A DNA stretch of 43,051 nucleotides from a virus, in IMG/VR virus record IMGVR_UViG_3300045921_000174, positions 1 through 43,051 of that record; one strand, 5' to 3'. The notes below the pieces were generated by a model. That model was not told the DNA's origin. It searched no databases and saw only the letters and a program-made list of their open reading frames with translations. The position numbers and the translations under genes are program-made. Numbering within the stretch: the stretch's first letter is position 1; the number at the start of each line of letters is the position of its first letter. This document shows positions 1-43,051 of the stretch, piece by piece.

Positions 1-53
1 TGCCGCAAAAGTACTTGGACTTGCTGGCCGATGTGCCGGTCGAAACCAAATAG
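1..53 (+). CDS. 3' end of an unidentified gene
   Basis: An open frame enters from the left edge and ends at TAG 51-53, giving a C-terminal tail of about 16 residues (PQKYLDLLADVPVETK). The tail is too short to identify the product. It is followed within 30 bases by the next gene on the same strand, so the two may be co-transcribed. The call rests only on the open frame and a plausible composition. Confidence 0.5.
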   Translation, partial: PQKYLDLLADVPVETK

Positions 54-82
54 ATTTCTTTCATTCAGCCAAAGGCATTCAA

Positions 83-379
83 ATGAAATTCACACGTCGC
101 GGACTATTCGGAATGATCGCCGGTGCCATCGCGGGCACAACGGTGAAAGCCAAGCCGCTGATACGACCGCTCCCCGGCGGCGAAGCACTCAATTTTCCGA
201 TGACCGTCACGAAAGTGCTGGTCAAGCCGCGTGCGCGTCAGCTAAAGGGAACGTGGACGATGGAATTGGCGAAGGATCTGAAAGTGTTGCACGGCATCGA
301 TGCAGACGCGGAATTGACTCTCCCCTTCACGGAGAAAGAGCGCCGGGAAATGCGTGGACTGCCAACTGTGGGCGCGTGA
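83..379 (+). CDS. Tat-leader small protein with a gp23 (major capsid)-like motif
   Basis: A 98-residue protein. Residues 1-23 look like a twin-arginine leader: RR at 5-6 is followed by GLFGMIAGAIAGTT. Residues about 45-80 (VLVKPRARQLKGTWTMELAK and on through DLKVLHGIDADAELT) closely resemble the conserved strand/helix region of T4-family major capsid protein gp23, which reads roughly R-K-L-K-A-x-Y-T-x-E-L-A-Q-D-L-x-A-x-H-G-x-D-A-x-A-E-L. The rest of gp23 is absent, so this is not a capsid protein itself. An AAAGG ribosome-binding site lies upstream. The stop overlaps the 5' end of a tRNA-like gene. Function is unknown; it may be a capsid-derived fragment reused as an exported or membrane-anchored protein. 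The motif match is from memory of the family. Confidence 0.8.
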   Translation: MKFTRRGLFGMIAGAIAGTTVKAKPLIRPLPGGEALNFPMTVTKVLVKPRARQLKGTWTMELAKDLKVLHGIDADAELTLPFTEKERREMRGLPTVGA

Positions 380-447
380 CGGGAACAGGCAGACCTACCG
401 TCCTTAAAATTCGGTGTTTGGGAGTTCGAGTCTCCCCGCGCCTACCA
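370..447 (+). tRNA. tRNA-like gene, probably Leu (anticodon UAA), atypical
   Basis: The acceptor stem GGGCGCG pairs with CGCGCCT (one G-T). The T arm is perfect (GGGAG/CTCCC around TTCGAGT), the discriminator is A, and CCA is encoded. The D-loop text GGAACAGGCAGAC is typical of tRNA-Leu and the loop CTTAAAA gives anticodon UAA. Against a normal tRNA, the anticodon stem pairs only at its outer part (ACCG/CGGT, with mismatches next to the loop) and the long variable arm expected of tRNA-Leu is missing. The first ten bases overlap the end of the preceding CDS and the last six overlap the stop of the minus-strand gene. It may be a divergent phage tRNA or a decaying one. Confidence 0.55.
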
Positions 448-915
448 CTTCTTCAATTCTGATTCGGGCAGATCCGGCAAGAACGGAACCAAATCAGGAC
501 GCAAGACCTTCACACACATCATCAGCCGCAATCCATAGGCGAACGCCCCTTGCGCCGTGAACGCCAACGCTTCGACGTTGGCCGGGAGTTTGGTTTCGAT
601 CAAACCCTTCTCCCGATTGAGTGTCACTTCAATCCCGCCGGGCAACTGATTGTCCCCATCAACACTATCGAACGCCGCAAGGTTCAATTGGTCGAAGTTG
701 ATCGCACCATTGCTCAACTTCAACGCCAACTGACCAAGCCGCATCCCGACCGCCAGCATGTGTTCCGGTCCACCCGCCAGCCAATCGAGTTGGGTGCCGA
801 AAACCATGAGGATGTGTCCTTCGACGATAGTGACTGCGACATTCAAGCCGCCGCGATCATTCTCATTGAGTTTCGCGCCAAGATCGTAGTTTCCTGTGGG
901 GCCAATCTGTTCCAT
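442..915 (-). CDS. hypothetical protein (157 aa)
   Basis: A 157-residue protein with no recognised domain. The amino-acid composition is normal for a folded soluble protein, with a hydrophobic stretch around VTIVEGHILMVFGTQLDWLAGG and a C terminus rich in Leu and Pro. It lies between two tRNA-like genes on the other strand. Immediately upstream of the ATG is ATATAATC, a possible -10 element only about eight bases from the start, and there is no clear Shine-Dalgarno sequence. The minus frame is preferred over the overlapping plus frame because it fills the whole interval with a plausible protein. Confidence 0.75.
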   Translation of the reverse strand: MEQIGPTGNYDLGAKLNENDRGGLNVAVTIVEGHILMVFGTQLDWLAGGPEHMLAVGMRLGQLALKLSNGAINFDQLNLAAFDSVDGDNQLPGGIEVTLNREKGLIETKLPANVEALAFTAQGAFAYGLRLMMCVKVLRPDLVPFLPDLPESELKKW

Positions 916-931
916 TCCGCGATTATATCAC

Positions 932-1023
932 GGTGGGATAGTTTAACGGCAAAACGACCGCCTTATAAGCGGGAAGCGCCTGATTAGCGCACGATCCGGG
1001 TTCGAATCCCGGTCCCACTACCA
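932..1023 (+). tRNA. tRNA with long variable arm, anticodon UAU
   Basis: Full cloverleaf: acceptor GGTGGGA/TCCCACT (one G-T), D stem GTTT/AAAC, anticodon stem ACCGC/GCGGG with loop CTTATAA (anticodon UAU, reading AUA), T arm CCGGG/CCCGG around TTCGAAT, discriminator A and encoded CCA. The variable region is long and contains its own GCGC/GCGC hairpin, as in class II tRNAs (Leu, Ser, bacterial Tyr). UAU would normally imply isoleucine, which has a short variable arm, so the amino acid charged is uncertain. Position 27-43 is an A-G mismatch. Confidence 0.85.
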
Positions 1024-1027
1024 AACC

Positions 1028-1035
1028 CTAAATAC
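1028..1035 (+). promoter_or_regulatory. late promoter motif CTAAATAC
   Basis: CTAAATAC lies eight bases upstream of the ATG at 1044. The same octamer precedes most virion-type genes in the window and resembles the T4 late promoter core TATAAATA. Confidence 0.65.
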
Positions 1036-1043
1036 GAAGCGTC

Positions 1044-1885
1044 ATGGCAAATTTCCTCCAGTTCCTCCGGGAGTCCATCCAACCCGCGCCGCTTCCTTCT
1101 ACGACGTAAAAGTTGGCGGCAACTCATTCGAAAAGAAAGACGAACTCAAGCGGATGGGTGCCAAGTTCGATGGAATGTCGAAAGCATGGTTCGCCCCGTT
1201 GACAAAGGCTCCGCTTGTGAAGAAGATGGGACTGACGCCGCTCTACCCGGTCACCGGTAGCGACACCTATGGCAAGAAGGACGCCATCAAAAAGGCGGGT
1301 GGTGTATGGGACTTCGGCAAGAAGAGATGGTATGCACCGGAAGAATCCGCCGATGCCTTGGCCGATGCCGATCTGGTATTGCAAATGCACGGCGGAAGTG
1401 ACAATGAGCGGAAAGAACTGGAAAAGATGGGCGCGTTTGCCGATCACGTCGAACTGAAGACGCCGGTCAGCGGTGAACCAAATCACAAGTACTTCACCAA
1501 CTACTTCCGCGCCCAATTGAAGAAGTTCCGCATCGTGAGTGTCGGGGTCAAGTACCTTGTGCCGAAAGCCAATGCCGCGAAAGCACAGAAGGCTCTTGAC
1601 GACTACCTTGCCGACAACAAGCGGATCGCGGAGCTTGGTCGGAAGTTGCGCCGGGGACTGGATGTCACTGGCACATATCACGGTGTACCGTACAAGGGTG
1701 TGATCGACGGCGGACGCCAATTGGACGACCACGGATTCTTCGCCGGTCTGGAAATGCATGTCAAGATCACGGAACCGATTGTCGTCTACGGCCACGAACG
1801 GCCCGCCGGATCAGTGTTGACACTTGGAATTGTCCCGGCGGATCTTCTCAGCCGCAACGATGACGATACCATCGAACTTGCATAA
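1044..1885 (+). CDS. capsid-targeted protein with two DUF5710-like repeats (frame-disrupted)
   Basis: The ATG at 1044 opens with MANFLQFLRES, a T4-like capsid targeting sequence, but that frame stops at TAA 1107. The rest of the protein continues in the -1 frame (FYDVKVGGNSFEKKDELKRM onward) to 1885, so one base appears to be missing near 1090-1105. The main part has two DUF5710-like units (KKDELKRMGAKFDGMSKAWFAP and YGKKDAIKKAGGVWDFGKKRW followed by YAP), a small domain often fused to DNA-handling proteins. The C terminus is mixed alpha/beta and unidentified. Predicted to be packaged in the head and ejected with the DNA; this is inferred from the N terminus and the late promoter motif. An ATG at 1154 is the first in-frame start of the long part but would cut into the first repeat. 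Confidence 0.7.
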
Positions 1886-1908
1886 AGAAGTCGTGATAGA
1901 CTTCTGAT

Positions 1909-2198
1909 ATGCCCGCTCCACAAAAAGGTGATCGCGTCGGTGCTGTCGCATCGGCAGACAACAATACCGTCAAGCTATTCGGCTTCGGCACATATGAAGG
2001 CGAAGAGATTCCGCCGCCGGAAATCATCGGCCCGTTTGGTCCCGTGACCACACCCAACCCCAAAATCAAGCTGGACAACGGCGACATCGTGTGGGATGTG
2101 AATGCTGGTGGTCGCCGGAAACCCACCTGAAAGAACAGATCAAAGGCATGACCGTCGTGGATATCACGGTCGCTGAATACAGGAACCGCCATGCCTAG
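1909..2198 (+). CDS. small conserved phage protein with CECWW motif (frame-disrupted)
   Basis: Begins MPAPQKGDRVGAVASADNN and runs through PNPKIKLDNGDIVW in one frame, which then ends at 2130. The continuation CECWWSPETHLKEQIKGMTV is in the next frame and ends at TAG 2196-2198. The join falls at a GGG run (about 2093-2095) that should read GGGG, so a one-base deletion is likely. The motif V-W-G-C-E-C-W-W is typical of a family of small phage proteins of unknown function. The restored protein has about 96 residues. Its stop overlaps the start of the next gene, consistent with translational coupling. Confidence 0.65.
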
Positions 2199-2442
2199 CC
2201 CCGCGACTCCACTGGCGACGGAACAAGGAAAGGAAGCGGCAATCGCCGCGCTGAAGGCCCGCCGGGAAGCCAGCAAAAATACCAGACGCATCAACAACGC
2301 GGATCTTCCGGCGGGCTATCCCATGTACTTCTATTGTGAGTCCTGTGGGTTCACGATGACGTACCCGGAAAACTACACCACGCGCGAAAGCAAATGCGAT
2401 CAGTGCCGGGCGATGCTTCGCCACGGCTGGCCGCTGGACTAA
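2191..2442 (+). CDS. zinc-ribbon protein (83 aa)
   Basis: An 83-residue protein with a basic, helical first half and a C-terminal zinc ribbon: CESC near residue 50 and CDQC near residue 71. Such proteins usually bind nucleic acid or act as small adaptors. The function here is unknown. The start is supported by AGGAA nine bases upstream. It overlaps the end of the preceding gene and is separated by four bases from the next, so the three probably form an operon. Confidence 0.8.
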   Translation: MPSPATPLATEQGKEAAIAALKARREASKNTRRINNADLPAGYPMYFYCESCGFTMTYPENYTTRESKCDQCRAMLRHGWPLD

Positions 2443-2446
2443 TCCC

Positions 2447-3283
2447 ATGTGCCTACAATGTGTCGCTGAATCGCAGGAAATTATTCGGGACATCGTACCC
2501 GGATACGCCTTACACCGGGCCACGAAAGATGTCCCGGACGAATGGCCGGTCGGTCACTATGGCGTCGTGAAGATGAACGACCCGATGCTGGTGTTCGCTC
2601 TGCCCGACGACGCCACCGAAGATGATATCCTCATGAACTCTCTTGAGATGAGCGACAGGTTCGGGTTCAGCTTGTGGGAAGGGTATGACTTCACATCGGC
2701 GTGCGTCGCGGCTGGCTATGTGCCGGACACGGATGGCTACAATGTCTTGGCATGGTTCATGGAACACGTTGCGCGCCGATTGAAAGAAGTGCCGGTCGAA
2801 CAAAAAGTAGTCATCAGCAACAACGTAATCCGGGCAACGTTGAAATTGATTGCTCACGATTTCATGAAGGGTCTGATAGACCGCCTTGTCATTGACCCGA
2901 AGATCAACTTCCGTTTCGAACCGGAACTGGTAGATCCGCTGACCCGCATCCAGATCACACACCACAAAAAGACCGCCGATATCAAATTGATCCCTCTACT
3001 GGCGGACTTCACGATTCCGAACGTCGTTCACATGCTCCATGTGCCAGAGTTGTTGCCGGTGCATATGGACCCGGCCATCGAACAGATGGCAGAGCGCATC
3101 AATCAAATGATCGCCAAAGCGGAAGCGCCGGTGATCGTTGGCATGCGCCGGGTCGCCCCAAACGAAGGGGAAATTGCGGAGTATGTTGAAACCGGCAACT
3201 TTGGCATCAAGGCCAGCACCGTGCCGGACCCGCATCACATGCGTCAGCGGTACTTCATCGAAATGCTGATTGGTGTCGCCTAA
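2447..3283 (+). CDS. hypothetical protein (278 aa)
   Basis: A 278-residue protein of unknown function that starts MCLQCVAES, with a CxxC at residues 2-5. The first ~110 residues (including VGHYGVVKMNDPMLVF and a C-terminal WFMEHV) look like a family of short phage proteins beginning MCLQC. The remaining ~165 residues form an unrelated mixed domain with a VDPLTRIQITHHKK segment and many charged residues. The protein may therefore be a fusion of two modules. It lies four bases after the zinc-ribbon gene, in the same operon. Confidence 0.8.
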   Translation: MCLQCVAESQEIIRDIVPGYALHRATKDVPDEWPVGHYGVVKMNDPMLVFALPDDATEDDILMNSLEMSDRFGFSLWEGYDFTSACVAAGYVPDTDGYNVLAWFMEHVARRLKEVPVEQKVVISNNVIRATLKLIAHDFMKGLIDRLVIDPKINFRFEPELVDPLTRIQITHHKKTADIKLIPLLADFTIPNVVHMLHVPELLPVHMDPAIEQMAERINQMIAKAEAPVIVGMRRVAPNEGEIAEYVETGNFGIKASTVPDPHHMRQRYFIEMLIGVA

Positions 3284-3296
3284 ACAAGAAACGAGA

Positions 3297-3488
3297 ATGG
3301 AAATCGGAACATCAACCACCCGCCAAGTCAATGTGCGAATCTGCAAGGCTTGCAATTCGGTCATCGGCGACACCGGCATGTGTAGCTTCGAATGCCCGGA
3401 AGACTGCCAAGTCAAGCGGAAGCCGGGCACGGTGATCGTGCGCACGTACACGCGCGTGGACACCCTGATCGCTGAAAAAGAGATTTGA
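3297..3488 (+). CDS. small zinc-binding protein (63 aa)
   Basis: Start chosen at ATG 3297 rather than 3270 because the earlier start overlaps the previous gene and gives an odd N terminus. The protein has CKAC (residues ~18-21) and CSFECPEDC (~31-39), a likely treble-clef or ribbon zinc site, followed by a basic strand-rich tail. Function unknown. Its stop codon overlaps the -35 box of the next promoter. Confidence 0.75.
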   Translation: MEIGTSTTRQVNVRICKACNSVIGDTGMCSFECPEDCQVKRKPGTVIVRTYTRVDTLIAEKEI

Positions 3489-3513
3489 CATACAAGTCAG
3501 AACGCGATAGACT
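3485..3513 (+). promoter_or_regulatory. sigma70-type promoter with TGAC-N6-GTCA dyad
   Basis: TTGACA (3485-3490), 17-base spacer, TAGACT (3508-3513). The -35 box lies in TTGACATACAAGTCAG, an imperfect palindrome shared by many promoters here. The ATG at 3521 sits about where transcription would begin. Confidence 0.7.
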
Positions 3514-3520
3514 GGTGCTC

Positions 3521-3796
3521 ATGAAAGCACAACTGATCCGCGTCAACGAAGAGCCGAAAGACATCATTCCCGAAAACGGCACCGACTTCGGCCTTCAGGA
3601 ACTCTACCGACTGCTGGAATGCGACATGATCCAGATCATTTCGCTGGCCGAAGGCACCATCATGATTATGGATGAGGAAGGGAAGTTCCGCGCCGAACGG
3701 AACGACACCGCGACGGGGATGGCGCGGCCCTTCATCTTCACCGGCGATTTCGTTGCCGGGCACGTGATCGTGTGTGACTCCGATATGGTCCGCTAA
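3521..3796 (+). CDS. DUF3846-like phage protein (91 aa)
   Basis: Start placed at ATG 3521, just downstream of a good promoter; the 3485 start would lie inside the promoter. The sequence matches the layout of DUF3846 proteins: N-terminal strand AQLIRVNEEPKDI, an LQELYRLLECDMIQII helix/strand, a central IMDEEGKFRAERNDTAT motif (EEGK, N, AT) and a closing FVAGHVIVCD. DUF3846 proteins are small, common in phages and plasmids and of unknown function; some relatives accompany anti-restriction genes. No Shine-Dalgarno sequence is visible, so translation may be leaderless. Confidence 0.8.
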   Translation: MKAQLIRVNEEPKDIIPENGTDFGLQELYRLLECDMIQIISLAEGTIMIMDEEGKFRAERNDTATGMARPFIFTGDFVAGHVIVCDSDMVR

Positions 3797-3845
3797 GGCC
3801 AGCTAAGCCACGGTATGATGGGGAAGACGAAAGACTTCCCCATCT

Positions 3846-4409
3846 ATGCCAATCCGTCCTTCCTCATTCTACTTCGACCCCGCTGGTCAACAAAACTACA
3901 CCGACAGCCAAAACCTGATCTATCAGTGCGAAACGGAAATCCGCGTCGCTTTGCCCGGAATCCAAACGTTCGAAGATTGGGCGGGCATCGTCGATCATGT
4001 GTGGGAGAAAGTTCGGCACCGTGCCGAAGATGGTCCGACCACGTGCCGGGGCCGGGTCAAGTATCTGCCAGACGAACAAGACCGCCCTTACAAAAAAGTG
4101 ATCCTGTCCATGAACGAAATTCCGGCGTGGATCGAACAGGCAAGGCCGGAATGGAAACCGAAGTGGTCGGCAGTGTGGTGCGAACCGAATGTCATCGTCG
4201 CCGGTCTGAAACCTCTTCACACGATTTGGGCAGTCCACGAAGTCGCGCACCAGTTGGTCTACTTCAAGCATGGGTGGGACCTGAACGAAGAGGACAACGG
4301 CCACGGCCCGATCTGGAAGCGGACCTATCTCGAACTCTTGGGAGAGTTCTACCCGATCCACGCCAAACTGTTGGAAAAGACCTTTGTTCAAAACGGAGTT
4401 GACATATAG
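3846..4409 (+). CDS. putative zinc metallopeptidase (HExxH)
   Basis: A 187-residue protein with HEVAH at residues ~131-135 (zinc ligands and catalytic Glu) and a following HGPIWK (~153) that could supply the third ligand. The arrangement is SprT-like/minigluzincin-like, and similar genes are found in large phages. The N-terminal half is probably a substrate-binding region. The target is unknown. A 7-bp hairpin (GGGGAAG/CTTCCCC, 3820-3841) directly precedes the start and may form the 5' end of the mRNA. The other plus frame through this region (3815-4402) is rejected because it lacks these motifs and is Arg/Pro-rich. Confidence 0.8.
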   Translation: MPIRPSSFYFDPAGQQNYTDSQNLIYQCETEIRVALPGIQTFEDWAGIVDHVWEKVRHRAEDGPTTCRGRVKYLPDEQDRPYKKVILSMNEIPAWIEQARPEWKPKWSAVWCEPNVIVAGLKPLHTIWAVHEVAHQLVYFKHGWDLNEEDNGHGPIWKRTYLELLGEFYPIHAKLLEKTFVQNGVDI

Positions 4410-4427
4410 ATCAATTTGTGGGATGAT
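4399..4427 (+). promoter_or_regulatory. sigma70-type promoter, TTGACATATAGATCAA variant
   Basis: TTGACA (4399-4404), 17 bases, GATGAT (4422-4427), overlapping the end of the metallopeptidase gene. It drives the gene at 4444, which has a GGAAAG ribosome-binding site. Confidence 0.6.
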
Positions 4428-4443
4428 TGGTATTGGAAAGACA

Positions 4444-4671
4444 ATGCCCACCCACCTTTTGCCTTGGTATCTCAGCTACTATCCGATGGAAGGCACGAAT
4501 CGAAACTTCGTGTTGTTCTACAGGAACGGCATGGGATGGCCGGAACGATGTTTCGCCGATGAAGCCGCCCACATCAAACAGTTCGCCGCTGACAAAGCCG
4601 CGCAAGGCGGCACGGAATTGCTGATGTGCCAGTTGACTGGCGGCAACGTCGCCCCGATGGTGATCCAATGA
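4444..4671 (+). CDS. hypothetical protein (75 aa)
   Basis: A 75-residue protein starting MPTHLLPWYLSYYPMEG. The start at 4444 is chosen over 4384 because the promoter and GGAAAG ribosome-binding site lie just before it. The sequence is a short alpha/beta protein with many aromatic residues and a conserved-looking NFVLFYRNGMGW. No family is recognised. Its TGA overlaps the ATG of the next gene (ATGA), so the two are translationally coupled. Confidence 0.75.
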   Translation: MPTHLLPWYLSYYPMEGTNRNFVLFYRNGMGWPERCFADEAAHIKQFAADKAAQGGTELLMCQLTGGNVAPMVIQ

Positions 4672-5102
4672 GAGAACAGGTCAATGCCCTCATACGGGAA
4701 CACAAAGGTGTCCTCAAGCGAAACAAGAAGCATGAGGTTTGGAAGTTCCCCGGCGGACAGACGTTTGTCCGGGCGAAGACACCTTCCGACAACCGCGCGG
4801 ACGCCAACAACCTTGCCGACCTTCGCAAGATTCTTGGACTCGAACGGGAAGTGAAGCCTGTCCGCGAACGGCCCGTCCACCCGGCACCAAAAGCAAAACG
4901 ACCGGCACCTGTGGCGACGATCACGGAACCATACCAACCGCCCGTCAAGAAACGGCCCACAGTGCCGCTTGGCACCTTCGCGGCGTCATTTGCACGCCGG
5001 GCGGAAACCACCAACGACCCAACCGAACGGGAAGCCCTACAAAGCGACCTAGACCGATTGCTGTGGGAAGCGGCGACCGGCGGAATCAGGAGAATGGAAT
5101 GA
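4668..5102 (+). CDS. HicA-like domain protein
   Basis: A 144-residue protein. Residues ~1-58 resemble the small double-stranded-RNA-binding-like fold of HicA toxins: a helix (VNALIREHKG), strands around KRNKKHEVWKFPGGQTFV, then a SDNRADANNLADLRKILG helix typical of phage HicA-like proteins. The catalytic His of true HicA is not obvious, although a KHE is present. The C-terminal ~85 residues are Pro/Arg/Lys-rich and helical, unlike a plain toxin. No HicB antitoxin is visible next door, so toxin activity is not established. Start chosen by ATGA overlap. Confidence 0.65.
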   Translation: MREQVNALIREHKGVLKRNKKHEVWKFPGGQTFVRAKTPSDNRADANNLADLRKILGLEREVKPVRERPVHPAPKAKRPAPVATITEPYQPPVKKRPTVPLGTFAASFARRAETTNDPTEREALQSDLDRLLWEAATGGIRRME

Positions 5103-5230
5103 TCGCAACGAACGTCAGCCGGGTCCTCAAACAGAACGGCTTCATGATTGTCTCTACGCGCAAGCGGGAAGGAGTGATGGTCACCCATTCATCCATCACC
5201 GGCGGGGCAACGGTCTTCATCCATAAGTGA
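5099..5230 (+). CDS. 43-aa protein coupled to the HicA-like gene
   Basis: Starts in an ATGA overlap with the preceding stop. The product MIATNVSRVLKQNGFMIVST... is a short helix-strand-strand unit (VSRVLKQNGF, then VMVTHSSITGGATVFI) resembling half of a HicA/HicB-type fold or a small phage RNA-binding-like protein. The function is unknown. The tight coupling suggests it works with the upstream HicA-like protein. Confidence 0.6.
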   Translation: MIATNVSRVLKQNGFMIVSTRKREGVMVTHSSITGGATVFIHK

Positions 5231-5235
5231 AAAAG

Positions 5236-5243
5236 CTACATAC
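5236..5243 (+). promoter_or_regulatory. late promoter motif variant CTACATAC
   Basis: CTACATAC differs from the consensus CTAAATAC by one base and ends seven bases before the ATG at 5251, matching the spacing of the other late genes. Confidence 0.5.
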
Positions 5244-5250
5244 TTAAGGC

Positions 5251-6269
5251 ATGAAGTCCTTCGCTGAATTCATCACAGAGAGCGCCGCGCCGCTGACCGT
5301 TGCTCAGTTTCCGATTCTTGCTTCGACCGCTCCGGGAGTGAAGCGGTTAGACCGAATCATCGTCGCGATCAACAAGGCGATAGCCGACAACGCCATTCCG
5401 AATGCACGATTCCTAAGGACATACTGTCGTGGTCCTACCATGCCGATGTGGATTTCTTCCAGCCAAATCACGCGGCGGGCAAGCTGAAGCTGACACAGAA
5501 GATTCTCAAGAACGACCCCAACAACGAACATGCGAAGAAATACGTCGAGTACGTCATGGAAGTCGTCACATTGCACGCGGCCTTGGAAAAGGTCAAAGCA
5601 TTATCCGTGAAGCGTCAGCCCGCGCCGGTGGTTGATCCCCGGAAGCAATACATCGCGCCGATGGCATCGAAGGACGCCGGGCGGAAGGTGATCGCTGTTC
5701 TCACCGAACTGACCGAACAGATCAAAGTCGAGTACATCAAGCTGGTGTACGACCGCATCGCGGACATCCTTCAGAAGTACTTCTCCCTCAAAGACGATCC
5801 GAAGGGCTTGCGGGAATTCTCCCGGTACAACCCGGAAATCAATCGCTGGTCTTGGTACGTGTTTGAGAAGAAACCGAACGGCGATCCGGTCGCGTTCTTG
5901 TCTGGATGGGAAAAGTACGTCCAAAAGGAAGCTGACACCGCCGGGGAGTTCATGCAGCAACAGTTCCTCTTCAAGAACGCCAAGAAGCTGGCGAAGATCG
6001 TGGAACTCAAGGACAACCTTCTGGACTGCAAAATCATCGGTCGCGCTCATGTGATGCAACAGGGAATCGGTGGCGAAATCGCCTTTACCTTCACCGATGG
6101 TTCGAAATTCGTGGTACGGAACAGCGTGAAGGACAACCGGTCGAGTGCCGGGAAGTGGTTCTCTCAATTTCCCACGACGTTCCACAACGTCATTATGCCG
6201 GACGGCAAGCCGATGGGTTCGCCTTCTGAACAGCGGATGATCGAAGTGTTCGCAGTGACGAAGGCTTAG
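5251..6269 (+). CDS. capsid-targeted protein (frame-disrupted), function unknown
   Basis: Opens with MKSFAEFITESAAPLTVAQF, a near-canonical T4 capsid targeting sequence. The first frame is plausible through IADNAIPNA (about 5405) and then stops at 5487. The other frame supplies IPKDILSWSYHADVDFFQPN and continues without stops to 6269. One base appears to be missing near 5408-5412. The restored protein has about 339 residues: mostly helical, with charged segments, a WSWYVFEKKPNG strand pair and a C-terminal beta region. No enzymatic motif is recognised. Predicted internal head protein. Confidence 0.75.
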
Positions 6270-6619
6270 CCTTCCTCATCGTCGCTGAAGTCTTCAATCC
6301 GATAGGTCGGACGTTCATACCGGTGAACGATCCGGCCTTTGAACGTTCGGGGTTCAAACGTTGCTGGCGGCTCCGGGACGTACAGTTCTGGCACCGGCTC
6401 AGCCCATTCATGGATATCTTTGATCGCGAATGACCGTACAGCCTGTTTGTCCAGATCGAACGCATCCAAAAGCCAGCACGCATCCGGGTGATAGTCCGTC
6501 GTGGCAAATCGGATGCCGCGCGGCGTAATGCGCCGCCATGATCGTTCGCCTTTCCAGTTCGTGTAGTCGATGTGAACTTCGTCGGGCCAATTTGTCACGG
6601 GATCTAGTGCTGATGCCAT
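6266..6619 (-). CDS. WYL-like domain protein (117 aa)
   Basis: A 117-residue protein whose residues ~16-70 follow the WYL pattern: IDYTNWKGERSWRRI (strand with the R-x-I turn), P-x-x-I-x-F, YHPDACWLLDAFDLDK and VRSFAIKDIHEW. WYL domains bind ligands and usually regulate helix-turn-helix partners or CRISPR/defence proteins; here no HTH is attached. The acidic tail ends SDDEEG. It is convergent with the gene at 5251 (4-base overlap of stops) and divergent from the PAAR gene. An upstream CTAAATGG on the minus strand is a weak match to the late motif. Confidence 0.75.
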   Translation of the reverse strand: MASALDPVTNWPDEVHIDYTNWKGERSWRRITPRGIRFATTDYHPDACWLLDAFDLDKQAVRSFAIKDIHEWAEPVPELYVPEPPATFEPRTFKGRIVHRYERPTYRIEDFSDDEEG

Positions 6620-6644
6620 ACTCGGTTTCCATTTAGCGTCGGGT

Positions 6645-6652
6645 CTAAATTC
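6645..6652 (+). promoter_or_regulatory. late promoter motif CTAAATTC
   Basis: Five bases separate CTAAATTC from the ATG of the PAAR gene at 6658. No Shine-Dalgarno sequence is present. Confidence 0.55.
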
Positions 6653-6657
6653 TGAAC

Positions 6658-6948
6658 ATGCCAGCCGCTACACGTCTTGGCGACGTTTCCACCGGACATC
6701 CTCCATGCTTTCCTTCGCGACCGAATGACACTGCCAGCCCCAATGTGTTTGTGAACAACATTCCGTGGCACCGGCAAGGCGACCATTGGGTTACCCACTG
6801 TTGCGGACCCGCTTGCCATGACGGTGTTTTGACAAGCGGGTCGCCCAATGTGTTTGTGAACAACAAACAAGCGGGCCGGATCACCGATCCCATTTCTTGT
6901 GGCGATGCTGTCGCCACAGGATCACCCAACGTGTTCGCCAATGGTTAA
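6658..6948 (+). CDS. PAAR-motif baseplate spike tip protein
   Basis: A 96-residue protein beginning MPAATRLGDVSTGHPPCFP, which carries the PAAR signature near the N terminus. It has three related segments (SPNVFVNNIPWHRQGDH, SPNVFVNNKQAGRITDP, SPNVFANG), the beta-hairpin repeats that build the sharp cone. His and Cys residues (H14, C17, HCCGPACH) can hold the tip metal ion. PAAR proteins cap the VgrG/gp5-type spike and puncture the outer membrane. The protein it would cap is the gp5-like hub at 10383. A late promoter motif precedes it. Confidence 0.9.
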   Translation: MPAATRLGDVSTGHPPCFPSRPNDTASPNVFVNNIPWHRQGDHWVTHCCGPACHDGVLTSGSPNVFVNNKQAGRITDPISCGDAVATGSPNVFANG

Positions 6949-7965
6949 GTGACTTCCCAATGCAACACCAGCATGTTCCCCGGTCGGTTGTTGTTGCAGT
7001 CAGACATCAGACCAATATCAGTGATTGTTCCGATCCACGCCGCCCGTGTGGTCGTGAAAAAGACATTCGAAAAATCAAACCCGTGAGTCGATGAAGAGAA
7101 TGTCAAATTGGTGCCGTCATCAACCACACGAAAAAATGTATACGGTGTGTGGATTTGCAGCGCGCCGCCGGGAGTAGAATTATACGTCGTCGTGTTCGAC
7201 CAGTTATAAACCGCTTGCGCCATGCCACTGTTGTAACCATATCCCCATGTCTGTAGCCGTCCCGTGCCACTGTCATAGAGCACAATTCCTGTGTGATAGT
7301 AGTTGGCTGGATAGTAGTCATTGAGAACCATCGCCGTGATCGTGTATGGCGGCGACGGAACAGTGCGCAGACGACAACGAAGACTGTCACCTGTATTCGC
7401 GGGAACGGTCATCATTTTGGTACTGCCAACAGTTGTCATGGCCGCTCCACCTTGATTCACCCACGACCACGAACTGTCATTCAACGGAACCATCTTTCGC
7501 ATCGTCCCAAAGTAATTCCATCCAGCACCGTCCGAATGTTGCAGATACGGGCCATCAGTCGGAAGATATCCGATATTCGAAGCGGTCGGTTGCGCTGGTG
7601 CCGATGCTGTTTATCCCGGACAAAATCGCACCCGAACCTAACGAAGAGAAATTGATGTAGGATTGCCACTTCAATGCATCGGTTCCGGGCGTCACATTCG
7701 TGCTCGAAGCTATTGCCACCCATGCCTGACCACCATAAGTCACAGCATCGTTCGCCACGTATGCGGTAGCGCTGTTCCACGTACTTCGCCACGTGATGCC
7801 GGTTCCCATCGGTCCAGTCGGACCCGCCGGACCTGTCGGGCCGGGAATGCCACCCAACCCGGTGATGGTCGTCAACTCATTGTTGATGTTGGTGAAGTTT
7901 GTATTGATGACCGCGCGGCTATCGCGTAGGGAATCTGTCCCTTGAATCGTCGTGATCGATGCCAT
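6945..7965 (-). CDS. collagen-like tail fibre/adhesin, paralog of 23743-24774 (frame-disrupted)
   Basis: The N-terminal frame (7965 to 7555) reads MASITTIQGTDSLRDSRAVI..., then a collagen-like GPTGPAGPTGPMG stretch and a carbohydrate-binding-type segment (WNSATAYVANDAV). It stops after SATDRFEYRISSD. The continuation NIGYLPTDGPYLQHSDG and the C-terminal receptor-binding-like domain (through 6945) are in the next frame. An extra base near 7590 (GCAACC, AA for A) explains the break. The order, and the motifs DGTNLTFS and FDFSNVF, match the intact paralog, so this is one gene of about 340 residues. N-terminal residues probably attach to the baseplate; the C terminus should contact the host. Confidence 0.8.
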
Positions 7966-7970
7966 GCAAA

Positions 7971-7978
7971 CTACTTAG
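7971..7978 (-). promoter_or_regulatory. late promoter motif CTAAGTAG
   Basis: On the minus strand CTAAGTAG ends five bases before the ATG of the fibre gene at 7965. The paralogous fibre has CTAAGTAC in the same place. Confidence 0.55.
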
Positions 7979-8445
7979 ATCACAACACAATCATCCAGAA
8001 ACGCAGTTGGGTCCATCAAATCAGATCGCCGCTGGAATCCGCCTTCCGACCGCACCGTCAGCGGCCCCGACGCGGAACCGTCGAACAATTCGAAATGGAG
8101 CATGGCGACGGGCAAGCCTTGCAGTTGTCCGATGTATCCAAGCACTTCCCCGGCGGTCACCTTGTCCCCGGCCTTCCACGGCTTCGGAGTGTTCTTCTGG
8201 ATCTCTCCATACCGAACAACGACGCCGGACGCATGGCGGACTTCTAGGGCATACGTGCCAAGGTAGAAGAAGTACACCGGCTGGATGATCTCTCCGTCTT
8301 CCACCGCCAACACTTCCGTTCCAATGGACGCATACAGATCACAACCGGCATGCTTGCGTCTTCCTTTGTCGCGGGCGCAACCAAAAGAACGCGGCGGTGT
8401 CTTGTAGTCGAGTTTTGGCCGTTGCCGTAAAGGAAAAAGTGCCAT
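7975..8445 (-). CDS. M23-family (LytM-like) peptidase, possibly virion-associated
   Basis: A 156-residue single-domain M23 protein. It has HAGCDLYA (H32, D36 as zinc ligands), a V-x-A-x-E-D-G-E strand, the GEVLGYIGQLQG turn and a C-terminal AMLHFELFDG. In canonical M23 enzymes this last motif is H-x-H; here the first His is Met115, with His117 kept. The change is seen in other phage members as I recall them, so activity is possible. M23 enzymes cut peptidoglycan cross-bridges. A late promoter motif and the lack of a lysozyme domain in the gp5-like hub suggest this protein supplies tail-associated wall-cutting, but it could also be a lysis protein. Confidence 0.85.
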   Translation of the reverse strand: MALFPLRQRPKLDYKTPPRSFGCARDKGRRKHAGCDLYASIGTEVLAVEDGEIIQPVYFFYLGTYALEVRHASGVVVRYGEIQKNTPKPWKAGDKVTAGEVLGYIGQLQGLPVAMLHFELFDGSASGPLTVRSEGGFQRRSDLMDPTAFLDDCVVI

Positions 8446-8450
8446 GAAGC

Positions 8451-8458
8451 ATATTTAG
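8451..8458 (-). promoter_or_regulatory. late promoter motif CTAAATAT
   Basis: On the minus strand the octamer ends five bases before the ATG at 8445 of the M23 gene. Confidence 0.6.
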
Positions 8459-8461
8459 CCC

Positions 8462-8490
8462 TTGACATATAAGTCAGGACTTGCTATTCT
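8462..8490 (+). promoter_or_regulatory. sigma70-type promoter with TGAC-N6-GTCA dyad
   Basis: TTGACA (8462-8467), 17 bases, TATTCT (8485-8490). The -35 region TTGACATATAAGTCAG is the clearest copy of the dyad. Transcription would start just ahead of the GGAGAG ribosome-binding site of the gene at 8508. Confidence 0.8.
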
Positions 8491-8507
8491 GACTATGGAG
8501 AGACGAT

Positions 8508-8804
8508 ATGACACTTCAACAGACTTTTGACGCCGCCCTTCAGAACGTTGCCGGGTTGTTCACCCGCTTGAGCGCCGGTGAGCCGGTGATGACCGAACTC
8601 GAAGCCGCGACCAAGCCCTACAATGCCGTGTGCGCCCTGATGGGTGCGACTGACCGCGCCGAAGAAAACTACCGGGGCGAAGACATCAACGGTCAGGTTT
8701 GGACGGTGGTGAAGCTCAACGGTGCGACCTACAAACTCCGGGGCGTGTTTGGCCGGGAAGAAGCCGCCGCCGAAGCCGCGAAGCTGGCCGAATACGTCAA
8801 CTAA
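8508..8804 (+). CDS. hypothetical protein (98 aa)
   Basis: A 98-residue protein, alpha/beta, first gene of a short operon under a strong early-type promoter. A GGAGAG ribosome-binding site precedes the ATG. The middle (DINGQVWTVVKLNGATYKLR) looks like a strand pair and the C terminus (EEAAAEAAKLAEYV) is a helix. No family recognised. The position directly behind an early-type promoter suggests a host-takeover or regulatory role, which is only inference. Confidence 0.75.
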   Translation: MTLQQTFDAALQNVAGLFTRLSAGEPVMTELEAATKPYNAVCALMGATDRAEENYRGEDINGQVWTVVKLNGATYKLRGVFGREEAAAEAAKLAEYVN

Positions 8805-8813
8805 GAGGGTCCC

Positions 8814-9083
8814 ATGAAATTCACGCTCGAACAACTCAAGTTTGCCGACGAACTGGCGTTCCCCGCCGATATGGAACGGCTGATGAAGGAACACTGGCCG
8901 TATGAAAGCAACGAATGGAAGTTCTACTACGTCCAGTGGCTTCGCCAGCACAAGTGCTCATTGATCTCTTTCATCTTCAGCTTCTCCCGTGCCGATTTGA
9001 ACGTTGTTGCGGGAAATGGCGTCACCTTCCGCGAATACTTCGAGCGCATCATCGTGAGCTTGATCGGGGACTACGGAAAATGA
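8814..9083 (+). CDS. hypothetical protein (89 aa)
   Basis: An 89-residue protein beginning MKFTLEQLKFADELAF, ten bases after the previous gene and with GAGGG as ribosome-binding site. Largely helical, rich in aromatic residues (WKFYYVQWL, FIFSFSRADL). There is no signal peptide and no recognised domain. It belongs to the same operon as 8508-8804. Confidence 0.75.
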   Translation: MKFTLEQLKFADELAFPADMERLMKEHWPYESNEWKFYYVQWLRQHKCSLISFIFSFSRADLNVVAGNGVTFREYFERIIVSLIGDYGK

Positions 9084-9119
9084 TTTTGCCGATGTCCCCG
9101 GCACGGTAAAGTAGGTCAT

Positions 9120-9323
9120 ATGAGTCAGGAACTTTCCAGACGGCTGGTGTGGTTGAAAAATGCCAAACCCGGCACTTCTTTGGAAGTGTGGCATCATCCG
9201 TTGTGCGGTCGTCAATATCACGTCGTCGCCGTCACCAAGCAAGGTGAAATGCGGCAAGACTTTCCCTCAGAAGGGCGGGCACGGGAAATCTTCGAGCGGC
9301 TGGCCGAAGAGATGGCCGAATGA
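9120..9323 (+). CDS. hypothetical protein (67 aa)
   Basis: A 67-residue protein with a compact alpha/beta pattern (WLKNAKPGTSLEVWHHPLCG, then a C-terminal amphipathic helix). Its stop overlaps the ATG of the next gene (ATGA), so the two are coupled. No family recognised. Confidence 0.7.
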   Translation: MSQELSRRLVWLKNAKPGTSLEVWHHPLCGRQYHVVAVTKQGEMRQDFPSEGRAREIFERLAEEMAE

Positions 9324-9562
9324 TCTGGAAAGTCTTCCATGCGGTGCTATTGTATGCGGTGAGTCTCTTCGTCATCGGCATGGGTGGGTATGTGTTTGGT
9401 ACGAACATCGTGTATGGTCAGTATGGAATCGCCGTGATCGGTTTTCTGACGATGTTGATAGCCGGGCAGATCGTCAAGGTATCTCGAAAAGAATTACAGG
9501 ACCTCTTGACAAACCGTTCGGAAAACGAGATAATGAAATTGAAAGGTAGGGAGCATGATTGA
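9320..9562 (+). CDS. small inner-membrane protein, two TM segments
   Basis: An 80-residue protein with two hydrophobic segments (about residues 5-27 and 33-52) and a charged cytoplasmic-type tail (KVSRKELQDLLTNRSENEIM). The architecture suits a small phage membrane protein (superinfection exclusion, holin-like or antiholin-like), but nothing specific identifies it. It starts in an ATGA overlap and its end overlaps the next gene by eight bases. Confidence 0.75.
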   Translation: MIWKVFHAVLLYAVSLFVIGMGGYVFGTNIVYGQYGIAVIGFLTMLIAGQIVKVSRKELQDLLTNRSENEIMKLKGREHD

Positions 9563-9746
9563 AAAAGCCGTTTTGATCGCCTTCGCCGCGTGCGTCCTTG
9601 GACTGGTGTCCAATCCGTTTGTCGCACAGATCAAGAGCGTCGGCAACAAGATCGTCGCCGCGACCAACCACGCCGCGAATCCCATCAACATCGTCCCCTG
9701 CAAAAGTTCTGGTAGTGGCCGCTGCTACGACCCAATGTCGAAGTAG
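9555..9746 (+). CDS. small membrane or exported protein (63 aa)
   Basis: Starts MIEKAVLIAFAACVLGLVSN, a single N-terminal hydrophobic segment, followed by a polar part with two Cys (PCKSSGSGRCYD). It overlaps the preceding membrane protein gene and is the last gene before a terminator. It could be a periplasm-facing partner of that protein. Function unknown. Confidence 0.7.
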   Translation: MIEKAVLIAFAACVLGLVSNPFVAQIKSVGNKIVAATNHAANPINIVPCKSSGSGRCYDPMSK

Positions 9747-9789
9747 CCGTCGTCTCTCTTCAAGTCACAACAAAGCCACTACCGTCAAA

Positions 9790-9822
9790 CGCCCCGGCAA
9801 CCCGCCGGGGCGTTTGATTTTT
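9790..9822 (+). terminator. rho-independent terminator
   Basis: Perfect 9-bp stem CGCCCCGGC/GCCGGGGCG with a 5-base loop, followed by TTTGATTTTT. It ends the 8508-9746 operon. Confidence 0.9.
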
Positions 9823-9823
9823 G

Positions 9824-9831
9824 ATAAATAC
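9824..9831 (+). promoter_or_regulatory. late promoter-like motif ATAAATAC
   Basis: ATAAATAC lies directly after the terminator and 66 bases before the ATG at 9898. Unlike the other copies it leaves room for a leader with a ribosome-binding site. Confidence 0.45.
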
Positions 9832-9897
9832 TTCTCAGGTTCACCCCACCCTTGCAGTTCCTTCCTTGGGGCGAACTATCGGAGAAAACACAACAAA

Positions 9898-10065
9898 ATG
9901 AAGAAGATCCTTGCGTGTGCCGTTCTGTTGGCCGGTCTGACCATTTCGACCGTCTATGGCTTCGGGCCGTTCCCGCCGCCGCCGGTGGAACCGATCAACT
10001 GCATCGAATCTACTGAAACGATTTGCTGGTTCGGTTTCTGTTGGGAAACCACCGTCTGCCGTTAA
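9898..10065 (+). CDS. secreted Cys-rich peptide (55 aa)
   Basis: A 55-residue product: MKKILACAVLLAGLTISTVYG is a textbook Sec signal peptide, followed by a Pro run and a mature part with four Cys (INCIESTETICWFGFCWETT, then VC). It may also be read as a lipoprotein-like LAGL context but no lipobox Cys follows directly. Two disulfides in the periplasm are plausible. GGAGAA at 9880 is a weak ribosome-binding site. It stands alone between two terminators, so it is expressed as its own unit. Function unknown. Confidence 0.8.
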   Translation: MKKILACAVLLAGLTISTVYGFGPFPPPPVEPINCIESTETICWFGFCWETTVCR

Positions 10066-10084
10066 CCGTAACTGAACTCTAGCC

Positions 10085-10111
10085 AAGCCGGGCCTTCGGG
10101 TCCGGCTTTTT
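10085..10111 (+). terminator. rho-independent terminator with UUCG loop
   Basis: Stem AGCCGGGCC/GGTCCGGCT (one G-T) capped by TTCG closed by C-G, a very stable tetraloop, followed by TTTTTG. Confidence 0.9.
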
Positions 10112-10149
10112 GTTTTCTCAATTTCCCTCTTGATGGAGAGAGAAACGAA

Positions 10150-10359
10150 ATGACCCAACTGATGAACTTCTTCGCTGCCCTGTTCGCCGCGCCGGTTGTT
10201 GAGCCGGTCCAAGCACCGACCAAGTGCCACGTTTGCAACTGCCAGTGGAGCGCCGCCCAATGCACGAACGCTTGGACGCGCGCTGAGTGGGAGCAAGGCG
10301 CGACTTGTGAGCCGTGCGTCACGAAGTTCTTTGAGGGTCTGGAAGGCCAGACCGCCTAA
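10150..10359 (+). CDS. Cys-rich small protein (69 aa)
   Basis: A 69-residue protein. After a hydrophobic start (LMNFFAALFAAPVV) it contains CHVCNC, C near residue 37 and CEPC, a zinc-ribbon-like set. A GGAGAGAG ribosome-binding site precedes the ATG. The hydrophobic start could be a weak membrane anchor. It is followed immediately by the late promoter of the hub gene. Function unknown. Confidence 0.75.
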   Translation: MTQLMNFFAALFAAPVVEPVQAPTKCHVCNCQWSAAQCTNAWTRAEWEQGATCEPCVTKFFEGLEGQTA

Positions 10360-10369
10360 CGCTTCGCCT

Positions 10370-10377
10370 CTAAGTAC
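10370..10377 (+). promoter_or_regulatory. late promoter motif CTAAGTAC
   Basis: CTAAGTAC ends five bases before the GTG at 10383 of the gp5-like hub gene, which decides that start. Confidence 0.65.
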
Positions 10378-10382
10378 TGATC

Positions 10383-11792
10383 GTGAAAGTACACGATCAG
10401 CATTTGATGGGCTTCGAAGGTTTTGTCTGGTGGGTCGGTGTTGTCGAAGATCGCCGGGACCCGATGAAGTTGGGACGGCTTCGCGTGCGCGTGCTTGGCA
10501 TGCACACGGAAGACAAACAACTCATTCCCACATGCGAACTTCATTGGGCCTACGTCTATCAGCCCGCACCGTGGAACGCCGCCATGAATGGCCTTGGTCA
10601 CAGCCCGATGGGGCCGGTCGAAGGAACATGGGTTTACGGCTTCATGCGTGACTCACACGCGGCGCAAGACCTGACGGTATTCGGAACTATCCACGGCATC
10701 CCGGAAGAGGCTCCACAGCCTTGCATTGGCTTCTTTGACCCATCCTTACCGTTCCATGAACTGCCACAGGCACCCCGGAAGATCCGTTATCGCTACTACC
10801 CGAACGACGGCACCGGCGCACAACTGAAACAAGAGTCCATCCCGGATCTGTACCCGCGACAGAAGCACCCGTGGGGCGCTGTCGTCGGAGAGAACGACAT
10901 CAACCGCCTTGCAATCGTGGAGAAGGTGGACGACACGATCATGGGCGTCCGCAAGCGTCAGCGCGACGTGGGCCGTCCGAAAGAGTTTGGCGGCATCCCG
11001 ATTGCGTTCGTCCACCCGCGCCCGGCCCGGAAGTGGGTTGAGCCGGAACCAACGTATGCGGCCCGGTATCCCTACAATCACGTGTTCGAGTCAGAGTCCG
11101 GCCACATCGTCGAATTCGATGACACGCCGAACGCGGAGCGCATCCACATCTATCACAAGTCGGGGAGCTACGCGGAAATCACGAACGCGCCGGGCAAGGA
11201 AGGCGACATGCAATTGAAGATTGTGGGGAAGGTATTCATCACGGTCATGGAGAACGCATATGTTCACTTCCAGAACGCGACGAATATCACCAGCGACGGA
11301 GAGATGAACATCTATTGCCGGGACGATCTGAACATTCAGGTGGACGGCAACATGAACGTACACGTACAAGGCGACTACACGGAGAAGATCCACGGGAACC
11401 GGTACATTGACATCGACGGCAGTCAGACTGAGAAGATTGGCGGTTTCGACAAGATCGAAGTTGGCGGCAATCACAGCATGCATGCTGGCGGTATCAGCGA
11501 CCGGCACTCCGGTGGAGCAATGTTTGACATCGCGGGCGGGCAGATCAAGCAATCCGCCGGTGGCACCTTCATCATGGCATCCGGCGGAACACTGTCAGGT
11601 GATGCTCCGAACATTCACTGGAATTCGGGCAAGGGATCGACATCAAGTCCGAAATCGCCCGAATCCCCGGTTGTTCCTCCGTTCCCGGCACCGTTGGGAA
11701 TGAAAGAAGGCCGGAATGAATCCGGGCCGGACCCGGAACCGGAAGAGAAGCCCGATCCGAATCCACCGGAGTGTGAACAGAAGGATTGCTAG
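10383..11792 (+). CDS. gp5-like baseplate hub / spike protein without lysozyme domain
   Basis: A 469-residue protein. Residues ~12-110 form the OB-fold of T4 gp5/VgrG proteins (WWVGVVEDRRDPMKLGRLRV, then HSPMGPVEGTWVYGF). Residues ~225-400 are a triple beta-helix region with repeats such as DLNIQVDGNMNVHVQGDYTE and KIGGFDKIEVGGNHS. The C terminus is Pro/Glu-rich and ends CEQKDC. T4 gp5 carries a lysozyme between these parts; here the space is not lysozyme-like. The protein forms the trimeric needle tipped by the PAAR protein. Start is GTG, set by the late promoter. The stop shares a CTAG with the minus-strand gene. Confidence 0.9.
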   Translation: MKVHDQHLMGFEGFVWWVGVVEDRRDPMKLGRLRVRVLGMHTEDKQLIPTCELHWAYVYQPAPWNAAMNGLGHSPMGPVEGTWVYGFMRDSHAAQDLTVFGTIHGIPEEAPQPCIGFFDPSLPFHELPQAPRKIRYRYYPNDGTGAQLKQESIPDLYPRQKHPWGAVVGENDINRLAIVEKVDDTIMGVRKRQRDVGRPKEFGGIPIAFVHPRPARKWVEPEPTYAARYPYNHVFESESGHIVEFDDTPNAERIHIYHKSGSYAEITNAPGKEGDMQLKIVGKVFITVMENAYVHFQNATNITSDGEMNIYCRDDLNIQVDGNMNVHVQGDYTEKIHGNRYIDIDGSQTEKIGGFDKIEVGGNHSMHAGGISDRHSGGAMFDIAGGQIKQSAGGTFIMASGGTLSGDAPNIHWNSGKGSTSSPKSPESPVVPPFPAPLGMKEGRNESGPDPEPEEKPDPNPPECEQKDC

Positions 11793-12105
11793 GCTGTTTG
11801 AATCGAACTAGCCTTTTGTGCCGGACATCATATCCGACATGAAAGGCTAGTTCATCTACATGGACCCGCAAGTATTCGATGCCCTTGTTGCGCCAGAGAA
11901 CCATCATTCGCCGGGACTGGATCTCTTGCATGATCCGCTGATCGTACTGGCGCAATACCGCGCCGGTCCAAGGGATCGGGTGCGATAGAAGGGAATCGGT
12001 CGGATAGACCGTCACGATCCGCTGAGTGTGCTTGTCATAGATCAGGATGCGAAAGTGGTCTTCAAATTTCAACAGCCACTTTTCCCGGACACCCCGAACT
12101 TCCAA
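11572..12105 (-). CDS. hypothetical protein, 3' end uncertain
   Basis: The convincing part is 11793-12105 (EVRGVREKWLLKFEDHFRIL onward, with a strand-rich core IYDKHTQRIVTVYP and a helix VLRQYDQRIMQEIQSRRMM). Downstream the frame runs antisense into the gp5-like gene, which is unlikely; a one-base deletion would let it stop at the CTA at 11789-11791. The only start is TTG at 12105, inside the end of the VWA gene, so this may instead be the C-terminal continuation of that protein after a -1 frame change near 12085-12095. No domain recognised. Confidence 0.4.
   Translation of the reverse strand: MEVRGVREKWLLKFEDHFRILIYDKHTQRIVTVYPTDSLLSHPIPWTGAVLRQYDQRIMQEIQSRRMMVLWRNKGIEYLRVHVDELAFHVGYDVRHKRLVRFKQPSNPSVHTPVDSDRASLPVPGPARIHSGLLSFPTVPGTEEQPGIRAISDLMSIPCPNSSECSEHHLTVFRRMP
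11805..11853. repeat. 12-bp inverted repeat hairpin between convergent genes
   Basis: GAACTAGCCTTT (11805-11816) pairs perfectly with AAAGGCTAGTTC (11842-11853), with a further CGGA/TCCG helix inside. It follows the stop of the gp5-like gene and could end transcription from both sides, though no strong T run follows. On the minus strand it also encodes ELAFHVGYDVRHKRLVRF. Confidence 0.6.
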
Positions 12106-13040
12106 TCGAACACCGTCACCGGCGCGACGCGGATTTCGTAGTCCGGCAATCCAAGCACTTGACGTGCCGCCGCGCCGCTGTAGACCTTCCCGCTCTTGCG
12201 GTTGCGCACCGCGATGCTCTTGCTGGCTTGCACCGTTTCCGGCTTATCCAGCCGGTAGTAAGCCGAACCCTTGACGTAGACCTTCCCGCTTTCGTTTTCG
12301 ATGAAAGTGCGAATTTCGCTGGTCGAACCGACGCTGTAGATCGCGTACTTGTCCTTCTTGAGTTCTTGCAGCTTGCTGGCAACGTCCTTGGTGCTCACCC
12401 CGGCCATGTCCATCTTGAACAGGTTGCGGGTCGAACGGATGCCCTTGGCGCGATTCGTCATGAAGGTGTCGGTCGCGGTGGTCATCGTCTTACCGGCGGT
12501 TTCGATGCCGACAGCCGTGGTGGACCAGATTTCGATGTTGCCTTCGGGGAACCCGGCCTTCTTCGCTTCGAACCGGCCTTTGGAGTCCGGCACCAACGCG
12601 GCGACGGTCCAATTGTCCGGCAACCCGTTGATGAGCGTGTTCAGCTTGGCGGGCGTGAAGCGGCGCGACTGATTCTCTTCGCCGTCCGTGAGAGCATAGA
12701 GAAGAAAAGCATGGTCGCTGTGCAACTCCGGGATCTGGCGCATTTCAGTGATCGCCTGACCGGATGCGTCCATGAGCGCCGTCGAACCGCGCACCGTGTA
12801 AAGTTGAGCCAGCGAAATGGGGCGCATCACGTCCATGTCGAAGACGACGCATTCGACATGATCGTCGAACAGGTAGACAGATACGCGGGTTTCTTGATTG
12901 AGTTCGATTTACCGGCGGCGCAAATGCGCGATTTGTGCGTCAAAAACTTCAATCACGCGCTGTGACAGATGACGCATCGAACCGCTACGGTCAACGACAA
13001 ACCCGATGTGGTTAGTGTACTGCTGAATGAGGGTTGCCAT
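12069..13040 (-). CDS. VWA-domain protein interrupted by an in-frame TAA
   Basis: The ATG at 13040 gives MATLIQQYTNHIGFVVDRSG, with the MIDAS motif DRSGS. At codon 44 an in-frame TAA (12909-12911) interrupts it, and the same frame then continues with IELNQETRVSVYLFDDHVEC, the conserved T of GSTALMDA and LTDGEEN, ending at 12069. Together these make a complete von Willebrand A domain of about 323 residues. Relatives have a Ser at the stop position (as I recall: K-R-S-K-E-L), so a TCA-to-TAA change would account for it. The MIDAS fold binds a metal and mediates protein contacts. The alternative is that only the part from 12836 is translated. Confidence 0.75.
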
Positions 13041-13059
13041 GAATACATGGTACCCCTAG

Positions 13060-13560
13060 TTACGCCGCTGTAAACTCCGCTACGACTTGATCCAAAAGCA
13101 TCGGCGTGTAACCGATCACTTCGACGGACATGTTCCGCGCCCACTTCGGCTGATTGCCCGGCGTCTGGTTATGCACGTGACCATACAGGTGATAATCCGC
13201 CTTGCGTTCCGTGAACTCCGGGAAATGGTTCAGGAAAAGGGTCACCCCGTTGTGTTCGATGACTCGGTTTTCATACACTTCGTCGATTCCGATGTTCCGC
13301 ATGAACGCGGCGTCCTTGTCGTGGTTGCCACGGTGCAAGATGATCCGGCCATTGAGTCGCTTGCGAATGATCGGCCAGTTTTCCTTGGGACCCATCGCGA
13401 AATCTCCCACGTGCAAGACCACATCATCGGGATTGACGACGCTGTTCCAATTCGCGACCAGCACTTCGTTCATGTGATGCGGATCGCTGAAGGGCCGGTC
13501 GCAATAATGGATGATGTTCTTGTGGTAGAAATGGGTGTCGGAGATTACGAAGGTTCGCAT
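13060..13560 (-). CDS. calcineurin-like metallophosphoesterase
   Basis: A 166-residue phosphoesterase with all motifs: SDTHF (residues 7-11), GDFAMG (52-57), RGNHDKD (77-83) and YGHVH (126-130), forming the di-metal site. Small phage and bacterial members hydrolyse phosphodiesters such as cyclic nucleotides or RNA ends; the substrate here is unknown. Start MRTFVISDTH at 13560 is preferred over 13605 because it begins right at the first strand. It overlaps the upstream gene by 16 bases, indicating an operon. Confidence 0.92.
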   Translation of the reverse strand: MRTFVISDTHFYHKNIIHYCDRPFSDPHHMNEVLVANWNSVVNPDDVVLHVGDFAMGPKENWPIIRKRLNGRIILHRGNHDKDAAFMRNIGIDEVYENRVIEHNGVTLFLNHFPEFTERKADYHLYGHVHNQTPGNQPKWARNMSVEVIGYTPMLLDQVVAEFTAA

Positions 13561-13895
13561 GTGGTTTCGGGCACCAGCCCATGTTCGCGCTGGTATTCTG
13601 CCCACTTCTCTTGATTATACGGCTGAATTTCGTGGACGACGTTCCCGGTGGGTTCGTCGCGGATTTCAGCTTTGATGCTCCACCCGGATAGCGCCCGCGC
13701 GTGCGCGACGGCTTTCTCGAAATCGGTATAGCGGGCTTCGTCGGTGACCAGTCGGGTCGTCCCGGCGACATGGACCGTATATGGGCCGGTCGCTTCCATG
13801 AAGGCCCGGAACGTTGGAGAGATGACGGTGATGTCGCCTTCGTCTTCCGCCGCTGCCATTCTTTCCAGCCATTCTTTGCTTTGCGTGAATTGCAT
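13545..13895 (-). CDS. hypothetical protein (116 aa)
   Basis: A 116-residue protein with an N-terminal helix (SKEWLERMAAAEDEGDITVI), an alpha/beta middle and a Pro/Glu tail. Probably co-transcribed with the phosphoesterase gene, which it overlaps. Upstream is TATAAT only nine bases from the ATG and no clear ribosome-binding site, so a leaderless transcript is possible. No family recognised. Confidence 0.75.
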   Translation of the reverse strand: MQFTQSKEWLERMAAAEDEGDITVISPTFRAFMEATGPYTVHVAGTTRLVTDEARYTDFEKAVAHARALSGWSIKAEIRDEPTGNVVHEIQPYNQEKWAEYQREHGLVPETTCEPS

Positions 13896-13900
13896 GTCAG

Positions 13901-13913
13901 TGATATTATATCA
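13901..13913. promoter_or_regulatory. palindromic divergent -10 region
   Basis: TGATATTATATCA lies between two divergent ATGs (13895 minus, 13917 plus). It reads as TATAAT leftwards and TATTAT rightwards, so both genes may share one -10 region. Confidence 0.45.
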
Positions 13914-13916
13914 GGT

Positions 13917-14240
13917 ATGCAGCTTGCCAGCTACCGCGTCGAATACGGATCGTTCTATTTCGGCACAGAAAACAACCTTAGATTCATGTGCCAACAAGTC
14001 AGTCTGATGTTCGATGCTGAAAGCGGCACCGTGCTGAAACACGGCCCGGCGGAATACATCGAACAGTACATGAAATCGGATGGCGTGAAGAAACTGCAAG
14101 AACACTTCCCCATTCGCACTGTGACCTTCGATGCCAGTAACGAAGCGGCGGAATGGATCAACACGACATTGGCGTCTTCTGGCTCTTTGCTGCCCCGGCT
14201 GAAGACTTTGTTGGAGCGGTCTTCGCCCGCCCGCGCTTAG
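13917..14240 (+). CDS. hypothetical protein (107 aa)
   Basis: Starts at ATG 13917, four bases past the palindromic -10 element; upstream in-frame ATGs lie inside the opposite-strand gene. The protein MQLASYRVEYGSFYFGTENN... is alpha/beta with a helix-rich end (LLPRLKTLLERSS). No domain recognised. It overlaps the 3' end of the minus-strand gene 14158-14589 by 83 bases. Confidence 0.7.
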   Translation: MQLASYRVEYGSFYFGTENNLRFMCQQVSLMFDAESGTVLKHGPAEYIEQYMKSDGVKKLQEHFPIRTVTFDASNEAAEWINTTLASSGSLLPRLKTLLERSSPARA

Positions 14241-14589
14241 CTTCTACGTCCCACCATTCCCGAATCATATAGAGACTCACCCCAAACTGTCGGCTGTACC
14301 ATGTGAACGGTTTGCCGTATTTCTCTTTCGCCTCTAAAAAATTCCGATGCGCCTGATGCCGTTGTTGTTGCTTTGCATAGCGATCAACATAGAATTCCGA
14401 AGGGGCCGGGCTTATTTGTCGGAGCGCTGAAAAGAGAGACTTCGCTTGACGATTCTTCTCTTTCAAACATTTCGGACAACTGTGTTTGACATCAATAGGG
14501 CACCCGGCCATTAACTTCGCCAACACCATCGTTTGAGCATAGTCGTGTAAAGCGTGGTCACGACACCACCTGTGGAAAATTTGACCCAT
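14158..14589 (-). CDS. hypothetical His/Cys protein with HNH-like or HTH-like traits
   Basis: A 143-residue basic protein. CRDHALHDYAQ, then CPIDVKHSCPKCLKEKNRQAK, give His and Cys residues that could bind zinc. The C-terminal half (FTWYSRQFGVSLYMIREWWD) looks like a helix-turn-helix, which suggests DNA binding. The tail is Lys/Ala/Ser-rich. The N-terminal zinc-like part is reminiscent of recombination-endonuclease VII or HNH relatives but the catalytic pattern is incomplete, so no activity is claimed. Confidence 0.7.
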   Translation of the reverse strand: MGQIFHRWCRDHALHDYAQTMVLAKLMAGCPIDVKHSCPKCLKEKNRQAKSLFSALRQISPAPSEFYVDRYAKQQQRHQAHRNFLEAKEKYGKPFTWYSRQFGVSLYMIREWWDVEAKRGRAKTAPTKSSAGAAKSQKTPMSC

Positions 14590-14600
14590 GAAAAATTCAT

Positions 14601-14628
14601 ACCCCGGAAGGAGTATGCCTTCCGGGGT
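14601..14628. terminator. strong hairpin after the 14651-15109 gene
   Basis: Perfect 11-bp inverted repeat ACCCCGGAAGG/CCTTCCGGGGT with a 6-base loop. Downstream on the minus strand the T run is delayed (TATGAATTTTT), so termination strength is uncertain. It also precedes the start of the gene at 14589. Confidence 0.65.
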
Positions 14629-14650
14629 CCTTTGAAACTAAAACCGCGCG

Positions 14651-15109
14651 TTAGTGCTTGGGGACGCGATAGCTGTGATGCTGGATGATGTAGTTCAGCA
14701 ACTTGCTGTCGAAGCCGACCATGAAGGCCCGGTAGCGCGGGTCCCGCATGATCTGGTCCGGCGTCATCATCCGCCACTGACTCAGGTAGATTTGGATCTC
14801 TTCCCGCGTGGAATCCGCCTCTTCGGAATCCTTCACCGATTTCAGGGATTCCTCAAGCGTGTACTCCACGTACTTGAGGAAGTAGTCCGGCGTGATCCAT
14901 GTCGGCTCTTCCGTGAAGTGCAAGGTGCATTCGAGCGAATTGCACGTACAGGCGTGCGCGGCCATATGTTCACCCGATGCGCGCATTTCCGTCAGCACTT
15001 CCGCCTTTCGGGAAACCATCGCCCAATCGGGCATGTAGACATCATTGCGCGGAGCGGAGCGGCCACCGCCACCAAGCGCTTCCAGAAACCGACCAAGAGG
15101 GTTGCTCAT
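14651..15109 (-). CDS. hypothetical protein (152 aa)
   Basis: A 152-residue protein with a Gly-rich N terminus (FLEALGGGGRSAPRND), a Cys pair (ACTCNSLECTLHF) and a helical acidic C-terminal half. Single gene with its own promoter (15122-15150), an AAGGA ribosome-binding site and a hairpin at its 3' end. No domain recognised. The promoter type suggests early expression. Confidence 0.75.
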   Translation of the reverse strand: MSNPLGRFLEALGGGGRSAPRNDVYMPDWAMVSRKAEVLTEMRASGEHMAAHACTCNSLECTLHFTEEPTWITPDYFLKYVEYTLEESLKSVKDSEEADSTREEIQIYLSQWRMMTPDQIMRDPRYRAFMVGFDSKLLNYIIQHHSYRVPKH

Positions 15110-15121
15110 ATTGTGTCCTTC

Positions 15122-15150
15122 ATCATACCCGATTTTGGATTGTATGTCAA
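15122..15150 (-). promoter_or_regulatory. sigma70-type promoter
   Basis: On the minus strand TTGACA (15150-15145), 17-base spacer, TATGAT (15127-15122). The start TTGACATACAATCCAA keeps the left half of the common dyad only. It overlaps the 3' end of the helicase gene. Confidence 0.8.
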
Positions 15151-16862
15151 TCCATCAGCCCTTGTTGAATCAACGTTTTCCGATAGGTCATGTCGTTCCA
15201 CTTCGGGCGGTCGTCATCGTCCATTTCATACGAAGGGTGATGATCGTCGAAGTCATCCAAAGTGTACACCGGCTTCTCTTCCTTCTTCGCTTTCAAAAAG
15301 ACTTTGACCAACGTATCGATGGGCCGCGTCGCGGCAACATACATCAGGTTCTCTTCTTGTTCCTTCTCCCACTCCTGTGTGGCGTAGGGCGAAGGGTTAT
15401 ACACATTGTAACCCCACCAGAAAACACGCGGCCACTCCCTACCCTTCGCCTTGTGAATCGTGCTCAAGGTCAACAGGGTTTGCGGCTTCCCGGCTTCCGT
15501 GTCGCCGAACATCCCGTTGATTTTTTGACGCAGATCCCACAGCGTCGCGTGGGACGGGAGAGATTCGATGATCGCCAACAGACTATCAACCGTATCACCA
15601 ACCTGTTCGGCTTGCATGTCTTTGCCGCGCTTCTTCAAGATGGCGACTTGGACATTGCGGTATTCCTTTAGCCGCTCCGCAAGGATCTGAACCGTCTTTA
15701 CTCGTTTCCACCGTTCGGCCAGCTTCCAGAGATTCTGACCAATGTCCCGGCCTTCGACCTTACAGCCGCGTCCAGACCGGATCAGCTTCAAGGCCAGATC
15801 GACCAGCGGGGCGGTATTCCGGCAGAGGATCGCGTCGCTGTTCTTCAAGTCTTCTCCCAACAGCTTCTCCGCTTCAATGGTCTTTACAGCGCCTTCCGGG
15901 GCTTCGGGGCGTGGTTCCATGTCCGGCGTCCATTGGCGGGCGTAGCGGACGACTGCAAGCGAACAACGATAGGTTGTCGTGAGCGGGAAGAGCGTCGGAG
16001 AGAATTGCTCTTGAATCACATTCATAGACTCTGAGTCCGCGCCGCCGAAACCATAGATCGCCTGATTCTGGTCACCAATCCAGATGGATCGACCTTCGGC
16101 ACGCATCATCTTTTTCGCGAACATCCGGCGCACCGGGTTGCTGTCCTGACATTCATCGATCAAGACCCAATCGTACTGCCAGATGCGGCACGTAGGCTCC
16201 CGGAGCGGCATATACAACATGTCGTCGAAGTCAATGACTTCCGGGGCAATCTCGATGCCTTTGAGTAAGGCGCGCCGGGCCAGCACAATGGCGACCTTCA
16301 TCAACTTCTCAATCTCATCCGGCTTGGGCATATATCCGGTGTCTTCGTCGAACAGTTCGTCCTGAAGGTTGAAATGATCGAACAACCACTTCCACCGGGC
16401 GGGATTGTCGTCCGGCTCAATACCTTCGATGCCGAAGCCGTACTGTTTTGCCAAGCTCAACAGCTTGCGCGCGCAACGGGACAAGGGTTTGTCGGGTTTG
16501 GGGATCTCTAACAACTCAAGGATACGATCCCATTTCCAGTACCCAACCGACCTTTCGCTGTCGCCTTCCATCTTCATGCCGGGATGCCGTCGAATCCACG
16601 CCGAAAAGCCGAAAGAGTGGAATGTACCGGCGCGCATGTCTTCGCGCTTCTTGCCCATCCTGTTTTTGATCTTGGCTTGAAGTTCTTCTGCGATCTTCTT
16701 GTTGTATGCCACCAATGCGACCGACCCTTGCATATAGCGGATCGCTTCAATGATCGTGGTGGTTTTTCCGGTACCCGCAAGGGCTTGGACCATTGCGTGT
16801 CCTTCCCCATCGCGCACCCAACGGAAGATATTCATCTGTTGTTCGGATGCTTGGAATATCAT
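15147..16862 (-). CDS. UvrD/Rep-family (SF1) DNA helicase
   Basis: A 571-residue SF1A helicase with every motif in order: Walker A AGTGKTT (residues ~29-35), the Ia region VAYNKK, Walker B DECQD, motif III GDQNQAIYGFGGA, motif IV TYR, motif V STIHKAKGREW and motif VI YVAATR. It unwinds DNA 3' to 5' and would serve phage replication, repair or recombination, much as T4 Dda (a different SF1 branch) does. The start at 16862 (MIFQASEQQM) is chosen because GGGAA lies upstream and the fold begins there; an ATG at 16895 adds 11 residues. Confidence 0.93.
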   Translation of the reverse strand: MIFQASEQQMNIFRWVRDGEGHAMVQALAGTGKTTTIIEAIRYMQGSVALVAYNKKIAEELQAKIKNRMGKKREDMRAGTFHSFGFSAWIRRHPGMKMEGDSERSVGYWKWDRILELLEIPKPDKPLSRCARKLLSLAKQYGFGIEGIEPDDNPARWKWLFDHFNLQDELFDEDTGYMPKPDEIEKLMKVAIVLARRALLKGIEIAPEVIDFDDMLYMPLREPTCRIWQYDWVLIDECQDSNPVRRMFAKKMMRAEGRSIWIGDQNQAIYGFGGADSESMNVIQEQFSPTLFPLTTTYRCSLAVVRYARQWTPDMEPRPEAPEGAVKTIEAEKLLGEDLKNSDAILCRNTAPLVDLALKLIRSGRGCKVEGRDIGQNLWKLAERWKRVKTVQILAERLKEYRNVQVAILKKRGKDMQAEQVGDTVDSLLAIIESLPSHATLWDLRQKINGMFGDTEAGKPQTLLTLSTIHKAKGREWPRVFWWGYNVYNPSPYATQEWEKEQEENLMYVAATRPIDTLVKVFLKAKKEEKPVYTLDDFDDHHPSYEMDDDDRPKWNDMTYRKTLIQQGLMD

Positions 16863-16896
16863 GTCGTGTTCCCAATTTACCCCGTGACAGCACATG

Positions 16897-16904
16897 CTAA
16901 ATTT
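16897..16904 (+). promoter_or_regulatory. late promoter motif CTAAATTT
   Basis: CTAAATTT is followed by TGGTT and then GTG at 16910, the same layout as the gp25 and gp6 genes. Confidence 0.5.
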
Positions 16905-16909
16905 TGGTT

Positions 16910-17206
16910 GTGATCCAAGTCAATCCACAAAACATCGATCAACTGATCGCGCAAGTCGAGCACCAACAAAAAATCGTCGATGAGCGCTATGACACACTCC
17001 GGGACATCCAAGACGCACTCAAAGACGGTGACCTACTAGCCGCCGCGAAAGTGTGGGTGGATTCTCAACTGAAACAGGCCGATGCCGATACGCAAGTCGT
17101 TCAAGCGAATCTGGACCAGCTTCGCGAAGCCAAACAGCGGATGAGTAGCGGTATCGTTCTCCCGACCGGCCCGATTCCGCCGCCAAACTCGGTTTCCTTG
17201 AAGTAG
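16910..17206 (+). CDS. coiled-coil small protein (98 aa)
   Basis: GTG start chosen by the late promoter motif five bases upstream. The 98 residues are almost wholly helical with heptad-like spacing (IDQLIAQVEHQQKIVDERYD, LKQADADTQVVQANLDQLRE), then a Pro-rich end. Late control and position before gp25 suggest a virion or assembly role. After the TAG at 17204 the same frame stays open to 17311 with an unusual Gly/Ser/Cys-rich reading (see findings). Confidence 0.7.
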   Translation: MIQVNPQNIDQLIAQVEHQQKIVDERYDTLRDIQDALKDGDLLAAAKVWVDSQLKQADADTQVVQANLDQLREAKQRMSSGIVLPTGPIPPPNSVSLK

Positions 17207-17347
17207 ACTATTGTCACGCTGATCTCCAACACTTTCGACTCCGGTAGCTACGGTAGCGATACCTGTAGCGACACCGGTGGTGGATGTGATGGTGGCGGCG
17301 GCTGCGACTAACCAAAAACTCAACTTCAAAACCTTGCGGCACACCGG

Positions 17348-17355
17348 CTAAATAC
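17348..17355 (+). promoter_or_regulatory. late promoter motif CTAAATAC
   Basis: CTAAATAC, then TGGT, then GTG at 17360 (gp25-like). Confidence 0.75.
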
Positions 17356-17359
17356 TGGT

Positions 17360-17755
17360 GTGCCGCAACTCATTCCAAACGTCTTTTCTGATCTGGATCT
17401 AACCCTGATCCCGCACCCCACCAAGCGGGCGGTGCCCCGGCTATTGGATGCTGATGCTGTCAAACGGTCTGTGCGTTTGCTGGTTATGACCCGCCACCAC
17501 GAACGACTCTTCCACCCAGAAATCGGATGTGATGCGACTCAGATCCTTTTCGAGCCGGTTTCTCCCATCACCGAACAAAACCTCAAACGTTCCATCGAAG
17601 ATGTCATCAACAACTTCGAACCCCGCGCCCGGCTCCGTAGCGTCAACGTGAAATGGGATCTGGACAACAATGCTTACCATGCGAACATTGAGTTCTTCAT
17701 CGCGAACAACCCATCACCTATTTCGCTTGGTATGCGCTTAGAGCGTGTCCGTTAA
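17360..17755 (+). CDS. gp25-like baseplate wedge protein
   Basis: A 131-residue GpW/gp25-family protein. The family pattern is visible: a Pro-rich start with DLDLTLIPHP, the VKRSVRLLVMTRHHERLFHP region with the conserved R-x-x-x-x-P/E (HPEIGC), ILFEPVSPIT, a helix through NLKRSIEDVINNFEPRARL, and the closing strand VNVKWDLDNNAYHANIEFF. T4 gp25 sits in the baseplate wedge and starts sheath assembly. GTG start set by the late promoter; it is followed by the gp6-like gene 667 bases on. Confidence 0.93.
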   Translation: MPQLIPNVFSDLDLTLIPHPTKRAVPRLLDADAVKRSVRLLVMTRHHERLFHPEIGCDATQILFEPVSPITEQNLKRSIEDVINNFEPRARLRSVNVKWDLDNNAYHANIEFFIANNPSPISLGMRLERVR

Positions 17756-18376
17756 GTTCAACCGACTGAAACCGGGGAAGTAAGTCGTCTTCACGTCAGC
17801 GAAGTCTTCGCAATACGACAAGACATATCCACCCTGTCCTGTCACCATATTGAAAGCAATCGTGTACTGCCCCAAGTACGGTTCCGCGACATGTTCCGCC
17901 GCATTCAATAGCAACACATCATAGCGATGTCCGCGCAACCGGTTGTGGTTCACCACATCGATACGGGCATCATTCTCGAAGATGATCGTGTCTTTGTTGT
18001 TGATCTTCTTCTTCATGTGCTCCGTGGCGTCGTCAATCTCCCGCCGGATGTTATACGACATGGGAAGATTCGGACTGGCAATGCCGATGGATATACCGTT
18101 GGTCTGAGCCAACCAAGTTGCCAAAAACGCGATGTGATCGACCATAGCGGCACTGCTGGTGACTTGCACCAGCGTCTTGGCTTTTGACCGAAGGGCCTGT
18201 TGGACTTTCTGGAGTTCGGCGAACCGGCCTTCTGAAAATTCAAAATGCTTCCGGGCAAACTTCTCAATGTCGTTTTCTTCGATGGCAGTGGTCAGGGCTT
18301 CTCCGACCGTGACCGGCGTTTTGCCGAAAATGGTCATCACCCATGAAATGAACTGTTTCCAGAGTCGCAATAGCAT
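17738..18376 (-). CDS. hypothetical protein, possibly terminase-ATPase-like
   Basis: A 212-residue protein on the opposite strand to gp25 and gp6. The middle reads SSAAMVDHIAFLATWLAQTN, then ISIGIASPNLPMSYNIRREI and HNRLRGHRYDVLLLNAAEHV, an order that resembles the nucleotide-binding half of large terminases (adenine region, then R-G-x-x-x-D-x-x-x-x-D/N-E), but no Walker A is present and the acidic Walker B residues are partly replaced. It may be a degenerate ATPase fold. Weak assignment; otherwise unknown. Confidence 0.65.
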   Translation of the reverse strand: MLLRLWKQFISWVMTIFGKTPVTVGEALTTAIEENDIEKFARKHFEFSEGRFAELQKVQQALRSKAKTLVQVTSSAAMVDHIAFLATWLAQTNGISIGIASPNLPMSYNIRREIDDATEHMKKKINNKDTIIFENDARIDVVNHNRLRGHRYDVLLLNAAEHVAEPYLGQYTIAFNMVTGQGGYVLSYCEDFADVKTTYFPGFSRLNLTDTL

Positions 18377-18409
18377 AGCGCCAAATATATAGCCGGGCAG
18401 ATTCCCGTT

Positions 18410-18417
18410 CTAAATAC
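18410..18417 (+). promoter_or_regulatory. late promoter motif CTAAATAC
   Basis: CTAAATAC, then TGGC, then GTG at 18422 (gp6-like). Confidence 0.75.
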
Positions 18418-18421
18418 TGGC

Positions 18422-20236
18422 GTGGCATCAACACGAATTGACGTAGCGGCACTAGACTTTGATCTCATCAAAGCGAATCTCCGGGACTATCTCCGCTCCC
18501 AAACGCAGTTCAAGGACTACGATTTCGACGGCGCGGGCATCAACGTCCTGTTGGATGTGCTTGCGTACAATACGCACTACATGGGTTGGTACCAGAACAT
18601 GATCGGCAACGAAATGTTCTTGGACACTTCTCAATTGCGGTCCAGTGTCGTGAGTCACGCCAAGCACTTGGCATACACGCCCCGGTCTATCCGGGCGTCC
18701 CGTGCCGTCATTCGGGTTGTGATTGCAGCGCCGCCGGGCAATACATCGTCCGCCGCTGTGATCGAACGATTCACCAAGTTTTCCGCCCGCATCGAAGGCA
18801 ATGTGTATGAGTTCGTTACGACGAAAACCTACACGGCTTATCGGGTGAACGACCAGTTCGTTTTCCCGGAAGTGGAACTGATCCAAGGCATCAGCTACCA
18901 GTTCCGGTATCCGGTCGATAAGAAGATCCCCAAGCAACGCTTTGTCTTGCCGGACAATCGTATCGACGCCAGCACGCTGGTCGTTCGAGTTCAAAAGAGC
19001 GTATCGAACAACCAAACCGAAGTCTTCAACTTGGCCGATGACATCACCGAAGTCAAGAAGGACAGCAAAGTCTATTTCTTGCAAGAGGTTGAAGAAGGAA
19101 AGTTCGAAGTTTACTTCGGTGACGGTATCATTGGTCGCGCCGTTGAAGACGGCAACATCGTCATCCTTGACTACATCGTGACGGAAGCTGACGCCGCGAA
19201 CGGCGCAATTGGATTCTTCCCGGTCACTCAAGTCGCCAACATCAGTTCGCAATTCGTCACTGTCACCACGGTCACCCCGGCGCATAGCGGTGCCCCGGCG
19301 GAAACGCTGGACCAGATCAAATTCGTCGCACCGAAGAATTGGGAAGCACAGAACCGGGCAGTGACCGTTCAAGATTACAAGACCCTGATCGCCAAGGACT
19401 ATCCGGTGCTGGATTCCGTCGCGGTGTGGGGCGGGGAAGACAACATCCCGCCGCAATACGGCAAGGTGTTCATGTCTCTCAAGCCGGTCGAAGGCTTCGT
19501 CGTCACGGAAGAAGCGAAGCAATACGTGATCCGTGACGTTCTGAAGCGCCGAAACATCGTGTCGGTGATCCCGGAAATCATGGACCCGGACTACACCTAC
19601 CTGATGGTCAATTCCAAGGTACGGTACCGTCCCGCCGAAACAGACAAGAACCAAGGACAAATCTCAAGCATCACTTACGAAGCGATCCGGGCATACAACA
19701 AAGAAGATTTGGGTAAATTCGACCGGATGTTGAAGTACAGCCGACTGCTGAACGCTATTGACGTTGCCGACACATCCATCAGTAACAACCTGACGACGCT
19801 GAAGATGCGGAAGCGGTTCCGCCCGCGCCTACGTGCAACGACGAACTACACCTTCGATCTTCACAATCCGGTGCGCAAGTTCAGCTTCTACAGTTCGCAG
19901 TTTGTCGTGGCCCAAGACCCGCTGGTCGTCTATAACGAAGGAGACATTCATTTCCTCGAAGACGATGGTAGCGGCAACATCTGGATCGTCCGTATCGTCA
20001 AGGGACAGGCAAACACCCGGATGAAGAAGGCAGGAACCATCAACTACGCCACCGGCGAAATCGTCATCCGCGAATTGAATCCCTTCCTGTTGGTGGAAGA
20101 AGGCGCGCTGGACATCGACATCTTCATGACCCCGGAAGAGAATGACATCGTTCCAAAACGGAACAACATTCTGGTCATCCTCGATTCCGACATCACAGTG
20201 ACGGCCATTCCGCTGATCGAATCTTCGACGACATAG
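18422..20236 (+). CDS. gp6-like baseplate wedge protein (gpJ family)
   Basis: A 604-residue protein of the T4 gp6/baseplate J family. The N terminus (DFDLIKANLRDYLRSQTQFK, then DFDGAGINVLLDVLAYNTHY and IGNEMFLDTSQLRSSVVSHA) is the classic signature. It continues with the VYFGDGIIGRAVEDGN motif and the VQDYKTLIAKDYPVLDSVAV region found in wedge J proteins. gp6 dimers form the iris of the baseplate. Its partners here are gp25-like upstream and gp8-like at 32815. GTG start fixed by the late promoter; a 402-residue open frame on the other strand is its shadow. Confidence 0.95.
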   Translation: MASTRIDVAALDFDLIKANLRDYLRSQTQFKDYDFDGAGINVLLDVLAYNTHYMGWYQNMIGNEMFLDTSQLRSSVVSHAKHLAYTPRSIRASRAVIRVVIAAPPGNTSSAAVIERFTKFSARIEGNVYEFVTTKTYTAYRVNDQFVFPEVELIQGISYQFRYPVDKKIPKQRFVLPDNRIDASTLVVRVQKSVSNNQTEVFNLADDITEVKKDSKVYFLQEVEEGKFEVYFGDGIIGRAVEDGNIVILDYIVTEADAANGAIGFFPVTQVANISSQFVTVTTVTPAHSGAPAETLDQIKFVAPKNWEAQNRAVTVQDYKTLIAKDYPVLDSVAVWGGEDNIPPQYGKVFMSLKPVEGFVVTEEAKQYVIRDVLKRRNIVSVIPEIMDPDYTYLMVNSKVRYRPAETDKNQGQISSITYEAIRAYNKEDLGKFDRMLKYSRLLNAIDVADTSISNNLTTLKMRKRFRPRLRATTNYTFDLHNPVRKFSFYSSQFVVAQDPLVVYNEGDIHFLEDDGSGNIWIVRIVKGQANTRMKKAGTINYATGEIVIRELNPFLLVEEGALDIDIFMTPEENDIVPKRNNILVILDSDITVTAIPLIESSTT

Positions 20237-20238
20237 CC

Positions 20239-20793
20239 ATGAAAAGTTTTCTCGAATACACTGTGTCGATGATCGGGGCAAAGGCAAGAGTGCTTCTAAA
20301 CGAAGACTATCCTTCACGACCGGCATATGGGAAACAGTGATGACAGTAAGTCGGAATTCTTGGTCTGGCGCATTGGTGCCAGCAATGAATCCGATCTGAA
20401 CAATCGCAACGCTGGTGACCTATTGGGAATCGCTAAATTCTTCGGTAGCGATAATGCGGAGTTTGGGCAAACCGGCGACCATCTGTTTGTGTATCAGGTC
20501 AGCAACCAAACAAAGAAATTCGGAACGTATCAGTTCTTCCGGCGCAATTCGTCAGAATCAGCCAGCACGATGATTGGGCGAAAAACGGAACCGATCAAAT
20601 GGGGACTCAGCGTTGATAGAGTTCGATGGTACTCGTTTCCAGCGAACGGAGACTGGTCAGCCAAACTGGTCAAAAAGTTCCTTTGTCGGTCTGCGAAGCC
20701 CGCGCGAAAGAATTTGGAACGTATGTCGGGGCCGATGAACCGATGGACGCGGTACTGTTTTACGAAGCCGCCACGAACAAAAAACTCTTATAG
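20239..20793 (+). CDS. capsid-targeted-like protein (two frame disruptions)
   Basis: Starts two bases after the gp6 stop with MKSFLEYTVSMIGAKARVLL, a weaker capsid targeting sequence. The first frame stops at 20338; NSDDSKSEFLVWRIGASNES continues in the +1 frame if one G of GGG (about 20328-20330) is dropped. A second break at the A5 run 20672-20676 is repaired by adding one A, giving VPLSVCEARAKEFGTYVGAD and a stop at 20793. The two repairs cancel, so the whole gene spans about 185 residues. The two halves are similar (QVSNQTKKFGTYQFF and CEARAKEFGTYVGADEPMDA), suggesting a short internal repeat. Function unknown. Confidence 0.6.
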
Positions 20794-20802
20794 GTGATAG
20801 GA

Positions 20803-21807
20803 ATGCTTTCTTTCTCTCAATTCATTCAGGAAAAGTTGATCGTCCTCAACGGCGGCGCACCCTACGGCCAGATCGTCTTTCTGGCGGGCGGCGGCGGGTC
20901 TGGTAAAGGATTCGCATCGGCGAATTTCATGGAAATCAACAAGTTCAAGGTCCGCGACGTGGATGCGATGAAATCTGCATTCCTTGAACTGAACCGCATA
21001 TACACAGAAATCAAAAAACTCCCCGACGACCCTGACACTGAACTGGCAGCATCGAGTCATGGACCGCTTTCACATACTTCCAAGTACCCATCCAACAAAC
21101 AAGTCGGACTTACGCACTATGGCGACCGTGCCACAAACCCCTATGCCATGTTGAAGAACATGAACCTTCGTAACCCCGGCGATGTGTTCAAACTCCACGA
21201 CTTTGTAGACTCTTTGGGCATCAAAGACAAAACTCTCTTGGCATTGATGCAAGCCGCGAAACAAGGAAGCGGTCATCTTCCAAACATTATCTTCGACATC
21301 ACAGCGAAAAACGTAAAGTCTATCGAGAAGGTCATCACCGGCGACGGTAAAATCCCCGGATTGATCGATATTGGTTACCAGCCGACCAGCATTCACCTGA
21401 TTTGGATCTTGGCCGATTACGCCGTAGCTGTGGAACGCAACTCCAAACGGTCCCGTGTGGTGCCGGACGACATCATGCTGACCACCCACGAAGGCGCGGC
21501 AACCACCATGTTTGATGTGTTGCGCGGCAAGATTCCACATGGCATGGACGGCGGCGTGTACGTCGTGCTCAACCGCGACCTGAAGCCGGAAGACATGAAC
21601 CAAAGCAAAAACACCGCCTCAACAAGCGCGGTGTCTAAGTTCAAGCCCTCTCCGGGCGTCAAGGATTTCACCTACATCCGGTATAAGGCTCCGGGTAAAG
21701 GCATCGAAGGCAAAGAAGAAATCCAGAAGCAAATCTACCAGTGGATCGTTCAGAACATCCCGAAGACCGCTGCGACCGCCCACATCTTCGACGCGGGTAA
21801 GATTTAG
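20803..21807 (+). CDS. capsid-targeted P-loop kinase, zeta-toxin-like
   Basis: A 334-residue protein, intact. Residues 1-12 MLSFSQFIQEKL are a capsid targeting sequence. Then comes QIVFLAGGGGSGKGFA, a Walker A (29-36) of the polynucleotide kinase/zeta toxin type, a VRDVDAMKS segment, IIFDITAKNVKSI (Walker B-like) and NSKRSRVVPDDIMLTTHEGA, an Arg-rich lid as in zeta toxins and nucleotide kinases. Zeta toxins phosphorylate UDP-N-acetylglucosamine; other relatives act on RNA or proteins, so the substrate is open. If packaged, it would act in the host in the first moments of infection. Start chosen at 20803 with GGTGATAGGA upstream. Confidence 0.8.
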   Translation: MLSFSQFIQEKLIVLNGGAPYGQIVFLAGGGGSGKGFASANFMEINKFKVRDVDAMKSAFLELNRIYTEIKKLPDDPDTELAASSHGPLSHTSKYPSNKQVGLTHYGDRATNPYAMLKNMNLRNPGDVFKLHDFVDSLGIKDKTLLALMQAAKQGSGHLPNIIFDITAKNVKSIEKVITGDGKIPGLIDIGYQPTSIHLIWILADYAVAVERNSKRSRVVPDDIMLTTHEGAATTMFDVLRGKIPHGMDGGVYVVLNRDLKPEDMNQSKNTASTSAVSKFKPSPGVKDFTYIRYKAPGKGIEGKEEIQKQIYQWIVQNIPKTAATAHIFDAGKI

Positions 21808-22055
21808 CGGCCCATCAGTTCATTCTGGAAGGCGGCGTCTGACTTCAGCGCCGCTAACCACCTTTCTTCACTGGCGATACAAGACTCACCCGCGACCGGC
21901 TCACCATTGACGAAGTAAACCGCCAAGTAGTACGGATCGCTGTCGAATAGCTCAGCCGTCAGACCGGGCGCAATCTCATGCGTCGCTATCCCACTTCTTC
22001 CCTTATAGCCGGAAGCCCACTCCCGACCGTGAAGGTACCTACCGTTCGTTAACAC
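21804..22055 (-). CDS. hypothetical protein (83 aa)
   Basis: An 83-residue protein with GTG start and a strong ribosome-binding site (GGAAAGGAA). It resembles a compact strand-rich domain (IATHEIAPGLTAELFDSDPY, then YLAVYFVNGEPV) followed by a helix. Its stop overlaps the end of the kinase gene by four bases. A possible -10 TATACT lies near 22085 on the minus strand. No family recognised. Confidence 0.7.
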   Translation of the reverse strand: MLTNGRYLHGREWASGYKGRSGIATHEIAPGLTAELFDSDPYYLAVYFVNGEPVAGESCIASEERWLAALKSDAAFQNELMGR

Positions 22056-22167
22056 AGTTTTTCCTTTCCTACCAAACCACAGTATACCGCCATCCGGTGT
22101 AGATTCTCTATCGAGTAGGGAAGGCAGACCAGATGCCGGGCACCATCTGTGACGTAGACCAGATCAC

Positions 22168-22497
22168 TCACACCGTACCGGCGCGCTGAGCGTGCAGCGT
22201 GCGCATCATGTGGTCACGGGATGCCCGCCACGCCTCTTGGATGTCCGGGCGCAACTGTTCCCACTCCGGGATCGTCTGGCCGGTCGCCAGCGACTTGCCG
22301 CCGGTGTGATTCCGATATCCGTTGTACGCGGCGCGGGCCAGTTCTTCTGGCGACGGCGCGGTGCGATACAGGTAGTCAGTGAAAGCCTTCAGGATGTCGG
22401 ATTCATCCCATCGCGCATCCGGCTTCGCGATCTGGTGCTTTTTGAGAAGGTCAATGAGGTCTTGACGGAATTTGGCAAACGCTTCGGAGACTGTCAT
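22168..22497 (-). CDS. hypothetical protein (109 aa)
   Basis: Start at ATG 22497 (MTVSEAFAKFRQDLIDLLKK); the longer frame would run back through the tRNA-like gene. A helical 109-residue protein, with ARWDESDILKAFTDYLYRTA and a basic tail. It is the first gene downstream of the tRNA-like gene and probably shares its promoter at 22625-22654. Function unknown. Confidence 0.7.
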   Translation of the reverse strand: MTVSEAFAKFRQDLIDLLKKHQIAKPDARWDESDILKAFTDYLYRTAPSPEELARAAYNGYRNHTGGKSLATGQTIPEWEQLRPDIQEAWRASRDHMMRTLHAQRAGTV

Positions 22498-22533
22498 GTC
22501 TTCAGTTTGCCACGGAGAAAACCAAGGAAAATT

Positions 22534-22607
22534 TGGTGCGCCGACCGGGATTCGAACCCGGAATGGAGAGTTCCTTACGCTTTCCATAAGATCCAAACTT
22601 CCGGCGC
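22534..22607 (-). tRNA. tRNA-like gene of uncertain identity
   Basis: On the minus strand the acceptor stem GCGCCGG/TCGGCGC (one G-T), the T arm CCGGG/CCCGG around TTCGAAT, the A discriminator and CCA are perfect. The middle 39 bases do not fold into standard D and anticodon arms. The best helices are CTTAT/GTAAG and, alternatively, GGAAAG/CTCTCC (one mismatch) around a 9-base loop with T-AAG. The second reading gives anticodon AAG (Leu); the first does not give a legal loop. A good promoter lies just upstream. A tRNA mimic, a D-arm-poor tRNA or a decayed gene are all possible. Confidence 0.6.
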
Positions 22608-22624
22608 ATGACCTGTATGTCACA

Positions 22625-22654
22625 ACTATACCACACCTGAAAGAAATCTGTCAA
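22625..22654 (-). promoter_or_regulatory. sigma70-type promoter for the tRNA-like gene
   Basis: TTGACA (22654-22649), 18-base spacer, TATAGT (22630-22625). Directly downstream, at the expected transcription start, is TGACATACAGGTCA, a copy of the TGAC-N6-GTCA dyad. Confidence 0.75.
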
Positions 22655-22706
22655 CACCATGAGAAACGAGTACCGGGCGCACGTATGGGCACGCCCGGCC
22701 AGCCGT

Positions 22707-23108
22707 TTACAGTTCCACGTCGGCAAGTTCCTCAATCGTGGTTTCGATCAACAGCCGCTTGGTCAAGCTCTGTTTGATCTGGTTCGCGATCTGCTCTGAG
22801 ATGAACTTCCGCATCTGCTCTTTCGGAGAGTCGTAGCGATTCGTCTTGAAGTGCTCCGCGAACGCCGCTTGGATCTCCCGGCGGATGATCTTCTCCACCG
22901 TTTCCTGTTTCAGCATCTTGCGGATCTCCGATGCAATCATGGATTCGATCATGGTTCGCATGGCGTCGGTGGTGAGGCCAAGGGTGTTCTTGATGTAGTT
23001 GGCGAACGACCGGTAGGCTTGCGCCTCAGTGATCGCGTATTCCGGCTTGCCATTCGGCTGTGTGATGATGGCGATGCCTTCGGCGCTAGGCCGCGTTTGC
23101 GTTTGCAT
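22707..23108 (-). CDS. hypothetical helical protein (133 aa)
   Basis: A 133-residue protein. The first third (GIAIITQPNGKPEYAIT) is strand-like; the rest is strongly helical with repeated charged heptads (MIASEIRKMLKQETVEKIIR, FISEQIANQIKQSLTKRLLI). GAGGAAAA is a good ribosome-binding site eight bases upstream. It overlaps the end of the preceding minus-strand gene by 23 bases. No family recognised. Confidence 0.75.
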   Translation of the reverse strand: MQTQTRPSAEGIAIITQPNGKPEYAITEAQAYRSFANYIKNTLGLTTDAMRTMIESMIASEIRKMLKQETVEKIIRREIQAAFAEHFKTNRYDSPKEQMRKFISEQIANQIKQSLTKRLLIETTIEELADVEL

Positions 23109-23515
23109 GGTATTTTTCCTCAGTTTTGGATGTCAAAGAACAGGGTTGCAACTGGAGTTCGCACAGATACCTGTACTTCCAGTCGCAAAGGAATTCGGCG
23201 ATCCGCTGGTCAAGCGCGCCGCGCAAAAGGAAATCCTTGTGCGACACGATGCCGTACAGACCAGTCGAGCTAGGTTCGTTGGGAGAGAGTCGCCGCCCGC
23301 GAATAATGCGGAACCGGGCAAGGGTATACCCCGGCAAATGGGCAGATATATGGAGAAGGAGGGACTTGCTGAACGACAGCCGGTGAAGCCGACCGTCTTT
23401 TGTCAAGCCGTAAATCTTGTCGTCTTGACAACCTTTGATGGGACAGATGTGCTTAGGCGGCTTGGCAGTCGCCGGGGCGGGGTTAGATGCAAGAGCAAGG
23501 TCGAGAGTTCATCAT
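23086..23515 (-). CDS. hypothetical zinc-type protein (start frame-disrupted)
   Basis: The well-coded part from about 23480 reads ...KHICPIKGCQDDKIYGLTKDG, with a CxxxxC pair, then RLHRLSFSKSLLLHISAHLP and FLCDWKYRYLCELQ. It has no ATG in frame. A promoter at 23522-23550 points to ATGATGAAC at 23515; dropping one A joins MMTLDLALASNP to the long frame. The restored protein has about 143 residues. A TTG at 23406 is the only other start and would lose the Cys pair. Function unknown. Confidence 0.6.
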
Positions 23516-23521
23516 GTTCAA

Positions 23522-23550
23522 TATGTAGCACAGTTCGACATGTGTGTCAA
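23522..23550 (-). promoter_or_regulatory. sigma70-type promoter with dyad
   Basis: TTGACA (23550-23545), 17 bases, TACATA (23527-23522); -35 region TTGACACACATGTCG carries the dyad. The ATG follows seven bases after the -10, so the mRNA may be leaderless. Confidence 0.65.
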
Positions 23551-23735
23551 TTCTTTCCGAAGAGAAATCGGAACAAATCTTTCAGGCCACCCATGACGTA
23601 CCTGACATTGGTGACGTAGCCGTCCCGGTTGGCGACGTTGCACACAACCGGCACAACGACGAACACGACGAACAGAAACGGAATGAACCACGTCAGGAAG
23701 TGGTACAAGATCAGACCGAAAGCAATGTCGAACAT
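23547..23735 (-). CDS. small membrane protein (62 aa)
   Basis: A 62-residue protein, nearly all of the first 32 residues hydrophobic (FGLILYHFLTWFIPFLFVVF and on), then a short loop and an aromatic basic end (LKDLFRFLFGKN). One or two membrane segments. It lies seven bases after the fibre gene, so it may be a late gene; a holin-like role would fit its size but is not shown by the sequence. Confidence 0.7.
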   Translation of the reverse strand: MFDIAFGLILYHFLTWFIPFLFVVFVVVPVVCNVANRDGYVTNVRYVMGGLKDLFRFLFGKN

Positions 23736-23742
23736 GTCCCTA

Positions 23743-24774
23743 TTATGTCACAGCCCAATGTAGTGTCGTGAGCGTTACCGGAAGGTTGTTGTTGGAATCG
23801 ATTTGAATCCCAACATGCGTCGGGGTCCCAATCCATGCGGCACGGGTGGTCGCGGCAAGAACATTAGAGAAATCGTATCCGTGATACGACATCGAAAAAG
23901 TCAAATTCGTTCCATCGTCAATCAACCGAAAGAACATACGATGGTCATTATTCGAGTAGACCAAACCTGTTCCGACATTCGAACTATAGCTTGTAACGCT
24001 GTTCCATTGCGCTACGCCTAGACTGATGCCGCCGCCCCACCCAATACCACAAGTGAGCAACCGACCATTACTGCTGTTGTAGAGAACAATACCGGCACCG
24101 GCATAATTGACCTGATTGAAATCGGCCATTCCCGCCCACGTTACTGTATACGGTGGCGTCGGGATCAATCGCGCACGAATTCGCACCTGATCTCCAGCGC
24201 TCCCCGGCGTTTTCAAAAAATGGGCACTCCCAATGCGGGACGTAGTAGCCACACCACCCTGATTGAACCACACCCACGTGGAATCATCCAGAGGATCATA
24301 TTTCGGACCCACATGAAAGGGTGTCCAAGTCGTTCCGTTTGAATGGTACAGATACGGATCGTCCGTCGTTTTATAAATCGCATTGGTGTTTGCGGCGGCT
24401 GATGGAAGCGCCGCATATGTGCCGCGAAGAAAATTCCCGGAACCAAACACTCCAACAAAATCCAGAAAAAGTTCCCATTTGGCAGCGTCCGTTCCCGGCG
24501 TCGTCGCGACATTCGCCACCTTCGCCACATAGGACCGCGTGAGGTAATGCACCATGTCATTAACCGCATACGACGTTCCGTTGTTCCACAGACCGCGATA
24601 GTTGACACCCAATCCAATCGGCCCGGTCGGTCCCGTCGCACCCGTGGCTCCAGTGATTCCAGTGGTCGAAACCAAAGTGTTCAGTTCATTCGCCACGTTC
24701 GTAAAGTTCGTGTTGATGATGGAACGGCTGTCCTTGATCGAAGTTGTTGCTGGAATGGGTGTAATCGTAGCCAT
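23743..24774 (-). CDS. collagen-like tail fibre/adhesin protein
   Basis: A 343-residue intact fibre. N terminus MATITPIPATTSIKDSRSII is the same baseplate-attachment type as the paralog at 6945-7965. A collagen-like GITGATGATGPTGPIGLG follows (residues ~39-56), then a carbohydrate-binding-type module (YRGLWNNGTSYAVNDMVHYL), a TTDDPYLYHSNGTTWTPF linker and a C-terminal beta domain with DGTNLTFSMSYHGYDFSNV. The C-terminal domain is about half identical to the paralog by eye. Predicted to bind the host surface. Late motif CTAAGTAC lies upstream. Confidence 0.88.
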   Translation of the reverse strand: MATITPIPATTSIKDSRSIINTNFTNVANELNTLVSTTGITGATGATGPTGPIGLGVNYRGLWNNGTSYAVNDMVHYLTRSYVAKVANVATTPGTDAAKWELFLDFVGVFGSGNFLRGTYAALPSAAANTNAIYKTTDDPYLYHSNGTTWTPFHVGPKYDPLDDSTWVWFNQGGVATTSRIGSAHFLKTPGSAGDQVRIRARLIPTPPYTVTWAGMADFNQVNYAGAGIVLYNSSNGRLLTCGIGWGGGISLGVAQWNSVTSYSSNVGTGLVYSNNDHRMFFRLIDDGTNLTFSMSYHGYDFSNVLAATTRAAWIGTPTHVGIQIDSNNNLPVTLTTLHWAVT

Positions 24775-24782
24775 TGCAAAGA

Positions 24783-24790
24783 GTACTTAG
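24783..24790 (-). promoter_or_regulatory. late promoter motif CTAAGTAC
   Basis: Eight bases upstream of the fibre ATG at 24774, divergent from the motif at 24806. Confidence 0.6.
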
Positions 24791-24805
24791 GTCACAGGCC
24801 GCACC

Positions 24806-24813
24806 CTAAATAC
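24806..24813 (+). promoter_or_regulatory. late promoter motif CTAAATAC
   Basis: Seven bases upstream of the ATG at 24821. It forms a back-to-back pair with the minus-strand motif. Confidence 0.7.
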
Positions 24814-24820
24814 CACAAGA

Positions 24821-27800
24821 ATGCCACGGCCACCGCGTCAAAAAATCACGCCGCACATTGCCAACCAACTATCAGACGTAGTGCGGATGGAATACCCACG
24901 CTTCGTACAGTTTCTCGAAGCGTACTACAACTGGCTCGAAACCGCCGGTGCGGTCGTATTCCGGGGCAAACTGGTCAATGTTCTCCCGCAAGCGGTCGTC
25001 CTCCCACAGACAGCTTCACCGAACGACCACGCATACAACGGTCTGTTCATCATTGTCGAAAACGGCCCGGCCAAAGGACACACCCGCCGGGTTACCGGAT
25101 ACGACGGCGCAACGCGCATGCTCCATCTGGAAACCGCGTGGGAAGAGGGACAATTCCCTTCAGTGAATTCCCGCATCGTTTTGCGGGATTCGCTTCACCC
25201 GCAACGGCTGGAAGACTATTCGAACATTGACAACACTCTTGACGAATTCGTCGAAGAGTTCTCCCAACAGTTTCTCAGCCAACTTCCGGGGACAACGCTG
25301 GCGGACAAGCGCCGCCTCATTAAGCGCATCAAAGACTTCAACCGGGCGCGCGGCACAGAGAAGAGTTTTGAACTGCTCTTCCGCATTCTGTACGACAGCG
25401 AAATTGAATTCTACTACCCGAAGGTGGATCTGTTCCGCACCAGCGACAATCACTGGTATGTGAAGCGGGTCGTCCGTATTCCCGCGACGGAAGAGAACCG
25501 GGCCAAGCTATTCGGCTGGCGCGAACGCCGTCTGGTCGGTGAAATTTCGGGCGCAACAGCCAAGATCGAACTATCCGTATTGATGCGGGTCGGGTCCATT
25601 CAGTATTTCGAACTGTACCTGTCCAACATTGACGGTAACTTCTTCGCGGCACCGATCAATCCCATGTTGCCGGATGCGGTCAATCAATTGGCCGAACCGG
25701 TCAAGATCACCTATCCGTTCGAACCGGAGCAATCAACCGAACCGCAAGGGGAGTTCTATCGCCCCGGCGGATCGCTGGAAGAGCCGCGTTCGATCACCGA
25801 ATACGATCAACCGTATCGCATTCTCATTGCAATTGACATCATCAACGGCGGCGACGAATATGCAGTAGGTGACTTGATTGACGTGACCGGCTGTTCGTTG
25901 CTTCCGGGCAAAGGCATCATCACCAGCGTCGAAACCAAACTGTTCCGTGGTCGTTGTTCACCGCCGCCGGAAGGTGGATACTTCGAACCGTACTTCGGAC
26001 CCGACACGTCATGGGACGACTTCCCGACGTTCCCGAATCCACAACAGATCGGCACATGGGGCAAACACTTCTGGTCGGATGTGAACATCGTCCTGACAGA
26101 AGACCAGATCATTTCGGACAACGAAATCCAGCTTGCTACGAACGAATCCGGGATTGACGATTTCTTCCGGGGTTTCGACATCACGCTGACGAACGGCACT
26201 GGAAAGGGACAGACCCGTAAGATTCTGTCCTACGACGGCATCAACAAAGTAGCGCTGGTGGATACGCCGTGGGATGTTTTACCGGACACCACGACAGAAT
26301 ACAGCATCTTCAAAATACGCGGCCCGGCGAAGAAAGCGAAAGTCATCGATCCCGGCCTTGGGTTCTACTGCGAACCGACCGTCGATTTCAGCCCGTCACC
26401 CACCGGAAGCGGTGCGACCGGGCGCGCAATCCTTGGTGTGCTCAACGAAGCGCCCGGTAAGTTCCTGAACCGGAAATCGTTCGCCAACTCCGACAAGATC
26501 ATTCAAGACTCTCACTACTGGCAAGACTTCAGCTACGACATCCGGTCAGGCGAAATGCTCAGCCGGTACCGGGACGTTGCCAAGGCACTGTTGCACCCGG
26601 CTGGCATGATGATGTTTGGGTCCGTCCACATCAAATCCATCGTCAATAAGAAGCGGTTCCATGATACTGTCCGCGAATGGATCATCGAACTTGGCACCAA
26701 GTTCTTCGACGAAACTCAGATCGATTTCGCCCGGCGGTTACTCATCAAGTGGACCAGCTACGGCGGCGTGATCGGCGGTACCTATGGCCGCTTCGGATCG
26801 GAGCGGAAGTTCCGTCTGTTCCACCCGAACGAAAACTTCAATCTGCAATACCCGCCGCCGAACGAACAGTACTACCGTGGTTCGGTGACGGCGAACACAC
26901 AGATCGCCCACTTCCAGAACCGGACGATCTATGATTTCGTCAACTTCCCCAAACGCCGCTTCACGCTGGCCGGGGACAGCTTCATCAAGATCGACAACAC
27001 TGAAGGCGTAGGCCGCGCCGGTATCGTGGGCGTCAGCATGCGCGCGATTGAACGCGCCAAGTTCTACGGATTCCCGCCGTTCGACGGATTCAATCAAACC
27101 TATCCGCCACCGAACGAAGTGTATTGGGCGACCAACGTTGCCAACACACAGATCAGCGCGTTTCAGAATGTACGCATCGACCGGGCCGCGATTTCTTCTT
27201 CACGGAACCGGAACAACATTGTTGGTGACGCTTACATCAACATCACCAGCATCACTTCCGGTGTGCCGCTGGTCGGCAACCTGATCGAATACGACTTCAT
27301 CCAAGGGTCCGACGATCAGTTGATCTACAATGTATCGCCGAACGGCGGCGGTCTGTTCAATGCTCTACGCGGTATCAATGCCGCGTCGGACACCGATGAT
27401 CCTGACTTCGTGACAGAAGGACTGTTCTTCACGACCAACGGCCAATTGGTCAACGGCGACGCAATTCCACGCCAGCGTAGGTTCTTCAGCATGTTGCTCG
27501 TTTTCCGCGTGGCAGACTTGTCCGTCGCCCGGACTCTCATCAGCAACATTCCCGATGCGAACTCTGATGGTTTCTCACTGGACGTTCTGGCCGATGGCCG
27601 TTTGTCTCTCCGGGCGCAAGATGGCAGTATTGCCCAAGTGCTCCAAACGATACCGGGCATTATCTCTGCGAACCAATGGTACATGGCGGCAATTCGCGTC
27701 AATGGCCGTCGCATCACATTGAACGTCAACAACAGCCTGAAAATCACCAAGCAACTTCTTGGGTACCCGGCTTTGCCGCCGGACGCACAGTCGCCGTGGC

Positions 27801-28060
27801 TCATGGGTTCTCCGTCCATCAACTACACAACCGACACCACAGATCCGGGCGTTTTCGCCAAGACTCTTCCGGGCCGGTCTACGTTTATGCAGATGACGAA
27901 CTCCACACCGGGCTTCACGACGAACACCCACGATGGATTCCTGTCCTACTTCATCTATTACGACCGTCCGCTCGAAGATGATGAAGTGATGGCGGCGTAC
28001 TACGGACTGTCCACCCGGCTGGTTTCGCGCAACATCAATTTGCCCGCCGTCGAACTCTAA
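24821..28060 (+). CDS. large baseplate/tail structural protein with C-terminal LamG-like domain
   Basis: A 1079-residue protein. The N-terminal ~220 residues (YPRFVQFLEAYYNWLE; YSNIDNTLDEFVEEFSQQFL; ARGTEKSFELLFRILYDSEI) match a T4-like cyanophage-type baseplate protein family that takes the place of gp7/gp10 proteins. Two copies of a G-x-G-x-T-R-x-I-x-x-Y-D-G module occur near residues 84 and 460. A second pair of ~84-residue repeats starts near 673 and 757 (YPPPNEQYYRGSVTANTQIA; YPPPNEVYWATNVANTQIS). Residues ~885-1060 look like a laminin-G/concanavalin sandwich (ISANQWYMAAIRVNGRRITL; FIYYDRPLEDDEVMAAY), a sugar-binding fold. Late promoter upstream. Confidence 0.88.
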   Translation: MPRPPRQKITPHIANQLSDVVRMEYPRFVQFLEAYYNWLETAGAVVFRGKLVNVLPQAVVLPQTASPNDHAYNGLFIIVENGPAKGHTRRVTGYDGATRMLHLETAWEEGQFPSVNSRIVLRDSLHPQRLEDYSNIDNTLDEFVEEFSQQFLSQLPGTTLADKRRLIKRIKDFNRARGTEKSFELLFRILYDSEIEFYYPKVDLFRTSDNHWYVKRVVRIPATEENRAKLFGWRERRLVGEISGATAKIELSVLMRVGSIQYFELYLSNIDGNFFAAPINPMLPDAVNQLAEPVKITYPFEPEQSTEPQGEFYRPGGSLEEPRSITEYDQPYRILIAIDIINGGDEYAVGDLIDVTGCSLLPGKGIITSVETKLFRGRCSPPPEGGYFEPYFGPDTSWDDFPTFPNPQQIGTWGKHFWSDVNIVLTEDQIISDNEIQLATNESGIDDFFRGFDITLTNGTGKGQTRKILSYDGINKVALVDTPWDVLPDTTTEYSIFKIRGPAKKAKVIDPGLGFYCEPTVDFSPSPTGSGATGRAILGVLNEAPGKFLNRKSFANSDKIIQDSHYWQDFSYDIRSGEMLSRYRDVAKALLHPAGMMMFGSVHIKSIVNKKRFHDTVREWIIELGTKFFDETQIDFARRLLIKWTSYGGVIGGTYGRFGSERKFRLFHPNENFNLQYPPPNEQYYRGSVTANTQIAHFQNRTIYDFVNFPKRRFTLAGDSFIKIDNTEGVGRAGIVGVSMRAIERAKFYGFPPFDGFNQTYPPPNEVYWATNVANTQISAFQNVRIDRAAISSSRNRNNIVGDAYINITSITSGVPLVGNLIEYDFIQGSDDQLIYNVSPNGGGLFNALRGINAASDTDDPDFVTEGLFFTTNGQLVNGDAIPRQRRFFSMLLVFRVADLSVARTLISNIPDANSDGFSLDVLADGRLSLRAQDGSIAQVLQTIPGIISANQWYMAAIRVNGRRITLNVNNSLKITKQLLGYPALPPDAQSPWLMGSPSINYTTDTTDPGVFAKTLPGRSTFMQMTNSTPGFTTNTHDGFLSYFIYYDRPLEDDEVMAAYYGLSTRLVSRNINLPAVEL

Positions 28061-28061
28061 A

Positions 28062-28143
28062 TTGACATAGATGTGCTACGATTGATCGTATGAACTTCAT
28101 GCGATCAATCTGAGCGCATGCAATCGCCCACGTCCGTTGGGCG
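28062..28143 (+). promoter_or_regulatory. structured leader of the HNH gene
   Basis: TTGACA (28062-28067) is followed by a perfect 9-bp hairpin GATTGATCG/CGATCAATC (28080-28088, 28102-28110) and a 6-bp hairpin CGCCCA/TGGGCG (28125-28130, 28138-28143). A very short GTG frame with a strong AGAGGAAAGGA ribosome-binding site (28183 region, MKTRP) precedes the gene. The -10 box is not clear. The arrangement may regulate the HNH gene after transcription begins. Confidence 0.45.
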
Positions 28144-28212
28144 AAAACCCGAAATTCATTCAGAGGAAAGGAACAAACGTGAAGACACGACCTTAACGTA
28201 CAGGAGAACCCT

Positions 28213-28728
28213 ATGTTGAAAGTGAACGATGCCGTCTTAGTGCTGAACGCCAACTATGAGCCGATTAACATTGCCCCGCTACGCCGGGCGTTTAATCTGG
28301 TCATCAAGGGCATCGCTCACGTCGAAGAGCACAATGGAGTCGTGGAAGCTGGCAAGGCTTCCTACAAGATTCCGTCAGTCATTCGGTTGGTGAGCTACCG
28401 GCGTATCCCGCACTTCAAAATCAGCCCGTCCCGGCGCAACATCTTGCAGCGTGATGACTACACGTGCCAGTATTGCGTCAAACGGCTTACCGCTCAAGAA
28501 TTGACCTTGGACCACATCATGCCACGTTCGCGCGACGGGCGGTCCACATGGGAAAACTTGGTCGCGGCTTGCTACAAGTGCAACCACCGGAAGAACGACC
28601 AGACGCCGGATGAAGCGGGCATGAAGTTGCACCGCAAACCGATGCCGCTGTCGATCCACACCAATCGTCATGTGCTCCGCTCAGCCGGAAAGAAATTCGA
28701 GGCTTGGCAGAAGTACCTGTTCTACTAA
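28213..28728 (+). CDS. HNH endonuclease
   Basis: A 171-residue HNH protein. An N-terminal domain (DAVLVLNANYEPINIAPLRR) typical of the phage/bacterial HNH family is followed by CQYC (85-88), LDHIMPRS (His101 metal/catalytic) and ENLVAACYKCNHRKND (Asn, CxxC, final H/N). It cleaves DNA with a single metal; in phages such enzymes are homing endonucleases or assist packaging. No intron or disrupted gene is seen next to it, so it is free-standing. AGGAGAA lies ten bases before the ATG. Confidence 0.92.
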   Translation: MLKVNDAVLVLNANYEPINIAPLRRAFNLVIKGIAHVEEHNGVVEAGKASYKIPSVIRLVSYRRIPHFKISPSRRNILQRDDYTCQYCVKRLTAQELTLDHIMPRSRDGRSTWENLVAACYKCNHRKNDQTPDEAGMKLHRKPMPLSIHTNRHVLRSAGKKFEAWQKYLFY

Positions 28729-28732
28729 AGGA

Positions 28733-28764
28733 AAGGCCGGGATTGCTCCCGGCCTTCACGTTTT
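28733..28764 (+). terminator. rho-independent terminator of the HNH gene
   Basis: 9-bp stem AAGGCCGGG/CCCGGCCTT with a 6-base loop, then CACGTTTT. The T run touches the ATG of the next gene. Confidence 0.75.
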
Positions 28765-29010
28765 ATGGCAATGATTATCGAACCCAAGTACAAATGGTTC
28801 CGCGTTGATCTCAGCGATGGATTCGAACTCCACATCGGCAACGTCGGGCGGGATGATTTGCCTTACAGCATTTCATGGTTCTCCCTGTTCGTCGATCTGA
28901 GCGCGCCGAACTATCGCTGGTACTGGACAGGTGTCGATCACTACGACGCCCGGCCCTACCTTGCCTTCGGATGCGGACTGTTCCGCGTCAGCTTGCATTG
29001 GTGGAATTGA
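28765..29010 (+). CDS. hypothetical protein (81 aa)
   Basis: An 81-residue protein rich in aromatic residues (YKWFRVDLSDGFELHIGNVG, then YRWYWTGVDHYDARPYLAFG), probably a small beta domain. It starts at the very end of the terminator and has no Shine-Dalgarno sequence, so how it is expressed is unclear; readthrough from the HNH gene is one option. It overlaps the minus-strand gene below by 23 bases. Confidence 0.65.
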   Translation: MAMIIEPKYKWFRVDLSDGFELHIGNVGRDDLPYSISWFSLFVDLSAPNYRWYWTGVDHYDARPYLAFGCGLFRVSLHWWN

Positions 29011-29191
29011 ACTGGTACATCGGGATAGTAGCCGTTTTGACGACTTCCGAAGATCCTTCCTCCACCAAAGACACGGATACATTGTCGGCATCGACCGGCG
29101 CGGCATCGGCGATCAGAAATGGAGCGTTGTCAATGTTGATATAGTTTCCGATCTGGAATCGGTGTTCAGGGAACAGCTTCTTGAATTGCAT
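28988..29191 (-). CDS. hypothetical protein (67 aa)
   Basis: A 67-residue protein with a strand-rich pattern (HRFQIGNYINIDNAPFLIAD, then VSVSLVEEGSSEVVKTATI). GAGAG precedes the start. The sequence GGATAAATGAG upstream is a faint match to the late motif. No family recognised. Confidence 0.65.
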   Translation of the reverse strand: MQFKKLFPEHRFQIGNYINIDNAPFLIADAAPVDADNVSVSLVEEGSSEVVKTATIPMYQFNSTNAS

Positions 29192-29240
29192 ACACTCTCA
29201 TTTATCCCGGACAGGGAAACGAGAATTTTTCACTTTGCTC

Positions 29241-29269
29241 TTGACATATGAGTCGAGCCTTGGTATCCT
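29241..29269 (+). promoter_or_regulatory. sigma70-type promoter of the candidate ncRNA
   Basis: TTGACA (29241-29246), 17 bases, TATCCT (29264-29269), with the dyad TTGACATATGAGTCGAG at the -35. No open frame with a ribosome-binding site follows for about 290 bases. Confidence 0.75.
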
Positions 29270-29275
29270 GAAAAT

Positions 29276-29541
29276 GTAATGAGGCCCGCTGGTCAGCCAA
29301 AAGGTGAGACTGGAAATACTGTTCCGAAGGCCAAGGAACTACGCAGCGGAATAAGGCGACCGCTGAACCGATGTTAGAGCGCAACCGATGTCTCACAAGG
29401 CACCGGTCGGTCAACGAAATTGCAACAGCACGCTGGCAGGAATGCCTGTGGAGTGCCCTTGAGTGGGTTCTTTCGACCGAATGACATTGGGGATTACCGC
29501 AAGGGACAGGACCCCGTGATGGACGCATCACGGGGTTTTTC
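29276..29541 (+). ncRNA. candidate structured non-coding RNA (~265 nt)
   Basis: This is the only gene-free stretch above 300 bases (29192-29566). It is bounded by a promoter and a strong terminator and contains nested helices: GTGAGAC/GTCTCAC (29304-29310 with 29390-29396) enclosing GTTCC/GGAAC (29321-29325, 29335-29339) and CAGCGG/CCGCTG (29344-29349, 29360-29365); CGGTCG/CGACCG (29404-29409, 29474-29479) enclosing GCAC/GTGC and GGCA-GGAA-TGCC, which ends in a GNRA tetraloop. AACCGATG occurs twice. It does not match RNase P, tmRNA or tRNA consensus. Role unknown; it could be a regulatory RNA, anti-defence RNA or structural RNA. Confidence 0.6.
29511..29541 (+). terminator. rho-independent terminator
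   Basis: 9-bp stem CCCCGTGAT/ATCACGGGG with a 6-base loop, followed by TTTTTC. It ends the candidate ncRNA just before a late promoter. Confidence 0.92.
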
Positions 29542-29554
29542 TTTCACCCTACCT

Positions 29555-29562
29555 CTAAATAC
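29555..29562 (+). promoter_or_regulatory. late promoter motif CTAAATAC
   Basis: CTAAATAC, then TGAC, then ATG at 29567. Confidence 0.7.
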
Positions 29563-29566
29563 TGAC

Positions 29567-30090
29567 ATGCTTTCCTTCGGAACATTCCTAGCAGAATCAC
29601 GGCTTTCGGTCAAGACTTCCGTGGGTTCGATCTCTTCGCGGTCATTCTCCAAATCGTTCAGAAGCTCGAAGCATTGGCTGAACACGACGCCCGGAAAGCA
29701 AACAGCATCGACATCGCCTTCTCCGATCTGATGTTCACGTCGAAGTATCAGATCAATGGTCCCCTTCCCAAGAGGGAACATTACGCCGAAGACATGCTTC
29801 TTCGATTGGTCCAAGAGATGTCGAAGATGAAACTGAATCTAGCCGAACCGAAGTCGTGGAACGTCAATCTCCGTGTCTACGATGACGGAGTGGATGAGTA
29901 CGACACGCACATCGTCTCCGGTGGCACCGCCGCACGGTGGGCCGAATCGACGGCCAACAAACTGGACCAGATTTTTTCGGTGACTCACACCGAACCAGAA
30001 ATCGGCTTCGCTGGTGTGATCGACGGAACCTTGGAAGAAGGCATCTTGAAATCCATCTTGGCGCACTACACCGACAAGTTCCGGTTCTAA
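29567..30090 (+). CDS. capsid-targeted protein (frame-disrupted)
   Basis: ATG 29567 begins MLSFGTFLAES, a capsid targeting sequence placed by a late promoter. Right after it the reading must move to the -1 frame (AFGQDFRGFDLFAVILQIVQ, then KLEALAEHDARKANSIDIAF) and ends at 30090; a G missing from CGGCT near 29601 explains it. The restored protein has about 174 residues, alpha/beta, with SKYQINGPLPKREHYAEDM and a closing IDGTLEEGILKSILAHYTDK. No enzymatic motif is seen. The 29674 ATG is the first in-frame start of the main part, but it would remove the targeting sequence. Confidence 0.7.
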
Positions 30091-30776
30091 CACTGATCGG
30101 CGGTTTTGACCTTCACCGGCTTCACGGGCAAGTTTTCATACTTCACCTTCGGGATTTCTGCAAGGCAACAAAGCCCGGCATTGAAAATCCAAAAGTCGCT
30201 GTTCGGGCGGGACTGTTTGAACTTGAACCGGCCCCGGTTGTAGTAATTGACCAACCTTTTACGATCCGCCAAAAACTTCTTACGGGTCACCTTTTCGCCT
30301 TTTGGCATTTTCCCGGAATACTGTAACGGGAAAGGTTGGATCACCACAATGGAATCACGACCATAGTTCAAGATCGCGTGTTCAATGGCCCACAGCCCCA
30401 ACCCATGCCCCCGAAATGCCGGATCAATCTTCATGTGCTCCAACACCATCATGGTGTCTTGACAGAAAATATCCTCATACCGATTCAGATATGACTTCTT
30501 CCACCAGTCGCCCGGCCCAAAAAACTCTTCGAAGACAGTCATCAGATAGCGGTTACTGTCGAATACATCGAACAAGGAAAATCCATTAACAGCGGCTTCT
30601 GTCAGATGAATGACATGAAACTCCATTCGACCGATCTCACGTTCAACATCGGATTCATCGGGGCAGTAGATGACTCCAGTCGTCGTTCGCACAAAACGTT
30701 CACCATCAGAATCCCAATCCTGATCTTGAGCAACTGTTTGGAACTCGATATAAATGTTGTGACCGTTGATCTCCAT
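30087..30776 (-). CDS. GNAT-like acetyltransferase-fold protein
   Basis: A 229-residue protein. The segment VLEHMKIDPAFRGHGLGLWA contains the R-G-x-G-x-G/A acetyl-CoA loop of GNAT enzymes, followed by a helix (IEHAILNYGRDSIVVIQPFP) and an RLVNYYNRGRFKFKQ region like the end of the fold (x-x-x-Y-x-x-x-G-F). The N-terminal half is unusual. Substrate unknown; phage GNATs can modify host proteins or small molecules. Start at 30776 (MEINGHNIYI) is chosen because the promoter lies just before it. Confidence 0.75.
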   Translation of the reverse strand: MEINGHNIYIEFQTVAQDQDWDSDGERFVRTTTGVIYCPDESDVEREIGRMEFHVIHLTEAAVNGFSLFDVFDSNRYLMTVFEEFFGPGDWWKKSYLNRYEDIFCQDTMMVLEHMKIDPAFRGHGLGLWAIEHAILNYGRDSIVVIQPFPLQYSGKMPKGEKVTRKKFLADRKRLVNYYNRGRFKFKQSRPNSDFWIFNAGLCCLAEIPKVKYENLPVKPVKVKTADQC

Positions 30777-30780
30777 ACAC

Positions 30781-30809
30781 TCATCGTAACACACTGACTC
30801 CTATGTCAG
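30781..30809 (-). promoter_or_regulatory. promoter with full TGAC-N6-GTCA dyad
   Basis: CTGACA (30809-30804), 17 bases, CGATGA (30786-30781). CTGACATAGGAGTCAG is a perfect-arm dyad, but the -10 is weak, so activity is less certain. Confidence 0.5.
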
Positions 30810-31346
30810 ACGACGCAATACGTCATCAACGATGAACCCGGCTTTGTCGTCCGCCGGGACGCGGATCAAAGGCAGCTTGTGATAGCCTAAGAACGTCTCC
30901 ATCCACTTGTCTACTTCGATGGCCTGTTGCTCCGTCTGGTACCGGCCACGGTCATCGTAGGGCACCGTGCGGGGCAACAGATAGTGCAGATGCGTGACGC
31001 CGTGATCTTCCGCCGCCTTCATGACGGCCAACGCCGCCGCTTCACTCATCGGATTCTTGGCACCGTAGAAGCGCTCATAGATCGGACTGAACAACAGCGG
31101 CGAATCGGTGATGACCACATCCACCTTACCGTACAGCCGGGTTTCGAGCTTCAATTGCTTTGCAAGGATGTAGACTTGATCGAAGGGTCCGACCGGCTTG
31201 CCTTCCCATGCCCAAGCCTTGACGTACTCTTGGATAATTTCCACCTGTATCGCACCGCGCTTCTTCAGTTCAACGAATACCTCAGCGGCCAGCGTGGACT
31301 TCCCCACACCCGGCCCGCCGAACAGATTGACCACATAGGTTTTCAT
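30801..31346 (-). CDS. AAA-type P-loop ATPase
   Basis: A 181-residue P-loop protein of the phage AAA_28/NadR-like group: VVNLFGGPGVGKSTLAAEVF (Walker A 10-18), VEIIQEYVKAWAWEGK and VDVVITDSPLLFSPIYERF (Walker B-like D), then a lid with Arg residues (YDDRGRYQTEQQA). Members act as nucleotide or sugar kinases, or as small regulatory ATPases. Start at 31346 is chosen by ATGA overlap with the gene upstream, so it is co-translated with the nuclease-like pair. Confidence 0.85.
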   Translation of the reverse strand: MKTYVVNLFGGPGVGKSTLAAEVFVELKKRGAIQVEIIQEYVKAWAWEGKPVGPFDQVYILAKQLKLETRLYGKVDVVITDSPLLFSPIYERFYGAKNPMSEAAALAVMKAAEDHGVTHLHYLLPRTVPYDDRGRYQTEQQAIEVDKWMETFLGYHKLPLIRVPADDKAGFIVDDVLRRLT

Positions 31347-31957
31347 TCGATCCATCCTAGTGGGTGTTTCACCACTTCCTGACGCAGTTCCGACATCGGG
31401 TTCAAATAGTGCCAGCCGATAAGCCGGGCCGGTGCTCCCTGATCGAACGTAGCTTGCGACCGGCCAGCCCGGATCAATTGCAACAATGCCGCCTTATCGA
31501 TCCAGCCGGTCACCAGAAACGGATCATACGACCGCACCAGTACATAGATGTCGTCTTCGTCCGGGTCGTCGGGCCGATAGAACAGATTGCCATCAGGACG
31601 CACCGTATGCTTCACCTGTACGCTTTTGTCACCCCACCAGCACCCATCCCCACCCGGCGCGCGGAAAACGTTCACAGTCGGTGTGTACGTCACTCCTAAC
31701 GATATCGCCGCCGCGATCTCCCCGCCCACAGCATAGAAGTTCGTCGTCTTCCCATCACAGATCGTGCTGTTCGGATTGACGCTCTGATCCATGTAGGACT
31801 TGTGTCGCAAGTTGCTCTTCTCCGATTCCCTCTTGCGAAGTTCCGCTGTTTCCCGCGCCAGCCGCCATCCCTCTTCGTTCAGGAAGACGCGATCCGGCTT
31901 CGGGTAGATCCCTTCTTCAAACCGGGCGATGATGTCCTTCGCTACGCCGAAACGCAT
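31343..31957 (-). CDS. putative PD-(D/E)XK-type nuclease-like protein
   Basis: A 204-residue protein. AVGGEIAAAISLGVTYTPTV, a D in GGDGCWWGDK, and SVQVKHTVRPDG form the E...D...V-Q-V-K pattern of PD-(D/E)XK nucleases. EDDIYVLVRSYDPFLVTGWI is the usual following strand pair. Similar small genes occur in phages as putative restriction-like or Vsr-like nucleases. It overlaps the genes on both sides (16 and 4 bases), so it is translated with the ATPase and the larger nuclease-like protein. Fold assignment is by motif only. Confidence 0.6.
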   Translation of the reverse strand: MRFGVAKDIIARFEEGIYPKPDRVFLNEEGWRLARETAELRKRESEKSNLRHKSYMDQSVNPNSTICDGKTTNFYAVGGEIAAAISLGVTYTPTVNVFRAPGGDGCWWGDKSVQVKHTVRPDGNLFYRPDDPDEDDIYVLVRSYDPFLVTGWIDKAALLQLIRAGRSQATFDQGAPARLIGWHYLNPMSELRQEVVKHPLGWIE

Positions 31958-32754
31958 TTCGTACCCTCAAGCATGTTGGTCAATACCGACTTCAATTGAT
32001 CCACCGGATAGGAACATGCGCCGATCCGCATCCACCAGATGTCCTTCGTCGCGCCGCGCCCACTGTCGTTCGACGACTCAATCGGCAACGTTTCGTGATA
32101 GTACGGTGGTGGAGTTTCCCGATAGACTTGCTTCACCCGCGCCAATGTCGTGACGCCGAAGATTTCCACGGACGTGTACCGTTCCGCCGCATGCACCAGC
32201 CGCAAAGCCTCTTGCAAGTCTTCCGGCGTCGGTTCCGGGTGGTTGTGAAGCCATTCCGTCACCGCCGCCCAATCTTCCTTCCGCATATGGTTCTTGGCTT
32301 TCGTGTGCGCCGGATAGTAGCCTTGGATTGCCACATCCGCCCGGAAATCTTCTTCGAGATTCTTGTGTACGAACACCTTGAAATCGCAGTCGTCAAGGAT
32401 TTCTTGACGACTGAACGGCATCTGTCCCCGACACGGCCATGTAGACACCTTGATCGAAAGAGTGATCCACTTGATCCCGTCCAAACTGACTTGAAGATCG
32501 ACTTCGCCATCCGTGCTGACGATTCCTTTTCGGGTCTGGATATATTCGATGTTCCGGTTCGCTCGAACCATGAAACCAAGGTTTCTCAGATGCCGGGCAA
32601 TCACCAACGCACCGACTTCGCCTTGAGCGATCATGTCCCATCGCTCACCGAACTCACGTTCACCGGTGTTGTTTCGATCCTTGGTCGTTCGGTACCGGTC
32701 CAGCGACAGCCGGTAGGCACCCGCGATCCAGAAAGGCTCAATCTCTAATACCAT
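31942..32754 (-). CDS. hypothetical protein with PD-(D/E)XK-like core
   Basis: A 270-residue protein with GGAAGGAAG as ribosome-binding site. GERWDMIAQGEVGALVIARH and IVSTDGEVDLQVSLDG, then WITLSIKVSTW, follow a nuclease-like E...GEVDL...I-K-V-S pattern, similar to the next gene. The C-terminal third is helical (WLHNHPEPTPEDLQEALRLV). It is the first gene of the three-gene set that ends with the AAA ATPase. The set could be a small defence or anti-host module. The evidence is motif-based and weak for activity. Confidence 0.5.
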   Translation of the reverse strand: MVLEIEPFWIAGAYRLSLDRYRTTKDRNNTGEREFGERWDMIAQGEVGALVIARHLRNLGFMVRANRNIEYIQTRKGIVSTDGEVDLQVSLDGIKWITLSIKVSTWPCRGQMPFSRQEILDDCDFKVFVHKNLEEDFRADVAIQGYYPAHTKAKNHMRKEDWAAVTEWLHNHPEPTPEDLQEALRLVHAAERYTSVEIFGVTTLARVKQVYRETPPPYYHETLPIESSNDSGRGATKDIWWMRIGACSYPVDQLKSVLTNMLEGTKCVSA

Positions 32755-32799
32755 AAGCTGTTCTTCCTTCCCTCTATCTTAACTGCTCTTTTCCCGCAT

Positions 32800-32807
32800 C
32801 TAAATAC
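32800..32807 (+). promoter_or_regulatory. late promoter motif CTAAATAC
   Basis: Seven bases upstream of the ATG at 32815 (gp8-like). Confidence 0.7.
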
Positions 32808-32814
32808 AATCGAG

Positions 32815-34356
32815 ATGCCAGCAATCGTAACCACCGCCATGCGTTCCTACGCGGCCAAGCAATTCGCCGCCGGATTCAGCGATTCACAGAAGTCGCACTA
32901 TCTCTTCCTTGGGCGCACGCTCCCGTGGCCTAATGAAGCGACCCCGCCGATGCCACTTGACGCACCCAAAACCCTTGCCGACAGCTATATCGACATGCTC
33001 CACGGCAAGAAACTTCGGGGCGAAGATGTGTCGCTGGTCATCCCGCGTTTCAACTGGACCGCCGGACAGGTGTATTCTCAGTACGCCGATGACGTGGATT
33101 TCTTCGATCCGTCGCTGACCATCCCGCCGTTCTACGTCGTCACCGACCAACTGAACGTCTACAAATGCATCAGCAACAACGGCGGCGTTCCCTCCACCGA
33201 CCGGCCTAGCCACACCAACACGGCTCTTGGCACCACGTCAGACGGATACCGCTGGAAGTTCATGTTCACCATCCCGCCCGCCGAAGTCGTCAAGTTCGTC
33301 ACGAATGAATGGATTCCGATCAAGACGTTGGCATCCGACGACGGCTCTCAGCAATGGCAAGTTCAACAGGCGGCGGTTCCGGGCACGATTGACCGTATTG
33401 ACGTTATCACCCAAGGCACTCAATACACGACAGTTCCGACGATCAACATCATTGGCGAATGCACCACCCCGGCGGTCGCCACGGCAGTCATCAGCGGCGG
33501 CAATCTCATCCGCATCGATCTGAGCAACACCGGCCAAGGCTACCGTAGCGCAACCATTCAAATTGTGGGCGGCGGGCCGGGTGCCAACGGTGCGACAGCA
33601 AAGGCCATCATCAGCCCGCAATTGGGTCATGGTGCCGATCCGGTCGCGGAGTTGGGTGGATACTATGCCATGATCTCCGGTCGCTTGGTGGACGACGAAG
33701 GCGGCACCTTCACGGTGTCCAACGATTTCCGGCGTTTGGGCATCATCATGAATCCAAAAGTCCGGGGCGGCAACACGATCTTCACCGGCACGACGCTTCG
33801 CAACTACTACACCTTGACTCTTGGTCAGGTGTCCGGGCCGGGCTTCGTCACCGACGATGGCGTGAACACTCCGTCCGATCCGGGATACGGTACCGTGCTG
33901 GACTACAACGACACCACGAAGGTGTTGCGTCTGGTCGAAGCCAAGGGAACCTTCAATCCCGGCGACACCTTGGCGACCGGTACGACGACCGGCATTCTGT
34001 CCGTAGAATCCGGCAACATCATCAGCGCAACGGTCGTGGCCGGTATGACCCCGGCGACGGTACGCTTGGCGAACACTGCCAACGCAACCGATGACTACTA
34101 CAACGGCATGAAGATCAAGGTCGGAACTCAAATCCGCACCATCACGGATTACATCGGTCTGACCCGCACGTGTAGCGTGGACGCCAATTGGGACGCCAAC
34201 ACCGCCCCGACCGCTGGCACAGCCTACAATGTCGCCAGCATCGTGGGACCGGACATTGAACCGTTCACCGGAGACATCCTGTACATTGAGAACCGGCGCG
34301 CGATCATCCGTGCGGAAGATCAGTCTGAACAGATTGCTCTTGTGGTGGAATTCTAA
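32815..34356 (+). CDS. gp8-like baseplate wedge protein
   Basis: A 513-residue protein of the T4 gp8 type. The N terminus (YAAKQFAAGFSDSQKSHYLF), the IPRFNWTAGQVYSQYADDVD motif, NVYKCISNNGGVPSTDRPSH and DGYRWKFMFTIPPAEVVKFV are the family hallmarks. The middle and end are Gly/Thr-rich beta domains (GGGPGANGATAKAIISPQ; VTNARFE-like turns), and it closes GDILYIENRRAIIRAEDQSE, as in other gp8 proteins. gp8 dimers hold gp6, gp7 and gp10 in the wedge. Late promoter upstream, and the stop overlaps the ATG of the next gene. Confidence 0.92.
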   Translation: MPAIVTTAMRSYAAKQFAAGFSDSQKSHYLFLGRTLPWPNEATPPMPLDAPKTLADSYIDMLHGKKLRGEDVSLVIPRFNWTAGQVYSQYADDVDFFDPSLTIPPFYVVTDQLNVYKCISNNGGVPSTDRPSHTNTALGTTSDGYRWKFMFTIPPAEVVKFVTNEWIPIKTLASDDGSQQWQVQQAAVPGTIDRIDVITQGTQYTTVPTINIIGECTTPAVATAVISGGNLIRIDLSNTGQGYRSATIQIVGGGPGANGATAKAIISPQLGHGADPVAELGGYYAMISGRLVDDEGGTFTVSNDFRRLGIIMNPKVRGGNTIFTGTTLRNYYTLTLGQVSGPGFVTDDGVNTPSDPGYGTVLDYNDTTKVLRLVEAKGTFNPGDTLATGTTTGILSVESGNIISATVVAGMTPATVRLANTANATDDYYNGMKIKVGTQIRTITDYIGLTRTCSVDANWDANTAPTAGTAYNVASIVGPDIEPFTGDILYIENRRAIIRAEDQSEQIALVVEF

Positions 34357-34643
34357 TGCACGATCTACGGGCCGTTCTCGAACGCATGCAGATTGAAGGG
34401 ATTGACTTCAATGACCTTCAGGCGCGCAACTACCAAGTCACCAAGACCGAACTGGCCCAAATCGTCCATCGGACCCAAGCGGCTACGGAAGCGAAGAAAG
34501 CACTTCAGAAGGTGCTGTCTTTCCAGCCGCACGGCGACGTGTACACGAAAATCGAAGAGGCTATCAAAGTGGTTGATAGCCTCATCATTGCCCGCGCTAT
34601 GTTGAAAGTCGTCCAAGATCCCGACAACGAAGTGATCTTCTAG
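34356..34643 (+). CDS. small protein coupled to gp8 (95 aa)
   Basis: A 95-residue protein whose ATG overlaps the last base of the gp8-like stop codon. It is helical and charged (TKTELAQIVHRTQAATEAKK, LQKVLSFQPHG, KIEEAIKVVDSLIIARAML). The coupling suggests a baseplate or assembly factor. Its stop overlaps the end of the minus-strand gene 34640-35125. No family recognised. Confidence 0.75.
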   Translation: MHDLRAVLERMQIEGIDFNDLQARNYQVTKTELAQIVHRTQAATEAKKALQKVLSFQPHGDVYTKIEEAIKVVDSLIIARAMLKVVQDPDNEVIF

Positions 34644-35125
34644 CCCTTCATCGCTTGAGCGGCTTCCTTCGGGTAGCGCTCCATCAGATCCTTCATGTGA
34701 CGGATTTCCGCTGCTTTGCGCCGGGCAAGTACCGGCGTGGTCAGACGTTCGATGTACTTCTTGACTTCTTCCTGCAAGGTTTCCCCGTGGAAGCTCAGCA
34801 AGTTCGCATCGAACCACACCGCCTCAGAAGACCCGACAAGTGGGCGCACCCGCGCCAATACACGCGGAACCTCCACCCTCTTGGGAACCTTTTCCCCTTT
34901 CACGGGGATGTATTCTTGTTCGATCCGCACATCCATCAACTTGACTTCGGATAGACCATTCTCCCGCGAAATGGTCTGGAAAATCACTTCTTCCCGGTCG
35001 TGATCCAAGAGAGCTTCGACGACGGCATCCGCCGCCCGTTCGATGTTCTTCCCGGTGTCGATGTAATCACGGATGACCTTGGGTGTGATGCCCGTCAGAT
35101 TACGGTCCATCTTGTTCTTTTTCAT
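34640..35125 (-). CDS. hypothetical protein (161 aa)
   Basis: A 161-residue basic, helical protein (NIERAADAVVEALLDHDREE; TTPVLARRKAAEIRHMKDLM). ATG 35125 lies in an ATGA overlap with the gene upstream, which decides the start. A central strand-rich segment ends VLARVRPLVGSSEAVWFDAN. No domain recognised. It is the last gene of the three-gene operon that starts near 36032. Confidence 0.72.
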   Translation of the reverse strand: MKKNKMDRNLTGITPKVIRDYIDTGKNIERAADAVVEALLDHDREEVIFQTISRENGLSEVKLMDVRIEQEYIPVKGEKVPKRVEVPRVLARVRPLVGSSEAVWFDANLLSFHGETLQEEVKKYIERLTTPVLARRKAAEIRHMKDLMERYPKEAAQAMKG

Positions 35126-35559
35126 GCCGTCTGCTCTTTCGGCCACTCATACTGATAGCGGCCACTGTCTTCGTTGTTCGGGTCCGCGTCCACCTTCTCC
35201 GCGTCGCGGGCGATGACCTTGAGTTCATCCAGACCCGAATCAAAAATCTGCAATGCGGGTTGCCGAATCAACTGATCCACCGTCAATGGACGAACATCGT
35301 TGCTCTCCCCGTCACCATTCCGCGACTCCCGCAAGATGATCGGGTACCGGTATTTCGCCGCCCGGCCTACGCCGAACCGGACATCCTTGCGGATCTTCTC
35401 ATCGGTTTCGTAGTTGACTATGATATCCGCGTTGGTCCAGTTTCCCCATTTGAACGTACCGTTCGTCATGCACCGAAGGGCAAGCTGAAGAAGGCCGAAA
35501 TCGCGTTCCAAACGTTCGGCCTTCTGTGTGATGGTTTCGGACTTGACTCCGCGCGGCAT
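35122..35559 (-). CDS. hypothetical protein (145 aa)
   Basis: A 145-residue protein starting MPRGVKSETITQKAERLERD, with a basic helical N terminus, an aromatic middle (NGTFKWGNWTNADIIVNYE) and an acidic tail. Its ATG shares a base with the stop of the signal-peptide gene upstream and its own stop overlaps the next ATG. No family recognised. Confidence 0.72.
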   Translation of the reverse strand: MPRGVKSETITQKAERLERDFGLLQLALRCMTNGTFKWGNWTNADIIVNYETDEKIRKDVRFGVGRAAKYRYPIILRESRNGDGESNDVRPLTVDQLIRQPALQIFDSGLDELKVIARDAEKVDADPNNEDSGRYQYEWPKEQTA

Positions 35560-36032
35560 TATCGCTTCTCCCGCTCGAAGGTGATCTTGTTGCCGTCGCT
35601 GTCTTCGCAGACCATCAAGGCCGGGGCGTCCTTGCTGTCCGTCGCCTCATAGACGCGGCAATTGCGTACCTGAACCGGCTGATCGTTGGTCCGGCGATTC
35701 GCCTTGTCCCGGCGCTCCGCGCGGGCGTCCGCCGCCTCAGCACGACGCTGCTGGATCTCATCGACCGCCACCGCGATACCGGCACCAGCCGCCGTCGCCG
35801 CCACGCCCGTCCAGACGCCACCACCGCGCATCATGCCCCACCCGCCACCGTAGACAGGCGGATAGTAGGCGCGCGACGGCATTCTGACTTGCGTGGGATA
35901 GGGAGTGTAGACAGGACCGCCGGGGAAGCACTCAGGACACCGGGCAGCACGCGCGGCGGGATACTGAGCGAAAAGGGGCGCGGCCAATAGGACCAGCGCA
36001 AGCAAGATGCTGAAACGAATCATGGTTCTCAT
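35559..36032 (-). CDS. exported protein with signal peptide and Gly-rich segment (157 aa)
   Basis: MRTMIRFSILLALVLLAAPLFA is a clear Sec signal peptide, with AQ at the likely cleavage site. The mature part has a Cys pair (ARCPECFPGG), a Tyr/Pro/Gly-rich stretch (YYPPVYGGGWGMMRGGG), a hydrophobic ATAAGAGIAVAVDEI segment (possible membrane contact or glycine-zipper-like) and two further Cys. It is the first gene of its operon. Start could be ATG 36032 or 36023; the second has GAGAACC before it. A periplasmic or outer-membrane-facing role, such as superinfection exclusion or lysis, is conceivable. Confidence 0.75.
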   Translation of the reverse strand: MRTMIRFSILLALVLLAAPLFAQYPAARAARCPECFPGGPVYTPYPTQVRMPSRAYYPPVYGGGWGMMRGGGVWTGVAATAAGAGIAVAVDEIQQRRAEAADARAERRDKANRRTNDQPVQVRNCRVYEATDSKDAPALMVCEDSDGNKITFEREKR

Positions 36033-36040
36033 ACACCACT

Positions 36041-36069
36041 ATGATAACCGAGAACGACATACATGTCAA
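36041..36069 (-). promoter_or_regulatory. sigma70-type promoter with dyad
   Basis: TTGACA (36069-36064), 17 bases, TATCAT (36046-36041). The -35 region TTGACATGTATGTCG contains the palindrome GACATGTATGTC. It drives the 35559-36032 operon. Confidence 0.78.
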
Positions 36070-36078
36070 GCCCATCAA

Positions 36079-36101
36079 CAAAAAAGCCGCCCGAAGGCGG
36101 C
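36079..36101 (-). terminator. rho-independent terminator
   Basis: On the minus strand GCCGCC-TTCG-GGCGGC is followed by a T6 run. It ends the 37590-36107 operon. Confidence 0.88.
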
Positions 36102-36106
36102 ATTTC

Positions 36107-36421
36107 TTAGAACGACGGCTTGAACACCGGAATCGTGTCCGGGTCGATTTCCCGGCCCGGCGAATAGGAATGATCCGTCCGGTAGTGATCCTTCTTGGTA
36201 TCGTTCTTCTTCGCGCCGAAGTTCGCGATCTTATGCAGCAACCCGCGCTTCTTCATCTTCACCACGACGACATGCGGTTTCTGTTTCAGGAAATTGGCCT
36301 TGGCGTCTTCTTCATTCTCACCCTTGGCGACTGCCATCATTTGATGGCTACTGCCTTCAGGCTTGTACGTTACGTCGTACTCTTTCTGTCCTTCGGTGAT
36401 GAACTGTTGATAGGTTTTCAT
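36107..36421 (-). CDS. capsid-targeted small basic protein (104 aa)
   Basis: Starts MKTYQQFITEGQKEYDVTYK; the first ten residues are almost the same as the capsid targeting sequence of T4 internal proteins (M-K-T-Y-Q-E-F-I). After the probable cleavage at ITE, the rest is basic (KMKKRGLLHKIANFGAKKND) and of a size like T4 IPI-IPIII. Hence a predicted internal head protein injected with the DNA. ATG 36421 lies in an ATGA overlap with the gene upstream; the 36430 start is rejected for that reason. Confidence 0.85.
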   Translation of the reverse strand: MKTYQQFITEGQKEYDVTYKPEGSSHQMMAVAKGENEEDAKANFLKQKPHVVVVKMKKRGLLHKIANFGAKKNDTKKDHYRTDHSYSPGREIDPDTIPVFKPSF

Positions 36422-37026
36422 TTGTGCCACGGTCCCGGCTTATGACCCGATTTTTTGAACATTGCTTCAGCGATCCGGCGCAAAAGAGATTCCAATCCCC
36501 CGATGTAGAAGTCCTCTTCGTGCCCTTCGTAGTATTCCGCTGTGTAAATGGAATCTTCGTCGTCGCCCCAATCAATTGCGTCTTCCGGCTTCGACACACC
36601 GGCGCGCTTCGCAGCGGTCACAATGTCCTGTGCCAGCTTCATCTTCGGAATCCCATGAATGTCCTTCATGTTGTTCCAGTTGCGCTTGGACAGTGCCGTC
36701 AGTTCCTTGTACTTCGCGACCCACCAGCTAGCTTGTTGTGGCGTCATGCCTTGCAAACCGGTTCCGCCGCACGGCAAACACTGCGAATAGTCCGGCATCA
36801 GACCAAGCCCATGACAAGTCGGGCACCCGCCCGGCTTCCACGACCGGCTCAACTCCGCTTCAACTTGATCGAAATTGATGCCGTGCGAAGCCGCAACACG
36901 CCGCCCGATTTTTTCGTTGTGTTGTCCATCAGGCGTTTTGTTGCCGTAGACGATCTTGTACTTGACCGCCGCGTCAACCATATCATGATGGATGGCTTCA
37001 TTCAGCCAGTTGCCGAAGGATTTCAT
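36418..37026 (-). CDS. capsid-targeted protein with DnaJ-type zinc motif
   Basis: A 202-residue protein beginning MKSFGNWLNEAIHHD, a capsid targeting sequence with W for F. Residues ~68-92 contain two C-x-x-C-x-G-x-G units (CPTCHGLG and CLPCGGTG), the DnaJ zinc-finger repeat, which binds protein or nucleic acid. The C-terminal half is charged and helical (DSIYTAEYYEGHEEDFYIGG). AAGGATCGACA gives a ribosome-binding site. It lies between the acidic protein gene and the basic one in a single late operon. Confidence 0.85.
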   Translation of the reverse strand: MKSFGNWLNEAIHHDMVDAAVKYKIVYGNKTPDGQHNEKIGRRVAASHGINFDQVEAELSRSWKPGGCPTCHGLGLMPDYSQCLPCGGTGLQGMTPQQASWWVAKYKELTALSKRNWNNMKDIHGIPKMKLAQDIVTAAKRAGVSKPEDAIDWGDDEDSIYTAEYYEGHEEDFYIGGLESLLRRIAEAMFKKSGHKPGPWHK

Positions 37027-37035
37027 TGTCGATCC

Positions 37036-37590
37036 TTATAGTTTTTCGGAATACACACTCTTACCGGGTCCAGCCGGATCGACTCTTGCCAAGCGTCCCT
37101 TGAATTGGGGATCACCACGATGACTGGTAATCCACTTGATCGCATGCTGTTTCGTTTTGAAACGATGCTGAGTCACCGACTTGCCGTCGTCACTGAAGAT
37201 GTTGCCGTAAAATTTCCCGTTCGGATCTTCGCCTTCGATCTCTTCCTTGATCTTCTTCCCGGCGGCGCGCTGGACTTTCTTGTCATGCGCCTTGCGGGTC
37301 TTCCGCGACGGATCAGTCGGCTTCAGACCTTCGTCTACTAGGTCTTCGTCATCCTCATCGTCGTCAAAGTCTTCTTCGTCTTCGCCGTTATCGAAGTCAC
37401 TGTCGTCGAAGTCGTCTTCGTCGTCGAAGTCGTCGTCATCTTCCAACAACGCGAAATGTTCGGCGACAAGGCGCTTCTTCTCTTCGCTCAACCGGCGCAA
37501 AACGTGGGCACGAATGCTGGCCGTGACCAGCCCATCAGTGCGGACAATGTTGTCCTTTCGGATCTGTTCGACAATCGCCTTGCCTTTCAT
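37036..37590 (-). CDS. acidic protein with Asp/Glu tract (184 aa)
   Basis: A 184-residue protein. The N-terminal ~48 residues are helical (ASIRAHVLRRLSEEKKRLVA), then about 40 residues are nearly all Asp, Glu, Phe and Ser (DDDDFDDEDDFDDSDFD...), then a basic domain (AHDKKVQRAAGKKIKEEI) and a small alpha/beta end (VTQHRFKTKQHAIKWITSHR). Such acidic tracts mimic DNA or bind basic partners. It leads the operon that encodes two capsid-targeted proteins, and it may itself be a head component. Late promoter directly upstream. Confidence 0.8.
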   Translation of the reverse strand: MKGKAIVEQIRKDNIVRTDGLVTASIRAHVLRRLSEEKKRLVAEHFALLEDDDDFDDEDDFDDSDFDNGEDEEDFDDDEDDEDLVDEGLKPTDPSRKTRKAHDKKVQRAAGKKIKEEIEGEDPNGKFYGNIFSDDGKSVTQHRFKTKQHAIKWITSHRGDPQFKGRLARVDPAGPGKSVYSEKL

Positions 37591-37595
37591 ACTGA

Positions 37596-37603
37596 TTATT
37601 TAG
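37596..37603 (-). promoter_or_regulatory. late promoter motif CTAAATAA
   Basis: On the minus strand, five bases before the ATG at 37590. It drives the three-gene operon down to the terminator at 36079. Confidence 0.6.
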
Positions 37604-37616
37604 CCTACTCAGAGAG

Positions 37617-37871
37617 TTACGATACCGCTTGCGGATCTTCAAACGGGTCTTCCGGGCTTTCCACGTCGAACTCCACGTCGTCGCCGAACACAAATTCGGC
37701 CAGAAGTTCGGCTGTGTCAATGATTTCTTCCGTTGTCGGGGCGATTTCTGCCCGTGTGTAGTTGGTATCCGGCATACCAGCCTCAAGGTCTTGGACCCCG
37801 GCAAAATACGACTCCCGGCTGATGTCAAATGCCAACCGAAGCAATTCCAAACGGATTTCGTGGTGGTTCAT
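37617..37871 (-). CDS. hypothetical acidic protein (84 aa)
   Basis: An 84-residue acidic protein (LRLAFDISRESYFAGVQDLE; DTAELLAEFVFGDDVEFDVE). Upstream on the minus strand is ATAGATAC-TGAGC-ATG, a partial match to the late promoter layout. No family recognised. It is not clear whether it is expressed with the operon below. Confidence 0.65.
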   Translation of the reverse strand: MNHHEIRLELLRLAFDISRESYFAGVQDLEAGMPDTNYTRAEIAPTTEEIIDTAELLAEFVFGDDVEFDVESPEDPFEDPQAVS

Positions 37872-37906
37872 GCTCAGTATCTATGACCACCCGTAAATAG
37901 CCGAAA

Positions 37907-37936
37907 GGCCGGTTCTCGTTTCCACAAGAACCGGCC
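37907..37936. repeat. 10-bp perfect inverted repeat
   Basis: GGCCGGTTCT/AGAACCGGCC with a 10-base loop, between divergent starts at 37871 and 37964. It would form a stable hairpin in the leader of the plus-strand gene. Without a T run it is not a standard terminator. Confidence 0.7.
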
Positions 37937-37963
37937 CCGAATTCAACCGAAGGATTTTGACCA

Positions 37964-38245
37964 ATGACACCATGCCTATCGCAATGCGGACGGGAAGGGA
38001 ACCACTGCAAGGGTTGCTATCGCACCATTCACGAAATCAGCACGTGGTCAAAACGAACGAAAACCGACAAAGCGAAGACGTGGTTACGTCTTTTTCTGAC
38101 GACGCCGTACCTTTTCAAGTGGCTTTACCTGACATTTGCTTTGAGCATCGGTGCCATTTTGGTCGCTTGCATCTTGGCGTGCATCTACATTCCCAAGGGA
38201 CTTGTTCAGGCGGCGCGTCGGTTCCGGCGTAAACCCGTTGAGTAG
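37964..38245 (+). CDS. DUF1289-like membrane protein (93 aa)
   Basis: The N terminus MTPCLSQCGREGNHCKGCYR with T-I-H-E-I-S-T-W-S after it matches DUF1289 (C-x-x-x-C...C-x-G-C-x-R-T-x-x-E-I-x-x-W), a short four-Cys, metal-binding motif. It is followed by a membrane segment (residues ~52-76, LYLTFALSIGAILVACILAC) and a basic end. The combination of DUF1289 with a membrane anchor is uncommon. AGGATTTT lies before the ATG. Function unknown. Confidence 0.78.
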   Translation: MTPCLSQCGREGNHCKGCYRTIHEISTWSKRTKTDKAKTWLRLFLTTPYLFKWLYLTFALSIGAILVACILACIYIPKGLVQAARRFRRKPVE

Positions 38246-38277
38246 CACCGACGCCGGGACCGTCATGATCGTGTACT

Positions 38278-38781
38278 TCACCGGACAGCCGCCTTCCAAA
38301 ACCCGAAAGACTGTGCTGTAATCTTCCCGGAGTCCTTGTAGACGGCTTCCAGCGCTTCCAAGAACATGTTGGCTTCATTCTGATTCCCGGTCAGGTACAG
38401 ACAGCGGAGAATGCGCGTAATGCGCAAATGGTTGTGGTTGTTCGGCGTCAACCAATTCGCGGCCTTCTCCCGGAAGTTGTTGGCCCGGATGATCCCGCCG
38501 TCCATCTTCCACTGGAAGCCGAAGAAATCGAGGATGCGAAGAAACGACCGCAACATGTTGGTACGGATCGTCAGGTTCGTTTCGAACTCTTGAATCGTCT
38601 CTTGATCCAGTAGAGGCGCGCTCAGATTGAACTGACTCCGCTCTTGCAGCGGAAACATCCACTGGATGTAGTCGTGAACCCCTTCGAGCTTGGCGTCCGA
38701 CCATTTGTGCATGTCGGTGAGCAACCGGCCCTGATTGTCGGTGCCGATGCCCTTGTAGAACTCCACAAGCTGTTGATTCAT
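38278..38781 (-). CDS. OGFr-domain protein
   Basis: A 167-residue protein with the layout of the opioid growth factor receptor conserved domain, which is widespread in bacteria and phages: LVEFYKGIGTDNQGRLLTDM, WSDAKLEGVHDYIQWMFPLQ, SQFNLSAPLLDQETIQEF and MLRSFLRILDFFGFQWKMDG. The biochemical role of the domain is not known. Start at 38781 lies in an ATGA overlap with the methyltransferase gene upstream, so the two are coupled. Confidence 0.87.
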   Translation of the reverse strand: MNQQLVEFYKGIGTDNQGRLLTDMHKWSDAKLEGVHDYIQWMFPLQERSQFNLSAPLLDQETIQEFETNLTIRTNMLRSFLRILDFFGFQWKMDGGIIRANNFREKAANWLTPNNHNHLRITRILRCLYLTGNQNEANMFLEALEAVYKDSGKITAQSFGFWKAAVR

Positions 38782-39356
38782 TTGCCGTCCCATCCCATCG
38801 CGGCCAGCGTCGGGGTTTCCAGTTCACATGGCTCATACCCGGTGCCGCGCTGTTCCTTCAACATTTCATGCAACGGCAACACCGGTTCCAACCCGGCCAA
38901 CTGGCGTTTGATCCGCCGGTCGTAGAGCGTCATGTAGACCGCCGCCGATAGGTTCACGCAATGGTGAGTCGGAATGTAGACGAAGCGATGACAATGCCGC
39001 CGCATCATCTGATTGACGCTTCCATCTTCCGGCCCAAATACATACACGGCGTTCTCCGGGTGCTCGAACGTCGTCATCGGTTCCGAACTCTCTGTCAGTT
39101 CAATTGCCACCGGAACAGTGCCGGGCGGAAGGTGATCGAAGGGCCGGTCGGTCTGGAACCAATTGACGGATCGGTATCCCTTCATTCGTTCTTCCCGTGG
39201 AATCCTCTCACGGGACTCCGGGTCGATCTGGATGCGCTTACCCGTCCACATTAGGGTGTCCACGCCGAAGCATGAGCAAGCCCGGATCGTGCCGCCGATA
39301 TTGTGAATGTACTTCGGGTTGGTCAGGATGACCGCCGGTGTCGTGACCAGTTTCAT
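38778..39356 (-). CDS. SPOUT (TrmH/SpoU-type) RNA methyltransferase-like protein
   Basis: A 192-residue protein. AVILTNPKYIHNIGGTIRAC then CFG fits SPOUT motif 1 (N-x-x-N-x-G-x-x-x-R-x-x-x-x-F-G). VYVFGPEDGSVNQMMRR is motif 2, and FVYIPTHHCVNLSAAVYMTL with YDRR is motif 3, together forming the trefoil-knot AdoMet site. Such enzymes 2'-O-methylate tRNA or rRNA. A phage copy might modify phage tRNAs or protect RNA. The segment before motif 1 is short, so there is no extra RNA-binding domain. Confidence 0.85.
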   Translation of the reverse strand: MKLVTTPAVILTNPKYIHNIGGTIRACSCFGVDTLMWTGKRIQIDPESRERIPREERMKGYRSVNWFQTDRPFDHLPPGTVPVAIELTESSEPMTTFEHPENAVYVFGPEDGSVNQMMRRHCHRFVYIPTHHCVNLSAAVYMTLYDRRIKRQLAGLEPVLPLHEMLKEQRGTGYEPCELETPTLAAMGWDGK

Positions 39357-39937
39357 ACCCGCCGCCGGAACTCGAACTCATCTTCGCCGCCGGGCATGTC
39401 CGGGCCGAACGATCCGTCCCATCCTTGCAAATCCGCACGGATCGGCTGTCCGGCGGAAAGTTCCCCGCGCGGGCGCATGGTCGCTTGGGTGATGTCGATG
39501 TTCTCCAATGCGGATTCGTTGAGACGCTGGACCTTCGCCAGCCAAATGGTCGGACGGTCCACCCGGCTCATTTCGATCAAATTGGCGACGCCGCCATCGT
39601 TGAGATAGACCGTCATACCCCGCTTCACGTCTTCCGGCGATAGCGCAAAGATGCTGGTGCCGGTCTTCGGCGGGAAAGTTTTCCGCGCCGTGGTTTCCCC
39701 GGTCAGAAGGTCTTGGACGAAGATTTTGCCGCCCTTCTCCGACCACTTGATGACGATGTTCCCCGCACCCCGGCGAAGAGCTTCAGCGGCCTTGTCTTCC
39801 CCATAGATGCCTTCCTTGGTGTACCGGAACGCGGACAACTCCTGTCCAAGCACCCGCATGGCCGTATTCTGATCCACCATTGCCGGTGAACCGCCCGTGA
39901 ACTTCGGGCGCACGTCGAACCGTTCTATGCTTCTCAT
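39353..39937 (-). CDS. hypothetical protein (194 aa)
   Basis: A 194-residue protein, alpha/beta, with VIKWSEKGGKIFVQDLLTGE, a central TSIFALSPEDVKRGMTVYLN and a Gly/Asp-rich tail. It is the first gene of an operon with the methyltransferase and OGFr genes (4-base overlap with the next). No family recognised. The ATG follows the -10 box by only six bases. Confidence 0.72.
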   Translation of the reverse strand: MRSIERFDVRPKFTGGSPAMVDQNTAMRVLGQELSAFRYTKEGIYGEDKAAEALRRGAGNIVIKWSEKGGKIFVQDLLTGETTARKTFPPKTGTSIFALSPEDVKRGMTVYLNDGGVANLIEMSRVDRPTIWLAKVQRLNESALENIDITQATMRPRGELSAGQPIRADLQGWDGSFGPDMPGGEDEFEFRRRV

Positions 39938-39943
39938 GATCTC

Positions 39944-39972
39944 ATCCTACATTCGTTTCACTTGTATGTCAA
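39944..39972 (-). promoter_or_regulatory. sigma70-type promoter
   Basis: TTGACA (39972-39967), 17 bases, TAGGAT (39949-39944); -35 region TTGACATACAAGTGAA keeps most of the dyad. It drives the 38278-39937 operon. Confidence 0.72.
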
Positions 39973-40352
39973 TCCCTTTGTTTGGGAAGGGACAATTCCA
40001 GCGTTTCGATCTTTTCCCGAAGAGTGAAGTACTTCTTCGTCCACTCCATATCGCCCGGCTTGAATCCAAGGCTGTTGATGGCGCACGTGTGCATCGTACA
40101 CATCGGGCGCATATGTGGCGGAACCGTACAACCCGATTCGCCCATGAACGGCAGACGCGGATGGCCGGTCGGAGTCAGTTCCGTGTTCCAGTCTTCCTTC
40201 GCCGTGATCGCGGCGAAGTCACAGTATTCCGGCGCGCAACAGGAATGCGGCGACCGACAGCTATCCCGACACTCCGGGAGTGTCAGTTCCGCCATTTGCT
40301 GATACAGGATTGGTAGCTGGACTTTCGGGTCCGGTGGAGTTTTCTTCGGCAC
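39969..40352 (-). CDS. Cys-rich hypothetical protein (127 aa)
   Basis: A 127-residue protein with ten or so Cys (CRDSCRSPHSCCAPEYCDFA; CTVPPHMRPMCTMHTCAINS), a probable multi-metal or Fe-S-like cluster site. The C-terminal helix is charged. It is common for such phage proteins to sit in early accessory clusters. It overlaps the gene upstream by 92 bases, long for a phage but in a different frame. Confidence 0.75.
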   Translation of the reverse strand: MPKKTPPDPKVQLPILYQQMAELTLPECRDSCRSPHSCCAPEYCDFAAITAKEDWNTELTPTGHPRLPFMGESGCTVPPHMRPMCTMHTCAINSLGFKPGDMEWTKKYFTLREKIETLELSLPKQRD

Positions 40353-40599
40353 GTTTCTTCCTTCGCGGGTTCAAGTCGCGCATCCGTACCCCGGCGCTCA
40401 CACACGCCGGGCAGATGCATTTGTTCTTGCGAATCTTCCAGCCATCCCGGATCAGTTGCATCCGGGCCTGTGCGGAATTCTTGGCGCGGGATTCGTCTGA
40501 TCGGACCCACTTGTCGCCCTTCGCATTCAGATTCGATTTCGAGCAACACACCGGAGCGTCGCACGACACTATCATCAGGTACGTTCCGATGACGCTCAT
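40261..40599 (-). CDS. zinc-type hypothetical protein (112 aa)
   Basis: Start at ATG 40599 in an ATGA overlap with the gene upstream. The 112 residues include CDAPVCCSKS near the N terminus and KNKCICPACV around residue 62, a two-part zinc site, followed by a basic and then Ser/Pro/Thr-rich tail. The core resembles phage proteins of the form ...C-S-x-S-N-L-x-A-x-G-D-x-W. Function unknown. Confidence 0.7.
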   Translation of the reverse strand: MSVIGTYLMIVSCDAPVCCSKSNLNAKGDKWVRSDESRAKNSAQARMQLIRDGWKIRKNKCICPACVSAGVRMRDLNPRRKKRAEENSTGPESPATNPVSANGGTDTPGVSG

Positions 40600-41000
40600 A
40601 ACGACGGCTCTTCCGGCAGATCGTAGAGAATCTGTGCATGGTCTTCGATGTCCGCTTCGATCTGATCCGGCTGTTCGATGCTGACCTCTTCGAGCGAAGA
40701 ATCCGCGCTTTCGTAGTCGCCTTTCCACGACTCATACGCTTCGGCCTTTTCGCCTTCCTGCCACTTCTCCGACCGCTCCGACACGTACACATCAATGTCG
40801 CCCGTGATCCCGGCCACCCACTCCCGTGCCGGGTCCAGCGTTTCATTGTATGCCCGAAGCGCGTCTTCAACTTCGCCCCATGCCTTCGCCGCCGCTTCGT
40901 TGTACGCTTCGATGGCCGCGTCCAGCTTCTCACGCTTGGTGCGAATGTTGGCGATAATTTCGTCGCGCTCTTTCAAGAGAGCCTTGTCAATTTTTCTCAT
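40596..41000 (-). CDS. coiled-coil acidic protein (134 aa)
   Basis: Start MRKIDKALLKERDEI at 41000 by ATGA overlap with the gene upstream. Helical throughout (IIANIRTKREKLDAAIEAYN; AAAKAWGEVEDALRAYNETL), with a VYVSERSEKWQEGEKAEAYE motif that recurs in phage accessory proteins, and an acidic C terminus. Function unknown. Confidence 0.75.
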   Translation of the reverse strand: MRKIDKALLKERDEIIANIRTKREKLDAAIEAYNEAAAKAWGEVEDALRAYNETLDPAREWVAGITGDIDVYVSERSEKWQEGEKAEAYESWKGDYESADSSLEEVSIEQPDQIEADIEDHAQILYDLPEEPSL

Positions 41001-41368
41001 GCCGACGCCTTTCTTTCGTATTCTAACCGCCACTCCATCAACGCCCGGCGCAACTGAACCCGAAGACTGGTTTCATGACTCCACAACCACTTCACCCGCT
41101 CCGTGCTGTTCGACGTGACGAATGCCAGATCCGCCAGCGAAGTGGAACTGCAATCCAGCGACATCCGCGACAGACCGCCATCGGACAGGTAGTAGACATC
41201 CCGGCCAAGGATAAGGTCTTCGATGCGCTCCATCTGATTGCGCGCTGTGTGCCAAACCGTCTGGTCATCCTTGCCGGTTAAGGACTGGTCGATCCGCGCC
41301 ATCAAATTGACGACGGTGCGTGTCGCCGGGGACAAGTCGGCATTGGACACAAGTTGTTTTTCGGTCAT
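40997..41368 (-). CDS. hypothetical protein (123 aa)
   Basis: A 123-residue protein, largely helical (TVVNLMARIDQSLTGKDDQT; ERVKWLWSHETSLRVQLRRA). Coupled by 4-base overlaps on both sides to the genes at 41365 and 41000. No family recognised. Confidence 0.72.
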   Translation of the reverse strand: MTEKQLVSNADLSPATRTVVNLMARIDQSLTGKDDQTVWHTARNQMERIEDLILGRDVYYLSDGGLSRMSLDCSSTSLADLAFVTSNSTERVKWLWSHETSLRVQLRRALMEWRLEYERKASA

Positions 41369-41754
41369 GCTCTTTCTTCCACTTTCACGAACCGCCCGCG
41401 CGCATACGCCCGGACATCCTGAAGATTGGGGAACGATTCGTAGATCACGAACACGCGGTCAGTGCCGTCATTATCCCGCCCGCCGGTGACGTATTCGACG
41501 ATATACATGGGCGCGTTCATGATGCCCTGAACCGGCTCAGTGTGAACGATAGCCATCCGTTCCAAGATCGGCTTCGCCATTTCCGCCTGAACTTCCTTCG
41601 GGCCGAACGCGGACGACAGACCATGCAGAATGGTGTAGTTGAGAACGACGGCCACGAATCCCGGCTCATCGACCCGATAGTAGTGCTGTGGGTTGGGCGG
41701 GCCGATCTTGGACGCGATGTAGGAATTGTCCAGCCCGGTCAGTACTTCAACCAT
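41365..41754 (-). CDS. hypothetical protein (129 aa)
   Basis: Start at ATG 41754 (MVEVLTGLDNSYIAS), which overlaps the end of the upstream gene by eight bases; the longer 41784 start would overlap more. The protein has a strand-helix-strand core (PGFVAVVLNYTILHGLSSAF; TDRVFVIYESFPNLQDVRAY). Function unknown; part of the same minus-strand operon. Confidence 0.72.
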   Translation of the reverse strand: MVEVLTGLDNSYIASKIGPPNPQHYYRVDEPGFVAVVLNYTILHGLSSAFGPKEVQAEMAKPILERMAIVHTEPVQGIMNAPMYIVEYVTGGRDNDGTDRVFVIYESFPNLQDVRAYARGRFVKVEERA

Positions 41755-41992
41755 TGTTCTTCTCCTGTTCGTCAACCCAATCACACGCGGCCAGCAAAGC
41801 CATTGCGAATTCGCGGGTCTTCGTCGTGTTCTGTGCGCCGATGGACGGCCAGTTCACCTGATACCGCGCCGGGTCCGCAAGGACTTCGCTTGCCGGTTGT
41901 GCCGTCGCCGTGATGTTGGTGAATGTGTCCCCATCGAAAGGATACACCGTCGCCATCGTGCCGTTGTGGAGCTTGCGCGGTTCGATCTTCAT
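41747..41992 (-). CDS. hypothetical protein (81 aa)
   Basis: An 81-residue protein starting MKIEPRKLHNGTMATVYPFD, strand-rich first half and helical end (FAMALLAACDWVDEQEKNNG). It lies one base after the stop of the gene upstream. No family recognised. Confidence 0.72.
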   Translation of the reverse strand: MKIEPRKLHNGTMATVYPFDGDTFTNITATAQPASEVLADPARYQVNWPSIGAQNTTKTREFAMALLAACDWVDEQEKNNG

Positions 41993-41993
41993 T

Positions 41994-42170
41994 CTAGTGG
42001 AGCCATCCTTTCGCTTCGTGGTCCGCCCGGATTTTCTTGTTCAGTGCGCACAGATAGGTGTGAGCATCGATCACATCGTACTTGCTCTGGTCAACCGCCG
42101 CCGCCAACTCCGGGATGAACGTTTCCATCACCGCGACGCCCGTGGCCTTGTTCACGATCATCCAACTCAT
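41994..42170 (-). CDS. 58-aa phage accessory protein
   Basis: MSWMIVNKATGVAVMETFIP... is a small alpha/beta protein like many short phage ORFs that begin with W-x-I-V-N-K-A-T-G. Start 42170 by ATGA overlap with the upstream gene. The longer open frame in the same register is Arg/Gly-rich upstream and rejected. Function unknown. Confidence 0.7.
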   Translation of the reverse strand: MSWMIVNKATGVAVMETFIPELAAAVDQSKYDVIDAHTYLCALNKKIRADHEAKGWLH

Positions 42171-42625
42171 GCCGCCACCGCCCGGAAATCCGCCGCTTCG
42201 TTGGCGTTCTGGTAAGCGCTGAACTCTTCGGGCGTGGCGGTCGCAACCACGACCTTCGGTGCCGCCTTCGCGTCCATGATGGACTTGATCTGTTTCCAGT
42301 ACTTGCCAAGCATGTGGACGCCGCGCTTGTCGCGCTTGCGGCAAACCTTCGTCAACTGGCCTTCGGTCAGCCGCTTGCCCGCCGGGACGCCCCGTTCGGT
42401 CTTGTCGATGACTTGCTGAGCCAAGCTGGACAGGATGTTGCCGTCGAAACCGGTGAACCCGACACCATTGTCTTCGGCAGTGATCTGGCGTTCCTGCTCT
42501 TCAGCGGTCTGGCGCTCGAACAGGACAACCAAGGTTCGCTCAACCCACACGTTGTAGGTATCGAGCAATTCGACGAACTCTTCCTTCGTTTCAGGAATCG
42601 GACTGTTGTTCGCGTTGAATTTCAT
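42167..42625 (-). CDS. hypothetical protein (152 aa)
   Basis: Start at ATG 42625 (MKFNANNSPIPETKEEFVEL) with GGAGAG upstream, inside the leader of the promoter at 42648-42676. Helical and charged (VWVERTLVVLFERQTAEEQE; VHMLGKYWKQIKSIMDAKAA). It is the first gene of the seven-gene accessory operon that runs to 39969. No family recognised. Confidence 0.72.
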   Translation of the reverse strand: MKFNANNSPIPETKEEFVELLDTYNVWVERTLVVLFERQTAEEQERQITAEDNGVGFTGFDGNILSSLAQQVIDKTERGVPAGKRLTEGQLTKVCRKRDKRGVHMLGKYWKQIKSIMDAKAAPKVVVATATPEEFSAYQNANEAADFRAVAA

Positions 42626-42647
42626 GTCTGTGTCACTCTCCACTAGT

Positions 42648-42676
42648 AGGATCTCACAGCATGACATATAAGTCAA
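42648..42676 (-). promoter_or_regulatory. sigma70-type promoter with full dyad
   Basis: TTGACT (42676-42671), 17 bases, GATCCT (42653-42648). TTGACTTATATGTCA has both arms of the dyad. The -10 is moderate. Confidence 0.65.
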
Positions 42677-42681
42677 TACCC

Positions 42682-42702
42682 ATCGCGAAAATTTTTCGCG
42701 AT
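42682..42702. terminator. palindromic hairpin at the end of the 42702 gene
   Basis: ATCGCGAAAA/TTTTCGCGAT around a single base forms a 10-bp palindrome that overlaps the stop of the minus-strand gene. The inner A/T pairs could loop out, giving a stem ATCGCG and a T-rich loop; termination is possible but no T run follows. Confidence 0.5.
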
Positions 42703-43051
42703 CAGAAGAAACAGTCGCACATCAACACTTTACAGTCGGGCCACCATGTCCGGGCCTGTTCCAGAATGACTTGGATTTCTTCCAGATCCAGTTCGAACGG
42801 GTCCACCCGGCCATGCTGATAGGCACGATCCAGAATCGCGGGACTGTACCGGCTGGTCAACGCGAAACCCACATAGGCGTAGGTGTCGTGACTGGTGTCG
42901 ATGTCTTCATCCGGGCCAGAAGGCAGTTCATACGCACCTTCATCCGTTTCCAGCGAAAACGTAATCGAAACCGGATAGACGACACCCTTCAATTCCACCG
43001 TCTTCGAAACAGACGGCGATTTGTCATTGATCTCTTCGTCTGACAGATCGC
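42702..43051 (-). CDS. hypothetical acidic protein, N terminus beyond the window
   Basis: The frame is open from the right edge (DLSDEEINDKSPSVSKTVEL) to the stop at 42702, so the internal GTG at 42998 need not be the start. The visible part is acidic and strand-rich (VSITFSLETDEGAYELPSGP; TYAYVGFALTSRYSP), with a helix and a C-terminal MCDCFF. Function unknown. Confidence 0.7.
   Translation of the reverse strand, partial: DLSDEEINDKSPSVSKTVELKGVVYPVSITFSLETDEGAYELPSGPDEDIDTSHDTYAYVGFALTSRYSPAILDRAYQHGRVDPFELDLEEIQVILEQARTWWPDCKVLMCDCFF

What the first reader, a model, noticed from the sequence alone, without database searches (positions are those of the whole stretch)
20803..21807. Zeta-toxin-like kinase fused to a capsid targeting sequence
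The N-terminal targeting peptide is joined directly to a P-loop kinase domain (GGGGSGKG, NSKRSRVVPDD lid) of the zeta/nucleotide-kinase type. A kinase pre-loaded in the head and injected with the DNA would be a fast-acting effector, like T4 Alt but with different chemistry. I know of no described injected zeta-like effector.
Basis: partly seen in the sequence, partly recalled or inferred. Interest (0 to 1): 0.75.

Follow-up and report, generated by a model that had tools for sequence, protein, structure and literature searches.

The report
Head-packaged zeta-like kinase of T4-like phages
Many T4-like phages, including this one, carry a kinase related to bacterial zeta toxins with a conserved removable N-terminal tag that should load it into the phage head, so it is probably injected with the DNA; the location is predicted rather than shown, and what it phosphorylates is unknown.

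Summary
ORF 20803-21807 (+, 334 aa) starts MLSFSQFIQE, matching the T4 IPIII capsid targeting sequence at the four positions studied by mutation (4, 7, 8, 10), followed directly by a P-loop kinase. It belongs to phrog_5268 ("unknown function"), found in 258 phage records and at least 402 IMG/VR loci. In 63 distinct homologues the leader varies from 9 to 44 residues but always ends in (L/I)xE before K/R, the T4 gp21 cleavage motif; AlphaFold leaves the leader disordered. A relative lacking the window protein's insertion folds closest to zeta toxins, then AvrRxo1 and polynucleotide kinase. Every complete genome tested with the kinase also has a gp21-type protease; nine complete Straboviridae genomes with it lack Alt. 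A nucleotidase-type HAD phosphatase is fused or nearby in several lineages. The zeta-like, head-targeted reading is well supported; packaging, injection and substrate are inferred. Zeta-like kinases fused to phage MuF domains were described in 2017, so an injected zeta-like kinase is not new in principle. New here: the T4-type tag, its conservation, the Alt pattern, and a degenerate KVP40 copy that keeps the tag. No virion proteomics could be read.

The parts
20792..20796 (+). AGGTG, Shine-Dalgarno-like stretch 6 nt before the ATG at 20803
   Evidence: sequence
20803..21807 (+). complete gene, 334 aa, 36.6 kDa, pI 9.2; member of phrog_5268
   Evidence: (E 6.6e-46)
20803..20832 (+). 10-residue capsid-targeting leader MLSFSQFIQE; predicted gp21-type cleavage after E10
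   Evidence: in register with T4 IPIII at positions 4, 7, 8 and 10 (PMC9026906); P1 Glu 63/63 and P3 Leu/Ile 63/63; pLDDT below 50 for residues 1-9
20833..21804 (+). predicted mature kinase, 324 aa, 35.4 kDa
   Evidence: inferred from the leader; AF2 models pTM 0.72 (window protein) and 0.78 (relative L064)
20887..20910 (+). Walker A P-loop GGGGSGKG (residues 29-36)
   Evidence: G29, G30, S33, G34, K35, G36 invariant in 63 sequences; intein-like insertion at this point in the Tenacibaculum phage PTm1 copy
20956..20973 (+). DVDAMK (D52, D54, K57), likely catalytic base region
   Evidence: D52, D54, K57 invariant; the catalytic role is inferred from zeta/PNK kinases, not tested
21016..21150 (+). 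insertion around residues 72-116, mostly absent from the Straboviridae homologues and only partly shared by other relatives
   Evidence: alignment; low pLDDT, below 50 at residues 94-108
21439..21471 (+). lid segment NSKRSRVVPDD (residues 213-223); N213, R216, R218, V220 invariant
   Evidence: resembles the T4 PNK segment RNSKRGTKAVPID

Best explanation
This is a cargo enzyme of a T4-like head. It is made late with an N-terminal capsid-targeting leader that should dock it to the scaffold core. The gp21-type prohead protease should cut after (L/I)xE, freeing a zeta-like P-loop kinase inside the head, and the kinase should enter the host with the DNA. There it most likely phosphorylates a nucleotide-type small molecule (a UDP-sugar such as UDP-GlcNAc, NAD, or another nucleotide) in the first minutes of infection, as a takeover or counter-defence enzyme in the niche that Alt fills in T4. 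Shown here by computation: leader, conserved cleavage motif, zeta-like fold, active-site conservation, protease in the same genomes, genes next to structural genes in several lineages. Inferred: late expression, packaging, cleavage, injection, activity and substrate.
For: Leader ends in (L/I)xE before K/R in 63/63 distinct homologues while its length varies 9-44; background rate of (L/I)xE is 0.0056 per position. Leader disordered in both models. gp21-type protease (PF03420) in all 13 complete genomes tested that have a family hit. Zeta_toxin profile matched above cut-off over positions 13-173 of 199 by L064 and L035; by fold, epsilon/zeta, PezT and AvrRxo1 rank first for the L064 model (best E 1.3e-5, TM about 0.48). 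Gene in the baseplate module here and in many relatives, near hoc/inh in RB16-type phages, near gene 24 in KVP40. KVP40.0065 keeps a CTS-like leader although its P-loop is gone. Alt profile (phrog_802) absent from 9 complete Straboviridae genomes with the kinase: RB16, RB43, KP27, 65, CC2, AP1, Mm5, Phynn, POP12.
Against: No virion proteomics for a family member could be read. The window protein itself falls below the Pfam cut-off, and its own model ranks a polynucleotide kinase first. TM-scores below 0.5 leave the substrate open. The Alt pattern rests on few clades and is not strict: LPCS28 and VmeM32 have both, and KVP40 has Alt with a degenerate copy. The 63 sequences are related, so the leader counts are not independent.
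Confidence: 0.62

Rival explanations
1. It is a head-packaged nucleic-acid end-repair kinase (PNK-like), working with the neighbouring HAD phosphatase on RNA or DNA ends at entry.
For: The window model's best PDB match is C. thermocellum polynucleotide kinase (E 3e-4); the lid resembles T4 PNK RNSKRGTKAVPID; an NT5C-type HAD phosphatase is fused to the kinase in L018/L023, overlaps its start codon in L089, and lies at or near the next gene in RB16, RB43, KP27, Mm5, Phynn, POP12 and VmeM32.
Against: All nine complete Straboviridae genomes with an intact kinase that were tested, and KVP40, encode a separate T4-type Pnkp elsewhere. The phosphatase matches NT5C, a nucleotidase family. The better model ranks zeta toxins and AvrRxo1 above PNK. 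The position of T4 PNK R122 is not conserved in the family (comparison; residue role recalled from the literature).
Confidence: 0.15
2. It is an injected true zeta enzyme: a UDP-GlcNAc kinase that blocks peptidoglycan precursor synthesis. (A narrower form of the best explanation.)
For: The top fold match is the epsilon/zeta structure bound to its substrate (3q8x); Iyer et al. 2017 propose this role for MuF-fused zeta kinases (PMC5512222).
Against: UDP-GlcNAc-binding residues were not tested. No Epsilon_antitox match in 20 records, though a lytic phage need not carry one. Early wall arrest could shorten the infection. The HAD partner points to nucleotides.
Confidence: 0.2
3. The leader is not a targeting tag: the conserved Glu belongs to the kinase fold and the enzyme works in the cytoplasm late in infection.
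For: A leader pattern alone gives false hits, for example T4 uvsW.1; no virion data.
Against: Leader disordered in both models; length varies while (L/I)xE stays fixed; other unrelated proteins in related loci carry the same leader type; KVP40 keeps the leader without the P-loop.
Confidence: 0.1
4. It is a head assembly or scaffold-core protein whose kinase fold is vestigial.
For: T4 IPIII affects head assembly (PMC9026906); KVP40 has lost the P-loop; some records annotate a 'head morphogenesis protein'.
Against: P-loop, DxD..K and lid residues invariant in 63 sequences; intein-like insertion in the P-loop in PTm1.
Confidence: 0.06

Closest known systems
T4 internal head proteins IPII and IPIII with the capsid targeting sequence
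   Same: about 10-residue N-terminal leader, aromatic at 4 and 7, (L/I)xE at the end, loaded into the core, cut by gp21 (PMC9026906)
   Different: the cargo is an enzyme with a conserved active site, present across many lineages
T4 Alt (injected ADP-ribosyltransferase)
   Same: enzyme cargo with a gp21-cut leader (ITE-6, PMC5694885), enters the host with the DNA
   Different: different chemistry and fold; Alt is undetected in nine kinase-bearing genomes
Zeta toxins (epsilon/zeta, PezT)
   Same: closest fold for the insertion-free relative; Pfam Zeta_toxin matched by members
   Different: no Epsilon_antitox match, head-targeting leader, substrate not known
AvrRxo1, a zeta-fold type III effector of Xanthomonas
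   Same: zeta-like fold, delivered effector
   Different: delivered by a bacterium into plants; NAD kinase activity is recalled knowledge and was not tested here
Zeta-like kinases fused to phage MuF domains (Iyer et al. 2017, PMC5512222)
   Same: zeta-like kinase predicted to be packaged and injected
   Different: carried by a MuF head domain, not by a short cleavable T4-type leader
T4 Pnkp (pseT)
   Same: P-loop kinase with a similar lid motif, linked to a HAD phosphatase
   Different: separate protein present in the same genomes, no leader

Membership tests
T4-type CTS internal head proteins | leader with aromatic 4 and 7, hydrophobic 8 and Glu 10 | tested here: met
   MLSFSQFIQE against PMC9026906
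T4-type CTS internal head proteins | gp21 cleavage motif (L/I)xE conserved | tested here: met
   63/63 homologues
T4-type CTS internal head proteins | gp21-type protease in the same genome | tested here: met
   PF03420 in 17 of 20 records; the three without are contigs of 47-56 kb. Met for relatives; not tested for the 43-kb window record itself
T4-type CTS internal head proteins | present and processed in virions | not testable with these tools
   no readable virion data; supplementary tables not available
Pfam Zeta_toxin (PF06414) | profile score above cut-off | tested here: inconclusive
   window protein 11.2 bits against 22.3; L064 26.1, L035 28.1, RB16 30.7
Zeta toxins | zeta fold | tested here: met
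   top Foldseek matches for the relative L064, TM below 0.5; the window's own model ranks a PNK first
Zeta toxins | epsilon-type antitoxin partner | tested here: not met
   0 of 20 records, PF08998
Zeta toxins | UDP-GlcNAc kinase activity | not testable with these tools
   needs an assay
T4 Pnkp | kinase and 3'-phosphatase in one protein acting on nucleic-acid ends | tested here: not met
   no phosphatase domain in the window protein and no HAD homologue found in the window; NT5C-type partner in relatives; separate Pnkp in the same genomes

The most novel reading that the evidence does not exclude
A widespread injected arm of T4-like phages: a zeta-like small-molecule kinase, often paired with a nucleotidase-type HAD phosphatase, that stands in for Alt and blocks a nucleotide-based host defence or host function before any phage gene is expressed.
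Probability: 0.2. Interest if true: 0.8.

Novelty: new variant of a known kind. Interest (0 to 1): 0.55.

Why it matters
Injected proteins act before any phage gene is expressed. A head-tagged kinase conserved across Enterobacteriaceae, Aeromonas, Vibrio and environmental T4-like phages, yet filed as 'unknown function', would give a testable candidate for what phages without Alt deliver, and its leader motif offers a simple way to find other cargo. RB16, RB43 and Lw1 grow on laboratory E. coli, so the prediction can be checked directly.

Tried and rejected
PDB sequence searches with the profiles gave nothing significant. hhalign against T4 PNK aligned only the P-loop region. The idea that the kinase replaces Pnkp was weakened by finding Pnkp in the same genomes. 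The ORF at 20327-20797 was first taken for a gp53 homologue; neither PHROGs nor tblastn supports that. Paper searches for virion proteomics of RB43, KP15, Slopekvirus and KVP40-like phages gave no readable list with this protein; virion tables exist in supplements for Atu_ph07 (PMC6102473) and Schizotequatrovirus 6E351A (PMC12028318) but could not be opened. Zeta toxin sequences were not fetched for a residue comparison.

Full report
Observation. The ORF at 20803-21807 encodes 334 aa. It begins MLSFSQFIQE and runs directly into a P-loop kinase (GGGGSGKG at residues 29-36, NSKRSRVVPDD at 213-223). In T4 IPIII (MKTYQEFIAE) mutational work placed targeting mainly at residues 4 and 7 and processing at 8 and 10, with gp21 cutting after L/I-x-E (PMC9026906). 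The window leader matches at all four. Five ORFs in the window have such a leader, against 0 to 0.075 expected from shuffles. A scan of T4 recovers IPII and IPIII but also uvsW.1 and others, so a leader on its own is not proof.

Family. The protein belongs to phrog_5268, unknown function. tblastn with the window protein finds 207 phage records, and with the RB16 homologue 258, mostly Straboviridae. In IMG/VR at least 402 loci encode a relative. GenBank names vary: hypothetical, zeta toxin, adenylate kinase, polynucleotide kinase, head morphogenesis.

Leader. In 63 distinct window and IMG/VR sequences P1 is Glu in 63, P3 is Leu or Ile in 63, P1' is Lys or Arg in 63, while the leader is 9 to 44 residues long; the background rate of (L/I)xE is 0.0056 per position. 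RB16, KP27, Aeromonas 65 and others show the same layout. AlphaFold leaves residues 1-9 disordered in both models. Unrelated proteins in the same loci carry similar leaders. KVP40.0065 keeps a leader (MLGNFDSFLSE) although its P-loop is gone. The protease that would cut the leader is present in every complete genome tested that has a family hit.

Fold. The window model (pLDDT 77) ranks C. thermocellum PNK first. The window protein has a low-confidence insertion at about 72-116, so the relative L064 was folded as well (pLDDT 80, pTM 0.78); its top matches are epsilon/zeta and PezT, then AvrRxo1, then PNK. All 63 members match Pfam Zeta_toxin at E of 1 or better, best 2.4e-10, and several exceed the curated cut-off; the window protein does not. 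Active-site positions are invariant. The intein-like insertion in the PTm1 copy sits in the P-loop.

Context. Here the gene follows baseplate wedge genes. In IMG/VR loci the gene just upstream belongs to one recurring cluster in 35 of 84 cases, and gp25-, gp6- and gp5-like genes recur nearby. In RB16-type phages it lies near hoc and inh, in KVP40 near gene 24. That suggests late expression but does not show it. A HAD phosphatase of the NT5C nucleotidase type is fused to it in L018 and L023 (NT5C match for L018), overlaps its start codon in L089, and is adjacent or near in RB16, RB43, KP27, Mm5, Phynn, POP12 and VmeM32. The complete Straboviridae genomes tested also have their own Pnkp, which speaks against a simple end-repair role. 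Alt is not detected by profile in nine complete genomes with the kinase, but LPCS28 and VmeM32 have both and T4 has Alt without the kinase.

Reading. Best supported: a capsid-targeted zeta-like kinase, loaded, cut and injected, acting early on a nucleotide-type small molecule. The leader, motif and fold are computed results. Packaging, cleavage, injection, activity and substrate are inferences.

Novelty. The searches made here showed no paper that links this family to a T4-type leader; the library holds only open-licence papers.

Noticed in passing
window 5251-5487 (+), 29567-29731 (+), 36421-37026 (-), 36110-36421 (-): Four further ORFs start with a CTS-like leader (MKSFAEFITE, MLSFGTFLAE, MKSFGNWLNE, MKTYQQFITE); the last two lie end to end on the minus strand.
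   Followed up: partly
L008 (Tenacibaculum phage PTm1) 3801-5642: The homologue is interrupted by an intein-like insertion inside the Walker A loop (GGAG | C...SGN | SGKG).
   Followed up: partly
L018 198-1580; L023 7001-8383; L089 6462-6947: Kinase fused to an NT5C-type HAD phosphatase in two loci; in L089 the phosphatase stop overlaps the kinase start (ATGA).
   Followed up: partly
L098 4992-6437 and 6446-7093 (KVP40): KVP40.0065 keeps a CTS-like leader but lacks a P-loop; the next gene KVP40.0066 also begins with one (MKQFCNFLAE).
   Followed up: partly
L097 3221-5557 (Atu_ph07): 778-aa protein with a zeta-like kinase domain (Zeta_toxin 54 bits) after a region that looks ADP-ribosyltransferase-like by eye; start MKWNDLNE.
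   Followed up: no
L073 1825-3072 and 4102-5424: Other leader-bearing proteins in related loci: a DUF6267 protein and a cytidylyltransferase-like protein.
   Followed up: no
L118 (RB16 101028, +): A second RB16 ORF with a CTS-like leader, 261 aa, MKSFKELLSES, function unknown.
   Followed up: no
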